Origin: Sphingobium xanthum
GTDB lineage: Bacteria; Pseudomonadota; Alphaproteobacteria; Sphingomonadales; Sphingomonadaceae
Reading direction: 5' to 3'
Assembly: GCF_019737615.1 (NCBI RefSeq)
Contig: NZ_JAHKKS010000009.1
Span: 1-64,000, forward strand
Length of the DNA: 64,000 bases
Notes under the pieces: model-generated
Seen by the model: only the letters and a program-made list of their open reading frames with translations
The model's database searches: none
Told to the model about the DNA's origin: nothing
Translations under genes and position numbers: made by a program
Part shown: in pieces, positions 1-64,000 of the stretch
How the letters are laid out: the number at the start of each line of letters is the position of its first letter
Numbering within the stretch: the stretch's first letter is position 1

Positions 1-185
1 GCGGCTCAATCCGAGACCACTGCGCATCGGAAAACCAAAAGAAATCAGACATCTCAGCGCCTCCTCGCCAAGACACTGAATCACAATCCGAGCAACGTGG
101 GAATCCAGTTATTGGGTCCGAACCCTAAATTTCATCGACAACCCTGCGGGCTGCTCGCCATTGGGAATGCCGTGGAGCGCGCGCA
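1..185. other. Window edge, no gene recognised
   Basis: This stretch is less GC-rich than its surroundings. I see no supported reading frame, RNA gene or clear hairpin. It may hold the end of a gene lying outside the window, or the region downstream of the GFA gene that ends at 186. Confidence 0.4.
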
Positions 186-674
186 TCACCGCACCCGCCA
201 GTCCTGCGTGTCGTGATCGGGATGCTGGTGATTGCTGGCGGCGATCTGGGCCGCTTCTCTGGGCATTTCGGCTTCGGTCGTGCCTTCGTCCGGCAAGGCG
301 AGCAGGCCGTCCATGAAGGCATAGCGGCCTTCCATGCCGACCTGGATATGGGGTGGGGCCAGCGTGGGATCGTCGAGCGAGCCGATGGTGAGGCCGGTGC
401 GCGTGCCGCCGATGCTGCGGTAGAAAAGCGGGGTGCCGCAGCGGGCGCAGAAGCCGCGCTCGGCGAGATCGGACGAGGCCCAGACGGAGGGCTCGCCGCG
501 TGTCCAGACGAGCCTGTCATTGGGCGCGCCGACGAGGGCCGCGAAGAAATTGCCCACCGCCTTCTGGCACATGCGGCAATGGCAGATGTGGGAATTGTCC
601 ATGAGCTGGCTGGAGCTGTAGCGCACCGCGCCGCACTGGCACCCGCCGGTCACTGCGATATCGAGCCGCTCCAT
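186..674 (-). CDS. GFA (CENP-V) family zinc-binding protein
   Basis: A 162-residue protein of the glutathione-dependent formaldehyde-activating (GFA/CENP-V) fold. The zinc-site pattern is visible: a CQC motif near residue 12, CHCRMC near residue 31 and CARCG near residue 76, after the typical GGCQCGAVRY start. Family members bind structural zinc and some act on S-hydroxymethylglutathione or related adducts, but most are uncharacterised, so the substrate here is unknown. The gene is not tightly linked to the Rrf2 gene upstream. The C-terminal tail is rich in His, Asp and Gln and is probably disordered. Confidence 0.88.
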   Translation of the reverse strand: MERLDIAVTGGCQCGAVRYSSSQLMDNSHICHCRMCQKAVGNFFAALVGAPNDRLVWTRGEPSVWASSDLAERGFCARCGTPLFYRSIGGTRTGLTIGSLDDPTLAPPHIQVGMEGRYAFMDGLLALPDEGTTEAEMPREAAQIAASNHQHPDHDTQDWRVR

Positions 675-698
675 GCTGCGCTCCTCATGCTTTGCTAT

Positions 699-1133
699 TC
701 AGGCAGCTTCGTCTGCGCCCAGATCCTCGAACTTGTCGGCGAGCGTCAGCGTGTCGAGGATCGCGGCGGTGTCGTCGCGCACCTTGAGCATGATGCGGCG
801 CAGCTCGCACTCCTCCTCCGGCACGCAATTCTTGCACGGCTGGTGCGCGAAGCGGCTTGCGCACGGCACGAGGGCGAGCGCGCCGTTGGTGAGGCGGAAG
901 ATGTCGCCATAGCGGATGTCGATCGGCGGCAAAGCGAGCCAATAGCCGCCGTCCCGTCCGCGGCGCGTGGCGACGAGGCCGGCGCGGCTCAACTCGGAGA
1001 GAATGACGGTCAGAAACTTGGCCGGAATGTTCTGCGCGGCGGCGATGTCCGAAAGCTGGATCGGCCCCTCGCCATAATGCCGCGCGAGGTGCTGGAGCGC
1101 GCGGATCGAATAGCGAGTGCGTTGCGACAGCAT
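699..1133 (-). CDS. Rrf2 family transcriptional regulator with four-cysteine cluster
   Basis: A 144-residue winged-helix regulator. The start MLSQRTRYSIRALQHLA is the usual Rrf2 N-terminus, and the ATG at 1133 is preceded by an AAGGTGA ribosome site, so the longer frame is not used. After the wing (RRGRDGGYWLA, residues 57-67) the protein carries Cys91, Cys100, Cys103 and Cys109. Rrf2 relatives such as IscR, NsrR and RirA hold an Fe-S cluster with cysteines in this place, so iron, redox or nitric oxide sensing is likely, but the spacing does not exactly match any of the three. The target genes are not evident from the neighbours. Confidence 0.88.
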   Translation of the reverse strand: MLSQRTRYSIRALQHLARHYGEGPIQLSDIAAAQNIPAKFLTVILSELSRAGLVATRRGRDGGYWLALPPIDIRYGDIFRLTNGALALVPCASRFAHQPCKNCVPEEECELRRIMLKVRDDTAAILDTLTLADKFEDLGADEAA

Positions 1134-1218
1134 ACTCACCTTATTTGGCAGAGAATGCGCTGGGTGCAAGGGGTTTGGCGCAAGTTATGCAATCCTCCCC
1201 GTGCCGGGGAGGATTTGG

Positions 1219-2595
1219 TCAGGCCGCCGCTTTGCGGCGTTCGGCCAGCTCGTCGTTGAGCATCTCGGCGAGGAGGAAAGCCAGCTCCAGGCTCTGCGCG
1301 GCGTTGAGGCGCGGGTCGCAGTGCGTGTGATAGCGGTCGGCCAGGCTCTGCTCGGTCACGTCGACCGCGCCGCCGGTGCATTCGGTGACGTTCTGGCCGG
1401 TCATCTCGGCATGGATGCCGCCGCCGAAGCTGCCCTCGGCGCGATGTACGGCGAAGAAGCCGCGCACCTCGGCGAGGATGCGCTCGAACGGCCGCGTCTT
1501 GTAGCCATTGGCGGCCTTGACGACATTGCCGTGCATCGGATCGCAGGACCAGACGACCGGATGCCCCTCGCGCAGCACTGCGCGGACGAGCGGCGGCAGG
1601 CCGGCCTCGATCTTGTCGTGCCCGTACCGCGTGATGAGCGTGATGCGGCCCGCCTCGCGCGCCGGATTGAGCGTATCGAGCAGGCGCAGCAGCACGTCCG
1701 GCTGGAGCGAGGGGCCGACCTTCATGCCGATCGGGTTGCCGATGCCGCGCAGATACTCGACATGGGCGCTGCCCTCGAAGCGGGTGCGGTCGCCGATCCA
1801 GAGCATGTGCGCGCTGGTGTCGTACCAGTCGCCGGTGATCGAATCCTGCCGGGTCAGCGCCTGCTCATAAGGGAGCAGCAGCGCCTCGTGGCTGGTGTAG
1901 AAGCTGGTGCCGCCGAGCTGGGGTACGGTCTCCGGATTGAGGCCGCAAGCCTTCATGAAGTCGAGCGCGGTGCCGATCTGGTCGGCCATCTCGTGGAATT
2001 TCTTGGCCCAGGGGCTGCGGCCCATGAAGTCCAGCATCCAGCCATGCACGCGATCGAGGCTGGCATAGCCGCCGGTCGAGAAGGCGCGCAGCAGATTGAG
2101 CGTGGCGGCCGACTGGTTGTAGGCGCGGATCATGCGCTCCGGGTCCGGCTCGCGGCCCTGCGCGGTGAAGGCGATGTCGTTCACATTGTCGCCGCGATAG
2201 CTCGGCAGCTCGACGCCATCGATGATCTCGGTATTGGCCGAGCGCGGCTTGGCGAACTGGCCGGCCATGCGGCCGACCTTCACGATCGGCAGCTTGCTGG
2301 CGAAGGTGAGGACGACGGCCATCTGCAGCAGCACGCGGAACGTATCGCGGATATTGTTCGGGTGGAACTCGGCGAAGCTCTCGGCGCAATCGCCGCCCTG
2401 CAGCAGGAAGGATTCGCCCGCGGCGACCTTGGCCAGATCGGCCTTGAGATGGCGTGCCTCGCCGGCGAAGACGAGCGGGGGGAAGCTGCCGAGCGTCGCC
2501 TCGGTCGCGGCCAGCGCGGCGCCGTCGCGATAGGTGGGCATTTGCAGCCCTTCATGATCCCGCCAGCTCTCGGGGCTCCAGTTCGCCGTCTTCAT
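1219..2595 (-). CDS. 3-deoxy-7-phosphoheptulonate (DAHP) synthase, class II
   Basis: A 458-residue class II (plant/AroAII type) DAHP synthase. It condenses phosphoenolpyruvate and erythrose 4-phosphate in the first step of the shikimate pathway. Family signatures include [46 protein letters not shown] and WSCDPMHGN, and the length is typical. The ATG at 2595 follows an AGTCAGGAC site and starts the [12 protein letters not shown] sequence usual in alphaproteobacterial members. The 58 in-frame codons upstream are low-complexity and not conserved-looking. No aromatic-rich leader peptide was found in the 200 bases upstream. Confidence 0.96.
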
Positions 2596-2774
2596 GTCCT
2601 GACTCCATGCGATCGCGCGCCGCGAAAAGGGCGCAGCGGACCGGGGGCAAGCCCCTACGCCTTCGGGGCCTGCGAGGCAAGGCGATTGCGGGCGGCGGCG
2701 GGCATTGTCCGGGATGATGCGCCGAGCGGCACCGCACTCGAGCGGAGATCGACCAGGCAGAGCAACCAATCGAT

Positions 2775-2795
2775 ATTGATATTCTAGATATCAAT
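2775..2795. promoter_or_regulatory. Inverted repeat, candidate operator of the XRE-SulP operon
   Basis: Perfect 8-bp arms ATTGATAT and ATATCAAT flank TCTAG in an AT-rich island between the divergent DAHP synthase and XRE genes, 26 bases before the XRE start. A dyad in this place fits an operator for the XRE protein. This is inference from position and symmetry. Confidence 0.5.
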
Positions 2796-2821
2796 TCTGA
2801 ATTGTGATAAAGGCGAAATCT

Positions 2822-3085
2822 ATGATGACTTCGGCCCAGATGCGCGCGGGGCGCGCCCTGCTCGGCATGGACCAGCGCGCGCTGGCGGAGCTGTCCGGCG
2901 TGTCGCTGCCCACGATCCGCCGGATGGAAGCCAGCGACGGCAATGTGCGCGGCAATATCGACAGTCTGGTCAAGGTGGTCGAGGCGCTGGGCCGCGCGGG
3001 CGTCGAGCTGATCGGCGACGATGCGCCGAGCATGGACGGCGGGCGGGGCGTCCGCCTCAAGCGATCGCTGCCAAAGGGCGCATGA
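2822..3085 (+). CDS. XRE-family helix-turn-helix regulator
   Basis: An 87-residue protein that is almost entirely one HTH_3 (Cro/C1) domain. The sequence MRAGRALLGMDQRALAELSG followed by VSLPTIRRME gives helices 2 and 3. ATG 2822 is chosen because AAAGGCG lies just upstream; an in-frame GTG at 2804 is a poorer alternative. The stop overlaps the SulP start by four bases (ATGA), so the two are translationally coupled. It probably regulates its own operon through the dyad at 2775-2795. Confidence 0.85.
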   Translation: MMTSAQMRAGRALLGMDQRALAELSGVSLPTIRRMEASDGNVRGNIDSLVKVVEALGRAGVELIGDDAPSMDGGRGVRLKRSLPKGA

Positions 3086-4797
3086 TGGAGCGCGCGCATC
3101 AGCCCAGCTTCGCCGAACTCTACACGCCCAAACTCGTGACGGTGCTGCGCGAGGGTTATGATGGCCGGGCGTTCAAGGCGGATGCGGTCGCCGCCCTCAC
3201 CGTCGCGATCGTGGCGCTGCCGCTCTCGATGGCGATCGCCATCGCTTCCGGTGTCGGGCCGGAACGGGGTCTCTACGCGGCGATCGTCGGCGGCTTCCTC
3301 ATCTCGCTGCTGGGCGGCAGCCGCTTCCAGATCGGCGGGCCAGCCGGTGCCTTCATCGTGCTCGTCGCCGCGACGGTGGCGCGGCATGGCCTCGACGGGC
3401 TGCTGCTCGCCACCTTTCTCTCGGGCCTTATGCTGATGGCGGCGGGCTGGCTGCGCCTCGGCACGTTCGTCAAGTTCATCCCCTATCCGGTCACGGTCGG
3501 CTTCACTGCCGGCATCGCGGTGATCATCCTGGCGAGCCAGTTCCGGGATCTGCTCGGCCTGACCTTGACGGCGCCGGAACCCGGCGAACTGCTGCCCAAG
3601 CTGGAAGCGCTCGCGGCTGCACTGCCCACGGTCAATGCGGCGGCTGCCGCGCTCGCGGCGCTCGCGATCCTGCTCATTCTCGCCTGCCGGAAATGGCGGC
3701 CGCACTGGCCCGCTTATCTGATCGCCGTGGCGGTAACGGCGGCGCTTGCGACGCTGGCGGACCTGCCGGTGGAGACGATCGGCTCGACATTCGGGGGCAT
3801 CCCGCGCGGTCTCCCGGCGCCCGCGTTGCCTGACCTGTCACCGGCGCGGGTCATCGAGATGCTGCCGACGGCACTGTCCTTCACCCTGCTCGGCGCGATC
3901 GAAAGCCTGCTCTCGGCCGTGGTGGCGGACAGCATGAGCGGCCGGCGGCACCGCTCCAATTGCGAGCTGGTGGCGCAGGGGGCGGCCAATGTCGCGAGCG
4001 CGCTGTTCGGCGGCCTCTGCGTCACCGGTACGATCGCGCGCACGGCCACCAATGTCCGCGCCGGCGCGCGCGGGCCGGTCTCGGGGATGCTGCATGCACT
4101 GTTCCTGCTCGCGTTCATGCTGATCGCTGCGCCGCTGGCGAGCTACATTCCGCTCGCGGCATTGGCCGGCGTGCTGGCGACCGTCGCATGGAACATGGCC
4201 GAGCGCGAGCAGGTCGTCACGCTGGTCAAGGCCTCGCGCGGCGACGCGCTCGTGCTGAGCGTCACCTTCGGTCTCGTCGTCTTCAAGGATCTGAGCTTCG
4301 GCATCCTGGTGGGGTTCAGCCTCGGCGCGCTGCTGTTCCTGCATCGCATGGCGCAGTCCGTCGAGGTCGAGACCGGCCAGCCGCTAGTGGAGGGGGATCG
4401 CCCCGACAGCGAGGCGCCGCGCCAGCCCTATGACGCCGCGCATGCCCATGATTTGCAGATCGCCCTGTGCCGCATCTCCGGCGCCTTCTTCTTCGGCGCG
4501 GCGAGTGCCGTCTCGGCGATGCTGGACCGGCTGGACGAGCGCTCCCGCGCCTGCGTGATCAACATGGCGGACGTGCCGATGCTCGATTCGACGGGTGCCG
4601 CGACCATCGAGGTCTTCGCTCGCAAGGTCGAGCGGCGCGGGGCTGCGCTCTACATCGCCGGCGCGAGGCCGGAAGTGCGCCGCATCCTGCAAAGTCACGG
4701 CGTCCGGTCGCCCCACGCCCATTTTCGCGCGACCATGACCGAGGCGATCGCGGCGGCGCGCGACGGCATCCCGTCACTGCAAGAGACCTTGCACTGA
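3082..4797 (+). CDS. SulP family anion transporter with STAS domain
   Basis: A 571-residue inner-membrane SulP (SLC26-like) permease. The first 430 residues form the multi-pass transport domain, with the conserved GPERGLYAAIVGGF and QIGGPAGAFIVLVA segments. A cytoplasmic STAS domain follows (about residues 455-565), including NMADVPMLDSTGAATIE, where the serine is the usual phosphorylation position. Relatives carry sulfate, bicarbonate or dicarboxylates; the substrate cannot be read here. It is coupled to the XRE regulator by a 4-base overlap. No carbonic anhydrase gene accompanies it. Confidence 0.93.
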   Translation: MMERAHQPSFAELYTPKLVTVLREGYDGRAFKADAVAALTVAIVALPLSMAIAIASGVGPERGLYAAIVGGFLISLLGGSRFQIGGPAGAFIVLVAATVARHGLDGLLLATFLSGLMLMAAGWLRLGTFVKFIPYPVTVGFTAGIAVIILASQFRDLLGLTLTAPEPGELLPKLEALAAALPTVNAAAAALAALAILLILACRKWRPHWPAYLIAVAVTAALATLADLPVETIGSTFGGIPRGLPAPALPDLSPARVIEMLPTALSFTLLGAIESLLSAVVADSMSGRRHRSNCELVAQGAANVASALFGGLCVTGTIARTATNVRAGARGPVSGMLHALFLLAFMLIAAPLASYIPLAALAGVLATVAWNMAEREQVVTLVKASRGDALVLSVTFGLVVFKDLSFGILVGFSLGALLFLHRMAQSVEVETGQPLVEGDRPDSEAPRQPYDAAHAHDLQIALCRISGAFFFGAASAVSAMLDRLDERSRACVINMADVPMLDSTGAATIEVFARKVERRGAALYIAGARPEVRRILQSHGVRSPHAHFRATMTEAIAAARDGIPSLQETLH

Positions 4798-4882
4798 GAA
4801 GTCACCTTCCAGCGAGTATCCGGTAGGCTTGCGAATATCGGAAACCAGAGCAAAGTGGCTGCACAAGAGGGGAAGGAATTCC

Positions 4883-5590
4883 ATGATGCATCGTTTGCTC
4901 GGCGCCGTCGCGCTGCTTTCGTTGGCCGCGCCGCTACATGGCCAGGATCTCAGTTCCGCGGAGATCGTCGTCACGGGGAGTCGGATCGAGCAGGAAGATT
5001 ACAGCCGGGATATGCCGGCCGTCGGCTTGCGCCGTTCGGCGGATTTCCTGGTGCAGGAAGTGACGATCCGGGGCGACACGCGCGATCCCAAAGAGCGCCG
5101 GCGGGAAATCTACGACATGCTCGGCAAGGCCGTTGCGCAGGCTGGGAAGAGTGGCGTGGAGCTTGCCTATGGCGACTATGTCCTGACCGCGCTGACGACT
5201 GCGAACATCTCCGATATCGCGCTCCAGAATGACAACAGGCCGGACAGTCAGCGCGTCGATTTTCTCGTCAAGGTCAAGCTCTCCGATGGGACCACCGGTC
5301 AGCAGGCCGAGGCGCGGATCGAGAAGTTCATCGAGACAGTGCCCGAGGTCGGGCGGGCGCAAATGGACGAGATGGGCGACTCGACGCTCTCGGTCGTGGG
5401 GCCGGATAGCTATCGCCAGAAGATCGCCGCCGTCATCGCGGAGGACGCCCGCGCGCTCGCACAGACGATCGGCGAGGGCTATGGCGTCGAGATCAAGGGG
5501 TTGAATATGCCGGTCCAGTGGAGCCGGGCAGGCCCCTCCGAGGTGCTGCTCTACATTCCCTACGAGCTGGTGATCGTGCCGCGCCGCTGA
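4883..5590 (+). CDS. Exported protein of unknown function with a VTGSRI motif
   Basis: A 235-residue protein with a cleavable signal peptide (MMHRLLGAVALLSLAAPLHG, cleavage near residue 20). ATG 4883 follows GAGGGGAAGG; the longer frame from 4829 would bury the signal peptide. Mature residues begin SSAEIVVTGSRIEQED, which resembles the segment before the plug of TonB-dependent receptors, but there is no plug or barrel. The remainder is a soluble alpha/beta periplasmic domain, possibly related to SIMPL-type proteins. I do not recognise a function. It stands alone between SulP and a convergent dehydrogenase gene. Confidence 0.75.
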   Translation: MMHRLLGAVALLSLAAPLHGQDLSSAEIVVTGSRIEQEDYSRDMPAVGLRRSADFLVQEVTIRGDTRDPKERRREIYDMLGKAVAQAGKSGVELAYGDYVLTALTTANISDIALQNDNRPDSQRVDFLVKVKLSDGTTGQQAEARIEKFIETVPEVGRAQMDEMGDSTLSVVGPDSYRQKIAAVIAEDARALAQTIGEGYGVEIKGLNMPVQWSRAGPSEVLLYIPYELVIVPRR

Positions 5591-5595
5591 GCGGG

Positions 5596-6546
5596 TCAGT
5601 AGCCCCGGTCATAGTCCACCACATGCTCGAGCGGTTCGCCGGCGAGATAGTGGTCGAGGTTCTTGAGGAAGCGGGCGACGCCGCGCTGGACCGAGCTGTG
5701 CTGCGCCGCGCCGGAGAGGTGCATGGTGATGATCGCATTTGGCGCTTTCCACAGTGGATCGTCGGCGGGGAGCGGCTCGGGGGTCGTGGGATCGAGGAAG
5801 GCACTGCCGACCTGGCCGGATTCCAGCGCGGCGATGAGGGCGGGCTGATCGATGAGGGCGCCGCGCGAGATGTTCACGATGCGCACGCCCGGCTTCATCG
5901 CCGCCAGCTCGTCCGTGCCGATCATCTGGCTGGTCTCGCCGGTGTTGGGCGCTGCGAGGATGACGAAATCATACTCGCCGAGGCGGGCGCGCCAGTCGTC
6001 CGGACCGATCATGGCCGGATCGCCGCCGGGGGTGCGGCGCACGCCAGTGACGTCCACGCCAAAGGCGCGCAGCCGCGTGCCGATCTCGCCGCCGATCTGG
6101 CCATAGCCGATGATGAGCGCCTTGCTGCCCAGCATCTCGAAGCGGGTCGGCGGGGTGGCGAGCCACTCCTGCCGGTCGTGCGCGCGCAGCACCTCGTCGA
6201 AGCGCTTGGCGAGGATCAGCGCGCCCATCGCGCCCCATTCGCCGACGATATCCGGCATCAGGCCATTGCCGTTGGTGAGGACCTGCCCGCGCGCCTTCAT
6301 GTCGGCGAGGGGGAAGATGTCGAGGCCGACGCCGCTGGTGTTGATCCAGCGCGCGCCCGGCGCGGCGCGGGGGCCGTGATAGAGGCAGCCTGAGGCATAG
6401 TCGTCGAACCAGCCGATCTCCGCTTCGGGCGCGAGTTCGAGGCACTGGTCGAGGCCGGTGAAGCCGCGCAGCTCTACCCTGTCGGCGACGAGGGGCTGGA
6501 GCAGGGCGCGCTGCTGCTCGGGCAGGACGACGATCGGCTGGGGCAT
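5596..6546 (-). CDS. D-2-hydroxyacid dehydrogenase (NAD-dependent), copy 1
   Basis: A 316-residue member of the D-isomer-specific 2-hydroxyacid dehydrogenases. The nucleotide-binding motif IGYGQIGGEIG lies near residue 147. The catalytic arginine (NISRG), glutamate (PEPLP) and histidine (ITMHLSG) of the family are all present. Substrates in the family include glyoxylate, hydroxypyruvate and other 2-oxoacids; the specific one is unknown. It is a close paralogue of the product of 6850-7797, separated from it by a 303-base spacer containing an inverted repeat. The stop lies 6 bases from the convergent exported-protein gene. Confidence 0.92.
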   Translation of the reverse strand: MPQPIVVLPEQQRALLQPLVADRVELRGFTGLDQCLELAPEAEIGWFDDYASGCLYHGPRAAPGARWINTSGVGLDIFPLADMKARGQVLTNGNGLMPDIVGEWGAMGALILAKRFDEVLRAHDRQEWLATPPTRFEMLGSKALIIGYGQIGGEIGTRLRAFGVDVTGVRRTPGGDPAMIGPDDWRARLGEYDFVILAAPNTGETSQMIGTDELAAMKPGVRIVNISRGALIDQPALIAALESGQVGSAFLDPTTPEPLPADDPLWKAPNAIITMHLSGAAQHSSVQRGVARFLKNLDHYLAGEPLEHVVDYDRGY

Positions 6547-6661
6547 GGGGGTCTCCTTCGGGCTGGCGCCCGTTGTAGCCGTGGGTGAGAGGGCGGGGTT
6601 TTCCGGGACGGCAGAAACTTGGTCCTAGCGTCTGATCTCGTTGAATCGGAACGGTGTCCCT

Positions 6662-6823
6662 GCGAAGGCAGGAGCCCAGGGCCGGTTTCGACTGGATTGG
6701 ATCGAAACGGACCCTTGTTTTCCTTGTTTTTCGCAATTTCCGGGCCGTCAGACGTGCCATCTGACTTGAAATCGCTCTGGGGCCGCAAAGTTCGTCGCAA
6801 GCGCCCTGGGTTCCTGCTTTCGC
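6662..6823. repeat. Inverted intergenic repeat (20-bp arms), copy 1
   Basis: GCGAAGGCAGGAGCCCAGGG at 6662-6681 reappears inverted at 6804-6823 with two mismatches, enclosing about 120 bases. The same 20-base arm forms a perfect inverted pair at 37451-37511. This looks like a REP/BIME-type dispersed element. The 6547-6849 spacer around it holds no other recognisable feature. Confidence 0.8.
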
Positions 6824-6849
6824 AGGAACACAAGTTGATTGGTGGGAGT

Positions 6850-7797
6850 TCAATAACCCCGCGAAAAATCCACGACATGTTCCAGCGGCTCGCCGGCGAG
6901 ATAGTGCTGGAGATTCTTGAGGAAGCGTGCGCCCGCTCGCTTGAACGCGGTGGTCTGGCTCTGGCCGGAGAGGTGCATGGTGATGAGCGTGTTGGGCGCA
7001 TCCCAGAGCGGATGTTCGGGCGGGAGCGGCTCGGGCGTGGTGACGTCGAGGAAGGCGCTGCCGAGATGGCCGGCGTTGAGCGAGGCGATGAGCGCCTCCT
7101 GATCGATGAGCTCGCCGCGCGCGATGTTGATGAGGCGGGCGCCCGGCTTCATGGCGGCCAGCTCGTCGGCGCCGATGAGCAGCTTGGTGTCGCTGGTGCT
7201 CGGCGCGGCGAGGATGACGAAATCAAACTCCGCAAGGCGGGCGCGCCATTCGTCCGCGCCGATGATGCTCGGCTCGCCGCCGCGGCGGCGCACGCCGGTC
7301 ACCTCGACGCCGAACACCTTGAGCCGGTCGCCGATGCCGCTGCCGATTGCGCCATAGCCGATGACGAGCGCCTTGCTGCCCAGCATCTCGAACGTGCCGG
7401 GGGGGCGGCGCCACTCCTTGCGATCATGCGCGCGCACCACCTCGTCGAGCCGCTTGGCCAGCGTCAGCGCGCCCATCACGGCATAATCGGCGACGATATC
7501 CGGCATCATGCCCGCGCCGCTGGTGAGGATTTGCCCGCGCTCCTGCATCAGGGTGGTCGGCAGCGCGTCGAGTCCGGTCAGCACGGTGTTGATCCATTTG
7601 GCGTTGGCCGCTGCGCGCGGGCCCTCGCGATAGGCGCCGCTCGGGAAATCGTCGAACCAGCCGATCTCGGCCTGCGGGGCTAGCGCGAGGCATTCCTCCA
7701 GAGTGGAGAAACCGCGCACCTCGACACTGTCCGGCAATATCGCCTGCAATTGCGCGAGATATTGCGCGGGGAAGACGATGAGGGGCTTGTCGGTCAT
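6850..7797 (-). CDS. D-2-hydroxyacid dehydrogenase (NAD-dependent), copy 2
   Basis: A 315-residue paralogue of the copy at 5596-6546, sharing the WFDD, MPDIV, FEMLGSKAL.IGYG, TTPEPLP and AGEPLEHVVD blocks. The Rossmann motif IGYGAIGSGIG and the catalytic Arg (NIARG), Glu (PEPLP) and His (ITMHLSG) are present. ATG 7797 is chosen because GGGAGA sits six bases upstream; an in-frame GTG at 7803 would overlap that site. It starts two bases after the DUF3828 stop, so it is likely in one operon with cysS and the DUF3828 gene. The two copies most likely arose by tandem duplication. Confidence 0.92.
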   Translation of the reverse strand: MTDKPLIVFPAQYLAQLQAILPDSVEVRGFSTLEECLALAPQAEIGWFDDFPSGAYREGPRAAANAKWINTVLTGLDALPTTLMQERGQILTSGAGMMPDIVADYAVMGALTLAKRLDEVVRAHDRKEWRRPPGTFEMLGSKALVIGYGAIGSGIGDRLKVFGVEVTGVRRRGGEPSIIGADEWRARLAEFDFVILAAPSTSDTKLLIGADELAAMKPGARLINIARGELIDQEALIASLNAGHLGSAFLDVTTPEPLPPEHPLWDAPNTLITMHLSGQSQTTAFKRAGARFLKNLQHYLAGEPLEHVVDFSRGY

Positions 7798-7799
7798 GG

Positions 7800-8348
7800 T
7801 CACTCTCCCGGCCGCGATGGGCGCCGTTTCTCGAATTGTCCGATCTCGGCGGCGAGATCGGCGCGCAATGTCTTGGTCGCGGCGTCGCGGGCGAAGCGGA
7901 TATCATCCACTTTCCAGCCGCTGCCCTCGCGCACCATGACGAGCGTCAGGCCCGCGCGGCTGCCCCAGCCGAGATGATAGGCGACCTGTGCATCAAAAAA
8001 GCCGGCGCCGCGCTTGCGCACGCGCAGGCTGGTGATGGCGAAGCTCTTCTCGTCATAATCCTGGCATTGGCAGAACCAGTCGAAATCGCCCATCGTCGTG
8101 ACGTCGTCGTCCGGCTGCCCGGCGTGCCAGCGCGCAATGAGATCGGCCGTGCGGCTGCTGTAGAGCGCGCGGTCGTCGGCCGGGCTGGGCGCGAGCGGCG
8201 CGCGCCGGTAGCGGGCATAGATGTGATGGACGGCGGCCTTGATCTGGGCCTCAGCGGAAACGGCGGTCTGGCTCGCGGCCGGTCCGGCGGCGACAGCTCC
8301 CAGCAGGAGGAGAAGAGCCGTCGCGCGCGCGATCAATCGAGCCTCCAC
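7800..8348 (-). CDS. Exported DUF3828-like protein
   Basis: A 182-residue protein with an N-terminal signal peptide (hydrophobic ALLLLLGAVAAGPAA, cleavage near ASQ at residue 27). The mature domain has the pattern of periplasmic DUF3828 proteins, with WFCQCQDYD mid-domain and a beta-rich C-terminal half (LTLVMVREGSGWKVDDI). Its function is unknown. It overlaps the cysS stop by 16 bases and is followed two bases later by a hydroxyacid dehydrogenase gene, so it is co-transcribed with cysS. Confidence 0.75.
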   Translation of the reverse strand: MEARLIARATALLLLLGAVAAGPAASQTAVSAEAQIKAAVHHIYARYRRAPLAPSPADDRALYSSRTADLIARWHAGQPDDDVTTMGDFDWFCQCQDYDEKSFAITSLRVRKRGAGFFDAQVAYHLGWGSRAGLTLVMVREGSGWKVDDIRFARDAATKTLRADLAAEIGQFEKRRPSRPGE

Positions 8349-9799
8349 TCCCAGCCGAGCGGATCGCCGTCCATCACTTCGATACCGGCGGTGATGAGCG
8401 CATCGCGGATCGCGTCCGAGGTAGCGAAGTCCTTCTCCGCGCGGGCTTCCTTGCGCTTGGCGAGCTGCGCTTCGATCTCGGCTTCGTCGATCGTGGCGGC
8501 CGCCGGGCGCAGGCGCAGATCTGCGCGGGAGAGCGTCAGCAGATCGAGGCCGAGCACGGCATCCATTGCCTCGATGACGGCGCGCTTCTCATCGACCGGC
8601 ACTTTCTTCGTGCCGACCGCTTCGTCGAGCAGAGTCAGCGCGACGGCCGTGTTGAGATCGTCGCTGATCGCGGCGTCGAACTGCGCGAGCAGAGGCGTGA
8701 GCTTGTTGTTGCGCACGGTTTCGGCAGAGGGCACGCCACGGAGCTGCGCGATGGCCATGACCATGCGCTTGAGGCGCGTCAGCGCGGCGCCGAGATTGTC
8801 CCAGCTAAACTCCAGCTCCGAGCGATAATGCGCCTGCAGGCACAGCAGCCGATAAGCGAGCGGGTGATAGCCGCGATCGACCAGCAATTGCAGGCGCAGG
8901 AACTCGCCGGCCGACTTCGACATCTTGCCGCCGCGATCAATCAGGAAATTATTGTGCATCCAGATGCGCGCGCCGCTGTTCTGCGCGCAATCGAGATGGC
9001 CGTGATCGTGGTCGAAGCCCTGGATCGCTTGATTCTGCGCGATCTCGTTCGGATGGTGAATCTCGCGATGGTCGATGCCGCCGGTGTGGATGTCGAACGG
9101 CAGGCCCAGCTCGGCGCGGCTCATCACCGAGCACTCCAGATGCCAGCCCGGCGCGCCGCGACCCCATGGCGAGTCCCATTCCATCTGGCGCGTCTCGCCG
9201 TCCGGCGTCTTGCGCCAGATGGCGAAGTCGGCGCCGTGGCGCTTGCCTTCGACTTCCTCGATGCGGCCTTCGCCCTCATCCGTGGTCGCGCGGGCGAGGC
9301 GGCCATAATCGGCGACCGTCGAGACGTCGAAATAGAGGCCGGAGGGCAGCTCGTAGCAATGCGCCGGCGCGATCGCTTTGGCTGCCTCGATCATCTGCGG
9401 GACATAGTCGGTCGCGATTGTCCAGCGATAGGGATCGCGAACGTGGAGCCAGGCGAGGTCGCGCTTGAACTCGGCGATGTAGAAGGCCGCAATGTCCCAG
9501 GCGGTCTTGCCGAGGCTGGCGGCCGCCTTCTCCATCTTGTCGTCGCCTTCGTCTGCGTCGGAGGTCAGGTGGCCTACATCGGTGATGTTGATGACGTGGC
9601 GCAGCGCATAGCCCTTGAAGGCGAGCGTGCGGCCGAGCGTGTCCGCAAACACATAGGCCCGCATATTACCGATATGCTGGTAGTTATAGACGGTCGGGCC
9701 GCAGCTATAGACCCTCGCCTCACCAGGATGGACGGGCGTGAACGGCTCGATCGAGCGGGTCAGGCTGTTGAACAGGCGCAGGGGCACGGTATCGGACAT
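8333..9799 (-). CDS. cysS: Cysteine--tRNA ligase
   Basis: A 488-residue class I aminoacyl-tRNA synthetase that charges tRNA-Cys. The HIGH-type motif appears as HIGN (NYQHIGNMRAYVFAD) and the KMSKS loop as GGKMSKSAGE. Zinc-site residues include CGPTVYN near residue 32 and GWHLECS. Length and domain order are normal. It heads a probable operon with the DUF3828 and hydroxyacid dehydrogenase genes. The 246-base spacer upstream carries an inverted repeat, which separates it from infC. Confidence 0.97.
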   Translation of the reverse strand: MSDTVPLRLFNSLTRSIEPFTPVHPGEARVYSCGPTVYNYQHIGNMRAYVFADTLGRTLAFKGYALRHVINITDVGHLTSDADEGDDKMEKAAASLGKTAWDIAAFYIAEFKRDLAWLHVRDPYRWTIATDYVPQMIEAAKAIAPAHCYELPSGLYFDVSTVADYGRLARATTDEGEGRIEEVEGKRHGADFAIWRKTPDGETRQMEWDSPWGRGAPGWHLECSVMSRAELGLPFDIHTGGIDHREIHHPNEIAQNQAIQGFDHDHGHLDCAQNSGARIWMHNNFLIDRGGKMSKSAGEFLRLQLLVDRGYHPLAYRLLCLQAHYRSELEFSWDNLGAALTRLKRMVMAIAQLRGVPSAETVRNNKLTPLLAQFDAAISDDLNTAVALTLLDEAVGTKKVPVDEKRAVIEAMDAVLGLDLLTLSRADLRLRPAAATIDEAEIEAQLAKRKEARAEKDFATSDAIRDALITAGIEVMDGDPLGWEWRLD

Positions 9800-9846
9800 G
9801 GCGCTGCCATGTGAGCGGACCGGCGTTCTTTGCCAATAGCTAAAAT

Positions 9847-10010
9847 CCGTTCGGGCTGAGCCCTTCGACTGCCTGCCTGCGGCAGGCGCTCAGGATAGCC
9901 TTCGGCAAAGCCGAAATCGAAGCCTGGTGCTGAGCGAAGGCGAAGCTCCTCATTAAGAAGGAGGCTTCGACAAGCTCAGCCCAGCCCGTCGACAGGCTCA
10001 GGGCGAACGG
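9847..10010. repeat. Imperfect inverted repeat between infC and cysS
   Basis: CCGTTCGGGCTGAGCCCTTC begins at 9847 and its inverted partner ends at 10010, matching over 19 of 23 positions. Inside are further partial copies of the CTTCGACAAGCTCAG core. Elements of this kind are common between sphingomonad genes. The rest of the 9800-10045 spacer holds nothing else I can identify. Confidence 0.75.
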
Positions 10011-10045
10011 ATTTATTCAGATCGAATAATTGCCGCAGCCGCGAC

Positions 10046-10597
10046 TCAGTTCTTCGGCGACAGCACCATCAGCATCTGGCGGCCTTCCATGCGCGGATAG
10101 GACTCGACCTTGGCGATCTCGGACGTGTTCTCGGCGACGCGCTGCAGGAGCTGCATGCCGAGCTGCTGGTGCGCGAGCTCGCGACCACGGAAGCGCAAAG
10201 TGACCTTGACCTTGTCACCCTCGCCGATGAAATCATGGACCTTCTTCATCTTCGTATCATAGTCATGATCGTCGATGTTCGGACGCATCTTGATCTCTTT
10301 GATCTCCTGCGTCTTCTGGGTCTTGCGGGCGATATTCGCCTTTTTCTGCGCCTCGTACTTGTACTTGCCGATGTCGAGGAACTTGCAGACCGGCGGATCG
10401 GCGTTGGGCGAGACTTCCACGAGATCGAGACCGATCTCGGCGGCCTGCTCGATCGCCTCGCGGGTGTACATGACGCCCAGATTTTCGCCTTCTTCATCAA
10501 TCACGCGCACCTTGGGCACGTTGATGAATTCATTGTAACGCGGGCCGTTCATCGGCTGGGGCGGCGCCATCGGGCGGCGCATCATAGGGGGACGGAT
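10046..10597 (-). CDS. infC: Translation initiation factor IF-3 with a probable AUC start
   Basis: A 183-residue IF-3: the N-terminal domain opens with [20 protein letters not shown], a basic linker ([19 protein letters not shown]) follows, and the C-terminal domain ends in MLMVLSPKN. The first in-frame ATG (10585) lies 19 bases from the only good ribosome site, AGGAGA. An in-frame ATC at 10597 lies 7 bases from it, and the codons between (Arg-Pro-Pro) are open. Non-AUG starts on infC are established in E. coli (AUU), where IF-3 uses them to repress its own translation. The ATC start is therefore my preferred reading. Confidence 0.93.
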
Positions 10598-10751
10598 AGC
10601 CAGTTCTCCTCGGAGTTGTTTCGTGGGTCTCTTAACTTAACGGTTTTTTCGCGCAACTTAAAGAGGCGTGCCCGCGATGGCACGCGACTGCGGCCGCTTA
10701 GCCACAGTGGGTTAACGGGCGACGAAGGCGCGCGCGTCGCTCCTGATATAG

Positions 10752-11219
10752 CTATGCCGTCGCCTTTCTGCGACTCCGACGTGCGGGATAGCGGAAATGA
10801 ACGAGCGGATAGGGCCACCCCATTGGGTCCGTGTTCGAGCGTCCGGTGCGGACGAAGCCGCGCCGCTCGTAGAAGGCTACCGCCTGATGCGCCTGTTCGC
10901 TGGCATCGACCTTCGCATCCGGCACCATGTCCAGCGCATAGGCGACGAGCGCGCTGCCATAGCCGCAGCCATGCATGGGCGGATCGACGAACAGCGAGTC
11001 GATCTCATCCTCGCCCATGCCAAGGAAACCGTGAATGGCGCCGGCCTCGTCCGACGCGACCCACAGATCGGTCTGGGGCAGGTGATCGCGCTCGACGATG
11101 ATGTCGATCGCGGCGCGGTCCCCCGGCGTCACGAAATGGTGCGTCGCGTCGACCGCCGCCCGCCAGATCTCCATGGCCCTGGGAAGATCGGCAGGCGTGC
11201 CCTTGCGAATATCGATCAA
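10752..11219 (-). CDS. GNAT family N-acetyltransferase
   Basis: A 155-residue GNAT domain beginning [20 protein letters not shown]. The acetyl-CoA loop region is [13 protein letters not shown] and the C-terminal strand [15 protein letters not shown], as usual for the family. The substrate is unknown. The start is a TTG at 11219 whose last bases form the thrS stop (TTGA overlap), so translation is probably coupled to thrS. Starting at the first internal ATG would remove the first beta strand. The C-terminus is Arg-rich. Confidence 0.85.
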
Positions 11220-13216
11220 CGCAGGTCCGGCGGCGTCGCTTCCGCCACCAGCTGGGCGATGACTCCATCGACCGTCATCACCTTCTGATGCTCGTCCGAG
11301 CCGAGACGGCGCAGGGCGACCGTGCCTTCCTCCGCCTCGCGCCGGCCGACGACCAGCAGGTTGGGCACCTTGGCGAGGCTGTGCTCGCGCACCTTGTAGT
11401 TGATCTTCTCGTTGCGCAGATCGGTTTCGGCGCGGATGCCGGCGGCGGCCAGCTTCGCAACGACCTCCTTCGCATAGTCGTCCGCGTCCGAGACGATCGT
11501 CGCCACCACGGCCTGTGTCGGCGCGAGCCAGACCGGCAGCTTGCCGGCGAAATGCTCGATCAGGATGCCGATGAAGCGCTCATAGCTGCCGAAGATGGCG
11601 CGGTGGAGCATCACCGGCCGATGCTTCTCGCCATCCTCGCCGACATAGTTCGCATCGAGACGCTCGGGCAGCACGCGGTCGGACTGGATCGTGCCGACCT
11701 GCCAGGTGCGGCCGATCGCGTCGGTCAGGTGCCATTCCAGCTTGGGTGCATAGAAGGCGCCTTCGCCCGGAAGCTCTTCCCAGCCATATTCCTCCGTGGC
11801 GAGACCGGCGCGCACGACCGCATCGCGCAGCTCCGTCTCGGCCAGGTCCCACATCTCTTCCGTGCCGAAGCGCTTCTCCGGACGGAGCGCCAGCTTGATC
11901 GAATAGGTGAAGCCGAAATCCTTGTAGACGCGATCGGCGAGCTTGCAGAAATCCTGCACTTCATCGACGATCTGGTCTTCGCGGCAGAAGATATGGCCGT
12001 CATCCTGCGTGAACTGGCGCACGCGCATCAGCCCGTGCAGCGCGCCATGCGGCTCGTTGCGGTGGCAGCAGCCATTCTCGACAAGGCGCAGCGGCAGGTC
12101 GCGATAGGATTTGATGCCCTGCTTGAAGATCAGGATGTGCGCGGGGCAGTTCATCGGCTTGAGCGCCATCCACTGGGCGTCGTTCGACACCATCGGACCA
12201 TCGTCCTCGATGTTCGGCGTCTCGTCGGGGATGACGAACATGTTCTCGCGATATTTGCCCCAGTGGCCGGACTGCTCCCACTGGCGCGCGTCCATCACCT
12301 GCGGCGTCTTGACCTCCTTGCTGCCGGCACCGTTCACCGCCCGGCGCATATAATCCTCGAGCGCGCGGTAGATGACATAGCCATTGGGGTGCCAGAACAC
12401 TGAGCCATGTGCTTCCTGCTGGAGATGGAACAGGTCCATTTCCTGGCCGAGCCGGCGGTGATCGCGCTTGGCGGCTTCCTCGAGGCGCAGCAGATGCGCA
12501 TCGAGCTGCTTCTTGTTGAGCCAGCCCGTGCCGTAGATGCGCGAGAGCATCGCGTTTTTCTGGTCGCCGCGCCAGTATGCGCCCGAAACGCGCGTCAGCT
12601 TGAACGCCTGCGGATCGAGCTTGCCCGTCGAGGCGAGATGCGGCCCGCGGCACATATCCAGCCAGTCGTTTCCGGACCAGTAGACCGTCAGGTCCTCGTC
12701 GCCGGGCAGCTCGGCCGCCCATTCCGCCTTGAAGCTCTCGCCCTGGCTCGCCCAGCGCTCGATCAGCGCCTCGCGGCTCCAGACTTCGCGGCGCAGCGGC
12801 TTGTCGGCGGCGATGATCTCGCGCATCTTCGCCTCGATCGCGGGCAGGTCCTCCTCCGTGAAGGGACCGCGCGAGGCCGGAGCGGCCACATCATAATAGA
12901 AGCCGTCGTCCGTCGCCGGGCCGAAAGTGATCTGCGTGCCGGGGAACAGCGCCTGCACTGCTTCGGCCAGGATGTGCGCGAAGTCGTGGCGCACCAGCTC
13001 CAGCGCATCCTTCTCGTCCTTCGCCGTCACCAGCGCCAATTGCGCGTCGGCCTCCAGCGGGCGCATGATGTCATAGAGCTCGCCGTCCACCTTGGCGGCG
13101 AGCGCCGCCTTGGCGAGGCCCGGGCCGATGGCGGCGGCGATCTCCGCCGGCGTGGTCCCGCGCGCGACGTCGCGCTGCGAGCCATCGGGGAGCGTGATCT
13201 TCACTTGTTCCGTCAT
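11216..13216 (-). CDS. thrS: Threonine--tRNA ligase
   Basis: A 666-residue class II synthetase that charges tRNA-Thr. It has an N-terminal TGS domain ([14 protein letters not shown]), the second editing domain with [16 protein letters not shown], the catalytic core with the zinc residues seen around [13 protein letters not shown] and CCHRNEPHG, and a C-terminal anticodon-binding domain ([18 protein letters not shown]). Length is normal. The ATG at 13216 follows AGGGACAAAA. Upstream lie a threonine-rich leader ORF and competing hairpins, so expression probably responds to threonyl-tRNA supply. The GNAT gene follows with a 4-base overlap. Confidence 0.97.
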
Positions 13217-13277
13217 CGGTTTTTGTCCCTGTCTGCGTGCCTGCGCTTAGGCAAGCCGCGCCTGATTGAAAAGAGGC

Positions 13278-13372
13278 TCGAAAGGGGAGTGTGCCGCCGG
13301 CCCAGTCCCTTTCGGATGGGCCTCGGCTGGAACCGCGTCTGTTACGTGAGCGTGACGCGCATGCCGAGGCCC
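13278..13372 (-). promoter_or_regulatory. Candidate thrS attenuator (competing hairpins)
   Basis: On the thrS strand three stems can form but not all at once: GGGCCTCGGC (13372-13363) with GCCGAGGCCC (13327-13318); GGCCCA with TGGGCC across 13321-13299; and CGAAAGGG (13314-13307) with CCCTTTCG (13286-13279), which is followed by AGCCTCTTTT. The first and second compete, as do the second and third. Which stem terminates and which antiterminates is not settled by inspection. Confidence 0.6.
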
Positions 13373-13425
13373 CCCGGAGTGGTCCGGGTGGTGGTCGTAG
13401 TCGTCGTGGTGGTCGACATCGGCAT
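13342..13425 (-). CDS. Threonine-rich leader peptide upstream of thrS
   Basis: A 27-codon ORF starting ATG 13425 (MPMS) runs into nine consecutive Thr codons, one Arg, two more Thr, then PGGLGMRV and Thr-Leu-Thr before a TAA stop: 13 Thr in 27 residues. It ends 126 bases before the thrS ATG. Nested in-frame ATGs at 13437 and 13419 are alternatives. No ribosome site precedes any of them, but a candidate promoter places the transcript start at 13425, so the message may be leaderless, as reported for some alphaproteobacterial leader peptides. Ribosome stalling at the Thr run would report threonyl-tRNA shortage. Confidence 0.75.
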   Translation of the reverse strand: MPMSTTTTTTTTTRTTPGGLGMRVTLT

Positions 13426-13432
13426 GGGAGGG

Positions 13433-13461
13433 CTCATAGCAGGCAAGGATGAAACTGTCAT
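13433..13461 (-). promoter_or_regulatory. Candidate promoter of the thrS leader
   Basis: On the minus strand ATGACA (13461-13456) and TATGAG (13438-13433) are 17 bases apart, close to the sigma-70 consensus. The A of the ATG at 13425 lies eight bases past the -10 box, so transcription would begin at or next to the leader start codon. Confidence 0.5.
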
Positions 13462-13547
13462 CCCGCGCGACATGTCCCCGGTGCGGCATCGGCGATACAA
13501 GCGCATGACGCTCAATATGGCAGCAAATCGCGCTTGGCCTATTTTCT

Positions 13548-13561
13548 GGACAGGCCTGTCC
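13548..13561. promoter_or_regulatory. Perfect palindrome before the MarR gene
   Basis: GGACAGGCCTGTCC is a perfect 14-base palindrome ending 20 bases before the marR-family start codon, the usual place and symmetry for a MarR autorepression site. It also lies in the spacer shared with the divergent thrS leader, about 90 bases upstream of that promoter. Confidence 0.55.
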
Positions 13562-13581
13562 CGATCGGACACTAAGCAGTC

Positions 13582-14112
13582 ATGGGGAACGCCGCTCGCC
13601 CGAAGATCGACCGCACCGCGCAGTCCATCCTGAGCCTCGTCAAGCAGGTCCAGTACAAGGCGTTCGTCCGGCTGGAATCGGTGTTTCAGCCGCTCGGCAT
13701 CACGGCGGTGCAGTTCCGTATCCTCACCACGCTTTCCATGCGTCCCGGCCTCTCGTCGGCGGAGCTGGCGCGTCTGTACGACGTGAAGCCGCAGACGATG
13801 ATCAAGCAGATCGCGCTGCTGGAAGGCAAAGGCCTGATCGGCCGGCAGACCAGCCCGGCCAACAAGCGCCTGCTCGAACTGACGCTGACGGCCGAGGGCG
13901 CGACGGTCCTCAAGCAATGTCACAAGGGCTCGCTGGCGATGGAGCGGACGCTGCTCGATCCGCTGACCCAGGGCGAGCAGGACCAGATGCGCGCCATGTT
14001 GTTGACCTTGCTGCAATCGATGAGCGCGCCGACGATCGTGGATGAACCCGCACAGTCCGATCTCGAGGAACTCTCCCAGGAATATAGCCGGGTCGGCGTC
14101 CAGCGGATCTGA
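13582..14112 (+). CDS. MarR family transcriptional regulator
   Basis: A 176-residue winged-helix protein. The MarR core runs from about residue 15 to 150: QYKAFVRLESVFQPLGITAVQFRILTTL forms the first helices, SSAELARLYDVKPQTMIKQI the recognition region, and NKRLLELTLTAEGATVL the wing. Members usually repress nearby catabolic or stress genes and release DNA on binding a phenolic ligand. It stands upstream of, and on the same strand as, an LLM-type flavin oxidoreductase gene that it may control. The palindrome at 13548-13561 is its likely own operator. Confidence 0.9.
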   Translation: MGNAARPKIDRTAQSILSLVKQVQYKAFVRLESVFQPLGITAVQFRILTTLSMRPGLSSAELARLYDVKPQTMIKQIALLEGKGLIGRQTSPANKRLLELTLTAEGATVLKQCHKGSLAMERTLLDPLTQGEQDQMRAMLLTLLQSMSAPTIVDEPAQSDLEELSQEYSRVGVQRI

Positions 14113-14123
14113 GTCTCGCTTTT

Positions 14124-14227
14124 CCCTCTCCTATTGGGGAGAGGAGGTTGGGCCGTTCCGATTTGGTGCGGCGCTTCGGCGACAGGCTGTTCTCCCTCTC
14201 CCCAGCCCTCTCCCCGAGGGGAGAGGG
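14124..14227. repeat. CCTCTCCCC/GGGGAGAGG hairpin repeats, locus 1
   Basis: Two hairpins of one family lie in the 314-base spacer after the MarR gene: CTCTCC/GGAGAG around 14126-14143, and perfect 10-base arms CCCTCTCCCC/GGGGAGAGGG with a 2-base loop at 14206-14227. The same unit recurs at 25691-25840. They may act as terminators or mRNA stabilisers. Confidence 0.7.
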
Positions 14228-14350
14228 AGCTTTGGTGTTCCCGGTCGGGCTTGTCGCTCTACCATTTGAGCAAGCTTCTGCGGATGATCGGCGCAGTCTG
14301 ATCGTCATGCCGCCCGCACCCCCGGCAACAAGGCGCTTTACAAACTTGCA

Positions 14351-14382
14351 TGACAGTGTCAGCTAGGCTGTTATAAGCTTGG
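14351..14382 (+). promoter_or_regulatory. Candidate promoter and palindrome before the LLM oxidoreductase
   Basis: TGACAGTGTCA (14351-14361) is a perfect odd palindrome whose left half provides a -35-like ATGACA. TATAAG sits 16 bases further on. A regulator bound there would cover the -35 region. Which regulator uses it is unknown; the MarR gene is the nearest candidate. Confidence 0.4.
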
Positions 14383-14426
14383 CTGTTGAATGCCGGTCGG
14401 CGCAGCGCAGAGAGGGATAGCGAGAC

Positions 14427-15731
14427 ATGCAGTTCGGGCTCTTCTACGAACATCAGTCGCCGGCGCCGTTCACCGCCGAGAAAGACCACCAGATCTTCCA
14501 GAACGCGCTGGCCGAGCTCGAGCTCGCCGATCAGCTCGGCTATGATTATGCTTGGCTGGTCGAGCATCATTTCCTCGAGGAATATTCGCACAGCTCCGCG
14601 CCGGAAGTCTTCCTGGGCGCGCTCAGCCAGCGCACCAAGCGCATGCGCCTCGGCCATGGCATCTGCGTGATGCCGCCCGCCATCAATCATCCCGCCCGCG
14701 TCGCCGAGCGCATCGCGACGCTCGACCTGCTGTCCGGCGGCCGTATCGACTGGGGCACTGGCGAGAGCGGCACCGCGCTGGAGCTGGAAGGCTTCGGCGT
14801 CGATGTCGATCGCAAGAAGGACATGTGGCGCGAGGCGACCGAGCAGTGCGCCAACATGCTCACCATGACGCCCTATCCCGGATACGAGGGCGAATTCTTC
14901 TCGATGCCGACGCGCAACATCGTGCCCAAGCCGCTGCAGAAGCCGCACCCGCCTCTGTGGGTCGCCTGCTCGCGGCGCGACACGATCCTGCATGCCGCGC
15001 GCAACGGCATGGGCGCGCTGGTCTTCGGCTTCGCCGCGCCCGAGCAGGCCGGCAAGTGGGTCCAGGAATATTACGACATCATCAAGTCCGACGAATGCGT
15101 GCCGATCGGCCATGCGGTGAACGCCAATTTCGCGATCGTGACGGCGCTCAGCGTCCATGAAGACGAGGAAGAGGCGGTGCGCCGCGGCTCGCAGGGCTTC
15201 AAGTTCTTCGGCTATTCGCTGGGCTATTATTCCTCCTTCGGCAGCACCAAGCCGGGCGATTCCAGGGTCTGGGAGACTTTTCTCAAGGCCGAGGACAAGA
15301 TCGAGGACAATCACGGCAACGGCGGCATCGGCACGCCCGATCAGGTCTATGAGCACTGCAAGGGTTATGCGGACGTCGGCGTCGATCAGATCATCTTCGT
15401 GCAGCAGACCGGCCCGGCCAATCACGACCACATCACGGAATCATTGGAGCTGTTCGCCAAGACCGCGATGCCGCGCCTGAAGGCTGACGAGGTAGAGCGG
15501 CAGGCGAAGAAGCAGGCCGAGCTGGCGCCCTATATCGAGGCGGCGCTGGCGCGGAAGAAGAAGATGACGCCGATCGCGATTGACGAGATCGAGCCGGTCA
15601 CATCCTTCGGCCAGCGCAAGAAGGATGCCGGCGCCTATGTGAACTTCCGCTCGGATCGCGGCGGCGGCGTCGCGGTGGTGCCGGACGATCCGCTCGCGCC
15701 GGTGGCCAGGGATCCCGCCGGGGCGGAGTGA
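14427..15731 (+). CDS. LLM class flavin-dependent oxidoreductase (long form)
   Basis: A 434-residue bacterial-luciferase-like protein. The TIM-barrel core begins MQFGLFYEHQ and carries YAWLVEHHF, GGRIDWGTGESG and PHPPLWVACSRRDT, all typical of this subgroup. Such enzymes use reduced FMN (or F420) supplied by a reductase to monooxygenate substrates. A charged C-terminal extension after residue 350 (KKQAELAPYIEAALARKKK) makes it longer than the roughly 350-400 of many relatives. The substrate is unknown. It lies downstream of a MarR gene and ends at a hairpin shared with the convergent GMC oxidoreductase gene. Confidence 0.9.
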   Translation: MQFGLFYEHQSPAPFTAEKDHQIFQNALAELELADQLGYDYAWLVEHHFLEEYSHSSAPEVFLGALSQRTKRMRLGHGICVMPPAINHPARVAERIATLDLLSGGRIDWGTGESGTALELEGFGVDVDRKKDMWREATEQCANMLTMTPYPGYEGEFFSMPTRNIVPKPLQKPHPPLWVACSRRDTILHAARNGMGALVFGFAAPEQAGKWVQEYYDIIKSDECVPIGHAVNANFAIVTALSVHEDEEEAVRRGSQGFKFFGYSLGYYSSFGSTKPGDSRVWETFLKAEDKIEDNHGNGGIGTPDQVYEHCKGYADVGVDQIIFVQQTGPANHDHITESLELFAKTAMPRLKADEVERQAKKQAELAPYIEAALARKKKMTPIAIDEIEPVTSFGQRKKDAGAYVNFRSDRGGGVAVVPDDPLAPVARDPAGAE

Positions 15732-15735
15732 GCCG

Positions 15736-15771
15736 CGAAAGAGGGAGGCCTCGGCCTAGACCTCTCTTTCG
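15736..15771. terminator. Hairpin between convergent LLM and GMC genes
   Basis: CGAAAGAG (15736-15743) pairs with CTCTTTCG (15764-15771), extended by AGG/CCT, just after the LLM stop and before the GMC stop. A second small hairpin CCCGC-CTTC-GCGGG follows. The position suits a bidirectional terminator, although no long T-run is present. Confidence 0.45.
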
Positions 15772-15817
15772 TCGTTCCCGCCTTCGCGGGAGAACAGGAG
15801 CGGACAGGATACTCGCC

Positions 15818-17440
15818 TCACTCCGCGGCAGCCAGCGGGACCATGCCGCGAATGAGATCCGAGGCGCGCTCGGCCACCATGATGACGGCGGCATTGATGT
15901 TGGCGCCCGGCACGGTCGGAAAGACCGAGGCATCGACGACGCGCAGGCCCTGTACGCCCTTCACGCGCAGGTCGCTGTCGACGACAGCGGCCGGATCGTC
16001 ACCCATGCGGCAGGTGCCGCAGGGATGCTGGGTTATCTTGAGATTGTCGCGAATATACTGGTCGAGCGTCGCCTCGTCGGTGGCGTCGGCGCCCGGCGCC
16101 AGCTCGCCCGAGATCATGTCCTTGAGCGGCGCCTCTGCGAAGATGCGGCGCACCGCGTCGATGCCGCCGCGCACCTCTGCGAAGTCGTTCGGGGTCGAGA
16201 GCAGATTGAGGTCGATGCGCGGGCGCTCGAACGGATCGGCCGAGCGCAGTTCCACCGTGCCCCGGCTTTCGGGGTGAAGCTGCATGACCATGACCGAAAG
16301 CACATGGCTCTGCCGCTGGCCGAAGACGGGATACCAGAGCTTGGCGTCGAGCCGCACCGGCAGGAAGACGAGCTGGATATCCGGCCGCTCCAGCTCCGGC
16401 CGCGTGCGCAGCATCATGATGCCGCTGGTGATCTGACTGGCGAACGGACCCTTGCCGGTCGCCGCCCAGCGCATGACCGAGCGGGCCGCCCGGTCGAAGC
16501 GCAATTGCGACAGGAACGTCGTGCCGTCATGCGCGGCGAAGCTCATGTAGAGTACCGGATGCTCGGAGAGGTTGCGCCCGACCTGCGCGGCATCGACGCG
16601 CGTTTGGATGCCCAGCGCCGCCAGCTGCTCGCGCGGGCCGATGCCGGAGAGCATCAGCAATTGCGGGCTGTTATAGGCGCCGCCGGAGAGGATCACTTCC
16701 TTGCGGGCGTACGCCTCGTGTCCTTTGCCGCGCTGTCGATAGTCGATGCCGACCGCGCGATCGCCCTCGAAGAGGATGCGCGTCGCCTGCGCGCCGGTCC
16801 TGAGATGCAGGTTCGGGCGTTCCAGCGCCGGCTGCAAATAGGCTTTTGACGTGCTGGCACGGCGTCCGTTGCGATCGACCGTCACCTCGGCGGGGCCATA
16901 GCCTTCCTGGGCGTCGCCGCTCAGATCCTCGCTATAGGCAAAGCCCGCGGCCTCGACGGACTTGCGGATAGGACCGCCGAGCAGATGGCCGTCCTCCACG
17001 CGATTGACGCTGAGCGGGCCGTCGCCGCCATGATAGCGCCCTTCGCCGCGCCAGCTGGCTTCCATCCGGCGGAAATAGGGGAGCACATCGGCATAGCTCC
17101 AGCCGCGCGCGCCCATCTGTCGCCACCCGTCATAGTCGCTCGAATGGCCGCGCATGTAGATCATGCCGTTGACCGAGGAGCAGCCGCCCAGCAGGCGGCC
17201 GCGCGGCAATGGCATTGAGCGGCCGCCGAGTTTCGCGTCCGGCTCGCTCTGATAGCCCCAGTCGAACGCCGGATTGCCCGCTGCCATCATGAAGCCGAGC
17301 GGCATCCGCAGCAGCCAGCTATCGTCCGCGCCGCCCGCCTCGAGCAGCAGCACCTGGTTCTTGCCGTCTTCGGTCAGCCGGTTGGCGAGGACGCAACCGG
17401 CCGATCCTGCGCCGACGATGATATAGTCATACTCCGACAT
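15818..17440 (-). CDS. GMC family FAD-dependent oxidoreductase
   Basis: A 540-residue glucose-methanol-choline oxidoreductase, closest in pattern to choline/alcohol dehydrogenases. The FAD Rossmann motif [17 protein letters not shown] is at the N-terminus. GMC signature 1 is seen as [18 protein letters not shown] and signature 2 as [17 protein letters not shown]. The C-terminal HPCGTCRMG carries the conserved catalytic-region His. It would oxidise an alcohol to an aldehyde. It is divergent from an aldehyde dehydrogenase gene at 17639, which could take the product further. Confidence 0.93.
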
Positions 17441-17538
17441 GGAGCGCCGTTCTCAAGCCGGGGCCAAAAGCGGAACGGATCGGCTGAAGCTGTACTGCTT
17501 GGGCATTTTCCTCTCCGCACGATGTCTCCTAACCGTTG

Positions 17539-17548
17539 TGCCATGGCA
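17539..17548. promoter_or_regulatory. Short palindrome in the GMC/ALDH divergent promoter region
   Basis: TGCCATGGCA, a perfect 10-base palindrome, lies roughly midway in the 198-base spacer between the divergent GMC oxidoreductase and aldehyde dehydrogenase genes. It may be a shared operator. A site this short can also occur by chance. Confidence 0.25.
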
Positions 17549-17638
17549 AATAGCGTTCGACAAGAGCTAACGCCGTCCGCTATGGCCGCGGCCAAATGCG
17601 GCGCTCGGCGCCGGTCTAGAACAGGAGAAGTGAGGAGC

Positions 17639-19144
17639 ATGAGCACGCAAACGCTGGAAAAGCCCCCGGTGCCTGCGCTGGACGAAGCCCGCGCCTTTGC
17701 CGCTCGTCGGCATCAGCTGTTCATTGGTGGCCGCTGGGTCGAACCGCAAAGCGGCGAGCGCTTCGCGACGCATGATCCGGCGACCGGCGCGCATGTCGCC
17801 GATGTCGCCAAGGCGATGGAAGCCGATGTCGATCTCGCCGTTCATGCCGCGCGCGCGGCGATGGAGGATACCGCCTGGGCCGAGATGAAGCCCAATGCGC
17901 GCGCCCTCCTGCTCAATCGCCTGGCCGATGCGCTGGAGCGGCATGCCGACGAGTTTGCCGCGCTGGAGACGATGGATCAGGGCAAGCCGGTGCGCGATGC
18001 GCGCTTCTTCGATCTGCCCTATGCGGTCGATCTGCTGCGCTACAATGCGGGCTGGGCGACCAAGCTCAACGGCGAGAGCATTTCGCTCTCCGGCCCGGGC
18101 ACCTGGCATGCCTTCACCGTGCGCGAGCCGATCGGCGTCGTCGCGCAGATCGTGCCGTGGAATGCACCGATCGCTATGGCCGTCGCCAAGATCGCGCCGG
18201 CGCTCGCCGCCGGCTGCGCGGTGATCCTCAAGCCCGCCGAAGAGACGCCGATGACGGCGCTGCGCCTCGCGCATCTCATCGAGGAAGTGGGCTTCCCGGC
18301 CGGCGCGTTCAATCTGCTGACCGGTTTCGGCGATTCGGCCGGTGCGGCGCTGACAGCGCATCCGGGCGTCGACAAGGTGACGTTCACCGGCTCGACCGAA
18401 GTCGGCCGGCTGATCATCAATGCGGCGGCGGGCAACTTCAAGCGCGTGACGCTGGAGCTCGGCGGCAAGACGCCCTGCATCATCCTGCCCGATGCCGATG
18501 TCGGCGCGGCGATCCAGGGCGCGGCACGCTCGATCTTCAGCAATGCCGGGCAGATCTGCAATGCCGGCTCGCGCCTGTTCGTCCATCGCAACATCTTCGA
18601 GCAGGTGGTGGAGGGCGTGTCGGCCATTGCCGAGGGCACGAAGGTCGGCGGCGGCTTCGACGCGGACACGCAAATGGGGCCGGTGATCAGCAGCACCCAG
18701 CGCGAGCGCATCCTCGGCTATGTGAAGGGCGGGCTGGAAGCCGGCGCGACCCTGCGGGCCGGTGGGCGCGAGATCGGCGGACCGGGTGCCTTCGTGGCGC
18801 CGACCGTGCTGACCGACACCGATGCGCAAATGGCAGTGCGGCGGGAGGAGATTTTCGGCCCGGTGCTGTGCGCCATGTCGTTCGGCGACGAGGATCTGGA
18901 GCAGATCGCCCGTGACGCCAATGCCAGCGACTATGGCCTCGGCGCGGTCATCTGGACCAACAATCTCTCCGCCGCGCATCGCCTCGCCCGCAAGCTCAAG
19001 GCCGGCACGGTGCGCGTGAACGGCGGCGGCCTGGACCCGGCGCTACCCTTTGGCGGCTTCAAGCAGTCTGGCTGGGGCCGCGAGAATGGCCGCGAAGGCA
19101 TCGACGCCTATACCGAGGTCAAGTCCATCGCGATGGCGATCTGA
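17639..19144 (+). CDS. Aldehyde dehydrogenase (NAD(P)-dependent, betaine-aldehyde type)
   Basis: A 501-residue ALDH superfamily enzyme oxidising an aldehyde to the acid. The catalytic Glu274 (TLELGGKTP) and Cys307 (NAGQICNAGSR) are in place, as is the NAD-binding FTGSTEVG near residue 249. ATG 17639 is preceded by AGGAGAAGTGAGGAGC; the in-frame extension from 17522 is not coding-like. It is divergent from the GMC oxidoreductase gene, and the two form a plausible alcohol-to-acid pair, which is inference from position. The VOC gene behind it is convergent and ends 7 bases away. Confidence 0.94.
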   Translation: MSTQTLEKPPVPALDEARAFAARRHQLFIGGRWVEPQSGERFATHDPATGAHVADVAKAMEADVDLAVHAARAAMEDTAWAEMKPNARALLLNRLADALERHADEFAALETMDQGKPVRDARFFDLPYAVDLLRYNAGWATKLNGESISLSGPGTWHAFTVREPIGVVAQIVPWNAPIAMAVAKIAPALAAGCAVILKPAEETPMTALRLAHLIEEVGFPAGAFNLLTGFGDSAGAALTAHPGVDKVTFTGSTEVGRLIINAAAGNFKRVTLELGGKTPCIILPDADVGAAIQGAARSIFSNAGQICNAGSRLFVHRNIFEQVVEGVSAIAEGTKVGGGFDADTQMGPVISSTQRERILGYVKGGLEAGATLRAGGREIGGPGAFVAPTVLTDTDAQMAVRREEIFGPVLCAMSFGDEDLEQIARDANASDYGLGAVIWTNNLSAAHRLARKLKAGTVRVNGGGLDPALPFGGFKQSGWGRENGREGIDAYTEVKSIAMAI

Positions 19145-19150
19145 TCTCTG

Positions 19151-19672
19151 TCAGGCGGTCGCGCGCGCCGCCGCCTTGCGGGCATTCCAGGCCTTTAGCG
19201 TGTCATGCGCTTCGGCTGCGGCCTGTTCGAGGAAGCCGGGCGGCTCGGTCCGCGTGGTGATCTCCAGACGCAGGCCATTGGGATCGAAGAAATAGACCGA
19301 GCGGACGAACTCGTGATCGACGAGGCCGATCGTCTCGATGCCATGCGCGTCGAGCCTGTCCTTCATGGCCTGCACATTCTCGATGGACTCGGTCTCGATC
19401 GCGAAATGCTGCACCCAGTCGGGCGTGTTGGGCGAGGGCTGCGGCATCTCGTCGCCGCCAAGATCGAAGAAGGCGATGTAGGAGCCGTCCTGCAACTCGA
19501 AGAAGAAATGCACATAGGGCGTTTCCTCGCCGGTGCTCGGCACGCGCTCGGACATCATGCAGTTGACCAGTGGCAGGCCTAAAATGTCCTCGTAGAAATG
19601 CCGCGTCTCTTCCGCGTCCCGGCAGGGATAAGCGAAATGATACATGCCCTTGAGGGGTTTCGCGTCAGCCAT
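19151..19672 (-). CDS. VOC family protein (dioxygenase/glyoxalase fold)
   Basis: A 173-residue vicinal-oxygen-chelate protein. Metal-ligand positions are suggested by YHFAYPCRDAEETRHFYEDIL at the N-terminus, WVQHFAIET in the middle and GLRLEITTR near the end, giving a His/His/Glu set typical of extradiol dioxygenases or glyoxalases. The C-terminal tail is alanine-rich. The reaction is unknown. The surrounding island of ring-cleavage and oxidation genes suggests an aromatic or lactone intermediate. It lies just downstream, on the same strand, of the LysR gene. Confidence 0.85.
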   Translation of the reverse strand: MADAKPLKGMYHFAYPCRDAEETRHFYEDILGLPLVNCMMSERVPSTGEETPYVHFFFELQDGSYIAFFDLGGDEMPQPSPNTPDWVQHFAIETESIENVQAMKDRLDAHGIETIGLVDHEFVRSVYFFDPNGLRLEITTRTEPPGFLEQAAAEAHDTLKAWNARKAAARATA

Positions 19673-19720
19673 TGGTTGCTCCTTTTGCGCGAAGCTAGCA
19701 GTATCGGGGCTTCTCGCCTG

Positions 19721-20653
19721 TCACCCTGTCGAGGGGACTCCGGCGAGCAGCTGCGCGGCATGATCGCGCTCGGACATCACTTGCACGAAACGTTGCAGCG
19801 CTGCCGAGCGATCCCGGTTCCGCCACACCAATAGCACGTCGAAGGTCAGATCGAGATCGGTGATCGGCAGGAGGCGGATATTCGGTGCCGAGGGCAGCGG
19901 GCGCGTTACCGTCACGAAGCCGACGCCCATGCCGACCGCGACGAGGCTGAGCAGGATCGAGTTGGTGGTGCATTCCTGCACGATGCGCGGCATGCTGCCG
20001 GTTTCGAGGCAAGCGGCCATGAGCCTGTCGTAGTAGCCGGGCGCGGTGCGCCGCTCGGGCCAGAGCGCCGGCTCGTCGGCCAGTTCCGCCATGGAGACGC
20101 TCTCACGCTCGGCGAGGCGATGATTGCGATGGACGGCGAGCATGATCTCGCCCGTTCCGATCACGGCCTGATCGAGCGCCTCCTCGTCGCGCTCATCGAC
20201 ATGCGCGTCATAGACGATGCCGGCATCCAGCGTGCCGTCCTTGATCGCGGCGATCTGCGCGATCGACCCCATCGAGCGCAGATCGAGCGCGACGCCCGGC
20301 TCGCTTTCCCGAAAGGTGAGCAGGCCGTATGAAATGAACTCGTGCGCCGCGATGATTTCGCTCAGGCCCACGCGGATCGTGCCGATATGGCCGCTGCCGA
20401 GCCGCTTGGCGCGGTTCACGGCGCGATCGACCTGCGCGAGGATTTCCTCGACATCGGCGAGGAACACGCGGCCGGCATCGGACAGACGGACGCCGCGCGG
20501 CAACCGCTCGAACAGCTCGACGCCGAGCTCGGCTTCCAGATCGCGGATCTGGCGCGTCAGCGCCGGCTGGGCGACGCGCAGGGCGATCGCCGCGCGCCCG
20601 AAATGCTCCTCGCGTCCGATAGCCCGAAAGTAACGAAGATGGCGCAGCTCCAT
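19721..20653 (-). CDS. LysR family transcriptional regulator
   Basis: A 310-residue LysR-type regulator. The HTH starts MELRHLRYFRAIGREEHFGRA and continues LRVAQPALTRQIRDLEAELG; a substrate-binding domain follows. Members such as CatR and BenM respond to aromatic intermediates, and the start of this protein (LRYF.A.....F.RAA..L..AQPALTRQI) is of that group. It is divergent from the hydrolase-LLM-decarboxylase genes starting at 20759, the classical LysR arrangement. A T-N11-A dyad sits between them. Confidence 0.93.
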   Translation of the reverse strand: MELRHLRYFRAIGREEHFGRAAIALRVAQPALTRQIRDLEAELGVELFERLPRGVRLSDAGRVFLADVEEILAQVDRAVNRAKRLGSGHIGTIRVGLSEIIAAHEFISYGLLTFRESEPGVALDLRSMGSIAQIAAIKDGTLDAGIVYDAHVDERDEEALDQAVIGTGEIMLAVHRNHRLAERESVSMAELADEPALWPERRTAPGYYDRLMAACLETGSMPRIVQECTTNSILLSLVAVGMGVGFVTVTRPLPSAPNIRLLPITDLDLTFDVLLVWRNRDRSAALQRFVQVMSERDHAAQLLAGVPSTG

Positions 20654-20662
20654 GCGAAATCC

Positions 20663-20677
20663 ATACCGATCCGGTAT
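20663..20677. promoter_or_regulatory. LysR-type T-N11-A operator
   Basis: ATACCG-ATC-CGGTAT is a perfect 6-base-arm dyad that satisfies T-N11-A (T at 20664, A at 20676). It lies between the divergent LysR and alpha/beta-fold genes, 10 bases from the LysR start codon. This is the expected recognition site, assigned by pattern and position. Confidence 0.6.
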
Positions 20678-20758
20678 CCAAGTCTCAAGATCAAAGAATT
20701 GGACGTATCAGTCCGCAAGTCACACTGTCCTGCCGATAAGCAGCGATGCACCCGGGAG

Positions 20759-21574
20759 ATGGCGTTGACGGACACGATTGGGATCGAAGGGCTGGATTTC
20801 GGCACGCTATCGACAATCGACGTTCGCGGCACGACAATCGAGCTGTTCCGGGCGGGGTCCGGCGCACCGCTATTGTTTCTCCACGGCCTCGACGGCATCG
20901 ATGGCGCCGCCGCGATCCTCGCCGAACTGGCCCGCAGTTACAGCGTCTATGCGCCCTCGCACCCTGGCTTCGGCGGATCCGACCAGCGCGAGGGGATCAC
21001 CCGCGTCGACGATCTCGGCTATTTTTATCTCGATCTGATGGACGCACTCGCGCTCGATGCTCCGGTCGTGGTCGGCGCCGGTTTCGGCGGCTGGCTCGCG
21101 AAGGAAATCCTGACCAAGGAGCCGCGCCGCGCCTCCAGCCTCGTGCTCGTGTCGCCGCTGGGCCTCGTCACGGCCGAGCGGCGCGAGCAATATGTGGCCG
21201 ATATCTTCGTGATGTCGCGCCAGGAGCTCGGCAAGCGGCTGCAACTTGGCGAGCCCGGCCCGTTGCAGAACATCATGTCCATGCCCGAGGGGCCGCTGCG
21301 CCGCGCGATGCGCAATGACGAGGCGGCGAGCCTCTATGGCTGGACGCCCTATATGTGCAATCCGCAGCTGGCCGACCGCTTGCACCGTATCTCATCCCCT
21401 ACGCTCGTTCTCTGGGGCGCCGAGGATGCGATCATCGGACCCGTCTATCGGGAGAAATACGCGCAGGCCCTGCCGCAAGCGCAGGTCGAGAGCCTCGTCG
21501 CCGCTGGCCATCGCGCCCATGGCGACCAGCCACAGGCGCTTGCCGAGCGGATCAGCGCCTTTGCCGGCTCCTGA
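20759..21574 (+). CDS. Alpha/beta-hydrolase-fold protein without the nucleophile serine
   Basis: A 271-residue alpha/beta-hydrolase fold: LLFLHGLDG is the oxyanion-hole strand, PSHPGFGGSD the next block, and AGHRAHGDQP carries the catalytic-type His. At the nucleophile elbow, where G-x-S-x-G is expected, the sequence is VVVGAGFGGW, with Gly108 in place of Ser. It may therefore not be a normal hydrolase. ATG 20759 has GGGAG directly before it; a TTG six bases later (20765) has better spacing and could be the true start. It heads a same-strand run with an LLM oxidoreductase and a CMD gene. Confidence 0.85.
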   Translation: MALTDTIGIEGLDFGTLSTIDVRGTTIELFRAGSGAPLLFLHGLDGIDGAAAILAELARSYSVYAPSHPGFGGSDQREGITRVDDLGYFYLDLMDALALDAPVVVGAGFGGWLAKEILTKEPRRASSLVLVSPLGLVTAERREQYVADIFVMSRQELGKRLQLGEPGPLQNIMSMPEGPLRRAMRNDEAASLYGWTPYMCNPQLADRLHRISSPTLVLWGAEDAIIGPVYREKYAQALPQAQVESLVAAGHRAHGDQPQALAERISAFAGS

Positions 21575-21598
21575 GCCGACCCGTCCCGGAGATCACGA

Positions 21599-22789
21599 AT
21601 GAAAATCTGGCAATTCAGCGAACAGGCTTATCATCCGGCCTTCCAGGCGCCGGGCGCGATGCGCGTCACCCTGCCGCAGCATCTGTGCGACCCTCGCGAG
21701 GCGGGCCGACTGCTCAACCGCTATCTCGACGAATATATGCTGGCGGACGAGCTGGGCATCAACATCATGGTCAACGAGCATCATGCTGCCGCGACCTGCA
21801 TGTCGACCAGCTGCATGACAACGCTCGCCATTCTCGCGCGCCAAACGCAGAATGTGCGCCTGCTGGCGCTCGGCATCCCGCTTGCCAACCGCTCCAATCC
21901 GCTGCGCGTGGCGGAAGAGATTGCGATGGTCGACTGCCTCTCGGGCGGGCGCCTCGAACTGGGGCTGGTCAAGGGTGCGCCCTATGAGCTGTTCATGTCC
22001 AACCGGCAGCCGACCGGCTTCATGGACCGCTTCTGGGAAGCGCACGACCTGATCCTCGCGGCGCTCGGCAATGAAGGCGAGAATTTCTCGTGGCAGGGCA
22101 AGCACTTCCACTATCGCACGGTGAGCATGTGGCCGCGCCCGATCCAGGCGCCGCACCCGCCGATCTGGATGACCGCTTCCAGCGCGACCACGGCGCGCGA
22201 CTATGGCAAGCTCGGCTATACCTGTGCGACCTTCCTCTCGGGCTCGGTCGCGCGGCAGGTGTTCATCGGTTATCGGGAAGCCTTTGCGGCCCAGTTCGGC
22301 CACCAGCCGAGCCTGGATCGGCTGGCCTATCTGTGCGTCGTCGCCTGCGCGAACGATCGCACCGAGGCTTTCAAACGTGCCGAGGCGATGCGCAGCTACT
22401 TCACCACGGCCGCGCGCTGCGATCCGCAGTTCCGCAATCCCTGGGGTTTCAATTCGGTCGACGCCAATGTGCGTACCCTGCTCGCCGGCCCGGCCGCGAG
22501 CCGCCCGCGCATGCGCAACGGCAAGCCGCTGCCGGTCGATGGCACGATCGAGGAATATATGAATGCCGGCCTGATGTTCGTCGGCACGCCGGACGACGTC
22601 TATGAGCAGCTCGCCGCCTTCCATGAGGAAACCGGCGGCTTCGGCAATCTGCTGATGATGGGGCAGGCCGGCGAGCTTAGCCATGAGGATACGGTCGACA
22701 ACCTGACTCTGATCGCGAAGGAAGTCGCGCCGCGCCTTGCGGAACTGCCCGACAACCCGCTCGAAGTGCGTTACGAAGCGGTCGGCTAA
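21599..22789 (+). CDS. LLM class flavin-dependent oxidoreductase
   Basis: A 396-residue luciferase-like monooxygenase. It shows EYMLADELGINIMVNEHHA, GGRLELGLVKGAPYELF, and WPRPIQAPHPPIWMTASS, the arrangement of FMN-dependent family members. An accessory flavin reductase would be needed, and none is adjacent. It starts 24 bases after the alpha/beta-fold gene and ends 13 bases before the muconolactone-decarboxylase gene, so the three are probably one operon under the LysR protein. Together with the protein of 14427-15731 it makes two LLM enzymes in the island. Confidence 0.9.
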   Translation: MKIWQFSEQAYHPAFQAPGAMRVTLPQHLCDPREAGRLLNRYLDEYMLADELGINIMVNEHHAAATCMSTSCMTTLAILARQTQNVRLLALGIPLANRSNPLRVAEEIAMVDCLSGGRLELGLVKGAPYELFMSNRQPTGFMDRFWEAHDLILAALGNEGENFSWQGKHFHYRTVSMWPRPIQAPHPPIWMTASSATTARDYGKLGYTCATFLSGSVARQVFIGYREAFAAQFGHQPSLDRLAYLCVVACANDRTEAFKRAEAMRSYFTTAARCDPQFRNPWGFNSVDANVRTLLAGPAASRPRMRNGKPLPVDGTIEEYMNAGLMFVGTPDDVYEQLAAFHEETGGFGNLLMMGQAGELSHEDTVDNLTLIAKEVAPRLAELPDNPLEVRYEAVG

Positions 22790-22802
22790 GCGAGGGACGG
22801 CA

Positions 22803-23183
22803 ATGGAAAAGGACGACCTGTACGAGCGCGGTCGCGCGATGCGCTTCGACATGTTCGGCGAGCCGGGCGTGCGTGGCATTGACGATGCGGACGATTTTCA
22901 GGATCCGCTGCAGGATCTGGTGACGCGCCACTGCTTCGGCGACATCTGGAGCCGCGAGGGGCTCGATCGCAAGACCCGCTCGATGCTGACGATCGCGATG
23001 TTGATCGGCCAGTCCCGCCCGGATCAGCTCAAGAACCATGTGCGCGGCGCGGTAGCGAACGGCGTCACCAAGGAGGAAGTGCGCGAGATTCTGGCGCATG
23101 CCTCGCTCTATTACGGGCTGCCTTCCGTGTCCGACGCATGGCGGCATTGCCGGGAGGCGCTCAAGGAAGTTGATGCGTTTTAG
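22803..23183 (+). CDS. Carboxymuconolactone decarboxylase family protein
   Basis: A 126-residue CMD-fold protein with the typical run RKTRSMLTIAMLIGQ, then KNHVRGAVANGVTKEEVREI and LYYGLPSVSDAW. This resembles 4-carboxymuconolactone decarboxylase (PcaC) in length and pattern, but many relatives have other or unknown roles, so the substrate is not assigned. The start at 22803 follows GAGGGAC; the earlier frame overlaps the LLM gene and is rejected. It is the third gene of the LysR-linked run. Confidence 0.88.
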   Translation: MEKDDLYERGRAMRFDMFGEPGVRGIDDADDFQDPLQDLVTRHCFGDIWSREGLDRKTRSMLTIAMLIGQSRPDQLKNHVRGAVANGVTKEEVREILAHASLYYGLPSVSDAWRHCREALKEVDAF

Positions 23184-23189
23184 AGGCCG

Positions 23190-23750
23190 TCAGGTTTCGG
23201 CAAACGACTGATCATGCCCTGCGGTGCGGATGAAATTGGCGAGCAGGGCGTAATAGCCGGCGATGGCGATCACTTCGGTCGTGCCGGTGCGTCCGATCTG
23301 ATCGATGGCGCGGGCCAGCGTCGCGGGCGCAGCGACATGATCAGCGGCGATTTCCCGGCATAGCGCGATGACCGTTCCTTGCGCACCAGAGATAGATGCA
23401 GCATCAGCGCCCGGCCGGGTCGCGGCGATCACCGCCGGCGAGACGCCCGCCGCGACGGCGATCGGCGCATGGAAATTCCATTCATAGCCGCACGGCATGG
23501 CGCCTGCCGTCGCGAGGATCGCGATCTCGCGCAGCGCATCGGACAAGGTCGAGCGGAAGCGGATCGTGGCGCCGACTTCCTGGATGACTTCCGCGAGGTC
23601 CGGCGCATCGAGCATGGCCAGGAACGGGCTCGGCACCGCGCCGCGCGGGCCGAAGGCGATCAGGTCTACGACGCGCCGTTGCGCCTCGCTGGCGCCGGCA
23701 AGATCGGCGCCGAGACCGATGGGCGGGATCGTGGAGCTTTCTTCCGGCAT
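23190..23750 (-). CDS. Carboxymuconolactone decarboxylase-like protein
   Basis: A 186-residue alpha-helical protein of the CMD/AhpD superfamily. The family core is STLSDALREIAILATAGAMP followed by EWNFHAPIAVAAGVS; the C-terminal part (RTGTTEVIAIAGYYALLANF) is also typical. The CxxC pair of peroxidase-type AhpD is absent. It is convergent with the neighbouring CMD gene and divergent from the extradiol dioxygenase gene, with a dyad between. The function is unknown, though a ring-cleavage or lactone step is plausible in this island. Confidence 0.8.
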   Translation of the reverse strand: MPEESSTIPPIGLGADLAGASEAQRRVVDLIAFGPRGAVPSPFLAMLDAPDLAEVIQEVGATIRFRSTLSDALREIAILATAGAMPCGYEWNFHAPIAVAAGVSPAVIAATRPGADAASISGAQGTVIALCREIAADHVAAPATLARAIDQIGRTGTTEVIAIAGYYALLANFIRTAGHDQSFAET

Positions 23751-23806
23751 CGGCCATCCTCCTGAAATGACGCAGCGTCCGCGCCTTTTTGTGCGCCCAT
23801 CCCTAG

Positions 23807-23823
23807 TATCAGTCAGGCTGATA
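23807..23823. promoter_or_regulatory. Inverted repeat in a divergent promoter region
   Basis: TATCAG-TCAGG-CTGATA is a perfect 6-base-arm dyad in the 95-base spacer between the CMD-like gene (minus) and the extradiol dioxygenase gene (plus). It is a candidate operator for either gene. The regulator is unknown. Confidence 0.4.
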
Positions 23824-23845
23824 TGCTAGCCCGAACGAAAGAGTA

Positions 23846-24820
23846 ATGACCGGACGGTCGGGAGAGGGCAGCGTGCTTCAGTCACTCGGCTATGTCGGGA
23901 TCGAGACCGCCCGGATCGACGACTGGGCGCAGTTCGCGCGCGATTTGCTCGGCATGCAGGTGGCGGGGCGCGGCTCGTCCGGTTTCGACCTGCGGGTCGA
24001 TGAGCGCGCGGCGCGGCTGTTCGTCGATGCTGCCACGCACGACACCGTCAGCGTCATGGGCTGGGAAGTGGCGGATGCCGATGCGCTGCCTGCTCTGGCG
24101 GCGCGGCTCTCCGATGCCGGGCATGATGTCCTGCCCGGCTCGGCGGATCTCGCGGCCCGGCGTGGCGTCAGCGATCTGATCATCGCGCATGATCCGGCAG
24201 GCCATCGACTGGAATTCTTCCACGGCGCTGCGCAGGCGGATGCGCCGTTCGCGCCGGGCCGGCCGATCAGCGGTTTCCGGACGGGCGGTCTCGGCCTCGG
24301 CCATATGGTGCTGACCGCCCGGTCGGTCGAGCCGCTGCTCCCGTTCTACCGCGATCTGCTGGGCTTTCGTCTCAGCGACTATGCACTGCGCCCGTTCAGG
24401 GCCTATTTCTTCCATCTGAACGCGCGGCATCACAGTTTCGCCGTGGTCGAGACGGGTATCGACGGCTTCCATCATCTGATGGTGGAGCTGAACAGCCTGG
24501 ACGATGTCGGGCAGGCCTATGATCTTGCGCAGCAGGAAGAGGATCGCATCGCCGTGACGCTCGGCCGTCATACCAACGATTACATGACCTCCTTCTATGC
24601 GCGGTCGCCGTCCGGCCTGATGGTCGAATATGGCTGGGGCGGGCGCTCGATCGATCCGGCGAATTGGGCGCCGTTCGAATGCGACTATGGCCCGAGCCTC
24701 TGGGGGCACGAGCGCAGCTGGCTGGAGGAAGAAAAACGGGCCGAGGCGCGCACGCTCCGGCTGTCGGCGGCAGCAGCGGGATATCGCGCGCCGGATTTCG
24801 TCCGTGGGTCACAAGACTAA
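23846..24820 (+). CDS. Type I extradiol (BphC-like) ring-cleavage dioxygenase
   Basis: A 324-residue two-domain VOC dioxygenase. In the C-terminal domain the iron ligands of the 2,3-dihydroxybiphenyl dioxygenase family are visible: His153 (GLGHMVLT), His210 (FHHLMVEL) and Glu261 (GLMVEYGWGG). It should open a catechol-type ring next to the hydroxyls using Fe(II) and O2; the exact catechol is unknown. ATG 23846 has a weak ribosome site. A GTG at 23873, preceded by GGAGAGGG and giving MLQSLGYVGIE, is a strong alternative start. A hydrolase gene for the cleavage product follows 22 bases later. Confidence 0.9.
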   Translation: MTGRSGEGSVLQSLGYVGIETARIDDWAQFARDLLGMQVAGRGSSGFDLRVDERAARLFVDAATHDTVSVMGWEVADADALPALAARLSDAGHDVLPGSADLAARRGVSDLIIAHDPAGHRLEFFHGAAQADAPFAPGRPISGFRTGGLGLGHMVLTARSVEPLLPFYRDLLGFRLSDYALRPFRAYFFHLNARHHSFAVVETGIDGFHHLMVELNSLDDVGQAYDLAQQEEDRIAVTLGRHTNDYMTSFYARSPSGLMVEYGWGGRSIDPANWAPFECDYGPSLWGHERSWLEEEKRAEARTLRLSAAAAGYRAPDFVRGSQD

Positions 24821-24842
24821 AAACGGGGCTGGAGGGCTTGAT

Positions 24843-25679
24843 ATGAAGTTGGTGAGTTTCACGCGGGATGGCCGCGCGGGCTGGGGAATCGTCGAGGGGG
24901 AGGCGGTGCGCGACATGAGCGCGGCGCTGCGCGGCGTGTCGAGCCTCAAATCGCTGCTGGAGCAGGACGGAATCAAGGCGGCGGGGGCCGCGGCCTCCTC
25001 CGCGCCTCTGGTGCCGATGGGCGAGATCGTGCTGCTGCCCGTCATCCCCGATCCGGCCAAGATCTTCTGCATCGGCCTCAATTATCAGGAGCATCGCGAG
25101 GAGACGAACAATCCGGTGGTCGAGAACCCGACGATCTTCGTGCGCTTCGCCAATTCGCTGAACGCGCATGGCGCGTCCATCGTGCATCCACCCGAAACGA
25201 CGAAGCTCGATTATGAGGCGGAACTGGCAGTGGTGATCGGCAAGGGCGGCCGGCGGATCGCTCGTGCGGCGGCCTACGATCATGTCGCGGGCTATGCCTG
25301 CGCCAATGATGTGAGCGTGCGCGACTGGCAGCGCCACACCACGCAGATGACGCCGGGCAAGAACTGGCCGACCACCGGCCCGTTCGGTCCCTGGCTGGTG
25401 ACGCCGGACGAGCTTGGCGATCTGGCGCCGCTGCGGATCGCGAGCCGGTTGAACGGTGAGACCGTGCAGGATGCAACGCTCGGCGACATGATCTTCGATA
25501 TCCCCCGGCTGATCGAATATATCTCGACCTTCACGGAGCTGGTGCCGGGTGACGTGATCTTCACCGGCACGCCTGGCGGCGTCGGCGCGCGGCGCGAGCC
25601 GCCGCTCTTCATGCAGCCCGGCGACCGGATCGAGATCGAGATCGAGAAGGTGGGTCTGCTGGTGAATGAGGTTGTGTGA
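24843..25679 (+). CDS. Fumarylacetoacetate hydrolase family protein
   Basis: A 278-residue FAH-domain protein. The metal-binding pattern E-x-E is in KLDYEAELAVVIGK, and IFCIGLNYQEH, YACANDVSVRDWQ and GDVIFTGTPGGVG are family hallmarks. FAH enzymes hydrolyse, decarboxylate or hydrate ring-opened products such as acylpyruvates and 2-hydroxymuconate derivatives. Its position directly after an extradiol dioxygenase supports work on that cleavage product. The start at 24843 follows GGAGGGC. A pair of hairpin repeats follows the gene. Confidence 0.92.
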   Translation: MKLVSFTRDGRAGWGIVEGEAVRDMSAALRGVSSLKSLLEQDGIKAAGAAASSAPLVPMGEIVLLPVIPDPAKIFCIGLNYQEHREETNNPVVENPTIFVRFANSLNAHGASIVHPPETTKLDYEAELAVVIGKGGRRIARAAAYDHVAGYACANDVSVRDWQRHTTQMTPGKNWPTTGPFGPWLVTPDELGDLAPLRIASRLNGETVQDATLGDMIFDIPRLIEYISTFTELVPGDVIFTGTPGGVGARREPPLFMQPGDRIEIEIEKVGLLVNEVV

Positions 25680-25690
25680 ACGAATTTTCC

Positions 25691-25840
25691 CCTCTCCCCT
25701 TGGGGAGAGGATGCGGAACCTTGTCGCGCAGCGGCTAGGTGGAGTTGGAGAGGGGGCTGGCGCGCCGTTCCCCCTCTCCAAGCTACGCTAGCGCGCCGTC
25801 CGGCGAGCAAGCTACGCTATCCTCTCCCCGAGGGGAGAGG
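25691..25840. repeat. CCTCTCCCC/GGGGAGAGG hairpin repeats, locus 2
   Basis: Perfect 9-base arms occur at 25691-25710 (loop TT) and 25821-25840 (loop GA), with a related half between them near 25750-25780. The stretch GCAAGCTACGCTA is partly duplicated in the intervening bases. It is the same family as the hairpins at 14124-14227. The element separates the convergent FAH and IclR genes. Confidence 0.75.
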
Positions 25841-25856
25841 GCATGAAGATGAGCAT

Positions 25857-26720
25857 CTAGCTCACCTTCGCCTTGCGTCCGCGTTTGGCGCGCACGGGTT
25901 CCGGAGCGTCCGGAACCTCGCTCGCCGGGCCGGGCGCGCCGAGCCGGTCGGAGAGACCCTTGGTCGCTTCGAGCAGCACGTCGGCGAAATGGTTGCGGCG
26001 CTCGTCGGTCATGAAATCGGTCGGGCCAAGCAGGGTCAACGCCGCCGCGAGCCGGTGGCTATAGTCGAAGATCGGCGCCGAGATGCCCGCGAAATTGCGA
26101 TGCAGGCGGCCGACCGTCGCCGCATAGCCCAGTGCGTGGACCTGCTCGATACTGTCCGACAGTTGGGCGCGGGTGATCGCGCCGCCGCGCCCGTTGGCCG
26201 TCTCATAGGCGGCCTGGACCTTCAGTGCCTGTTCCGTCTCGGAAGCGGGCAGGTGCGCCAGGAAGATGAGGCCGGTGGCCGTCGTGGTGAGCGGTATGAT
26301 GTAGCCGAGGCGCACCGAGAAGGCGCCCTGCAGAGCGCCGTCCGCCTTGGCGACGATGCACGGGCCGCGATCGCCCCAGAGTGAGAGATAGATGGCGCAG
26401 TCGGTCTTGTCGCGCAGGTCGGTGAGAATGTCCGCCGCCAGATCGACGACGTCGAGCTGCCGGATCGCGGCAAGGCCGAGCTGGATGGCGAAGGAGCCGA
26501 GGCCATAATAGCCGTTCTTGAGGTCCTGATAGGCCATGCCCTCGCGCACGAAGCTGACGAGATAGAGATGGACCTTGCTCGGCGGCATGCTCGCGCGCGC
26601 GGCGATTTCGCGGAGCGGCAGCGGCCCTTCGGCCATGCGCAGGACCCGCAGCACGCGAAAGCCCACTTCGATCGACTGGACTCGCCGGCGGGACTGATCC
26701 GCCATCCCCTCTTTCGCCAT
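25857..26720 (-). CDS. IclR family transcriptional regulator
   Basis: A 287-residue IclR-type regulator. The N-terminal winged helix is RRRVQSIEVGFRVLRVLRMA followed by LPLREIAARASMPPSKVHLYL; the effector domain ends about residue 255, and an Arg/Lys-rich tail (RAKRGRKAKVS) follows. Two starts are possible, ATG 26720 and ATG 26705. IclR proteins commonly control aromatic-acid catabolism, and this one is divergent from a flavin monooxygenase operon. A perfect dyad lies in the shared spacer. Confidence 0.92.
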   Translation of the reverse strand: MAKEGMADQSRRRVQSIEVGFRVLRVLRMAEGPLPLREIAARASMPPSKVHLYLVSFVREGMAYQDLKNGYYGLGSFAIQLGLAAIRQLDVVDLAADILTDLRDKTDCAIYLSLWGDRGPCIVAKADGALQGAFSVRLGYIIPLTTTATGLIFLAHLPASETEQALKVQAAYETANGRGGAITRAQLSDSIEQVHALGYAATVGRLHRNFAGISAPIFDYSHRLAAALTLLGPTDFMTDERRNHFADVLLEATKGLSDRLGAPGPASEVPDAPEPVRAKRGRKAKVS

Positions 26721-26791
26721 GCGCCGTACCCTTGTCCCTTCGAGGGTCAGGCGATGGCACGGTTCCCGCTTCGCGCCAACTGATTTGATAT

Positions 26792-26810
26792 TGACGAATG
26801 ATATTCGTCA
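26792..26810. promoter_or_regulatory. Candidate IclR operator
   Basis: TGACGAAT-GAT-ATTCGTCA has perfect 8-base arms. It lies in the 126-base spacer between the divergent IclR and flavin monooxygenase genes, 37 bases before the monooxygenase start. The assignment rests on symmetry and position. Confidence 0.6.
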
Positions 26811-26846
26811 GAATTATGGCTGAGGCAAAGGGAAGGATGCCTGAGC

Positions 26847-28073
26847 TTGAAGACGGATTTGGCGATCGGGATCGTCGGCGGGGGGATCGGCGGGCTGACG
26901 GCGGCGCTTGCGCTGCTGCGCCGCGGCTTCGATGTCTCCGTCTACGAACAGGCGAGCGTGCTTCAGGAGGTCGGTGCCGGCCTCCAGATCAGCCCTAACG
27001 GCGTCCGCGTCCTGTGCGCGCTCGGCCTCGAGCAAGCGCTGATGGACATCTGCTTCGAGCCGCAGGGCAAGGAAATCCGCCTGTGGAGCACCGGGCAGAC
27101 GTGGAAGCTGTTCGATCTCGGCGCGGAGTCCGTGGCACGATACGGCTTCCCCTACATCACGGTGCATCGCAACGACCTGCACCAGCTGCTCTACCGGACG
27201 ATCGAGACGCTCGCGCCGGGGACGGTCCACCTCGACCATCGCTTCACGGCGGTCGAGCGGAACGACAGCAAGGTCACGCTCGCCTTCGAGGGGCGCGAGT
27301 CCATGACGTTCGATGTCGTCATCGGCGCGGACGGCGTCCACAGCAAGCTGCGCGAGCAATTGTTCGGATCGGGACCAGCCAGGTTCACCGGCATCGTCGC
27401 CTGGCGCGGCGTGATTCCCGCCGAGCGGCTGCCGGAGCGTCTGCTGAAGCCGGTCGGCGTCAACTGGGTCGGGCCGGGCGGCCATGTCATCCACTATCCG
27501 ATCCGGCGCGGCGAGCTCATCAACTTCACCAGCGTGATCGAGCGGCAGGACTGGAAGACCGAGAGCTGGTCGACCGCCGGTTCCAATGCCGAATATCATG
27601 CCGATTATCCCGGCTGGAACGAGGATGTGCATACCTACATCGAGGCCATTCCGCAGCCGTTCAAATGGGCGCTGATCGCCCGCCCGCCGATGCAGGAGTG
27701 GGTCGCGGGGCGCGTCGCGCTGCTGGGTGACGCCTGCCATCCCTCGCTGCCGTTCCTGGCGCAGGGCGCGGTGATGGCGCTGGAGGATGCGTTCATCCTT
27801 GGCCGTGCCTTCGTCGAGTTCGATAACGTCGATGCGGCGCTCGCCCATTATCAGGCGGCGCGCATCCCGCGCACCACCCGCGCGGTCAATGGCGCCACCG
27901 CCAATACCGAGCGCTTCCACAATCCCGCTCTGGCCGAGCCGGCCGGGGCGCAGGCCTATATCGATGCGCAATGGGAGCCGCATCAGGTGGTGGATCGCTA
28001 TGAATGGCTGTTCCGCTACGATGCGACCAGTATTCCGTTCAGCGACAGCGAAGTCGCGACCGTCCAGGCCTGA
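26847..28073 (+). CDS. FAD-dependent aromatic monooxygenase (salicylate hydroxylase type)
   Basis: A 408-residue group A flavoprotein hydroxylase. The FAD GxGxxG motif (IGIVGGGIGGLTAALAL), the DG motif (VIGADGVHSKLR) and the GD motif (VALLGDACHPSLPFLAQGA) are all present. The pattern is that of salicylate 1-hydroxylase and 3-hydroxybenzoate 6-hydroxylase, which use NAD(P)H and O2 to hydroxylate (and sometimes decarboxylate) aromatic acids. The start appears to be a TTG at 26847 with GGAAGG ten bases upstream. It is the first gene of a four-gene operon next to an IclR regulator. Confidence 0.92.
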   Translation: MKTDLAIGIVGGGIGGLTAALALLRRGFDVSVYEQASVLQEVGAGLQISPNGVRVLCALGLEQALMDICFEPQGKEIRLWSTGQTWKLFDLGAESVARYGFPYITVHRNDLHQLLYRTIETLAPGTVHLDHRFTAVERNDSKVTLAFEGRESMTFDVVIGADGVHSKLREQLFGSGPARFTGIVAWRGVIPAERLPERLLKPVGVNWVGPGGHVIHYPIRRGELINFTSVIERQDWKTESWSTAGSNAEYHADYPGWNEDVHTYIEAIPQPFKWALIARPPMQEWVAGRVALLGDACHPSLPFLAQGAVMALEDAFILGRAFVEFDNVDAALAHYQAARIPRTTRAVNGATANTERFHNPALAEPAGAQAYIDAQWEPHQVVDRYEWLFRYDATSIPFSDSEVATVQA

Positions 28074-28075
28074 TC

Positions 28076-29269
28076 ATGAGCGACACCGAGACCAGCAAGG
28101 CGGCGTGGACGCGCACGGCGCTCATTCTCTCCTTCCCGGACAATCCGACGTTCAACGAGACCTACGGGTTTGCGGGCAATTCGGGCAAAGTGAATCTGGA
28201 AGCGCAGCTGCTGCGCGATCCCGCGTCGACCGCCAGGACGGTCTATGTGTTCATGCACCCGACCTCGGTGCTGCATCTGCTGCCCATGCCGACCGCGCTC
28301 GCCGATGCCGGGCTCGACGTGCTGTGCGCCGCCAGCCGCTATCCGCGCAACGACACCGCCCTGATCTTCGAGAAGGTCGCGATCGATCTCGGCAAATGGC
28401 TCGACTATGCGCGCGAGGAGCTGGGCTATGAGAAGGTCGTGCTGGTCGGCTGGTCCGGCGGCGGATCGCTCTCGCTCTTCTATCAGGCGCAGGCCGAGAA
28501 CCCGACGATCACCCGGACGCCTGCCGGCGATCCTGTCGATCTGACCAGGGCGGGTCTCAAGCCTGCCGATGGCGTCATCTTCATCGCCGCCCATCTCTCG
28601 CGCGCCGAGACGATGACCGAGTGGCTCGACCCCTCCGTGACCGACGAGTTGAACCCGGACGACCGCGACATCGAGCTCGACATCTACTCGCCCGATTGCC
28701 CGAACAAGCCGCCGTTCAGCGCCGAGTTCGTCGCGCGGTTCCGCGAGGCGCAGCGGGCGCGCAACCGCAAGATCACCGATTGGGCCCTGTCCGAGCTCAA
28801 GCGTCTCGATGCGCTCGGCACCGAAGAGAAGGAACGCGCCTTCGTCGTCCACCGCACGATGTGCGACGTGCGCTGGATCGACCTCAGCGTCGATCCCTCG
28901 GACCGGCGCCTCGGCCACACTTATATGGGCGACCCGAAGACGGTGAATGTCGGCCCGGTTGGCCTTGCGCGCTACACGACCTTGCGCTCCTGGCTCAGCC
29001 AGTGGAGTTACGATCTCTCGAACGCCAAAGGCCCGATGAACGCGGCGAAGATCCATCGCACGCCGGTCCTGCAGATCGAGAACACCGCTGACGAAGCCGT
29101 GCCCTCGACGCACAACCCGGCAATCCGCGACGCGCTGGCGACGCCCGACAAGGAATATGTCGTGCTGAAGGGTGCCACGCATTACTATTTGGGCCAGCCC
29201 GAGCTGCTCGCGCAATGCATCGGCTCGGTGATCGACTGGAGCCGGCGCAAGGGATTGCTGGCGTCATGA
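28076..29269 (+). CDS. Alpha/beta hydrolase
   Basis: A 397-residue alpha/beta hydrolase, longer than usual because of an insertion of about 130 residues between the nucleophile elbow and the C-terminal core. The elbow GWSGGGSLS gives Ser127, and the late His is in GATHYYLG. FMHPTSVLHLLP may form the oxyanion-hole region. The function is unknown; ester or C-C bond hydrolysis in aromatic catabolism is plausible. It starts two bases after the monooxygenase stop, and its own stop overlaps the LuxR gene start by four bases. Confidence 0.88.
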   Translation: MSDTETSKAAWTRTALILSFPDNPTFNETYGFAGNSGKVNLEAQLLRDPASTARTVYVFMHPTSVLHLLPMPTALADAGLDVLCAASRYPRNDTALIFEKVAIDLGKWLDYAREELGYEKVVLVGWSGGGSLSLFYQAQAENPTITRTPAGDPVDLTRAGLKPADGVIFIAAHLSRAETMTEWLDPSVTDELNPDDRDIELDIYSPDCPNKPPFSAEFVARFREAQRARNRKITDWALSELKRLDALGTEEKERAFVVHRTMCDVRWIDLSVDPSDRRLGHTYMGDPKTVNVGPVGLARYTTLRSWLSQWSYDLSNAKGPMNAAKIHRTPVLQIENTADEAVPSTHNPAIRDALATPDKEYVVLKGATHYYLGQPELLAQCIGSVIDWSRRKGLLAS

Positions 29270-30042
29270 CCGATCGCGCCGTCGTCGATGCCTGTGCCGA
29301 TCTGGTCGGCGCCATCGGCAGCGAGCGCTTTCCCGCCCGGTTCCATGCCGCACTCGGCACGCTGGCGGCGATCGATCTCTCCTCGGTCTTCCGGCATGAC
29401 GAGGGCAAAAGCGTCCAGCTGCTCTTCGCGCAGGGGACGGTGCCGTTCATGGCTGATTTTCCCATGCATGCCTCGCTCGATTATGCGCGGCGCTACTGGC
29501 GCTCGGATCGGCCGCTGCTGCGTCTCGCCCGCTCCGGCCGCACCGCGCCGATCGTGGTGCGGACCAGCGCCGCGGAGATCGCCGACCCCGATTATCGCGC
29601 CGCCTGTTACGAGCGCGCCAGCGTGCGCGAGCGCGTGTCGATCTACTGGCCCGGCCAGCCGATGCTGGTCGCCAATGGCTATCGCACCGGGGATAGCCCG
29701 ATCTTCAGCGCCGAGGAGTTGGAGCGCATCGAGTTGCATGCCGGGCTGCTGATGGCTGCGCTCGAACGACATGCGCATCTCCAGACCGTCGGCGCGCTGC
29801 CGCACAGCGAGGCCGAGCTAGTCCAGTCGCTGATGGAGCTAAATTGCGGCCTCAGCGCGCGCGAGGCGGAAGTCTCGGCCGCGATGATCCTGGGCGAGAC
29901 GCAGACCGAGATCGCGACGCGAAAGCGTCTCTCGCATGGCAGTGTCGTGACGTATAGGCGCAGGGCCTATGGCAAGCTCGGCGTCGCCAATCGGCGCGAT
30001 CTGCTGCGGCTGCACAGGCGTCTCGCAACCGGAGAGGGATAG
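29266..30042 (+). CDS. LuxR family transcriptional regulator
   Basis: A 258-residue protein with an N-terminal GAF-like sensing region and a C-terminal LuxR helix-turn-helix (LSAREAEVSAAMILGETQTE through VTYRRRAYGKLGVANRRDLL, about residues 190-245). No receiver domain or aspartate is seen, so it is probably ligand-controlled and not phosphorylated. It is cotranscribed with, and coupled by overlaps to, the hydrolase gene before it and the quinohemoprotein gene after it, so it may regulate its own catabolic operon. Confidence 0.9.
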   Translation: MTDRAVVDACADLVGAIGSERFPARFHAALGTLAAIDLSSVFRHDEGKSVQLLFAQGTVPFMADFPMHASLDYARRYWRSDRPLLRLARSGRTAPIVVRTSAAEIADPDYRAACYERASVRERVSIYWPGQPMLVANGYRTGDSPIFSAEELERIELHAGLLMAALERHAHLQTVGALPHSEAELVQSLMELNCGLSAREAEVSAAMILGETQTEIATRKRLSHGSVVTYRRRAYGKLGVANRRDLLRLHRRLATGEG

Positions 30043-32132
30043 TGCGGGCATTTGCGGCGATACTGTTGATGGCGAGCATCCTGCTCGGCGCTGTGCCCGT
30101 CGCGACGGCCGGGGCAGGCCCCGCGCAGGTCGATCATGCGCGGCTGCTACGCGCGGATCGCGAGCCGGGCCAGTGGCTCGCGCCCGGCCGGACCTATGGC
30201 GAGGATCGGTTCAGCCCGCTCGCGAGCATAAACGATGGCAATGCGAGCCAGCTCGGCCTTGCCTGGTACGCTGATCTGCCGGGGGATCGCGGAGTCGAGG
30301 CGTCGCCGCTGATGGTCGATGGCGTGCTTTACAATATCGAGCCGTGGAACGTGACCACGGCCTATGACGCGCGCACCGGCAAGCAGCTCTGGCGCTATGA
30401 TCCGCAGGTCGATCGCGACAAGGGCAAGCATGCCTGCTGCGACATCGTCAGCCGTGGCGTCGCCGCCTGGAAGGGCCGTATCTATGTCGCGACGCTGGAC
30501 GGGCGCCTGATCGCGCTGGACGCGAAGGACGGCAAGCCGGTGTGGAGCGTGCAGACCTTCGATCCGGTCTGGCCCTATACGATCACGGCCGCGCCGCGCG
30601 TCTATGACGGCAAGGTGCTGATCGGCAATGCCGGCGCGGAAGGCGCCGCGCGCGGCTATGTGACGGCCTATGACGCGGCGACCGGCAAGCAGCTTTGGCG
30701 CTTCTACACCGTGCCGGGCGATCCCTCGCTGCCGCAGCCCAACAAGATCCTCGAAATGGCCGCGACCACCTGGAAAGGCGAATGGTGGAAGAAGGGCGGG
30801 GGCGGCACCGTCTGGGATTCGATCGCCTATGATCCCGCGCTCGATCTCGTCTATATCGGCACCGGCAATGGCGGCCCCTGGGCGCAGGCCTATCGCAGCC
30901 CCGGCGGCGGCGACAATCTCTTCATCTCGTCGATCGTCGCGCTCAAGGCCGATACCGGCGACTATGTCTGGCACTATCAGACGACGCCCGCCGATGAGTG
31001 GGACTATACCGCCACGCAATCGCTCATCCTCGCGGACCTGAAGCTCGACGGCGTAACGCGCAAGGTCATCATGCAGGCGCCGAAGAACGGATTCTTTTAT
31101 ATTCTCGACCGCGCGACCGGGAAATTGCTCTCGGCGAAGAATTATGTGCCGGTGAGCTGGGCGAGCGGCATCGACATGGCGACCGGCCGCCCGATCGTGA
31201 ACCCGGAAGCGCATTATGGCGTCAACCCGGTGGTGGTGACGCCCGCGCCGGGCGGCGGCCACAGCTGGCATCCGATGGCCTACAGCCCGATCACCGGCCT
31301 TGCCTATTTCCCCGCCACCGAACTGTACTACGCTTATTCGCTGAATCCGGCGTTCAGGCAGACGCCGGGCAATATGAGTCAGCTCGGCATTGGCGGCACT
31401 GGCTTCGATCTGACGCGCCGGGCGGCGGCGGAGTTTGCCGAGCGTAACGACAAGGCGTGGCTGGTCGCCTGGGACCCGGTCGCGCAGACCGAGCGCTGGC
31501 GCGTGCCCTATCCGCAGCGGGGCAGCGGAGGGGTCCTGGCGACGACCGGCAATCTCGTCTTCCAGGGCACGATCAACGGCACCTTCGCGGCCTATACGGC
31601 GGACAAGGGGCACAAGGTCTGGGAAATGCCGGTGCAGCAGGTGCCGATCGCCGCGCCGATCAGCTACATGCTGGACGGCGTGCAGTATATCGCGGTGAAT
31701 GCCGGCTGGGGCGGAGGCATCGCGCATGCGGCGTCGTCCGCGCCGCTCAGCTTCGTCAAGGCGACACCCCGCCTGCTGGTGTTCAAGCTCGGCGGCACCC
31801 TGACGCTGCCCGCCGTCGCGCAGACGGCCGCCGCTCTGGTGCGGCCGCAGGACAAGGCCGATGCAGCGACGATCGCGCGGGGCGAGAAGGCCTATGGCGA
31901 CCATTGCGCCAGTTGCCACGGCGCCCAGGCGCGCGGCGGCATCAAGGATTTGCGCCGCATGACGGCGCAGACGCGCGCGGAGTTCCTGGACATCGTGCTG
32001 GCCGGCAAGCGCCGGGAAAAGGGCATGGCGAGCTTCGCCGACGTCGTTTCCCGCGCCGATGCCGAAGCGATCGAGGCGTATCTCGCGCGGCGAACCAGTG
32101 AGGATTGGGAGAGCCTGTCCGCAGGCAAATGA
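30042..32132 (+). CDS. Periplasmic PQQ-dependent quinohemoprotein alcohol dehydrogenase
   Basis: A 696-residue exported enzyme. After a signal peptide (to about residue 23) comes an eight-bladed propeller with repeated W motifs such as GKQLWRYD and the vicinal disulfide Cys132-Cys133 (HACCDIV) that lies over pyrroloquinoline quinone. A C-terminal cytochrome c domain has CASCH at 622-626 and a likely axial Met662. This is the type II quinohemoprotein layout: alcohol oxidation with electrons passed to a periplasmic acceptor. The start is a GTG overlapping the LuxR stop. No PQQ synthesis genes lie in the window. Confidence 0.94.
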   Translation: MRAFAAILLMASILLGAVPVATAGAGPAQVDHARLLRADREPGQWLAPGRTYGEDRFSPLASINDGNASQLGLAWYADLPGDRGVEASPLMVDGVLYNIEPWNVTTAYDARTGKQLWRYDPQVDRDKGKHACCDIVSRGVAAWKGRIYVATLDGRLIALDAKDGKPVWSVQTFDPVWPYTITAAPRVYDGKVLIGNAGAEGAARGYVTAYDAATGKQLWRFYTVPGDPSLPQPNKILEMAATTWKGEWWKKGGGGTVWDSIAYDPALDLVYIGTGNGGPWAQAYRSPGGGDNLFISSIVALKADTGDYVWHYQTTPADEWDYTATQSLILADLKLDGVTRKVIMQAPKNGFFYILDRATGKLLSAKNYVPVSWASGIDMATGRPIVNPEAHYGVNPVVVTPAPGGGHSWHPMAYSPITGLAYFPATELYYAYSLNPAFRQTPGNMSQLGIGGTGFDLTRRAAAEFAERNDKAWLVAWDPVAQTERWRVPYPQRGSGGVLATTGNLVFQGTINGTFAAYTADKGHKVWEMPVQQVPIAAPISYMLDGVQYIAVNAGWGGGIAHAASSAPLSFVKATPRLLVFKLGGTLTLPAVAQTAAALVRPQDKADAATIARGEKAYGDHCASCHGAQARGGIKDLRRMTAQTRAEFLDIVLAGKRREKGMASFADVVSRADAEAIEAYLARRTSEDWESLSAGK

Positions 32133-32183
32133 CGAGAGCGCTGCGGCAGCGAGGCTAACCGATTCAAAAAATTGCGATTTGCC

Positions 32184-32208
32184 GGAGCGAAACACACCCG
32201 AAAGCGTT
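32184..32208 (+). promoter_or_regulatory. EcfG-type general stress promoter candidate
   Basis: GGAGC (32184-32188), a 16-base spacer and CGTT (32205-32208) match the alphaproteobacterial general-stress-response promoter (GGAAC-N16/17-CGTT) with one mismatch. The response regulator start codon lies 37 bases further on. Confidence 0.45.
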
Positions 32209-32244
32209 GATAAGCGTGGGATTGGTTGGACCAGGAGGTCGCCA

Positions 32245-32625
32245 ATGCATGTTTTGATCATCGAAGATGACGCGCTGCTTGCCATGAATCTCCGGTTCTT
32301 CCTGGAAGAACTGGGGGCGGACAGCACCGCCGTCGCCGCCACGCAGGCCCAGGCCATCAGGGAGGCCATGGCGCATCCGCCCGATCTCATCGCCTCCGAT
32401 GTCGATCTGCCGGAGGGCAGCGGCCCGGCGGCCGTGAAGGCGATACGTGCGACGCTGGGTGACGTGCCGGTCATCTATGTGACGGGTCATGCCGATGCCC
32501 TGCGCGACGTCGAGCCGGAAACGCGCGTGCTGGAAAAGCCGGTCAAATGGCTGGAGCTGGTCCACGCCACGCGACCCTTCGGCCTGCCGCCTTACGAGCC
32601 GATCGATCTCGACGCGCGGGCCTGA
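32245..32625 (+). CDS. Single-domain response regulator
   Basis: A 126-residue protein that is only a receiver domain: the acidic pair is in LIIEDDALL, the phosphoacceptor aspartate in ASDVDLPEG, the Thr in VIYVTGHAD and the Lys in LEKPV. There is no output domain, so it acts by protein contact or as a phosphate sink. It lacks the FATGUY motif of SdrG-type stress regulators. A strong AGGAGG site precedes the ATG, and a stress-type promoter lies upstream. The partner kinase is unknown; a soluble hybrid kinase is encoded at 41393-43114. Confidence 0.92.
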   Translation: MHVLIIEDDALLAMNLRFFLEELGADSTAVAATQAQAIREAMAHPPDLIASDVDLPEGSGPAAVKAIRATLGDVPVIYVTGHADALRDVEPETRVLEKPVKWLELVHATRPFGLPPYEPIDLDARA

Positions 32626-32640
32626 GCGCCGCCCTGTTCC

Positions 32641-33381
32641 TCAGTCGATGCCGAACACCACCGTATAGCCCATCGGCATCGCGTCATGCGCGCGGCGGCT
32701 GATCGGCGCGAGCGGCGCGAAGGCGATGCCGGTCAGGTGATGCACCAGCCACGCCGGCAGCGGGAAGCGCTCGGCATAGGCCATTTTGGTCAGCAGATCG
32801 CGCACCACGTCCAGCCCGCCGCCGTTCACCTGCTCGCGCAGTACGGTGAAGCCATGTGTCGTCGCGAAATCGCGCAGCTTGTGGATCGTGTAGCGATGAT
32901 GGTCGTGTGGCTCCTCGTGCAGCCAGTAGAGGAACGGCACGCCGATGATCGCCCGGCCGCCCGGCCGCAGCACGCGGCGGACTTCGGCGAGGAGCTGATC
33001 CGGCTGGGCGATATGTTCGAGCACGTCGCTCATCAGGACCGTGTCGAGCGAGGCGCTCGCGATCTCCAGCGGCTTGTTGAGGTCCTGGCTCACGTCCAGC
33101 CTGATCTTCTGGTGCATGCTGCCGGGCCAGTCCACCCACAGCATCGATCGGACGTGCGGCGCATAGACGGCGGCGAGCGGCGCATTGCCGCAGCCGAGAT
33201 CGGCGAGATCGCCCTGCGCATAGTTGCGGATCGCGGCGACATAATTGGTCACGGCCCGGTCGGCGAACAGGCGCGAGGCGACGTTCACTTCGCCGGGCGC
33301 GCTCAGCCAGCGGCCGCCGCGCAGGGCGAACTTGCTCGGCTCCCAGCCGCGCGCCGTCAGCTCGGCCATGGCGCCCCCCAT
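32641..33381 (-). CDS. Class I SAM-dependent methyltransferase
   Basis: A protein of about 246 residues with a Methyltransf_11-type core: DLADLGCGNAPLAAVYAP binds S-adenosylmethionine, followed by VLMSDVLEHIAQPDQLL and EVRRVLRPGGRAIIGVPF. The C-terminal part (MAYAERFPLPAWLVHHLTG) may contact membranes or substrate. The substrate is unknown. The starts at 33381 and 33369 are hard to separate because neither ribosome site is ideal. It is convergent with the response regulator gene. Confidence 0.85.
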   Translation of the reverse strand: MGGAMAELTARGWEPSKFALRGGRWLSAPGEVNVASRLFADRAVTNYVAAIRNYAQGDLADLGCGNAPLAAVYAPHVRSMLWVDWPGSMHQKIRLDVSQDLNKPLEIASASLDTVLMSDVLEHIAQPDQLLAEVRRVLRPGGRAIIGVPFLYWLHEEPHDHHRYTIHKLRDFATTHGFTVLREQVNGGGLDVVRDLLTKMAYAERFPLPAWLVHHLTGIAFAPLAPISRRAHDAMPMGYTVVFGID

Positions 33382-33553
33382 GACTCCACGTGCCGGTTCG
33401 CTCGCTCCTGTCTGTTCGCCCAAAAGAGTAACTCCGCACAGATGAAGCGCTCTATCGCTCCATAGCAACTAAAATTCCCTTGTCGCCTCGCTTGACAGGC
33501 GCCCGGTATCCGCCTCTCTTGAGTCCGGGGACACATGGGGGAGAGCGTCGCGC

Positions 33554-34630
33554 ATGAGCGAGCAGGGGGCACGCGCGTTCGGTTTCGAGGGGACATGGCG
33601 CGAATACGCACCGATCGCCTTCACAAATTTGCTGCTGACGATCGTCACACTCGGCATCTATCGCTTCTGGGCGACCACCCGCACGCGCCAATATCTCTGG
33701 AGCCGCACGCGCTTCATCGACGAGCATCTGGAATGGACCGGCACCGGGAAGGAGCTGTTCATCGGCTTCCTCCTTGTGCTGGCCTTGTTCGGCCTGCCGT
33801 TCCTGTTCATCCAGTTCGGCCTGCAGGCGCTGCTGCTGCAGGGCTATGTCGGCGTGGCGTTCAGCCTCGGCTTCGTCGCGTTCGGCTGGATCTTCTATCT
33901 GAGCGGCGTCGCGCTCTTCCGGATGCTGCGCTACCGTCTCAGCCGCACCTTCTGGCACGGCATTCGCGGCGGCAGCGACGACAAGGGCTGGGGCTATGGC
34001 TGGTCCTATGTCTGGAAGAACTTCGTCGGCAGTTTCGCGCTTTATCTGCTCGTGCCTTGGGCCATGATCTCGCTGTGGAACGAGCGCTGGAGCAAGATGA
34101 GCTTCGGCCCGTTCGAATTCAGCGCGACGGCGAGCGAACGGGAAATCTTCAAGCGCTTCCTGCTGTTTTATCTCGTGCCCCTGGTCCTGATCGCCGGCGT
34201 CGTCTTCGCCGCGCTCTTTGCGGCGCCCAGCGCCATGCAGGCGTCCGGTGGATCGGAGCCGCCGGCATCTTTCGGCATCGCCATCCTGCTCACGATGCTG
34301 GCTGTCTATGTGGCGCTACCGCTCATCGCGGTTGCCTTTTATGCCAAATATCTGCGTGTCGCGATCGGCGGGCTCTCGCTGGAAGGTCTCGACTTCCATT
34401 TCGATGCGCGCACCAAGGACTGGTTCATGCTGATCCTCGGCGACATCGGCCTCGTGATCGTCACGCTCGGCATCGGCGCGATCTTCCTCAACTATCGCCA
34501 CTGGAAGTTCTTCGTGACGCATCTCGACGCGACCGGCGAAATCAGTCTCGCGCAGCTGACCCAGTCGACCACCGCCGCGCCGGGGCAAGGCGAAGGCTTG
34601 GCCGACGCATTCGACATGGGCGCGATCTGA
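33554..34630 (+). CDS. YjgN/DUF898 family membrane protein
   Basis: A 358-residue integral membrane protein. The DUF898 signature occurs near the N-terminus (TIVTLGIYRFWATTRTRQYL) and again in related form near the C-terminus (VIVTLGIGAIFLNYRHWKF); about six hydrophobic segments lie between. Function is unknown in the family. It starts an operon with the M48 peptidase gene 16 bases downstream, a pairing that suggests a role in membrane protein turnover. Confidence 0.88.
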   Translation: MSEQGARAFGFEGTWREYAPIAFTNLLLTIVTLGIYRFWATTRTRQYLWSRTRFIDEHLEWTGTGKELFIGFLLVLALFGLPFLFIQFGLQALLLQGYVGVAFSLGFVAFGWIFYLSGVALFRMLRYRLSRTFWHGIRGGSDDKGWGYGWSYVWKNFVGSFALYLLVPWAMISLWNERWSKMSFGPFEFSATASEREIFKRFLLFYLVPLVLIAGVVFAALFAAPSAMQASGGSEPPASFGIAILLTMLAVYVALPLIAVAFYAKYLRVAIGGLSLEGLDFHFDARTKDWFMLILGDIGLVIVTLGIGAIFLNYRHWKFFVTHLDATGEISLAQLTQSTTAAPGQGEGLADAFDMGAI

Positions 34631-34646
34631 TCGCGGGGACGGGACG

Positions 34647-35729
34647 ATGACGCAGATCGGGCCGGACGAAACCATCTGGCATTATGACGGCAGCAATGCC
34701 ACGCGACACCATCCGGCGCTGAGCTGGAATGCCGATGGCTTCTCGCTGCACTGGGATGGCGGAGGGAGCGGCCCGCATCGCTGGTCCGATCTTATGCCGA
34801 TGACCGGCACGGCGGGCCGGTCCCTTTATGGCCTGCGCGGCGTCTCGGGCTGGCGGCTGGGTTTCGCCGGCCTGCCGCCGGAAGCCTTCGCCGTGCATCT
34901 GCCGCTGGTCGCGCGCTATGGCCGCTGGATCGATCGCATGGGCCTGTGGCGCGCGGTCGGGCTGTTCGGCGTCGTCGCGGTCGCCGTGGTCTTCGTCGTG
35001 CTGCGTGCCCCGCAATGGCTCGCCCCGCTCGTCCCGCAAAGCTGGGAGAACCGGCTGGGCGACGCGATGGTCGGCGATTTCGGCGGACGGCTGTGCGAGA
35101 CGCCGCGCAGTGCCGCCGCGCTCGCCAAGCTCCAGAGCCAGCTCGGCAAGGATGTGCCGATCCGCCAGATCGGCATCGCCAATATCGGCATAGTCAATGC
35201 CGTCGCCTTGCCCGGCGGGCGTATCCTCATCTTCAGCGATCTCATCAGCGAGGCCAAGTCGCCGGACGAGCTGGCGGGCGTGCTGGCGCATGAGATCGGC
35301 CATGTCCGCCACCGCGACACGCTGACCGCGCTGGTGCGCCAGCTTGGGCTCAGTGTCGTGCTGGGCGGGTTCAGCGGCGATGTCGGCGGCACGGTCAACG
35401 GCCTGCTCGCGATGAGCTACAGTCGCGACGCCGAGCGCGCGGCCGACAGCTATTCTATCGATGCTTTGCGCGGCGCGAACATCTCGCCGCTGCCGACGGC
35501 CGCCTTCTTCAAGAAGCTCGGCAAGCTTTCGGGCGGCGATGCGATCGAGCGCTCGATGAGCTGGATGGGCTCGCATCCGGTCTCGTCGGAGCGCGAAAAG
35601 GCCTTCACGGCCTCGGCCGTCAAGGGCCACGCCTATCGGCCGTCGCTCAGCCCGGCGGAATGGCAAGCGCTGGTCAATGCCTGCGCCGAGGACAAGGACG
35701 TGGCGCCGCCAACCAAGATGCTGTTTTGA
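34647..35729 (+). CDS. M48 family metallopeptidase, membrane-anchored
   Basis: A 360-residue zinc peptidase. An N-terminal beta-rich domain (WHYDGSNATRHHPALSW) precedes one transmembrane helix (about residues 108-128, AVGLFGVVAVAVVFVVL). The catalytic HEIGH motif is in GVLAHEIGHVRHRD, and the third ligand is probably the Glu of SRDAERAAD. It resembles proteases of the HtpX/Oma1 group. It is encoded 16 bases after the YjgN-like membrane protein and probably acts with it in envelope quality control, which is inference from context. Confidence 0.9.
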   Translation: MTQIGPDETIWHYDGSNATRHHPALSWNADGFSLHWDGGGSGPHRWSDLMPMTGTAGRSLYGLRGVSGWRLGFAGLPPEAFAVHLPLVARYGRWIDRMGLWRAVGLFGVVAVAVVFVVLRAPQWLAPLVPQSWENRLGDAMVGDFGGRLCETPRSAAALAKLQSQLGKDVPIRQIGIANIGIVNAVALPGGRILIFSDLISEAKSPDELAGVLAHEIGHVRHRDTLTALVRQLGLSVVLGGFSGDVGGTVNGLLAMSYSRDAERAADSYSIDALRGANISPLPTAAFFKKLGKLSGGDAIERSMSWMGSHPVSSEREKAFTASAVKGHAYRPSLSPAEWQALVNACAEDKDVAPPTKMLF

Positions 35730-35761
35730 CCTGACCGCGCAACGGCGTCACAAGGCGCGCC

Positions 35762-36523
35762 ATGACCGATGCCGTTTTCGATCCGCCCCTCTGGCTCGCC
35801 CGTCCGGACGGGCTGCGCCTCGCATATCGGCACCGCGCTGGCAACGGGCCGACCATCGTCTTCCTGCCGGGCTATATGTCGGACATGATGGGCGGCAAGG
35901 CGCTCGCCCTCGATGCCTGGGTAGCGCGAGAAGGGCGCGCGATGCTGCGGCTCGATTATGCCGGCTGCGGCGAGAGCGATGGCGCCTTCGAGGACGGAAC
36001 GCTGGCAAGCTGGCGCGACGATGCCCGGCTGGTGATCGATGCCCTCGTCCCGGACGGCCCGCTGGTCCTCGTCGGCTCGTCCATGGGCGGCTGGCTTGCC
36101 CTGTTGCTCGCGCAGGCGCTGGGCGATCGCGTGGCCGGGCTGGTCGGCATCGCCGCCGCGCCGGATTTCACCGACTGGGGCTTCGACAGCGCGCAGAAAG
36201 CAACGATGCAGCGTGAGGGCCGGCTGGTCGAGGCAACGCCCTATGGCGACCAGCCTTATGTCACGACGCGCGCCTTCTGGGAGGCCGGCGAAGCGCTGCG
36301 CCTGCTCGATGCGCCGATCGCGGTCGATTGCTCCGTTCGCCTGCTGCAGGGGCAGGACGATCCCGACGTGCCCTGGCAGATCGCGCTGCGTATTGCCGAG
36401 CGCGTCCGTTCAGCCGACGTGCAGACGATCCTCGTCAAAGGCGGCGATCATCGCCTCTCGCGCCCGCAGGACATCGCCCTGCTGATCGAGACGGTCGCTC
36501 GCCTGACGGAGCCCCACCTTTGA
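35762..36523 (+). CDS. Alpha/beta hydrolase
   Basis: A 253-residue canonical alpha/beta hydrolase. It has IVFLPGYMSDMMGG (oxyanion region), the nucleophile elbow VGSSMGGWLALLLA, the acid region LLQGQDDPDVPW and the catalytic His in VKGGDHRLS. The pattern is that of palmitoyl-thioesterase or carboxylesterase-like proteins. The substrate is unknown. It follows the M48 peptidase gene by 32 bases, and its stop overlaps the TTG start of a TPR protein gene. Confidence 0.9.
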   Translation: MTDAVFDPPLWLARPDGLRLAYRHRAGNGPTIVFLPGYMSDMMGGKALALDAWVAREGRAMLRLDYAGCGESDGAFEDGTLASWRDDARLVIDALVPDGPLVLVGSSMGGWLALLLAQALGDRVAGLVGIAAAPDFTDWGFDSAQKATMQREGRLVEATPYGDQPYVTTRAFWEAGEALRLLDAPIAVDCSVRLLQGQDDPDVPWQIALRIAERVRSADVQTILVKGGDHRLSRPQDIALLIETVARLTEPHL

Positions 36524-37431
36524 TCCTCATCGTCGCATCCCTGACCCTCGCCCAGCTTGCCCCTGAGCCCTCGCCATATGGCCCGGAGATCGAGGCCGTG
36601 CTGCGCCGCCGGGAGGAGAAGCGCCGCGCCGAGGCCATGCAGCAGCCCGCGCCGGGCGTCCCGCAGTCGGACGATCGCGAGACGCTGGCCGGCGTCGTCC
36701 CACCCGCCATTGCCGCGCGGCTCGGCGAATGCCTTGCCAAGGCGAACATCAAGGCGGAGGACGGCCTTGCCGATGCCCAGACATGGGCTGTGGCCGGCGG
36801 CGGCGCCTATGCCGCGCAGTGCCGGGGCTATGCGCTGGGGCAGGCCGGACGCTGGAGCGAAGCGGCCGATGCGTTCGAGGGCGGCGCGGGCACTAGCGGC
36901 CTCGATGCCGTGGCCAAGGCGCGGCTCTGGTCGCAGGCCGGCAATGCGGCCTTGATCGGCGGCAATTCCGCCCGCGCCGTCCGCGCGCTCGATACGGCCT
37001 TGTCGCAGCCGCTGCCGCGCACGCTCTCGACCGGCGAGATCCATCTCGATCGCGCCCGCGCCCGCGTCGCCGCCGGGGACCTCAAGGGCGCCCGAGCGGA
37101 TCTCGATCAGGCCGTGGTTCTCGCCAATGCCGATCCGCTCGCCTGGCTGCTCTCCGCGACCCTGGCGCGGCGCATGGACGACCTGCCGATGGCGCGCATC
37201 CACATCGAGGAAGCCGCCAAGCGCGCCCGCAATGATCCCGGCATCGCGCTGGAACAGGGCATCATCTATGCGCTCTCCGGCGACATGGACGACGCCGCCC
37301 GCGCCGCCTTCAAGCGGTCGCAGGAGACGGCGGCACCCGGCAGCGACACGGCGAAACAGGCGGCGGACTATCTCACCCAGCTCGGCGTCGCACCCATGCC
37401 CCCCGCGCCGGAGCGCGAGGTGGGGCGTTAG
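36520..37431 (+). CDS. Exported tetratricopeptide-repeat protein
   Basis: A 303-residue protein with a short N-terminal signal segment (LILIVASLTLAQLAPEPS) and TPR-like helical pairs from about residue 95 to 285 (for example WSEAADAFEGGAGTSGL and DMDDAARAAFKRSQE). It likely makes protein contacts in the periplasm. The start is a TTG overlapping the hydrolase stop (TTGA); without it the signal segment would be lost. It closes the YjgN-M48-hydrolase run. An inverted repeat follows. Confidence 0.82.
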   Translation: MILIVASLTLAQLAPEPSPYGPEIEAVLRRREEKRRAEAMQQPAPGVPQSDDRETLAGVVPPAIAARLGECLAKANIKAEDGLADAQTWAVAGGGAYAAQCRGYALGQAGRWSEAADAFEGGAGTSGLDAVAKARLWSQAGNAALIGGNSARAVRALDTALSQPLPRTLSTGEIHLDRARARVAAGDLKGARADLDQAVVLANADPLAWLLSATLARRMDDLPMARIHIEEAAKRARNDPGIALEQGIIYALSGDMDDAARAAFKRSQETAAPGSDTAKQAADYLTQLGVAPMPPAPEREVGR

Positions 37432-37450
37432 CCTCCAGGCCAGTGCTCCA

Positions 37451-37511
37451 GCGAAGGCAGGAGCCCAGGGCGGCTGGGTTCGTCGGTTGGGCCCTGGGCT
37501 CCTGCCTTCGC
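37451..37511. repeat. Inverted intergenic repeat (20-bp arms), copy 2
   Basis: GCGAAGGCAGGAGCCCAGGG at 37451-37470 and its exact inverse at 37492-37511 form a perfect 20-base-pair stem with a 21-base loop. The same arm pair, spaced further apart, occurs at 6662-6823. It could also end transcription of the TPR gene. Confidence 0.85.
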
Positions 37512-37892
37512 AGGAGCACATGCTGGTAGATTGGGCGGGAACTGGCTCTGTCCTACAAACCTTGTTCAATGCCACAGTAGCTGCACGGCTCGCATCGGGC
37601 CGGTTGCTCTTTGATCTCGTAAAACAATGCGAAAACAGTGCCTTACCTGCAAGGCGCTGACGTCCAATTGCATCTCACCATGCGTGATATGCGCGAAGTT
37701 AGAGAAAATAGCGGTCAAAACCCGCAGAAATCCGTGACTTCTTCGATCCTACTCCTGCCGGATCACTGCAAAAAGGTGCGAAGTTTATCGCTCTCACGGC
37801 GGCAAGCGGACTGAACCGTCAAATCCGCGGCCAAATCGGTGTCGAGTCAGTCATGTTCACCGATCAGCGCCGAGTCGCGCCGACCGCCGCCT
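37512..37892. other. Low-GC stretch without recognisable gene
   Basis: About 380 bases between the repeat and the 3-hydroxybutyryl-CoA dehydrogenase stop. The AT content is visibly higher than in the neighbouring genes. There are only short unsupported frames, with no tRNA, hairpin or repeat I can identify. It may be a decayed insertion. Confidence 0.4.
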
Positions 37893-38762
37893 TCAGCGCG
37901 TCGGAACCGGCTCCTCGCCGCTATAATCGTAAAACCCCTTGCCGCTCTTGCGGCCGAGCCAGCCGGCCTCGACATATTTGACGAGCAAAGGCGCCGGGCG
38001 GAACTTGGGGTCACCGGTGGTCGAATAGAGCACCTTGCAGATTTCGAGACAGGTATCGAGCCCCACGAAATCGGCGAGCGTGAGCGGTCCCATCGGATGA
38101 TTGAGGCCGAGCCGGATCGCCGTGTCGATGTCCTTCACGTTGGCGACGCCCTCGCCGAGCGCGAAGATCGCTTCGTTCAGCATCGGCATGAGGATGCGGT
38201 TCACGATGAAGCCCGGCGCGTCGAAGGCGTGGACGACTTCCTTGCCGAGCGACTGGGCGAAGCTCTCGACGGCGGCGACCGTCTCGGGCGCGGTCGCGAG
38301 GCCGCGGATGATCTCGATGAGGCCCATCACCGGCACGGGATTGAAGAAATGGACGCCGATGAAGCGCGCCGGGTCGCCGCTCGCCTGCGCAAGCCGCGTG
38401 ATCGGGATGGAGGACGTGTTGGAGGCCAGGATGGCGCTCTCGCCCAGCACCTTGCTGACATCGCCGAAGATCGCGCGCTTGATTTCCTCGCGCTCGGTCG
38501 CCGCCTCGATGACGAGATCGCAGTCGGCGAACGGGTCGAGATCGACCAGCGGCGTGATCCTGCCGAGCGCCGCCTGCGCATCGTCCGCCGTCAGCTTCCC
38601 GCCCTCGACGGCGCGCTTGAGGCGTTTCTCGATGCCGGCCTTTCCGGTCTCGGCACGCGCCAGATCGACATCGCGCAACAGCACGTCATAGCCCGCCTGA
38701 GCGGACACCTGGGCAATGCCGGCGCCCATCTGGCCCGCCCCGATCACACCGACCTTGCGCAT
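37893..38762 (-). CDS. 3-hydroxybutyryl-CoA dehydrogenase
   Basis: A 289-residue 3-hydroxyacyl-CoA dehydrogenase of the short (non-fused) type. The NAD motif [16 protein letters not shown] starts the protein. The catalytic His is in [13 protein letters not shown], and the C-terminal domain shows [16 protein letters not shown] and KSGKGFYDY. It oxidises 3-hydroxybutyryl-CoA (or a related thioester) in beta-oxidation, butanoate or phenylacetate-type routes. No other acyl-CoA genes are adjacent. It is divergent from the DUF1176 gene. Confidence 0.94.
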
Positions 38763-38836
38763 GTCTCTTCTCCGTTCATCGCGGATTATTGTGCTGGCTC
38801 TACACCAATGCTCGCAACTGCATTATGAAGGGGCCA

Positions 38837-39952
38837 ATGACAAGGTTTGTCGCCGCATCTGGCGTCCTCGGGGCGCTTGCATTTTTTTGCGCCACGGCGC
38901 TGCCTGTCGCGGCGCAAGCTCCGCACGGCCGCGACGATGAGCCGTTGCCCGAACCTCCCCCGGTCCGTGTGACAGAACCGGCGCTCGGCCGCATCCAGAT
39001 ATTCGACGACTGGGCCGTCGCTTGCGACAACCGCCTCTCGTGCAGCGCCGTCTCGCTCGTGCCGGAGGGTTCCGGAACGGCTTATACCGTGCTGGTCTCG
39101 ATCCAGCGCCACGGCGGCCCGGCCGGCGAGGGCGTCCTGCGCTTGATCGGTGCCGACCAGCTGCGCGGCAAGATCGACATGATGGCCGATAGTCGCCTGC
39201 TCGCGCGCGTGACGGCGGCCCGCGACGTGATCGAGCTTACCGGCGCGCAGGCGCTGACCATCGTGCGCGCGCTGGGATCGAGCTATGCCTTCGAGCTGCG
39301 CGAGAAGAAGGCACTCATCGATGCGCCGTCGCTGCGCGGCCTCCCGGCTGCGCTGCGTTACATGGACGAGCAGCAGGGCCGGGTCGGCAGCCAGGGCGCG
39401 CTTGCCGCGCTTGGTGACGGGCCGGTCGATCTCGCCAAGCCGCTGCCGCCCGATCCGGTCGTCGCGGTCGATGCGGTGCCGGTGCCGGACGGCACGCCGC
39501 CGGCGCTCACTCCCGAGGAACAGGCCGCGGCGCGGCGCCTCGCCGTCTGCGAAGGCCGGCTCGACAATGCGCATCCGTTCGAGACGCATGTACTGGATGC
39601 CCAGCACGCGCTGGTGCTGCTGCCGTGCAATGCGGGCGCCTATAATATCAGCGCCGTGCCGCTCGTCGCGACCGGCGGCACCGGGCAATGGCAGTTCAAG
39701 GTCGCGCGCTTCGACCATGTGCCGGGCTTCACCGGCGATCCGGGGACGCCGCCGGTCATCGTCAATGCCCGCTGGAATCCCGAGCGCGGCGAGCTTTCCA
39801 GTTTCGCCAAGGGCCGGGGGCTTGGCGATTGCGGGACGGCGGAGACCTACAAATGGGACGGCACCGGCTTCCGGCTCACCGAGGCGCGCTCCATGCCGGT
39901 CTGTCGGGGCGCATGGGAATGGCCGGTGCTGTATTCCGCGGCCCAAGGCTGA
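38837..39952 (+). CDS. Exported DUF1176 protein
   Basis: A 371-residue periplasmic protein with a signal peptide (FVAASGVLGALAFFCATALP, cleavage near AQA). The C-terminal half shows the DUF1176 pattern: GRGLGDCGTAETYKWDGTGF and PVCRGAWEWPVLYSA. ATG 38837 is preceded by AAGGGG; ATG 38825 lacks a site. The function of the family is unknown. It is convergent with the MFS transporter gene, whose stop lies 17 bases away. Confidence 0.85.
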   Translation: MTRFVAASGVLGALAFFCATALPVAAQAPHGRDDEPLPEPPPVRVTEPALGRIQIFDDWAVACDNRLSCSAVSLVPEGSGTAYTVLVSIQRHGGPAGEGVLRLIGADQLRGKIDMMADSRLLARVTAARDVIELTGAQALTIVRALGSSYAFELREKKALIDAPSLRGLPAALRYMDEQQGRVGSQGALAALGDGPVDLAKPLPPDPVVAVDAVPVPDGTPPALTPEEQAAARRLAVCEGRLDNAHPFETHVLDAQHALVLLPCNAGAYNISAVPLVATGGTGQWQFKVARFDHVPGFTGDPGTPPVIVNARWNPERGELSSFAKGRGLGDCGTAETYKWDGTGFRLTEARSMPVCRGAWEWPVLYSAAQG

Positions 39953-39968
39953 AGCTCGGGGCTGAGGC

Positions 39969-41183
39969 TCAGCGCTTCACGGTTTCCTTGAGCGCGAGGG
40001 CCAGCAGGCCGCAGGCGAGCGCCAGGATGATATCCAGATAGAAGGGCGCGCGCAGGCCCCAGGCATCGGCGGCGAGGCCGGCGAGCGGTGGACTGAGGAC
40101 GCCGCCGACCAGCTCGGCCGAGCACATGGACAAGGCGACGGCGGTGGTCACGCGCCCCGGCGCGACGCTTTCCGACGGGATAATGGCGCAGACCAGAGGT
40201 GCGCAGCCGACCACGAGCCCGCCCACCACGAAGGCGATGCCGAGCATGGCGGGCGCGCTCGCGACGGTCAGCAAAGCAAGCGGGACCAGCACGGACGCGA
40301 AGCCGGTCAGTACGGTCATGGGCTTGCGGCCGAACCGGTCCGAGAGTGCCGGGATCAGGACACCGCCGACAAGACCGCCAAGACCGGACAGGCTGAGCAT
40401 CCAGCTCATCGTCTGCGGCGTGTACCCCATGAGCTCGGTCAGATAGCGTGGCAGGAAGACGTTCTGGATGGTGATCCAGGCCGTGAACAGCGAGGCGATG
40501 GCCATGGAGAGGAGCAGATTGCGCGATCGGAGCAACTCGCGGATCGAGGGCAGTTCGGCAGGCGCCGTTGCGGTCTCGCTGGCACTCGACCGCGTCTGCA
40601 CAGGTTGCCGCACGAAGAGGACGACCAGCAAGGCCGAGACCAGACCGGGCAGGGCGCTCAGGAAGAAGGTCGCCTGCCAGCCGATGCGCTCGGCGAACTG
40701 CACGGCGAGGATCGGCCCCAGCATGGCGCCGACGAGGAAGGCGCCGCCGATCTGCATCGTCCCCATGTTGAAGCCGCGCCGCGTGGGCGCGGAGGCCGCA
40801 CCCATGATCGTCTGCGTAAGCGGCACCAGCGGCCCCTCGGTCACGCCCAGCGCCAGCCGCGCGAGGAAGAGCGTGGCGAAGCTGATCGCGATGCCGGCGC
40901 CGCCCGACATCAGCGAGAAGGCGATGAGCATACAGACGAGTATGGTCTTCTGCTTGCCGGTGCGGTCGGCGAGGGCGGCGAAGAGGAGGCCGGAGATCGA
41001 GATCGCGCCTGACAAGGCCGACGAGAGCAGACCGAGCTGCGTGTTGCTCAGGCCCAGATCGACAATGATATAGGGTGAGAGGAAATTGACCGCGAGCCGG
41101 TCCAGCGCGACGACGCCGTTGACCAGTGCAAGGATCAGAAGGACCGCGGTTTCATAGCCGCGGGACGTCTTGTGGCTCTCCAT
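39969..41183 (-). CDS. MFS transporter
   Basis: A 404-residue major facilitator superfamily permease with twelve predicted helices. Motif A between helices 2 and 3 is FAALADRTGKQKTILV, and its repeat in the second half is PALSDRFGRKPMTVL. The pattern resembles sphingomonad transporters for organic acids or aromatics of the ACS type, but the substrate is not readable. It stands alone, with a divergent spacer of 209 bases to the histidine kinase gene. Confidence 0.92.
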   Translation of the reverse strand: MESHKTSRGYETAVLLILALVNGVVALDRLAVNFLSPYIIVDLGLSNTQLGLLSSALSGAISISGLLFAALADRTGKQKTILVCMLIAFSLMSGGAGIAISFATLFLARLALGVTEGPLVPLTQTIMGAASAPTRRGFNMGTMQIGGAFLVGAMLGPILAVQFAERIGWQATFFLSALPGLVSALLVVLFVRQPVQTRSSASETATAPAELPSIRELLRSRNLLLSMAIASLFTAWITIQNVFLPRYLTELMGYTPQTMSWMLSLSGLGGLVGGVLIPALSDRFGRKPMTVLTGFASVLVPLALLTVASAPAMLGIAFVVGGLVVGCAPLVCAIIPSESVAPGRVTTAVALSMCSAELVGGVLSPPLAGLAADAWGLRAPFYLDIILALACGLLALALKETVKR

Positions 41184-41392
41184 AGGTGCTGAGTGTTAGG
41201 GGCAAGGCAGAGGGCTGTCATCCGGGGATTTCGCACAATAAAAGATCGGCGTTCTTGCCGCGCGTCACGCAGATCGATCCGAAACGGTTGGGCGTTAATA
41301 TTTGTTAACTTCCACAATCGCTTGAAGCTCTTTTATGCAGCCATAGCTTGATGATAGAATTATCAACCGATCAACCCGGCTGAGTCGTTTTG

Positions 41393-43114
41393 ATGCAGAA
41401 TGAATTGTTCGAACCGATCGGCGAACCCGGATCGCGGGCCGAGCGCTGGGCAGCTGCGGCGCAGGCAATCGAGAGCCTGGCGCTGGCCAGGACGCTTGAG
41501 GACGTCGTTGATCGCTTGCGAGCCTCGGCGCGGCGCGTGGTGGGCGCGGACGGCATCACGGTGGTCCTGCGGGACGGTGACCGTTGTCACTATGTTGCCG
41601 AAGATGCCAAGGAGCCGCTCTGGGCGGGCCAGCGTTTTCCGGCGGAGACCTGCGTATCGGGCTGGGCGATGATGCACCGGGAGACGGTTTCGATCCCCGA
41701 TGTGTTCGAGGATCCGCGCGTGCCCCAGGATGCCTATCGCATCACCTTCGTGCGCAGCATGCTGATGGTACCGATCGGCCGGCCCGAGCCGGTCGCTGCG
41801 ATCGGTGCTTATTGGTCCGATGTCGGCCAGCCAACCGGCAATGAGATCGCGCTACTGGAAGCGCTGGCGCGCGCGGCATCGACGGCGCTGGAGAACGGAC
41901 GTCTGTTCGGCGCGCTGGAGCAATTGAACGAGCAGCTAGAGCAGCGCGTGCTGGAGCGCACGGCGCAGCTGGAGCGTGCGCAGGATACGCTCCGCCAGAC
42001 GCAGAAGATGGAAGTAATTGGCCAGCTCACCGGCAACGTGGCCCATGATTTCAACAATCTGCTCTCGCCGATCATGTCCAGCCTCGATCTGGTGCTGCTG
42101 GGTCGTTCGTCGCCCGAGGCGATCAGCCGCAGCGCATCGACGGCGATGGAAGCGGCCGAAGTCGCCAAGACTTTGGTCCAGCGCCTGCTGGCCTTTGCGC
42201 GCCGTCAGCCGCTGATGGTGACGGCCGTGGACCTGTGCGCACTGATCGAGGGGATGCGCAGCCTGCTCGGCAGCACGCTCGGCGCGCAGATCGCGCTCGA
42301 TCATGCCGTCGCGTCCGGTCTCCCGGCCGTGCGGGCAGACAAGCATCAGCTTGAAATGGCGATTCTCAATCTGGTGGTGAATGCGCGTGACGCGATGACC
42401 GCGGACGGACGCATCGAGATCATAGCGGATCGCGCCGCTGACATGTTGCCCGAGCGTCTCGCTCCCGGCGACTATGTCCGCCTGATGGTCCGTGACAACG
42501 GCGCTGGCATGGACGCCAAGACCCGGCACGCGGCGACCGAGCCCTTCTTCACGACCAAAGAGGCCGGCCATGGCACAGGGCTTGGCCTGTCCATGGTCGA
42601 TGGCTTGGTGAACCAGCTCGGCGGCGCCATGGAGATTGCGAGCGAACCGGGTGTCGGGACCGAGGTCTCGCTGTATCTGCCTGTCGCCAGGGCGGCAGCG
42701 GCGGCGGTCAAGCAGGAGGATGATCTGACTCAGGAGCAAGGCAAGAGCGAGGGCGATCTGCTCCTCGTCGATGACGAGCCACTCGTGCGCATGGGCACCA
42801 ACAGCATGCTGACAGATCTCGGCTATCATGTCGTCGAAGCGCCTGACGCCCAGAAGGCCCTTGCGTTGATCGAGGAGGGTTTGCGTCCTGATATCGTCAT
42901 CACCGATCATGTTATGCCGGGGATGACGGGCGCGGAGTTCGCTTTGCGACTGCGGACCGACCATCCCGAAATCGCGATCATGATCATCTCGGGCTATCAG
43001 GGTATCGATCTGATCGCGCCGGACATCGTGCGCCTCTCCAAGCCGTTCCGCCTTGCGCATCTTGAGGCGAGTCTCCAGGCCGCCAAGGAGCAGGCCCGCT
43101 CGTCGCTTCACTGA
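41393..43114 (+). CDS. Soluble hybrid histidine kinase (GAF-HK-receiver)
   Basis: A 573-residue cytosolic sensor with no transmembrane segment. Domains in order: GAF (about 25-170), a coiled-coil linker (175-205), a dimerisation domain with His218 (NVAHDFNNLLSPIM), an ATPase domain with the N box at Asn330 and DNGAGMD near residue 368, and a receiver from about 455 with LLLVDDEPLV and Asp505 (VITDHVMPG). The NVAHDFNN phosphobox and layout fit the HWE-unlike hybrid kinases common in alphaproteobacteria. The signal and partners are unknown. The start is ATG 41393, with no clear ribosome site. Confidence 0.92.
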   Translation: MQNELFEPIGEPGSRAERWAAAAQAIESLALARTLEDVVDRLRASARRVVGADGITVVLRDGDRCHYVAEDAKEPLWAGQRFPAETCVSGWAMMHRETVSIPDVFEDPRVPQDAYRITFVRSMLMVPIGRPEPVAAIGAYWSDVGQPTGNEIALLEALARAASTALENGRLFGALEQLNEQLEQRVLERTAQLERAQDTLRQTQKMEVIGQLTGNVAHDFNNLLSPIMSSLDLVLLGRSSPEAISRSASTAMEAAEVAKTLVQRLLAFARRQPLMVTAVDLCALIEGMRSLLGSTLGAQIALDHAVASGLPAVRADKHQLEMAILNLVVNARDAMTADGRIEIIADRAADMLPERLAPGDYVRLMVRDNGAGMDAKTRHAATEPFFTTKEAGHGTGLGLSMVDGLVNQLGGAMEIASEPGVGTEVSLYLPVARAAAAAVKQEDDLTQEQGKSEGDLLLVDDEPLVRMGTNSMLTDLGYHVVEAPDAQKALALIEEGLRPDIVITDHVMPGMTGAEFALRLRTDHPEIAIMIISGYQGIDLIAPDIVRLSKPFRLAHLEASLQAAKEQARSSLH

Positions 43115-43253
43115 GCAGTGCGGCTTTCGCAACGGCGGAAAGATTGTTATAAGCTGTTAAAACAAAAGAAGGGCGGGAGATGGCCCTTGCCTTCTTCCGC
43201 CCCACGCCTGACATCCAGTGCCTCACTGGATCGGCCACGCCCCCCAACCATCG

Positions 43254-44243
43254 CTATTTCTTGCGCGCCAGTACCGACTTGGCTGCCGGCGCGCCATTGG
43301 GCGGCGCTGCCTGCCAGAATTGCTGCATGTTCTTGCCGATATAGGCCTGGGGCATCGAGAGCGTGAACTTCTGTTCTTGCTCCCATTGCGCGACCATCTT
43401 CTTCGCGGCCTCGAACGAGGTGGCAAGCGAGGCGCCGCGGCGCAGCGGGCCATTGAGAAACGCCTCGCCGAAATAGGTGAGCGGGCGATCCTCCGCGCAG
43501 CCGAACGAGGTGCGGTCCGCCGCAGCGGCGGTGATGATGATCGTGTCGTCATTTGCCAGCGAGGGGATCCAGCTCCCCGCGAAACAGGCCGAGATGACGA
43601 TCACCCGCCGGCGGACATTGGCGTCGGCCAGCGCGGAAGCGAGCGACTCCGCCGAGATGGCGAGAATGGGAATATTGCCGGGCAGTCCGCTCTCCAGCGC
43701 GGCATTTGGCCCGCCATGCGATGTCAGATAGACCATCAGCACATCGTCCGGCCTGGCCTGTGTCCGCCGGCCGATCTCGCCCATCACCTGCGCGATGTTC
43801 TGTTGTGTGGCGAGCGGCACCTGCAGCATGTCCGAGGAGCTGTTCGACAGGAGGATGCCGCCCCTGGCTGTGCCACCATAATTGGTGGCGAAGCGCTGCA
43901 GCGCTGTCTTCGCTTCCCGTGAGAACAGGAGCTGGCGGCCATGCGGATTGATCGCGACAGCATAGATATTAGGCCGGTCGGTGGCACGCGCGGGCAGCAG
44001 TTCCATGCATTTGCCGATCAGCGCATCCTGCACGCCCCAGACATCGATCCGGGCATTGGGATGCGGCGGCGGCGCGCAGAGCGGAATGTCGGGGCTGGCC
44101 AGCGGCTCTGCCTGTGCGGCGGGGGTTTGCGCATCCGCGGCGTCGTTCGCCCCGCCCAGCGCCAGTGCCAGCGCGCCAAGGCCAAGCGCAATGGCACGCG
44201 CGGCACGCGCCTTCATGGCCAGCAAGGAATTGCGCATCGTCAT
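43254..44243 (-). CDS. Exported C13 family (legumain-like) peptidase
   Basis: A protein of about 329 residues with an N-terminal signal peptide (ARAIALGLGALALALGG). The caspase-fold dyad is clear: His177 in DVLMVYLTSHGGPNAA and Cys221 in VIVISACFAGSW, each after a hydrophobic strand, as in C13 cysteine peptidases. The FAGSW block is typical of bacterial C13 members. Start choice is uncertain (ATG 44243 or 44237, or the internal ATG at 44216). It lies 103 bases downstream of a three-gene run encoding exported proteins including an M48 protease. Confidence 0.85.
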   Translation of the reverse strand: MTMRNSLLAMKARAARAIALGLGALALALGGANDAADAQTPAAQAEPLASPDIPLCAPPPHPNARIDVWGVQDALIGKCMELLPARATDRPNIYAVAINPHGRQLLFSREAKTALQRFATNYGGTARGGILLSNSSSDMLQVPLATQQNIAQVMGEIGRRTQARPDDVLMVYLTSHGGPNAALESGLPGNIPILAISAESLASALADANVRRRVIVISACFAGSWIPSLANDDTIIITAAAADRTSFGCAEDRPLTYFGEAFLNGPLRRGASLATSFEAAKKMVAQWEQEQKFTLSMPQAYIGKNMQQFWQAAPPNGAPAAKSVLARKK

Positions 44244-44346
44244 CAACGAGAACCTGCCCCCTCCTCATTGAACGGAGGAAATCTGCGCGAAGCGGCGGGT
44301 TCGGGCAAGGGGAAATTGGAGCCGCCCGCCGGAGCGGGCCTTCAAG

Positions 44347-44949
44347 CTACCGCAGGACTGCGGAACTGGCCAACGCCCGGAAATCGCTCGCCATCGCATC
44401 GAAATAGTTCAGGCGCGGCGCCTCGAAGGTGATCATGTAGAGCTTGTCGTCGATGATGGCGGCAAGCGCTTCGCCCCGGCGCGTAAGCTCATCGACGTCG
44501 ATGAACTCATAAGCGAAGGAGACGCCGTCCTTTCCGAGAAACCGTCCCGGCTCGCTCGACAGCAATCGAAACGATCCGCTGTTCTTGTAGGTGCGGTAAG
44601 TCCCCTCCAGCAATTCGGGTATCTCGACCAGCAAGGTCGTCTTCGTGAATTTCGGCAGAGGATCGCGTTTCTTGCTCCGCTCCCTGACGAGCGGCATGCC
44701 TGCCGGGATTCCGGCGAAGAACGTGACGTCGTTGAGCTGTTCGCCATCAACGGTCCAGGTCTCCGTGTTCTTGCCGACCTTCCGGCTGAGCGTGTTCCAG
44801 TCGCGGGACGGCGTCACGGTGACGGTCGATCCCGCGACGGCGACCGCCTCGCCGCGCAGGCGCAGCTTGTGCGCCGGCGCAGCTGTCGCGACGAGCAGGA
44901 GATGCGCGGCGACAAGGGTCGCAATCATCTTGGGAAGATGGAAACTCAC
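44347..44949 (-). CDS. Exported protein of unknown function
   Basis: A 200-residue protein with a signal peptide (MIATLVAAHLLLVATAAPAH). The start is a GTG at 44949 preceded by AAGGAGG, overlapping the M48 stop by four bases (GTGA). The mature part is beta-rich at first (AVAVAGSTVTVTPSRDWNTL) and then mixed alpha/beta (FAYEFIDVDELTRRGEALAA). I do not recognise the family. The coupling to the M48-TPR gene suggests the two products act together. Confidence 0.75.
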   Translation of the reverse strand: MSFHLPKMIATLVAAHLLLVATAAPAHKLRLRGEAVAVAGSTVTVTPSRDWNTLSRKVGKNTETWTVDGEQLNDVTFFAGIPAGMPLVRERSKKRDPLPKFTKTTLLVEIPELLEGTYRTYKNSGSFRLLSSEPGRFLGKDGVSFAYEFIDVDELTRRGEALAAIIDDKLYMITFEAPRLNYFDAMASDFRALASSAVLR

Positions 44950-46145
44950 GGACCTGTTACCTCCTTGGGGAGCATCATGCGGATCATGTTGGCGTCGGAC
45001 GCGCCCGGCTTGAGATCGAGATAGGCCTGCAGCGCCTTCTGGCCGTCCGAGGGGCGGCCCGTCTTCATGAGCGACAAGCCGAGACCGCGATGCGCGTCCG
45101 CCATGCCTGACTCTATTTCGATGGCCCTGGCGTAAAAGTCGGCCGCCTGAACGAGATCCCGCTGGTTGCCGCGGTTCCGATAAAGCTCGCCACGCGCGAA
45201 CCACAGCCCGGCGGTCCAGCCGGCCTGAGCCAGCGCTTCGATGAGATACTCACTACCGCCGAAATCATTGAGCCTGACCTGATCTTCGAGGAACAGCGGT
45301 ATCCACGGCGCAAGCATCGCGCGATAGCGGTCGGCGCCGCTGTCCCTGTCCGCGCCTTCCGGCAGTGCTAGGACCGACAGATAATTGGCGCGCTCTCCAT
45401 GGGGCGGATGTGTGGCGGTGAACGCGATCACATTGAAATTCGGCTTTTTGAGACCGCGATGACGCGCCGAAACCTCGACCTCGGCCATGATATTCTGCCA
45501 GACGAGGGATGCGGCCTGTGGTCTGAGCCGGCTTTTATTCAAATAGGCGATACCGAGCCGATCGGCTTCTCGCTCCTGATCCCGGTTGTACCGATACAGA
45601 TGTCCGTAGACGGACAATTCGACATCCCGATACACGCGGCGGGTGTTGTAGCTCGCTGCGAGGTTGACGAGGACTGCGGTCCAAGCCAGCACATCGGTCC
45701 CGCTTCGCAAGGATTTGAAGTCCGCGAGACTGTGGCGCTGCTCGAAATGGCCGAACTCATGCCCCAGCACGGCCGCCAGCTCGGCCTCACTGTGGACGCG
45801 CAGGAAGAGGCCGCTGAAAACGCGCATGGTCCCGTTCGGTGACATCGTCGCGTTGAAGGTCGGTTCGCGCACGATGTAGACGCGCACCGACTTGCAGCGA
45901 TCCTCGCCGACGGTGTCGCACAGCACTTGCTTGACGTAGGCAGTCAGTTTTTCATCCCGCACGACGAGGTTCGAGACCGCCAGTTGCCGCTCGCTTTCAT
46001 CATCTTCCCGCCACAGGCCGATCTCGTCCACGCCCTGCGGCTGGTAGGCGCCGGCATAGGGTGGTGGCAGCGGCGTCGTTTGCGCGTCGCCCCGCCCGCA
46101 TGTCACGCCCAGCATCAGCAGCAGAAGCGCGGCCGACGATTTCAT
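44946..46145 (-). CDS. Exported M48 metalloprotease with TPR region
   Basis: A 399-residue zinc protease with a signal peptide (SSAALLLLMLGVTCGRGDA). The catalytic motif is His129-Glu-Phe-Gly-His133 (VLGHEFGHFEQRHS), with the third ligand probably in YNRDQEREADRLG. From about residue 300 there are TPR-like helices (AADFYARAIEIESGMADAHR). This is the BepA-like layout, in which BepA handles outer-membrane protein quality control. It is coupled by 4-base overlaps to the gene before it and the gene after it. Confidence 0.9.
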   Translation of the reverse strand: MKSSAALLLLMLGVTCGRGDAQTTPLPPPYAGAYQPQGVDEIGLWREDDESERQLAVSNLVVRDEKLTAYVKQVLCDTVGEDRCKSVRVYIVREPTFNATMSPNGTMRVFSGLFLRVHSEAELAAVLGHEFGHFEQRHSLADFKSLRSGTDVLAWTAVLVNLAASYNTRRVYRDVELSVYGHLYRYNRDQEREADRLGIAYLNKSRLRPQAASLVWQNIMAEVEVSARHRGLKKPNFNVIAFTATHPPHGERANYLSVLALPEGADRDSGADRYRAMLAPWIPLFLEDQVRLNDFGGSEYLIEALAQAGWTAGLWFARGELYRNRGNQRDLVQAADFYARAIEIESGMADAHRGLGLSLMKTGRPSDGQKALQAYLDLKPGASDANMIRMMLPKEVTGP

Positions 46146-46894
46146 TCGGCTACCGCCTTCGGGATGTCGCTGCCGGGAAAGTCTTCAAGCAGCTGGCGAA
46201 CGCGCTTCTCGGAGCCGTCCTTCTCCCGCACGTCGCCGCCCATGGCCGCATCGGCGTTCAACCAGAGCAGCTCTCCAGTCTTGAGATCGACAAGGCCGGC
46301 ATAGCCGACATGTTCGCCCGAGGTGACGCTGACGCCACCCATTGCCGCGAATACCTGCAGCACTTTGCGGCCGGTCGAGCCATAGGCATCCCTGTTGTAG
46401 ATGAACAATCCATAATCCGCGTCTGCGGCACCGGGCAGACCGGCCACACCTTTCCCCAGTGACCAGTCGAAAACCTGCGTCTTGTTGTCTCGCTTCTTCG
46501 TCGGGAGCCGGTTGCCGACGAAGAACTGATATTCGATCACGGACTGCGAGACCGCGGCGAACAGCGCCATATGCTCGTGGAGATTGCGGGCATCGTCGCC
46601 ATAGGCTTCCGGGGCGGCGACGACCTCATTGCCGAGCGATTCCTGGAATTGGTGAAGCGCGGCCTCGATGTTCGCCTTGGCCTGCTCGGTCCATTCGGCG
46701 TTCGGCTCGAACAGGCCGCCGGTCGACTGCGCGCCCACGCGGACGGCAGGGCGAAACAGCAGGATCTTCTTGTTGCTTTTGGCTGCGAGCTCGAAGCCCT
46801 GCTTGACGGCGGATCGCTCCTGCGCCGCCGCTGGCGCAGTCACAGCCGCACTGACGCTCGCCACGATGGCGAGCCAGATCATCAAGACCTTCAA
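46142..46894 (-). CDS. Exported protein of unknown function, first gene of the protease operon
   Basis: A 250-residue protein starting at a TTG (46894) with GAGGGGG five bases upstream, which gives a good signal peptide (MIWLAIVASVSAAVTAPAAA). The longer frame from 46951 is less likely. The mature region has repeated alpha/beta segments (KKILLFRPAVRVGAQ, YGLFIYNRDAYGSTGRKVLQ). I do not recognise the family, though the pattern is faintly like CsgG/GNA1162-type lipoproteins. The stop overlaps the M48 start (ATGA). Confidence 0.72.
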   Translation of the reverse strand: MKVLMIWLAIVASVSAAVTAPAAAQERSAVKQGFELAAKSNKKILLFRPAVRVGAQSTGGLFEPNAEWTEQAKANIEAALHQFQESLGNEVVAAPEAYGDDARNLHEHMALFAAVSQSVIEYQFFVGNRLPTKKRDNKTQVFDWSLGKGVAGLPGAADADYGLFIYNRDAYGSTGRKVLQVFAAMGGVSVTSGEHVGYAGLVDLKTGELLWLNADAAMGGDVREKDGSEKRVRQLLEDFPGSDIPKAVAE

Positions 46895-47021
46895 TGGAGC
46901 CCCCTCCCCTGTCGTCCGACACTTGGATCGGACGGGACGGAGCCTAGTCATCCGTTGGCGTGGAGCAAGTCCTGTTTACGCGCAAACGGATGCAAGTGCG
47001 CCGATGCCGTTGCTGGCTGCT

Positions 47022-48443
47022 TCAATATCCCAGCAGGCCCTTCACCTCGAGATATTCCTCCATCCCGTAGAGGCCATATTCGCGCCCATTACCGGACTGG
47101 CGGTATCCGCCGAAAGGCGCGTGGCGCGACCAGGCGGGGTAATTGATATGGACCTGACCCGCGCGGATGCGGCGGGCGACGCGGCGGGCGCGGTCCAGAT
47201 CGGCGGACTGCACATGCGAGCTGAGGCCATAGACGGTCGCATTGGCGATGCGGACGGCATCTTCCTCATCTTCATAGGGCATGAGCACGACGACCGGGCC
47301 GAAGATCTCCTCCTGCGCGATGCGCATGGCCGGCGTCACTTCGGAGAAGATGGTCGGCCGCGCATAATAGCCATGGTTGAGGCCCTGCGGGAGGCCGAGG
47401 CCACCGCACACGAGCTTGGCGCCCTCGTCGATGCCGGACTGGATCAGGTCCTGCACCTTGGCGAACTGGGCGGCATTGGCGAGCGGGCCGATGAAGGCGC
47501 TCTCGTCGAGCGGATGGGCGACGACGATGCCGTTGGCGGCCTCGGCGGCCAGCGCTTCCACTTCGGCAAGACGCGAGGCGGGCACGACGATGCGCGTCGG
47601 CGCGGCGCAGGACTGGCCGACATTGCGCATCGCGCCGAGCACGCCCTTGGGCACGGCACTGGCGAAATCCGCATCGTCGAGGAAGACATTGGGCGACTTG
47701 CCGCCCAGTTCCTGTACCACGCGCTTGATGGTCGGAGCGGCGGCCTGCGCCACCAGCACGCCCGCCCGCGTGGAGCCGGTGAAGGAGACGAGATCGATAT
47801 CCGGATGCGCGGAGATGGCCGCGCCCACGACATCGCCGGTTCCGTTGACCAGATTGAACACGCCCGGCGGCACGCCAGCGTCATGCATGACCTGCGCGAA
47901 GAGGAGCGCGCTGAACGGCGACAGCTCACTCGGCTTCAGGACCACGGTGCATCCCGCAGCGATGGCCGGCGCGACCTTGGCGGTGATCTGGTAGAGCGGC
48001 CAGTTCCACGGGGTGATGAGCCCGCAGACGCCGATCGCTTCCCGGCGCACCGTGACATCGGCAAGCTTCGTTTCGAATTGAAAGTCGCGCAGCACCTCGA
48101 TCGCGGCGCGGACATGCTCGATGCCGTAAAAGACCTGGCCGGCCCGCACGAAGCTGATCGCCGCGCCCATCTCGGCGACGATGGCCTGCGCGAAGTCCTC
48201 GGTGCGCGCTTCGAGCAGGTCCCGGATGCGCTCCAGCAAAGCGACTCGGTCCGCGACTGGCCATTGCGAGAAGCTCTCGAACGCCTGCCGCGCGGCCGCG
48301 ACGGCGAGATCGACATCCGCGGCCGTGCCCGCCGCGATATGGCCGATCACCTCTTCCGAGGCGGGATTGCGGACGGGGATCGACGGCGCATCGGCACGGT
48401 CGATCCATGCTCCGCCCACGTAGAAGCGCATGTCATTCGTCAT
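47022..48443 (-). CDS. Aldehyde dehydrogenase, probable 4-hydroxymuconic semialdehyde dehydrogenase
   Basis: A 473-residue ALDH superfamily enzyme. The catalytic residues are Glu245 (VQELGGKSPN) and Cys279 (NVGQSCAAPTR); the NAD-binding FTGSTRAG is near residue 221. It starts 16 bases after the gene for the hydroquinone dioxygenase large subunit. In known hydroquinone pathways a dehydrogenase encoded in this place (HapE/PnpE) oxidises 4-hydroxymuconic semialdehyde to maleylacetate, so that role is assigned by context. The ribosome site is weak and the alternative ATG at 48431 is possible. No maleylacetate reductase gene is in the window. Confidence 0.88.
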   Translation of the reverse strand: MTNDMRFYVGGAWIDRADAPSIPVRNPASEEVIGHIAAGTAADVDLAVAAARQAFESFSQWPVADRVALLERIRDLLEARTEDFAQAIVAEMGAAISFVRAGQVFYGIEHVRAAIEVLRDFQFETKLADVTVRREAIGVCGLITPWNWPLYQITAKVAPAIAAGCTVVLKPSELSPFSALLFAQVMHDAGVPPGVFNLVNGTGDVVGAAISAHPDIDLVSFTGSTRAGVLVAQAAAPTIKRVVQELGGKSPNVFLDDADFASAVPKGVLGAMRNVGQSCAAPTRIVVPASRLAEVEALAAEAANGIVVAHPLDESAFIGPLANAAQFAKVQDLIQSGIDEGAKLVCGGLGLPQGLNHGYYARPTIFSEVTPAMRIAQEEIFGPVVVLMPYEDEEDAVRIANATVYGLSSHVQSADLDRARRVARRIRAGQVHINYPAWSRHAPFGGYRQSGNGREYGLYGMEEYLEVKGLLGY

Positions 48444-48459
48444 TGTCAGGGGCAAACCT

Positions 48460-49449
48460 TCAGCTGAAATCGACCGGATAGGGCTTGAGCTCGCCCGAGG
48501 CATAGCGGGTTTCGAGGCCCGGCGTGCCGTTTTCCATCACCATCAGCATCGCGCGCTTGGGCGCGAAGCCCTGATGGCGGATGTCGGCCGGCATGGCGCA
48601 GACGTCGCCCGCCTTCATGACCACGCGGCCGCGCGGGGCGCCGGTGTTCTTGTCGGCGATGTTCCAGTGAATCTCGTCGCTGAGCTGGATGAACCACTCG
48701 TTGCGGTCATTGCCGTGGATCACCGGGAGCATATGTTCCTCGGAGGTCACGCAGCAGATATTGGCGCGAGTGACGGCGCTGATCGACGGGTTCCAGGTGA
48801 CGTCCGATCGGGCGATATGATCGAAGAGATTGATCGCGTGGAGCTGTCCCTCGAAGCCCGGTTCGCACTCGATCTCCGGCGCGTCGAACGCCATGTCCGC
48901 GAAGGCGCGGTTGATCGGGTGGCCGGTCGCGTCCGAGCGCACGGCCTTGTCATCCTCCAGGCCAAGCATGCGATCGGCGGCGATGAAGGCGCGCAGCAGC
49001 GGATCGGTGCGCTCCTTGCCCTTCGGGCCGATTGGCGATCCGGTTTCGAGCGGCGCGTTGAGCGGGTCATAGCCCTCGCTGATCCAGTCGCGCGAGATCG
49101 TCTCGAAGGCATGCGCGACCGTCTCGGCCGGGAAAGTTTCGAGCAGGTCGATGCCCGCATCCTTGCAGCCCCGGTCATAGGAGCCGGCGAAGATGTCCAC
49201 CGTGCCGTAATGATTGGTGGTGCCGAAGATGTCGTCGAAGAAGATCCAGCCGTAGAAGAAGCCCCAGCCGATGTCGCGCACCATGGCGCGCAGGAAGCGG
49301 TCGATCTCGATGATCTGGCTGCCCTTGGGCCAGCTCACATGCGCGAAATATTCGTCGCGGCGGAACGTGAAGCTGCCGAGTCGGAAGCTCGCATAGCCGG
49401 TGTCGGGATCCGTACCGAGTTTCTCGATGCCCTTGTCCAATACGTCCAT
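48460..49449 (-). CDS. hqdB: Hydroquinone 1,2-dioxygenase large subunit
   Basis: A 329-residue protein (about 37 kDa) matching the large subunit of the two-component Fe(II) hydroquinone dioxygenases (HqdB, HapD, PnpD). The iron ligands reported for PnpD are His256, Asn258, Glu262 and His303. Here His245, Asn247 and Glu251 (IHGNDRNEWF) and His292 (DIRHQGF) keep exactly that spacing. The enzyme opens hydroquinone to 4-hydroxymuconic semialdehyde. It lies 11 bases after the small subunit gene and before the semialdehyde dehydrogenase gene. Confidence 0.92.
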   Translation of the reverse strand: MDVLDKGIEKLGTDPDTGYASFRLGSFTFRRDEYFAHVSWPKGSQIIEIDRFLRAMVRDIGWGFFYGWIFFDDIFGTTNHYGTVDIFAGSYDRGCKDAGIDLLETFPAETVAHAFETISRDWISEGYDPLNAPLETGSPIGPKGKERTDPLLRAFIAADRMLGLEDDKAVRSDATGHPINRAFADMAFDAPEIECEPGFEGQLHAINLFDHIARSDVTWNPSISAVTRANICCVTSEEHMLPVIHGNDRNEWFIQLSDEIHWNIADKNTGAPRGRVVMKAGDVCAMPADIRHQGFAPKRAMLMVMENGTPGLETRYASGELKPYPVDFS

Positions 49450-49460
49450 CGATCCCTCCC

Positions 49461-49952
49461 TCAGGCCAACGTGCAGATGTCGGACCAGCGCTTGACCGTC
49501 ACCGGTCCATCGACGGTCTGGATAAGCGCCACGGCGGGCTTGGCCGAGACAAGCTGATAGGCAGCCCCCTCGGGCAGCAGCACCTGATGGCCACGCCGGG
49601 CAGTGACCTTGCCCATGACCGCGCCATTGGGCTTGGCGCCGAGCTGGGCCGCGCCGCCCTCATGGCCGGGCTTCTGGCCGTCCTCCAGCTTGACGAAATG
49701 GAAGACGACCTCGCCGTCCATCACCGTCGCGAACTCGTCATGCGGCGCCGCGAACCAGGGCGAGTCTCCCTCGACCCGCATCACTTCGGCCACATAATCG
49801 AGATTCTGCACGACCGCGACGCGCTCGAACGGCGCCGCCGCGCCCGCCACTTCGAAAATGTTGGAAAACGCATATTTGCGCAGGTCGTCGTCGAGCTCGA
49901 TCACGCCCTTCTCATAGGAATCGAGCGCGCCGACATGCGTGCGATAGGCCAT
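49461..49952 (-). CDS. hqdA: Hydroquinone 1,2-dioxygenase small subunit
   Basis: A 163-residue cupin-fold protein (about 18 kDa), the size and pattern of the small subunit (HqdA, HapC, PnpC) of hydroquinone dioxygenase. Blocks such as FERVAVVQNLDYVAEVMRVEG and HDEFATVMDGEVVFHFVKLE support a cupin. It does not carry the iron ligands, which lie in the large subunit. It is the first gene of the hqdA-hqdB-dehydrogenase operon. Upstream on the same strand TTGACT near 50020 could be a -35 box, but the -10 is poor. Confidence 0.9.
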   Translation of the reverse strand: MAYRTHVGALDSYEKGVIELDDDLRKYAFSNIFEVAGAAAPFERVAVVQNLDYVAEVMRVEGDSPWFAAPHDEFATVMDGEVVFHFVKLEDGQKPGHEGGAAQLGAKPNGAVMGKVTARRGHQVLLPEGAAYQLVSAKPAVALIQTVDGPVTVKRWSDICTLA

Positions 49953-50081
49953 CGCGATCCTCTCTCTCCAAGATCCGCCGGCCTTTGCCGTGCGCGCGAA
50001 TGGTGCGCTCTGCTTTGGAGAAAGTCAAAATGGCATTTCGGTCGTGGAGCGCGTTGCCGGCCGCATCAGCACAAACGAAAA

Positions 50082-50115
50082 CAGGCGGGACGGGGCCTGA
50101 ACCCCGTCCCGCCTG
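50082..50115 (-). terminator. Rho-independent terminator of the gallate dioxygenase gene
   Basis: CAGGCGGGACGGGG and CCCCGTCCCGCCTG form a perfect 14-base-pair stem with a 6-base loop, 32 bases past the dioxygenase stop. On the minus strand it is followed by TTTTCGTTTG. This insulates the hqd operon from the gene upstream. Confidence 0.9.
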
Positions 50116-50146
50116 CTGCTGTCACGACTCTCTCTCCTCGTCGCGA

Positions 50147-51403
50147 CTACTTCTTGCCGGCCACCGAATAGGTGATCGCCGCATTGCGAGTCTTCTGGAA
50201 ATCGGGAACCGACAAGCCCTTGAAGGCGGCGTAGACGTCGATATTCCCGATGCCGAGCACGGCGGCCATCTTCTCGAGCATGAAGAAGATGACGCCATAG
50301 TGGATCATGCCGATCCAGTTCTTGCTGCGGATCAGCTCCTTCTCCTCGTCGGTGAGGTCGCTGTCCGCGAACAGGCCTTCCTGATCCTCGACGAAGCGCG
50401 CGCGGAACGCCGGCTCGATGAGATTGTGCAGGAAGTGGTTGATCCGGAACGCTTTCACCGCGCGGTCGATCGTGAAGGGGTACGTGCCGGCCAGTTCCTC
50501 GGCGCCCTTGAGCTCGCGCACCGAGCGCTCGCGCAGGGCCTCGTCGCTTTCGGCCGGCGGCGTGGCATCGCCCTGATCCTCGAACAGCATCGTTGCGATG
50601 GCGGTCATCGAGGGCAGGAAATAGCTCTGGTGCAGCTTGTTGACCTTGGGGCTGAGCGCGCCGCGCATCAGCAGCCACATGACGACTTCCGCGCCTTCCC
50701 AGCCGCCGAGCTTGGCCAGCTCGACCACGGTCTTGTCGGTCAGCGATTCCGGATCGTTGGTGAGCAACTCCATGAACTGCTCGTCCCATTCGGGATTGTT
50801 GAAGCCGCAGCCTTCGCCATGGACCTGGTGCGAGAGGCCACCGGTGCCGGCGATCACCACCTTGATGTCCTTGGGATAGGATTGGATCGCGCGGCGCAGC
50901 GACTTGCCGAAGTCCCAGAAGCGCTTGGCCTTGGGGATGGGCTGCTGGAGCACGCCGCACTGGAGCGGCACGATCTTCACCGGCCAGCCCGCCTCATGCT
51001 CGAACAGCACCGAGAGCGGCGAGAAGGCGCCATGATCGAGGCCCATGCCCTGCCAATAGGCAAGGTCGAACTCGTCGGCGACGAGGCAGTTTGCGATATG
51101 CTGGGCCAGCTCCGGGTCGCCCTTGATCGCGGGCAGATCGCGCTGGCCGCCGCCTTCGTCCGCCGGCTCATATTCCTCGCCGACGCCGAGCGCGAAGTGG
51201 GAATAATGCGTGAAGAAGGAGGTCATATGGTCGTTGTAGACGTAGAAGATCACGTCCGGCTTCTCGCGCGCCAGCCATTCCTTGACCGGCTCGAACCCCC
51301 TGAAAATCGGCGCCCAGACCGGATCGTCGAACTTCTTCGCGTCATGCGCGAAAGCGATGGTGGGAGTATGCGAGACGGCGAAACCGCCGATGATCTTTGC
51401 CAT
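50147..51403 (-). CDS. desB: Gallate dioxygenase (fused LigB-LigA class III extradiol)
   Basis: A 418-residue protein, the same length as DesB of Sphingobium sp. SYK-6. The N-terminal LigB-type domain carries the DesB iron ligands His12 (AVSHTP), His59 (YNDHMTSF) and Glu239 (GWEGAEVVMW), plus the second-shell His124 and His192. The C-terminal third is a LigA-type domain (YPFTIDRAVKAFRINHFLHN). It cleaves gallate to 4-oxalomesaconate in syringate/lignin catabolism. ATG 51403 follows GGAGAGG; the 37 residues upstream in frame are not family-like. It has its own terminator. Confidence 0.95.
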   Translation of the reverse strand: MAKIIGGFAVSHTPTIAFAHDAKKFDDPVWAPIFRGFEPVKEWLAREKPDVIFYVYNDHMTSFFTHYSHFALGVGEEYEPADEGGGQRDLPAIKGDPELAQHIANCLVADEFDLAYWQGMGLDHGAFSPLSVLFEHEAGWPVKIVPLQCGVLQQPIPKAKRFWDFGKSLRRAIQSYPKDIKVVIAGTGGLSHQVHGEGCGFNNPEWDEQFMELLTNDPESLTDKTVVELAKLGGWEGAEVVMWLLMRGALSPKVNKLHQSYFLPSMTAIATMLFEDQGDATPPAESDEALRERSVRELKGAEELAGTYPFTIDRAVKAFRINHFLHNLIEPAFRARFVEDQEGLFADSDLTDEEKELIRSKNWIGMIHYGVIFFMLEKMAAVLGIGNIDVYAAFKGLSVPDFQKTRNAAITYSVAGKK

Positions 51404-51505
51404 ATGTGCCTCTCCGTAGCGGGCGCGCCGGGCTTCCCCGTGCAGCGAGCGAGTCCAGACTGCCGTAAATTTGTATGCAACACAAACGGAAAAATTCCGG
51501 GATCG

Positions 51506-51540
51506 ACCGTCCATCGGCTAAGCCGATCGGTCGGGACGGT
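51506..51540 (-). terminator. Hairpin after the SRAP-like gene
   Basis: ACCGTCC (51506-51512) pairs with GGACGGT (51534-51540), enclosing a second stem ATCGGCT/AGCCGAT. On the minus strand AATTTTTCC follows 11 bases later. It overlaps the SRAP stop and probably ends that transcript before the gallate dioxygenase promoter. Confidence 0.6.
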
Positions 51541-52157
51541 CATTGATTCAGCGCAAAGCCGTTGCCGCCACCCACCTGCATGAGCTGCGACGGGAAGGGC
51601 GCAACGAGGCGCCGGGCGTCCTTCCAGTCGGCGCGCAGCCAGCGCCCATGATCCTCGGCATGGAGGATGACCGGCATGGTGCGCGGATTGGTCGCGGCGA
51701 CGAGGCGATTGGGCTCGCAGGTCAGCAGCGCGAAGCTCTGCACCTCGCTGTCCCGCCAAAGGCCGGCGAGCGCGAAGATGGGCGAGGCGGCGAGCGAGAA
51801 GTGGCGCGCGACGCGCTTGCCCGTGCGCGGATCGCTCTGCTGCGGCCAGAGCTGGAAGGAGGTGACCGGCACGAGGCAGCGGAACTGCGTGTGGCGCAGA
51901 TTGCCGATCCAGAACGGGCTCTCGACATTGCGGACATGCGCGACCGGCGCGCCACCGGCCAGCGCGGCGCCGGGCGGTGGTGGCACGCCCCAGAGCCGCG
52001 GCACCAGCCGCCGCCCGCCGTCGCGTCCGGTGACAACGACCGGCGCGAACTTGCCCGGCGTCGCATAGCCGCCGTCCCACGGGTCGCGCCCTGGATCGGC
52101 GCCGAACGCCTGCGCGATCTGCGCGGCCGTCGCGTCGAGACGATAGAGCTGGGTCAT
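51540..52157 (-). CDS. SRAP (YedK/HMCES)-like protein lacking catalytic residues
   Basis: A 205-residue protein with the SRAP fold pattern: LWGVPPPPGAAL, the CLVPVTSFQLW block and TMPVILHAEDHGRWL. SRAP proteins crosslink to abasic sites through Cys2, helped by a Glu in FxEW and a His before DRMPVIL. Here residue 2 is Thr (MTQLYRLDA), the Glu position is Leu (FQLW) and the His position is Asn (TNPRTMPVIL). It may still bind single-stranded DNA but should not form the protective crosslink. ATG 52157 is the only sensible start. Confidence 0.82.
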   Translation of the reverse strand: MTQLYRLDATAAQIAQAFGADPGRDPWDGGYATPGKFAPVVVTGRDGGRRLVPRLWGVPPPPGAALAGGAPVAHVRNVESPFWIGNLRHTQFRCLVPVTSFQLWPQQSDPRTGKRVARHFSLAASPIFALAGLWRDSEVQSFALLTCEPNRLVAATNPRTMPVILHAEDHGRWLRADWKDARRLVAPFPSQLMQVGGGNGFALNQ

Positions 52158-52246
52158 GGGACATCCGCTAGCACGGCGGGCGCGTCCACGAAGCCGAAAT
52201 GGTGCTGCGGCTTGATTGGTGCTGCGCTTGCCCCTAGCCATGCGGT

Positions 52247-52753
52247 ATGGCGCGGCTTCGCTCCCTTCGCTCGATGCGCACGCGCTTGCGCGCTTTCCAG
52301 ACTATGCGCGGCACGCCCGCCGATCCGGATTTCATCGCAGATCTGGAATTTCTCGAAAATCGCGATCTCGACCTTTCAGTCAGGCTGGGCGCCCTGCTCG
52401 CCTTCAATGCATTGATGGCGACGATCGGTACGCATCCTGTCTCGGCCTCGCCCGGCGCGCCGCTGAGCCTCGACGCGGCCAGCCAGCCGGTCGAGGTGAT
52501 TGTCAGCCTGATCGGCATTGTGCCCTTCGTCATTTCGAGTGCGGCATGCCTCTGGGCGCTGTTGGTCGGCGAGGAAATCGATCCTGGCGAGCTCGACACA
52601 GCCGAGGCGCTGCGCCAGCGACTGTTCAGCGCATTCATCGCCTCGATAGACGTGCAGGAGCGGGCGCTGCGCCGCGCCGTGTTCGCCAGCTTTATCGGAG
52701 GGCTCATGACGATCGCGATCTGGGCATGGATCCTGGTGGAAAAGATTCCATGA
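52247..52753 (+). CDS. Small membrane protein of unknown function
   Basis: A 168-residue protein with an Arg-rich N-terminus and three hydrophobic segments (about 47-60 LGALLAFNALMATIG, 88-108 VSLIGIVPFVISSAACLWAL, and 147-163 FIGGLMTIAIWAWILVE). Between the last two is a charged helical stretch (EEIDPGELDTAEALRQRL). I do not recognise the family. Its stop overlaps the DUF985 cupin start (ATGA), so the two are coupled. It is divergent from the SRAP-like gene. Confidence 0.72.
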   Translation: MARLRSLRSMRTRLRAFQTMRGTPADPDFIADLEFLENRDLDLSVRLGALLAFNALMATIGTHPVSASPGAPLSLDAASQPVEVIVSLIGIVPFVISSAACLWALLVGEEIDPGELDTAEALRQRLFSAFIASIDVQERALRRAVFASFIGGLMTIAIWAWILVEKIP

Positions 52754-53187
52754 CCGACCCACAGGCCCGGGCGCTGATCGCGCGCCTTCAGCTCCAGCCG
52801 CATCCCGAAGGCGGCTGGTATCGTGAAACATGGCGAGCCGATTCGGTGCCGGGCGAGCGAGCGCAGGCGACGGCGATCCATTTCCTGCTGGAGCAGGGAC
52901 AGGCATCGCACTGGCACACGGTCGATGCCGCCGAGATCTGGCTCTGGCATGCCGGCAGTTCGCTGCTGCTCTCCAGCGCACCGGGGGATGACGGGCCGGT
53001 CAGCGCGCTGCGGCTGGGCGGCGACGTTCTGGCCGGGGAGGCCCCGCAACATGTGATCCCGCCGTATCACTGGCAGGCGGCCGAAGCCGACCGGGGGTGG
53101 GCGCTGGTCTCCTGCATCGTCGCACCGGGTTTCGACTTTGCCGGCTTCGTGCTGGCCGCGGAAGGCTGGGCGCCCGGCAAGGCCTGA
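52750..53187 (+). CDS. DUF985 cupin-fold protein
   Basis: A 145-residue cupin_5 (DUF985) protein, with HPEGGWYRETWR at the N-terminus, then AIHFLLEQGQASHWHTVDAAEIW and HVIPPYHWQAAE, the family hallmarks. A metal or sugar-nucleotide ligand has been proposed for relatives, but the function is unknown. The ATG lies within the upstream gene's stop (4-base overlap). It is convergent with the DUF481 protein gene, with 8 bases between the stop codons. Confidence 0.9.
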   Translation: MTDPQARALIARLQLQPHPEGGWYRETWRADSVPGERAQATAIHFLLEQGQASHWHTVDAAEIWLWHAGSSLLLSSAPGDDGPVSALRLGGDVLAGEAPQHVIPPYHWQAAEADRGWALVSCIVAPGFDFAGFVLAAEGWAPGKA

Positions 53188-53195
53188 GCCGAGGC

Positions 53196-54488
53196 CTAGA
53201 AACTATAGACGATCGATGCGCGCGTTGCCGTGTCGGTGCTCTCGCGGCCGGGCAGCGGATCGGTCTCGCTCTGTATGTTGAAGGACAGCTTGCCGGAAAT
53301 GACCTCCGAGAACTTGGCTGTGATCGCCGAGTTGGAGAAGAGGGTCGTACTGCCATCGCTGGTGACGACCGAAGCATCCTCGGAGAAAGTGACGCCGTCG
53401 CGCAGGGTCCAGCGATAGCTGAGCGAAGCGCGGGCGCCGAACTCGTTCTCGCTGCGCCCGCTCGTATAGAGCGTCTGGCGCAGGGCAGGGCCGCCGTCGA
53501 TGTCCAGCGTCATGCCGGGGCGACTGATGGCGCGATAGCCGATACCGACGGATTCGGTGAAGCGGCGCGCAAAGCCCGCGAACTTGTCGCGTTCCCAGCC
53601 GAGCAGCGTAGAGACGTAAAGCCCTTCGCCGAGCAGATAGTTGAGACCGTGATTGAGCGCATAGCGCTCGCGGCTGAGCTTGCCGGACGTCTGCTGATAA
53701 TCGACCACTGCCGCAAAATTATGCCGCGCGTTGAGGCCTTCCTTGCGAAGCTTGAGGCCGACGAGCGCGCTCACCTGATCGGTGTTGCCGGTGGTGACGC
53801 CAATGCCTGCCTCGCCCTGGCCGCTCCATCCATCGAAGGCGCCGAGCGCGGCGAGTCGGGCGCGCTCGGCTTCGCGGGCACGGGCCGCAGCCTCGCTTTG
53901 CTTGGTCTGGATCTCGCCCATCAGCTTCGCACCCAACTCCTCGATCGCCTTCTCCTCTCGAGGATGGTTCGATTTGGCGACCTTGACCACGGAGGCGAGC
54001 GTGGTCGCATCGCCGATGCGGCCGGCCTCGCGGATCATCGCTTCCGCTTCGGGCGAGATCGGTGGCGGGGGTGCCGCGGCGGCGAGCAGGACAGCGCCGA
54101 GTTCGTCGATGGCTGCGGCGTCCTGCGGATTGGTCGTTCTAGCAAGCGCGAGCACGGCTTTCAGCATCTGTGCGTCACCGTCTCGCGCTGCCTCGCGAAT
54201 CATGGCCTCGACAGGCGGTGCGATCCGCGGTGGCGGAGGGACGATGGCCGGCGCGGTGCCGGCCATCATCTGCTCGCCAAGCTTGCCGATCTCCTCGGCC
54301 TGATCGGGGTACAACGACTTGGCGACTTCCGTGACGGCGGCCACGGTGCGCGCATTGCCGATCCGCGCTGCCTCGCGGATCATCACTTCGACATTGGGCG
54401 GGACCTGAGCGTGCGCAGCCGTAGCGGAGGCCAAGGTAGCCACCACCGCAACCGGGAACACCATCAGGGATCGGACGGATCGGGTCAT
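53196..54488 (-). CDS. DUF481 outer-membrane protein with three N-terminal repeats
   Basis: A 430-residue exported protein. A signal peptide (to about residue 28) is followed by three homologous modules of about 43 residues (33-75, 93-135, 148-190), each beginning EVMIREA, EAMIREA or a variant and ending near ELGxxLM, joined by Pro-rich linkers. A coiled stretch rich in Ala, Glu and Arg (195-215) leads to a DUF481 (YdiY-like) beta-barrel (from about 225, TGNTDQVSALVGLKLRKEG) ending in ASIVYSF. ATG 54488 follows GGAGGG. Function unknown. Confidence 0.88.
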   Translation of the reverse strand: MTRSVRSLMVFPVAVVATLASATAAHAQVPPNVEVMIREAARIGNARTVAAVTEVAKSLYPDQAEEIGKLGEQMMAGTAPAIVPPPPRIAPPVEAMIREAARDGDAQMLKAVLALARTTNPQDAAAIDELGAVLLAAAAPPPPISPEAEAMIREAGRIGDATTLASVVKVAKSNHPREEKAIEELGAKLMGEIQTKQSEAAARAREAERARLAALGAFDGWSGQGEAGIGVTTGNTDQVSALVGLKLRKEGLNARHNFAAVVDYQQTSGKLSRERYALNHGLNYLLGEGLYVSTLLGWERDKFAGFARRFTESVGIGYRAISRPGMTLDIDGGPALRQTLYTSGRSENEFGARASLSYRWTLRDGVTFSEDASVVTSDGSTTLFSNSAITAKFSEVISGKLSFNIQSETDPLPGRESTDTATRASIVYSF

Positions 54489-54667
54489 GCATGTCCCTCC
54501 GCTGTCTCGCAGGCTGTCGTCATATCCCGGGTTTTTGATCAGCAAGCCACTGCCTGTCCACCCCGGAAGCGCCTGCCGGGCGACATTTCGTATGATGAAT
54601 TGGGCAGGCAGCCAAAAAAGCTCCGATAGCGGGACCGCGTATCACGCCGGAGCGCCTATGGACGACC

Positions 54668-55237
54668 TCAGAGCAGCCTGCCCTGTGGGTCTTCGAGCGC
54701 TTGCAGCGGCCAGCGGCCGATCGTCTCGTGCCGATGCAGGCCGACATAGCTGTGAACGAGATGGAACTCCTTCACTTGCCATTGAAAGCCTTCGATCACC
54801 CGTTCTTCGGCCGTTTCAGCCTTGCGATAGCAGAGCGTCTCGTGCGGGTTGAAGCGCCAGCCGCCGCGCATCGCCAGCCCTTCGGCCGCCATGGCACGGG
54901 CAATGCCCGACTGGAGCGCGTGCAAGGGCCGAACGACATGGCTCGGCCGCAGAACGATCGTGCCATAGCCGATCGACATGCGATCGAGCACGAGATCGAA
55001 TGGCGCGGCGCTCACTGCCGCCCCGACACGCAGCAGTCGTTCGACGATGGCGCCCGGAATGGTCGGCATGTCCTCGGTCAGGCCGAGCGTCACATGATGG
55101 CGCTCCGGTCGTAGCAAGCCACGCGCCCCCAGCGCCGCTTCGGCAAAGGCATGGGTACGGCGGGCAGTGATATCGTCCGGCTTCAGCGCGAAGAAGAAGC
55201 GGTGGACGACGGGATGCGGCAGGGCGGCAGCAGACAT
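54668..55237 (-). CDS. 2'-5' RNA ligase family (2H phosphoesterase) protein
   Basis: A 189-residue 2H-superfamily protein. Both catalytic motifs are present: His48-Val-Thr50 (RHHVTLGL) and HET in NPHETLCYR. LigT/ThpR relatives act on 2',3'-cyclic phosphates or 2'-5' linkages; the biological substrate is usually unknown. ATG 55237 follows GGAGATTCCC; the 22-residue extension upstream is less likely. A second, altered 2H-type protein is encoded at 59592-60161. Confidence 0.88.
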   Translation of the reverse strand: MSAAALPHPVVHRFFFALKPDDITARRTHAFAEAALGARGLLRPERHHVTLGLTEDMPTIPGAIVERLLRVGAAVSAAPFDLVLDRMSIGYGTIVLRPSHVVRPLHALQSGIARAMAAEGLAMRGGWRFNPHETLCYRKAETAEERVIEGFQWQVKEFHLVHSYVGLHRHETIGRWPLQALEDPQGRLL

Positions 55238-55335
55238 GGGAATCTCCGACTCGGGATTTGTTCCTATTATGTTCTCATCATCGGAGTGAGTCGAGTCGGG
55301 CATGACACCTGCGCCTGTCAGCTTGCTTGCGCCGA

Positions 55336-56142
55336 TCAGGCGAAGCTGTAGCCCGAGATAGCGCTGCCCATCACCAGCTCATTATAGTCATGACGCCCCG
55401 GCGAGGCGGAGGCGCCGGCCGCGACCATCAGCGGGATGAGATGATCTTCCTGTGGATGGCAGATGCGTGCGGCTGGCGCTTCGGCCCAACGCGCGAGCAG
55501 ATCGGCCCGCTTGGCGGCATCGGCCTGCGCGGCCTGCGTCAGCCACTGGTCGAACAGGCGTGAGGGCGCCTCGGCGCGCGGATCGCGGAAGGCGCGCAGA
55601 TTGTGGAAGCTCATGCCGGAGCCGATGATGAGCACACCTTCATCGCGCAGCGGCGCGATCGCTTCGCCGGCGCGGACATGCAGCGCGGGATCGTAACCTG
55701 CCTCGATCGACATCTGTACCAGCGGAATGTCGGCGTCCGGGAAAGCGACCTTCATGGGTACGAATACGCCATGATCGAGTCCGCGCTCGGGATCAATACC
55801 GGCAGGGAGGCCCGCGCCGCGCAGCAGTTCCGCCGCGCGCTCGGCCAGCCAAGGCGCGCCGGGCGCAGGATAGGTCAACTCATAGGTGTGCGGCGGGAAG
55901 TTATAATAGTCGTAGATGAGGCCGGGGCGCTCATGGCCCGTAAAGCCGAAGCCGCCGCGCGTTTCCCAATGGCCGGAAATGATGAGCAACGCCCTGGGGC
56001 GCTCAGGCAACCGATCGACCAGCGTGCGCAGATACTGCTCCATGCCGGTCCAGACGCCGTCAGGATCCGGCATGAAGAAGCATGGGCCGCCGCCATGCGG
56101 GATGAAGAGGCTGGGCTGGGTCGCTGTCTCGGTCGTGCTCAT
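55336..56142 (-). CDS. DODA-type class III extradiol dioxygenase
   Basis: A 268-residue protein of the LigB/4,5-DOPA dioxygenase (YgiD) group. Metal ligands are visible: His16 in LFIPHGGGPCFFM and His58 in LLIISGHWET; GLDHGVFVPMKVAFPDADIP and GSGMSFHNLRAF are further hallmarks. Relatives act on catechols such as DOPA or are of unknown role. The ribosome site before ATG 56142 is weak, but the 21 upstream codons are not conserved-looking. It lies 49 bases downstream of, and on the same strand as, the HExxH-TPR gene. Confidence 0.9.
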   Translation of the reverse strand: MSTTETATQPSLFIPHGGGPCFFMPDPDGVWTGMEQYLRTLVDRLPERPRALLIISGHWETRGGFGFTGHERPGLIYDYYNFPPHTYELTYPAPGAPWLAERAAELLRGAGLPAGIDPERGLDHGVFVPMKVAFPDADIPLVQMSIEAGYDPALHVRAGEAIAPLRDEGVLIIGSGMSFHNLRAFRDPRAEAPSRLFDQWLTQAAQADAAKRADLLARWAEAPAARICHPQEDHLIPLMVAAGASASPGRHDYNELVMGSAISGYSFA

Positions 56143-56191
56143 GATGCGCAAGATGGGGATGAAATGAGGACGGCGAAAGATGCCTTGCGCA

Positions 56192-57778
56192 TCATTTGCC
56201 CCCATCCGCCTTTTCCTTGGCCTTGCCTTCGGGTTCTCCCTTTGGCTCGTCCTGGGCCGCCTCGATCTCGGCGGACAGTGCCGCGGGATCCAGCGAGTTC
56301 AGCGGTTCGCCCGATTTCACGCGATTAAGCAGCTTGCGCGCCATCTCGGCGCTCTGGCCGCCGTGCGGATTGTAAGCGAGCGGCGTCAGGTTCGCGATCG
56401 CCTTGTCGGCCTGCTTGTCGGAGATCGCCTGCCAGGCCCGCATGAAGCGCAGCCCGAGGTCAAAGGGGGCAAGCTCTACGGCGCGGTCCAGCGCCTTCAC
56501 GGCCATCTCGCTTGGCCGTAACCCCTGTTTCCCGAACGCGAGATAATAATAAACGAGCGGCAGTGGATGGTCGTTCTCGATCTTGTTGAGTGCGAGGAAC
56601 GGAGCGCGGGCAGCGCGATAGGCCTGTGCCTTGTCGGTCGCCGCTTCGGCCTTGCGGAACAGGGCGTAGCCCTTCTGCACGTAAGCATTGACCTGCCGGG
56701 GATCGAGCGCGAGTGCCGCATCGGCGGCGGCGATCGCCTGATCGTCGTTACCGGCGTCATGCTCGGCCTCTGCCAGCGCGGTGAGTACGCTCGCGTCCTG
56801 CGGATGGCGCGCTGCGATCGCCCGCGCTTCGGGCAGCAATTCGAGTGCCTGTTTCTTCGTAACGCCGCGCCGTGAGCGCACGCGGATCGGCATCATCTCG
56901 GCCTCTCCGGCGCTGAGCTCCCGCAACGCCACCGGCCCCGGTTGCAGCGCTGCCGGCGGCACGCGCCATGACATGATGGCCTTCTGACTGATATATTTGT
57001 CCAGATCCTTATCGAGCTTCGCGAGATCTCCGAAGGTCGACCGGGCCGCATCGCCCGAACTCTTCCCTTCCTGCATAGCTTTCAAATATTGAGCGAACTG
57101 GCCGGCCCGCTCCTTACTGAAAGTGAGGTAGTGGTAGAGCAGCCATGCCCGACCATAATAAGCGTCATAGCCACGCCGCTCCTGCTTCTCATACTGTTCG
57201 GGATCGAGCAAGTCGGTCGCCGAAACCTCGGCCGCATAGGCCAGTTCGTTCAGTCTGTGACCAGCCGGCATGCCGAGGCTGACGGCGCCGTCCTTCTCGA
57301 ACTTGGCTGAGGCGAAGAACTCGGCTGAGCCCTCGACAAACCAGCGCGGCCAAGGGAAGAGCGCGGAGGAGAGCTGGAGATGGTGCGCATATTCGTGGAG
57401 CAGCGCGATCATCGAGAAGCTGGGAGTGGCCGATGTCGCATCGACGGACGGCACGATGGCAAGCGAGCCGCCGGCCCGTGGCAGATAAACAGCGTAGACG
57501 AACTGCGACCCGTCGCCGACGAGCTTGCGGACGGCGCGGTCGCTCCGGACGACAAAGACGGTTACACGGTTCGAGGGGCTCGGCACTGCATTGCCGGTGC
57601 GGAGCAGGAACGCCATGGCGCCGTGGAAGCGCTCGAGCTGCAGCGAGAACTGCTGGAGTTCGGACGGCGTGTCGTCGGCATAGATGACGAAGTGGTCGCT
57701 CGACGCCTCCATCCACTTGGCATGCGATGCGGATGGCATCGCCAGCACGGCAAGCAACGGCAGCAGCAGGCGCTTCAT
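56192..57778 (-). CDS. Exported HExxH peptidase-like protein with TPR region
   Basis: A 528-residue protein. The signal peptide is MKRLLLPLLAVLAMPSASHA. A DUF1570-like gluzincin region follows, with His128-Glu-Tyr-Ala-His132 (IALLHEYAHHLQ) and a downstream Glu in WFVEGSAEFFAS. From about residue 345 there are TPR helices (HDAGNDDQAIAAADAALALD), and the C-terminal 20 residues are rich in Lys, Glu and Gly. It is probably a periplasmic metalloprotease. ATG 57778 is chosen because it gives the signal peptide. Confidence 0.87.
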   Translation of the reverse strand: MKRLLLPLLAVLAMPSASHAKWMEASSDHFVIYADDTPSELQQFSLQLERFHGAMAFLLRTGNAVPSPSNRVTVFVVRSDRAVRKLVGDGSQFVYAVYLPRAGGSLAIVPSVDATSATPSFSMIALLHEYAHHLQLSSALFPWPRWFVEGSAEFFASAKFEKDGAVSLGMPAGHRLNELAYAAEVSATDLLDPEQYEKQERRGYDAYYGRAWLLYHYLTFSKERAGQFAQYLKAMQEGKSSGDAARSTFGDLAKLDKDLDKYISQKAIMSWRVPPAALQPGPVALRELSAGEAEMMPIRVRSRRGVTKKQALELLPEARAIAARHPQDASVLTALAEAEHDAGNDDQAIAAADAALALDPRQVNAYVQKGYALFRKAEAATDKAQAYRAARAPFLALNKIENDHPLPLVYYYLAFGKQGLRPSEMAVKALDRAVELAPFDLGLRFMRAWQAISDKQADKAIANLTPLAYNPHGGQSAEMARKLLNRVKSGEPLNSLDPAALSAEIEAAQDEPKGEPEGKAKEKADGGK

Positions 57779-57983
57779 CAGATACTTGACCCCCCAGTCG
57801 TCTTCTGGACACCACGTTATGCAGGCTCCACCAGCCGTGCAAGCTGTTCGCGACGCGCACGCGATCCCTCCGTCAGGGCCGCCGTCATTCACGGCCGGTC
57901 GCAGCCCGCGCATCCATTGCTCTCCTCGCGCATTGCCTTGGCAAGACGATCGAGACCGATCGAGGCACAGCAGGAGATGCACC

Positions 57984-58442
57984 ATGACCAAGACCCTTGC
58001 CGAACTTGCCAGGAAGATGCGCGAAATCGACTTTGCCATGCTCTCGACCCAGACGGACGGCGGCGCGATCGCCGCGCGGCCGATGAGCAACAATCGCGAT
58101 GTCGAATATGATGGCGACAGCTGGTTCTTCGCCGATGACAGCACGCGCATGGTTGCCGATATCGAGCGATCGAGCGCGGTGAGCCTGACCTATCAGGGCT
58201 CGGCCGGGTTGCTCGGCATGCGGCCCCTGTTCATCGCCATCGAAGGCCAGGCGCAGCTCATTCGGGACCGCGCGCAGTTCGCGGCGCACTGGACCAAGGG
58301 ATTGGAGCGCTGGTGGCCGCAGGGCATCGAGACGCCGGGCCTCGTCCTCATCCAGGTGACCGGCGAGCGCGCGCATTATTGGGAAGGCGAGGATGAGGGC
58401 GAGCTCATCCTGGAGGAATCAGCCCTGTCCGACATTCGATAG
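57984..58442 (+). CDS. Pyridoxamine 5'-phosphate oxidase family protein (general stress type)
   Basis: A 152-residue split-barrel flavin-binding protein. The sequence MTKTLAELARKMREIDFAML and GAIAARPMSNNRDVEYDGDS is typical of the general-stress FMN-binding group; WFFADDSTRMVADI and WWPQGIETPGLVLI fit as well. It probably binds FMN or F420; the substrate is unknown. ATG 57984 follows CAGGAG. No obvious stress promoter is seen upstream. The stop lies next to a frameshifted gene remnant on the other strand. Confidence 0.9.
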   Translation: MTKTLAELARKMREIDFAMLSTQTDGGAIAARPMSNNRDVEYDGDSWFFADDSTRMVADIERSSAVSLTYQGSAGLLGMRPLFIAIEGQAQLIRDRAQFAAHWTKGLERWWPQGIETPGLVLIQVTGERAHYWEGEDEGELILEESALSDIR

Positions 58443-58451
58443 CATAGCGTC

Positions 58452-58650
58452 TCAGCCGCGCTCGATCAGGGCCAGCGCGAACAGCATCATGGCGGGGGTT
58501 GATCGCGTTCATCGCCGCTGTGCCGGCCGGGCGCTCAAGGGCGCCGAGCGCAGTCATGATGAAGCGCGAAAAGGCGAAATAGAGCCATGCAAGCAGTCCG
58601 CACGAGACCAGTCCGAACCAGAGGAGAGCGGTGACGATCGTGTCCGGCAT
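58452..58650 (-). pseudogene. Frameshifted remnant of a DUF1772-like membrane protein
   Basis: From ATG 58650 the frame reads a DUF1772-like N-terminus (LYFAFSRFIMTALGALERP, then AAMNAIN). At a run of five C on the minus strand (58494-58498) it shifts into an Arg-rich sequence that runs into the neighbouring gene. Removing one C restores PAMMLFALALIERG and a stop at 58452. DUF1772 proteins are usually about twice this long, so even the repaired frame is truncated. A sequencing error in the run is possible. Confidence 0.6.
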
Positions 58651-58689
58651 GATGGCGGCTCCGGGGGGCGTGGTCGTGGCGCGTGGCCT

Positions 58690-59169
58690 TCAGGGCGTCT
58701 GCCGGCCGTTGAACGGATGTGCGTCGGACCAGGCGCAGCCGGTGCGCATCTCCTGGCCGCGCTGGAGGGTCGCGACGAAGGGATAGCTGCGGTCCGACAT
58801 ACCGTCGCTGCAGGTGCCCGGCGTGATCGCCATCGTGAAGACCGCGCCGCCGAGCGTGCCGCTGTAGGAAAAGCCGCCGCGCCCGTTGAAGCGGGCGACG
58901 GTGACGGTCTCGCCGTCCGGCTGTTCCGGGCTCTTGTAGATCATGCGGTCGCCTTTCACTTCACCGCCCCAGAAGGGCTCGGTGCCGGTGAAGCGCAGCG
59001 TGTCGCCCGGCGCGACGCCTTCATAGGGCCGCGTGTCCGAGCGGTCGCCGGGAATGGATGAGCCGTTCGTGCCGCCGGCATGGCAGGCGGCGATCAAGAG
59101 CGGCAGGAAAAGGGCGCCGCGCCGCGCAATATTCTTGCGAAGGTTCGGAAAGTTCGGGGGTCGGGGCAT
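58690..59169 (-). CDS. Lipoprotein of unknown function (COG3650-like)
   Basis: A 159-residue exported lipoprotein: the signal region ends LFLPLLIAACHAGG, with the lipobox cysteine near residue 29. The mature domain is beta-rich and contains TEPFWGGEVKGDRMIYKSPE and CSDGMSDRSYPFVATLQ, the pattern of the COG3650 group, where one or two cysteines may form a disulfide. The function is not established. Start choice is not certain, since the hydrophobic stretch begins about 18 residues in. Confidence 0.78.
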   Translation of the reverse strand: MPRPPNFPNLRKNIARRGALFLPLLIAACHAGGTNGSSIPGDRSDTRPYEGVAPGDTLRFTGTEPFWGGEVKGDRMIYKSPEQPDGETVTVARFNGRGGFSYSGTLGGAVFTMAITPGTCSDGMSDRSYPFVATLQRGQEMRTGCAWSDAHPFNGRQTP

Positions 59170-59268
59170 AAAATAAATGTCCTGCGCGTGAGTCGGCCTG
59201 CGGGCCGTGCGGTGTCACGCTCTGCCTGCCAAGAGGTCGCGCAGTAGGACAGCTGTTTTTTCCGGCCG

Positions 59269-59490
59269 TCAGTTGCCGTTGCGGCGATGATGGAAGAAGG
59301 CGAGCAGCAGGAGGACGGTGATGATGCCGATCGCGCCGCCGCCGATGCTGGTGATGGTGGAGATGGCTTCCTGTGGCGGGACGGTGAGCGAGGCGCCATC
59401 CTTCACCTGCATCACCAGCCAGCCGACGATGCACAGGATCAGCAGATCGAGCATGACCATGCCGATCAGTGCGCGTGTCGATTTCTTCAT
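59269..59490 (-). CDS. Small two-helix membrane protein
   Basis: A 73-residue protein with two hydrophobic helices (about 8-28 IGMVMLDLLILCIVGWLVMQV and 47-65 SIGGGAIGIITVLLLLAFF) and a basic C-terminus (HHRRNGN). A good ribosome site (GGGGGAC) precedes the ATG. The loop between the helices is short and polar. The family is not recognised; length and arrangement suggest a conserved small inner-membrane protein. Confidence 0.7.
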   Translation of the reverse strand: MKKSTRALIGMVMLDLLILCIVGWLVMQVKDGASLTVPPQEAISTITSIGGGAIGIITVLLLLAFFHHRRNGN

Positions 59491-59591
59491 GATATGTCCC
59501 CCGGTGCCCGGCCAATCCCTTGAGCCTGCGGCGTGAGACTATCGCGCGGCGACCGGCAGGTAAATCGCTCGTGATGCTTTCGGCGCCCCGC

Positions 59592-60161
59592 TCAATCCGC
59601 GCGCAAGCGCCAGCGGCCATGCTCGATATGGCAGGTGCCGCCGTGACGGCTCTCGACCAGCGCAAACTCCTCGATGAACCAGGCGATCGGTTGCGCGAGC
59701 ATGCGGCCGGGCCGGCCGTGGCTGCGATCGTCGAGCGTCATGTACGGGTCGAGTCGGTATCCGGGGAGCCACCGGTAATGCGATGAGAGCGCATCGAGGA
59801 TCGCCAGCCGGAAATCCTGCGCCACGCAATTCTGGTTACCGCCACGGAGCGTCATCGTCTCGCCGCCCTCGACCCGATCGAACAGCAGGAGGAACGGCGC
59901 ATAGCGCACGCGCGAGAGAATACGCTTCGTTGCCTCTATATCGCGATCGGTAATCCAGCTGCGATCGCCGACCGGCTGGATTGTGGTGTGGAGCAGCCCG
60001 GCGGGGCGATGCCTTGCACATTCGTCGAGGTTCCAGATGCCCGGCATGGCGTCCGGCGAGAGCTTGAGCATCAGAGAGAGCGGATTGCCGCGCGGCGCCC
60101 AGTCGATGGCGTTCCCTGTGGGCAGCGCGTCAAGGTCGATCTCAAAAAGCGGAAGCCGCAT
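59592..60161 (-). CDS. 2H phosphoesterase-like protein with altered second motif
   Basis: A 189-residue protein resembling LigT-type 2H proteins. The first catalytic motif is kept (His58-Thr-Thr60 in AGLLHTTIQPVG), but where the second HxT is expected the sequence is Tyr140-Met-Thr142 (RLDPYMTLDDR). One of the two catalytic histidines therefore seems to be missing, so activity is doubtful. ATG 60161 is preceded by AAGGAG. It lies 79 bases downstream of the Arr homologue gene on the same strand. Confidence 0.75.
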   Translation of the reverse strand: MRLPLFEIDLDALPTGNAIDWAPRGNPLSLMLKLSPDAMPGIWNLDECARHRPAGLLHTTIQPVGDRSWITDRDIEATKRILSRVRYAPFLLLFDRVEGGETMTLRGGNQNCVAQDFRLAILDALSSHYRWLPGYRLDPYMTLDDRSHGRPGRMLAQPIAWFIEEFALVESRHGGTCHIEHGRWRLRAD

Positions 60162-60240
60162 CGCTGAACTCCTTTTGTGTTCATGATATGTTCTTTCCGT
60201 ATTTCTGTCAAGCCGGCCCTCCACGATGATCGCCGATCGG

Positions 60241-60651
60241 TCAGTCGATCGCCTCGATGCCCTGTTCCTTGAGCCGGGCGATATGGTCTTTCATCATGCT
60301 GAGCTGCTCCGGCGTGTGCCCTTGCCACTGCGCGACCTCGCCGGTGACGCGCAGTGGCGCCTGCGAGCGGTAGGATCTGGTCGGATTGCCGGGGAATTTC
60401 TTGTCGGTGAGATTGGGATCATCGACATAGTCGCCGGTCGGCTGAACGATGTAGATCCGCTCGCGCCCCTCTCCTGAAGCCAGCTCGGCGCCCCAGATGG
60501 CGGCCTCCAGCAGGGCGGAGAAATAGACCCAGGACGCCGCCTTTTGCTGGCCGTAATTGCTGTTGTAGCCGGCGGCGATGAGATCGCCCGGCGCCAGGTC
60601 GGAGCGGGTGCCGTGATAGAAGACGAGGGCGCCGTCAGCCGTGTCGGTCAT
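60241..60651 (-). CDS. arr: NAD+--rifampin ADP-ribosyltransferase homologue
   Basis: A 136-residue Arr-family protein. FYHGTRSDLAPGDLI opens the protein, followed by VYFSALLEAAIWGAELA, YIVQPTGDYVDDPNLT and KKFPGNPTRSYRS, close to known Arr enzymes. The catalytic trio described for Arr (His, Tyr, Asp spaced 30 and 35 residues apart) is kept as His13, Tyr43 and Asp78. Such enzymes inactivate rifamycins by ADP-ribosylation. Chromosomal homologues are widespread; there is no mobile element or integron next to it here. Confidence 0.92.
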   Translation of the reverse strand: MTDTADGALVFYHGTRSDLAPGDLIAAGYNSNYGQQKAASWVYFSALLEAAIWGAELASGEGRERIYIVQPTGDYVDDPNLTDKKFPGNPTRSYRSQAPLRVTGEVAQWQGHTPEQLSMMKDHIARLKEQGIEAID

Positions 60652-60682
60652 GAGCCTGCTCCTTACCTCCCTACGCGAACGC

Positions 60683-61069
60683 TCAGCCGAGCGTGACGAA
60701 GATTTCCGCCTCGATCACCCACTCGCCCGCGACCTCGCGCCATTTGGCGGAATAGATGCCGGATGCGGCGAGCGCGCCGGTGGCAGCATCGCTGCCCTGC
60801 CATTCGCCCTGTTCGAGCGCGATCGGCTCGATCGGGGAGGCGGTGATGAGGCCGGGCGTGCGCGTGTAGATGAACCGGTCGGGCGTGGCGAACTCGCGCT
60901 GCCAGACTTTCACCTGGGCAGCGCGCCCGGCGATCACGGCGCTGTCCGTGCCCGTGACCATGACGCAATCGCGCGCGAGGATCGGCCCGATGGCTCGCGC
61001 GTCGCCATCGGCGATGGCGCGATTGAAGGCGGCGCGGCGCGTGCGGATGGCGAGTTCGACCGAGGTCAC
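60683..61069 (-). CDS. SnoaL/NTF2-like (DUF4440-type) protein
   Basis: A 128-residue cone-shaped NTF2-fold protein: AIRTRRAAFNRAIADGDARA and GDARAIGPILARDCVMVTGT are the usual opening helices, and IYSAKWREVAGEWVIEAEIF closes the sheet. The function is not predictable from the fold. The start is a GTG at 61069 overlapping the upstream stop (GTGA); the longer frame from 61147 runs back into that gene. It is thus coupled to the membrane protein gene at 61066-61689. Confidence 0.82.
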   Translation of the reverse strand: MTSVELAIRTRRAAFNRAIADGDARAIGPILARDCVMVTGTDSAVIAGRAAQVKVWQREFATPDRFIYTRTPGLITASPIEPIALEQGEWQGSDAATGALAASGIYSAKWREVAGEWVIEAEIFVTLG

Positions 61070-61689
61070 CGCCGCTTCCACGCGATATAGACCGCGAACA
61101 GGCAGCCGCCGCCGAAACCGAAGAACAAGAGGCTGGTGACCAGCCATTGCCCCCAGCGCCAGGCCAGTTCGCCAAAGCCCCAGACGAGGCCGATGCGGCG
61201 CGGCTGCTCGCCCGGCGCGGAGAGGATGCGGACGGCGGGGAGATGGCCGGTGCGGTTGGTGGCGAGCTGGCGCTCGATGCGGTTTGATCCCGCCATGCGC
61301 CTGCTGTGCGCGGAGACGGACTCGAGGGCGGCGGCGATGCTGCTATTATGGTCCGCCATTGCTTCTTCGAAGGTGCGGTTGGCTTTGGGCTTTTCGGGCG
61401 GCGGGGGCGGTTTCTCCTGCTCCTCCGCCAGATCGATGACGCAGCCATATTCGGTGATGCCGATGCCGCGGCTGGAATTCGAGCCGGAGCGCTCGCGCAC
61501 GCAATCGACATGGTAGGCCTTGAGCTTGCCACCGTCCGTTCCGGCGCCGAAGGCCGCGCGCGTATCGGCGATGATGTCCCCGCCGCCGGGCAGGGCGAAG
61601 CGGGCGAAGGGGAAGCTGACGCAGAGCAGCCCGGCCGGGAGCAGCAGGATCAGCGCGACGATGCGGGCGAGGAGGATGCGGAGCGGCAT
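61066..61689 (-). CDS. Two-helix membrane protein of unknown function
   Basis: A 207-residue protein with an N-terminal transmembrane helix (LARIVALILLLPAGLLCVSF), an extracytoplasmic region including an EKPPPPPEKP proline run and a polar helix (about 100-140), and a second helix near the C-terminus (LVTSLLFFGFGGGCLFAVYI) followed by Trp-Lys-Arg-Arg. ATG 61689 follows GGAAGG. The family is not recognised. Coupled to the SnoaL-like gene. Confidence 0.72.
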   Translation of the reverse strand: MPLRILLARIVALILLLPAGLLCVSFPFARFALPGGGDIIADTRAAFGAGTDGGKLKAYHVDCVRERSGSNSSRGIGITEYGCVIDLAEEQEKPPPPPEKPKANRTFEEAMADHNSSIAAALESVSAHSRRMAGSNRIERQLATNRTGHLPAVRILSAPGEQPRRIGLVWGFGELAWRWGQWLVTSLLFFGFGGGCLFAVYIAWKRR

Positions 61690-61848
61690 CAGCGGGCCTT
61701 CCGCGCTGCTGGGTCGACCAAGTCCCGCATATCTCACGTCCCCCCATCGGTCAGATGGCGCAGTTTTGCATGATGTGGGCATCGGGCTCAATGGCGGCGG
61801 ATGGGTCGCGCGGGCAAAGGTCACACCAGGGTCACACTATCAGCATTT

Positions 61849-62742
61849 CTATCGTCGGCGGCGGCAGCGGGGGCGGGAATTGGTTATGGGATCAATGTGA
61901 TAGCACAGGTCCGCGAATTCCTCGTCAGTGACCCTCTCGCCCGCCTTGTATTTCTCCCAAGCCGCCGCGCCCCGCGCATCGCGCGCCGCCGCCTCCTCCT
62001 GCGCCGCTAGCCGGGCGTCGGTCTTCAGCGTGCGCTCCTCGCGCAGGAAGTGCGGCAGGATGCCATCGGCGGCTTGGGCAATCTCCAGCTCATGCGCGAG
62101 GGTTTCGGCATCCAGCAGCTGCTCGGGCGGTGCGGGCAAGGCAGGCTCCATCGCGCGCAGGCTCTCTTCCAGTGCGGGCATCTCGCGCGCGGGCGGCGCG
62201 GCCTCCGGCTGATGCCCGGCGGCGGACGCGGGGCCGGCCCCATAGCGATCGGGCTTCAAATGGCTCAGCAGATATTTGAGCAGGCGATTGTCGTGGACCA
62301 GCCGGGTGGCGATCACATTGCCCTCGCGGTCCAGCACTTCCTGCTCGGTGCCCTCGATCGCGCGCTCGAACGCGATGTCCTCAATGAGGCCGCCGGCATG
62401 ATGGCGCGCCGCATCCCAGGCGCGGGCGAAGGCGGCGCCACGCCCGGCGCGGCGCAGGCGATAGGCGCTCTCCCGCGACATGCCGACCGCCTTCGCCGCG
62501 ACATTGACGAGGCCGGTATCGGCCAGCGTCTCGATGAAGCGGCGCTGCTTCTCGTCCGTCCAGCCATCGGAGCGGGGGATGCGGCGGACGGGGACCCAGC
62601 GATAGTCGGCGGGATCATAGGGGATGGGCGGCGGCGGCGCGTCGTCATCCTCTTCGATGGCGGCGGGCAGCGGCGCGGGGGTTTCGGGATCGCGGGCGTC
62701 GGTGACGGGCGCGAGGGCCTGGCGGGGTGTGTGGTTGCTCAT
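61849..62742 (-). CDS. Helix-turn-helix protein resembling phage terminase small subunit
   Basis: A 297-residue protein. After a Pro/Asp-rich N-terminus, residues about 58-110 (KQRRFIETLADTGLVNVAAK, then VGMSRESAYRLRRAGRGAAF) form a helix-turn-helix like those of terminase small subunits and related regulators. The rest is charged and helical, ending in an Arg-rich tail. No terminase large subunit or capsid genes are near, so it may be a domesticated phage gene. ATG 62742 has only a weak ribosome site. It is divergent from the Fic gene. Confidence 0.75.
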   Translation of the reverse strand: MSNHTPRQALAPVTDARDPETPAPLPAAIEEDDDAPPPPIPYDPADYRWVPVRRIPRSDGWTDEKQRRFIETLADTGLVNVAAKAVGMSRESAYRLRRAGRGAAFARAWDAARHHAGGLIEDIAFERAIEGTEQEVLDREGNVIATRLVHDNRLLKYLLSHLKPDRYGAGPASAAGHQPEAAPPAREMPALEESLRAMEPALPAPPEQLLDAETLAHELEIAQAADGILPHFLREERTLKTDARLAAQEEAAARDARGAAAWEKYKAGERVTDEEFADLCYHIDPITNSRPRCRRRR

Positions 62743-62840
62743 CCGACAGGGTGGGCCAGAGGAAATCCTATTTTGGAAGGGGCCTTTTTGAGGATTGGCC
62801 ATGGCCTGCCACTTTGTACAATCATCGCAACTGAGCCACG

Positions 62841-62874
62841 CACTTTTCACGAAATCACCTTTTCGTTGAAAGTG
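62841..62874. promoter_or_regulatory. Inverted repeat before the Fic gene
   Basis: CACTTTTCACGAA (62841-62853) and TTCGTTGAAAGTG (62862-62874) are inverted copies matching at 11 of 13 positions, in an AT-rich stretch 26 bases before the Fic start. Candidate operator in the spacer shared with the divergent HTH protein gene. Confidence 0.45.
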
Positions 62875-62900
62875 GGGTGCGAACTTTGTAGTTCGATGCA

Positions 62901-64000
62901 ATGGATAGAAATGGCTTTTCCGGGAATGCGACGGGTACGCTGATGCCAACGATCGGCGGGCGCAAGGCATTCGTGCCGGACGCACTGCCACCGAGAGCGC
63001 TCGCGCTGGATCGGTTTCTGCCGGAACTGACAAGAGCGACCCAAGCGGTCGGTGAACTGAAGGGCATCGGACGGGCAATCCCCAACCCGTTACTACTCGT
63101 CAGGCCATTGCAGCGGCGTGAAGCTGTTTCCTCCTCAAGCATGGAGGGCACCTATACGACGCTGACCGACCTGTTCCTGTTCGAAGCAGGTGCCGGCGAA
63201 GCCGCCACACGCGGCGATAATCGCGAAGTGCTGAACTATGTTCGTGCGCTAGAAGGCGCGATCGACGGGCTGGCGGCATTACCGATCTCAACGCGGTTGA
63301 TCCGCGAGGCGCATCGCGTGTTACTGACGGGAGTGGCGCGCAATCGCGGCGCGGCTATCGAGGCGGGCGAACTGAAGCGCGACCAGAACTGGATAGGCGG
63401 AAGCGGACGGATCGACAGCGCACGCTTCATCCCCGCACCGCCGGATGAAACACCGCGCGCGCTCGACACGCTGATGGGATTTGTCAATCGCGAGGATCGG
63501 CCGGCGCCGCTGATCGATGCCGCACTTGCGCATTACCAGTTCGAGGCGATCCATCCCTTCGCCGATGGCAATGGCCGGGTTGGGCGAATGCTGATCACGC
63601 TTATGCTGATCGACAATGGCACTTTGCCGCAGCCTTTACTCTACATGAGCCCATATCTGGAGCGGCACAAGGACCGCTATATCGACCTGATGTATGCCGT
63701 GTCGCGCGACGGCGCGTGGGAAGAATGGATCGCCTTCTTCCTGGAAGCGGTCGCGGAGTCAGCGGCGGAGACGATCGCGGTGGTCGAGCGGCTGCAGGAC
63801 CTTCAGCGTGCCTATCGCGAGCGCTTCCAGACGGCGCGTCGTTCCGCGCTGATGCTGCGGATCATCGACCTGGCGTTCGAGCGGCCGGTGCGTTCGATTA
63901 CGGATTTCGCTGAGGCGCTGGGAGTGACCTATGGCGGCGCGATGAACAATATCAATGAGTTGATCGCGCATGGCGTGGCGGAGGAGGTGGGTGGAACCTA
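62901..64000 (+). CDS. Fic family protein (runs off the window)
   Basis: At least 366 residues, open to the window end. The catalytic Fic motif HPFADGNGRVGR is at residues 218-229 and is complete. Upstream, Ser78-x-x-x-Glu82-Gly83 (SSSSMEG) matches the (S/T)xxxE(G/N) inhibitory helix, in the N-terminal position of class II Fic proteins, whose Glu blocks ATP binding. A C-terminal winged-helix region begins near residue 325 (RPVRSITDFAEALGVTYGGA). Such enzymes transfer AMP from ATP to protein targets. ATG 62901 is the first in-frame start after a stop; ATG 62943 is an alternative. Confidence 0.93.
   Translation, partial: MDRNGFSGNATGTLMPTIGGRKAFVPDALPPRALALDRFLPELTRATQAVGELKGIGRAIPNPLLLVRPLQRREAVSSSSMEGTYTTLTDLFLFEAGAGEAATRGDNREVLNYVRALEGAIDGLAALPISTRLIREAHRVLLTGVARNRGAAIEAGELKRDQNWIGGSGRIDSARFIPAPPDETPRALDTLMGFVNREDRPAPLIDAALAHYQFEAIHPFADGNGRVGRMLITLMLIDNGTLPQPLLYMSPYLERHKDRYIDLMYAVSRDGAWEEWIAFFLEAVAESAAETIAVVERLQDLQRAYRERFQTARRSALMLRIIDLAFERPVRSITDFAEALGVTYGGAMNNINELIAHGVAEEVGGT

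Follow-up and report, generated by a model that had tools for sequence, protein, structure and literature searches.

The window, a 64-kb stretch of the Sphingobium xanthum genome, carries on its minus strand a gene whose Pfam domains identify it with certainty as thrS, preceded by a short open reading frame (ORF) whose product is unusually rich in threonine (Table). The preliminary description of this DNA had reported a leader of 27 codons with nine consecutive Thr codons and 13 Thr codons in all, and exactly such an ORF is present. Its placement ahead of thrS also holds, although the distance to the thrS ATG (13216) is 125 bases by our count and not 126. A short ORF rich in cognate codons just before the controlled gene is a hallmark of attenuators, and here an ORF rich in Thr codons directly precedes the gene for threonyl-tRNA synthetase (ThrRS). 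Across all six frames of the window, no other run reaches four successive Thr codons; when 30 sequences of 64 kb were simulated (fourth-order Markov model), the longest run per sequence comprised 3 to 5 such codons. A pattern of six Thr codons occurs at two loci in the 4.06-Mb genome, one being the leader and the other lying inside a 729-aa ORF that by eye appears to encode a secretin. A search for a Cys-rich leader before the cysS gene of the window found none, the best stretch having 2 Cys of 9 codons. A MarR-family regulator gene (13582-14112, plus strand) is divergent from thrS, and the same-genus genomes compared have a different sequence upstream of thrS.

Upstream of the leader ATG are a -35-like and a -10-like element (P1), separated from one another by 17 bases and from the ATG by 7 bases. 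A strict sigma-70 scan of this region of the window reported no promoter, P1 itself failing the scan, but the P1 spacing does recur in relatives. When 64 leaders are aligned at the ATG, a -35-like TGAC block and a TA at positions -13/-12 emerge, and no ribosome-site signal is visible before the leader ATG. This set was enlarged to 69 by adding five leaders whose ATG was picked by hand. Requiring at least four of six matches in the -35 element, a spacer of 16-18 bases and a TA hexamer whose end lies 5-9 bases upstream of the ATG, we found a -35/-10 pair in register with the leader ATG in 60 of the 69, compared to 0 to 8 at 17 other anchors. Motifs resembling Shine-Dalgarno (SD) sequences are located upstream of the leader in 3 of the 69 cases, versus 18 upstream of thrS. 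Given the fixed promoter spacing and the scarcity of SD-like motifs, the leader transcript probably starts at or beside the AUG and would be leaderless, which supports the promoter pair and leaderless translation proposed earlier.

Features of the thrS leader region, in coordinates of the window
Feature	Position	Strand	Remarks
P1 -35-like element, ATGACA	13456..13461	-	Relatives carry it at the matching place before the leader ATG
P1 -10-like element, TATGAG	13433..13438	-	Ends 7 bases before the leader ATG
Leader ORF	13342..13425	-	27 codons encoding MPMSTTTTTTTTTRTTPGGLGMRVTLT; translation probably leaderless; L061-L067 have homologues before thrS
Nine-Thr-codon run	13387..13413	-	ACC ACC ACG ACG ACT ACG ACC ACC ACC
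Hairpin H0, CCCGGA ccac TCCGGG	13373..13388	-	Directly after the Thr run
Thr codons 15-16	13378..13383	-	Adjoin segment 1, much of which would be masked by a ribosome stalled at these codons
Segment 1, GGGCCTCGGC	13363..13372	-	Within the leader ORF
Segment 2, GCCGAGGCCC	13318..13327	-	Past the leader stop; partner is segment 1, or TGGGCC via GGCCCA (13317-13322)
Helix 3:4, 5' arm, CGAAAGGG	13307..13314	-	
Helix 2:3, 3' arm, TGGGCC	13299..13304	-	
Segment 4 (helix 3:4, 3' arm), CCCTTTCG	13279..13286	-	
U-rich stretch, TCTTTTC	13268..13274	-	4 bases past helix 3:4; candidate terminator tail or -35 of P2
P2 -35 candidate, TTTTCA	13267..13272	-	In 7/7 clade sequences; no gap to the -10-like block in any
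P2 -10 candidate, TAAGCG	13244..13249	-	Within an inverted repeat; in 6/7 clade sequences, TAGGGG in L062
thrS, threonyl-tRNA synthetase, 666 aa	11216..13216	-	Pfam TGS, tRNA_SAD, tRNA-synt_2b, HGTP_anticodon

The RNA extending from the leader ATG to thrS has a predicted folding energy of -86.7 kcal/mol (z -3.24 relative to shuffled sequences). All three competing stems claimed to follow the leader were located. Segment 1 can pair with segment 2 (helix 1:2), part of segment 2 can instead pair with TGGGCC (helix 2:3), and segment 4 can pair with the arm at 13307-13314 (helix 3:4). Helices 1:2 and 2:3 have bases in common, and helices 2:3 and 3:4 cross one another, which renders them mutually exclusive barring formation of a pseudoknot. 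A terminator scan of the window revealed no canonical intrinsic terminator before thrS. We aligned seven of the eight sequences of the clade that includes the window (alignment A1; L063 was omitted as nearly identical to L031). The U-rich TCTTTTC is found in six of these seven sequences and reads CCTTTTC in L065. A best-helix search, which was run without a control, found arms for helices 1:2, 2:3 and 3:4 in all seven. RNAalifold predicted 2:3 from the same seven sequences with an unfavourable covariation term (+2.54), and recovered neither 1:2 nor 3:4.

Folding of the window RNA under modelled ribosome footprints points to a possible switch. Helix 1:2 is predicted at 1.0 and helix 3:4 at 0.86 when the RNA is free or when a ribosome occupies the stop codon, and the fifth stem described below for relatives is shrunk here to approximately GGC:GCC and folds at 0.0. 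Footprints at Thr codons 15 and 16 bring 2:3 to 0.77 and 0.92, respectively, and 3:4 to 0.05 and 0.06. Based on these models, the likeliest arrangement for the window is the classical one, with 3:4 serving as a terminator and 2:3 as an antiterminator. Helices 1:2 and 3:4 would form by default, 3:4 together with UCUUUUC would terminate transcription, and a ribosome at Thr codons 15-16 would mask segment 1 so that 2:3 replaces 3:4. With footprints on codons 5-13, 1:2 stays at 0.98 or above and 3:4 at 0.41-0.86; because both helices persist, a stall on these codons would be expected to leave thrS off under this polarity. The mean level of 2:3 over the Thr codons is 0.16 for the window, 0.24 for L062 and 0.38 for L031, and does not exceed 0.04 for L061, L065, L066 or L067. 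In L031, 3:4 is at 0.0 in every footprint state.

The preliminary description had suggested examining related genomes for conservation of the Thr run, and the run does recur before thrS in many of them. The thrS gene was found in 41 of 41 close genomes, 297 of 298 genomes of the family, at least 80 named records and all 153 genomes examined from the class. Upstream regions were collected from 30 close loci, 29 further family loci, 80 more family regions and 80 named records; these 219 regions were reduced to 211 by dropping identical sequences and raised to 216 by five from a DNA search of the genus. As judged by reading, a Thr leader precedes thrS in 71 of the 216 regions (66 plus the five from the genus search) and is missing from 145, numbers that do not represent a frequency, the sample being uneven and mostly from Sphingomonadaceae. 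Windows of nine codons with at least five Thr codons occur in 69 of the 216 sense regions and in none of the 216 antisense regions. Three of these 69, L141, L172 and L187, have Thr-dense windows that we judged not to be leaders.

Examples of leaders from relatives are MAPMSITTTTTTTTTRFARGRLVAA, MTQERITTTTTTTPVTRGRSVAR and MTPLRTTTTTTTTRHFRGRLVAA. Among the named carriers are Sphingobium sp. SYK-6, Novosphingobium taihuense, N. panipatense, N. guangzhouense, Croceicoccus sediminis and Sphingomonas pruni, and leader-bearing bacteria occur in the genera Sphingobium, Novosphingobium, Croceicoccus, Altererythrobacter and Sphingomonas. None of the same-genus loci L002-L025 carries a leader, which had suggested that the leader is private to the genome of the window, a notion overturned by wider sampling. 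A DNA search of the genus with the leader region of the window matched 13 of 94 genomes; eight matches, including the genome's own, lie before thrS, and the remaining five are weak and are in places where no thrS was found. The leader has a scattered distribution. When mapped onto a phylogeny of 141 ThrS proteins, 38 of which have a leader, its presence and absence call for 15 changes, compared to 33 when labels are shuffled. Within the group of six around the window on this tree, L001, L061, L065, L066 and L067 have the leader and L034 lacks it; L031 and L062 carry the leader and are placed elsewhere. The C-terminal part of the peptide is RGRxVA or similar in many relatives, and PGGLGxRV and similar in the clade of the window.

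Conservation of the stems, also sought in relatives at the suggestion of the preliminary description, is strong in 53 more distant relatives and weak in the window's own clade of seven. The 53 leaders were obtained from the 64 aligned leaders by removing seven by hand (divergent or from another subgroup, including the window and L031) and four that are more than 90% identical to others. Five alternating helices are recognizable in this set (A2), namely H0 after the Thr run, 1:2, 2:3, 3:4 and stem 5. Segment 4 sits in the loop of stem 5, and 3:4 and stem 5 therefore cross and exclude each other barring a pseudoknot. Arms fit their own partners far better than other partners for 3:4 (z 8.2) and stem 5 (z 8.1). 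The corresponding values for H0, 1:2 and 2:3, helices that vary less, range from 2.3 to 3.2, and two control pairs give -1.7 and -0.2.

Two alternative states can be assembled from these helices. The state comprising 1:2 and 3:4 has 91.5% of its cells paired and 37 double-changed cells, neither value being equalled by any of 500 shuffles, while the state comprising H0, 2:3 and stem 5 has 88.7% paired and 36 double-changed cells (0 of 500 shuffles) and H0 alone 82.7% paired; kinship may inflate these counts, and the structures were derived from the same sequences. Slides and shuffles are concordant by most measures, an exception being the count of doubly changed pairs in the state with 1:2 and 3:4, which is matched by 4 of 500 shuffles and by a slide of +2. 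Mutually exclusive helices that carry compensatory changes, a further hallmark of attenuators, are thus found in the 53 relatives. When a modelled footprint is moved from the stop codon to the Thr run, 1:2 rises in 50 of the 53 sequences and 3:4 in 47, and 2:3 falls in 44 and stem 5 in 34. Threonine starvation would accordingly favour 3:4 in these relatives on this model, with stem 5 the likelier terminator. For most of the 53, the modelled shifts have the direction expected if read-through were to rise as charged tRNA-Thr falls. Stem 5 is followed by CCCTTCC in the consensus, a weak U tract. The polarity in the 53 relatives looks unlike the classical one, in that 3:4 competes with stem 5.

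A covariance model built from 43 of the 53 relatives recognizes most leaders that were left out of its construction, with E values from 5.9e-14 to 1e-4 (L200, L093, L040, L233, L125, L107 and L170) and 0.34 for L228. Values at places without a leader are 0.015 (L093), 0.088 (L040) and 0.23 (L002). Scores for the window (E 1.3) and for L062, L066, L061 and L063 (0.09 to 0.9) are at chance level, and no match was obtained in L065 or L067. A search of the class with this model gave no match, even in leader-bearing genomes, and is uninformative. At L174:113-222 (minus strand), a region that has no Thr run matches the model at 8.8e-4 and is perhaps a decayed leader.

Outside the family, 3 of 67 thrS regions (L266, L274 and L275) exceed the Thr-density threshold. 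In the alphaproteobacterial family of L274, 8 of 10 thrS loci carry a Thr leader, for example MTARTTTTATTTRTSCGGP (leaders at L304-L311); for one of the two leader-negative loci, L303, the upstream DNA is just 148 bases long. Seven of the eight leader loci possess an intrinsic terminator, ACCCTCC...GGAGGGTTTTTT, that ends in TTTTTT. The last leader codons contain GGAGGG in six of seven cases and GGGGGG in L309, and this sequence can pair with the 5' arm of the terminator. TTGACA and GATATT precede the ATG; the distance from GATATT to the start codon is 7 bases in six of seven sequences and 10 in L310. Judging from these sequences, a ribosome stalled on Thr codons would free GGAGGG to break the terminator, and a ribosome at the stop codon would mask it. 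Of 20 loci in the L266 family, 4 exceed the density threshold, and in the family of L275 its own genome is alone in doing so among 18 scanned. In a third family, L352, L357, L358 and L359 have a short leader before thrS that ends in TTLTTVRT (TLLTTVRT in L359).

Taken together, these features make it probable, though short of assured, that thrS is controlled by a ribosome-mediated attenuator with a Thr-rich leader peptide whose translation is probably leaderless. We infer the transcript start, stalling, termination in the window, polarity and threonine response as follows. Transcription from P1 would begin at the leader AUG. With charged tRNA-Thr in short supply, the ribosome would slow on the Thr codons, its position would select among the competing helices, and transcription would proceed into thrS. 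When charged tRNA-Thr is ample, the leader would be read through and transcription would end before thrS. The covariation of competing helices in the 53 relatives is as expected for a terminator/antiterminator switch. Counting against an attenuator are the lack of a canonical terminator, the weakness of the helices in the clade and the many regions that have no leader.

Alternatively, the same leader and the same stalling could operate with no intrinsic terminator, through Rho-dependent termination, RNA decay or coupling to a second promoter, P2, whose -35 element would be the U-rich stretch. We regard this as a tenable alternative of lower probability. It agrees with the negative terminator scan and with the arrangement downstream of helix 3:4, where TTTTCA and TAAGCG are separated by 17 bases in the window and the block between the -35 and -10 candidates is ungapped throughout the clade alignment. 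The homologous block in the 53 relatives, from CTT to TGTGCCATGG, is likewise ungapped save for one inserted base in L207. By one strict pattern, a P2-type element is found in 44 of the 71 regions with a leader and in 5 of the 145 without. However, the strong covariation of competing helices in relatives and the textbook terminator in the design of the L274 family argue for a terminating structure, and the P2 -10 element in relatives is poor (CATGGC and the like). P2 may be a basal thrS promoter, or, since its letters form an inverted repeat (with a weak own-partner fit, z 2.5), possibly a hairpin or operator. This element of fixed spacing (13244-13272 on the minus strand of the window; CTTYCGG-N12-TGTGCCATGG and similar in relatives) is also present before thrS at L187, L092, L164, L166 and L174, some of its occurrences being in genomes without a Thr leader.

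The remaining explanations appear much less probable. Control could reside mainly in a hairpin just ahead of the thrS start codon to which ThrRS binds, as in E. coli, with the leader secondary; autoregulation of E. coli ThrRS is mentioned in PMC2965389. Both in relatives and in the window's clade, a hairpin-like element with a conserved loop indeed precedes thrS closely, but the arms of this hairpin F, which was also considered as a terminator, fit their own partners weakly (z 2.5), its loop varies (TGTGCCA, TTCTGCCA, TGTGCAA) and the Thr run would be left unexplained; we consider this version very unlikely. No better prospects are given to a leader peptide that acts in trans, for which peTrpL of Sinorhizobium meliloti offers a precedent in the part of PMC7298713 available. 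Retention of the RGRxVA-like C-terminal part in many relatives would suit such a role; the RGRxVA codons, however, coincide with RNA segment 1, which can account for their retention, and the clade of the window has a different C-terminal part. Least credible of all, to the point of being nearly negligible, is that the Thr run has no function and reflects low complexity or the reverse of antisense coding. The plus-strand frame is open across the run (ORF 12407-13633, with a Val run), but this ORF has no Pfam match, and the Thr-dense windows on the sense strand, the promoter-like pair in register with the ATG of most leaders and the helices in relatives would all be left without a cause. A ribosome-mediated attenuator remains our preferred reading.

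Related arrangements are familiar from other bacteria. The Thr leader of the gammaproteobacterial thrABC operon (Rfam Thr_leader) is, like the ORF described here, rich in Thr codons, and it controls biosynthesis. In the pheST attenuator of E. coli, the leader peptide is likewise encoded with cognate codons of the synthetase, as at thrS, although the amino acid is Phe, the gene is a different one and the leader is not known to be leaderless. At gathering scores, no Rfam family matches the window, Thr_leader and T-box included, and at E values up to 10 there are two chance matches of other families in 13150-13650 and none of Thr_leader or T-box.

The closest parallel is from Streptomyces lividans TK24, where a leaderless thrL encoding a Thr-containing peptide precedes thrS (PMC8079986, as far as its accessible text goes). 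Both systems combine a Thr leader before thrS with a leaderless transcript, which is predicted in our case, and in both, termination is not clear-cut. S. lividans is an actinobacterium, however, its peptide (MKRVRPFLETTPGFVPAR) has two Thr among 18 residues, and the accessible text of that report describes one hairpin and reports no U-rich sequence. In Rhodobacterales, uORFC-8-2 before cysS is a candidate ribosome-mediated attenuator (PMC8632094, in the portion available); it too would govern an aminoacyl-tRNA synthetase gene of Alphaproteobacteria, but involves two tandem Cys codons, cysS, a different order and a different RNA. The attenuator transcript of S. meliloti trpL (rnTrpL) begins with the AUG of the leader ORF (PMC7298713 and PMC10117765, in their available parts), as we infer for the alphaproteobacterial leader in the window, although its target, trpE(G), is biosynthetic and it has a transcription terminator.

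Our literature search, which covered mainly openly available papers, found no thrS leader described in Alphaproteobacteria, and neither the RNA design nor the spread in Sphingomonadales was found in print. The earlier claim that no such leader had been described for alphaproteobacterial thrS stands to this extent, with thrL of S. lividans, going by the accessible text, already described in another phylum. The kind of system is therefore known from S. lividans thrL and the Rhodobacterales cysS attenuator, as far as the available texts go; new here are the lineage in which it occurs, its conservation and the design of the RNA. A broader proposal, which we offer tentatively and think rather unlikely to hold in full, is that control of thrS through leaderless Thr leaders arose repeatedly in Alphaproteobacteria, with different RNA switches. 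One family would use a two-state terminator and many Sphingomonadales a five-helix cascade; the clade to which the window belongs would have a reduced cascade with changed polarity, and its switch would also enclose a second promoter of thrS. Starting without a leader would belong to the mechanism and would couple the first ribosome to the RNA as it emerges.

For a large set of bacteria from soil and water, the leader provides a concrete and testable candidate regulator of ThrRS. Moreover, a promoter-like pair fixed relative to the leader AUG in dozens of genomes makes leaderless translation testable within attenuation. The choice of codons in the leaders is also distinctive, as ACT makes up 22.9% of their Thr codons and 6.2% of those in 77 thrS genes. 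The Thr run may favour a rarer codon, or may avert slippage-prone repeats.
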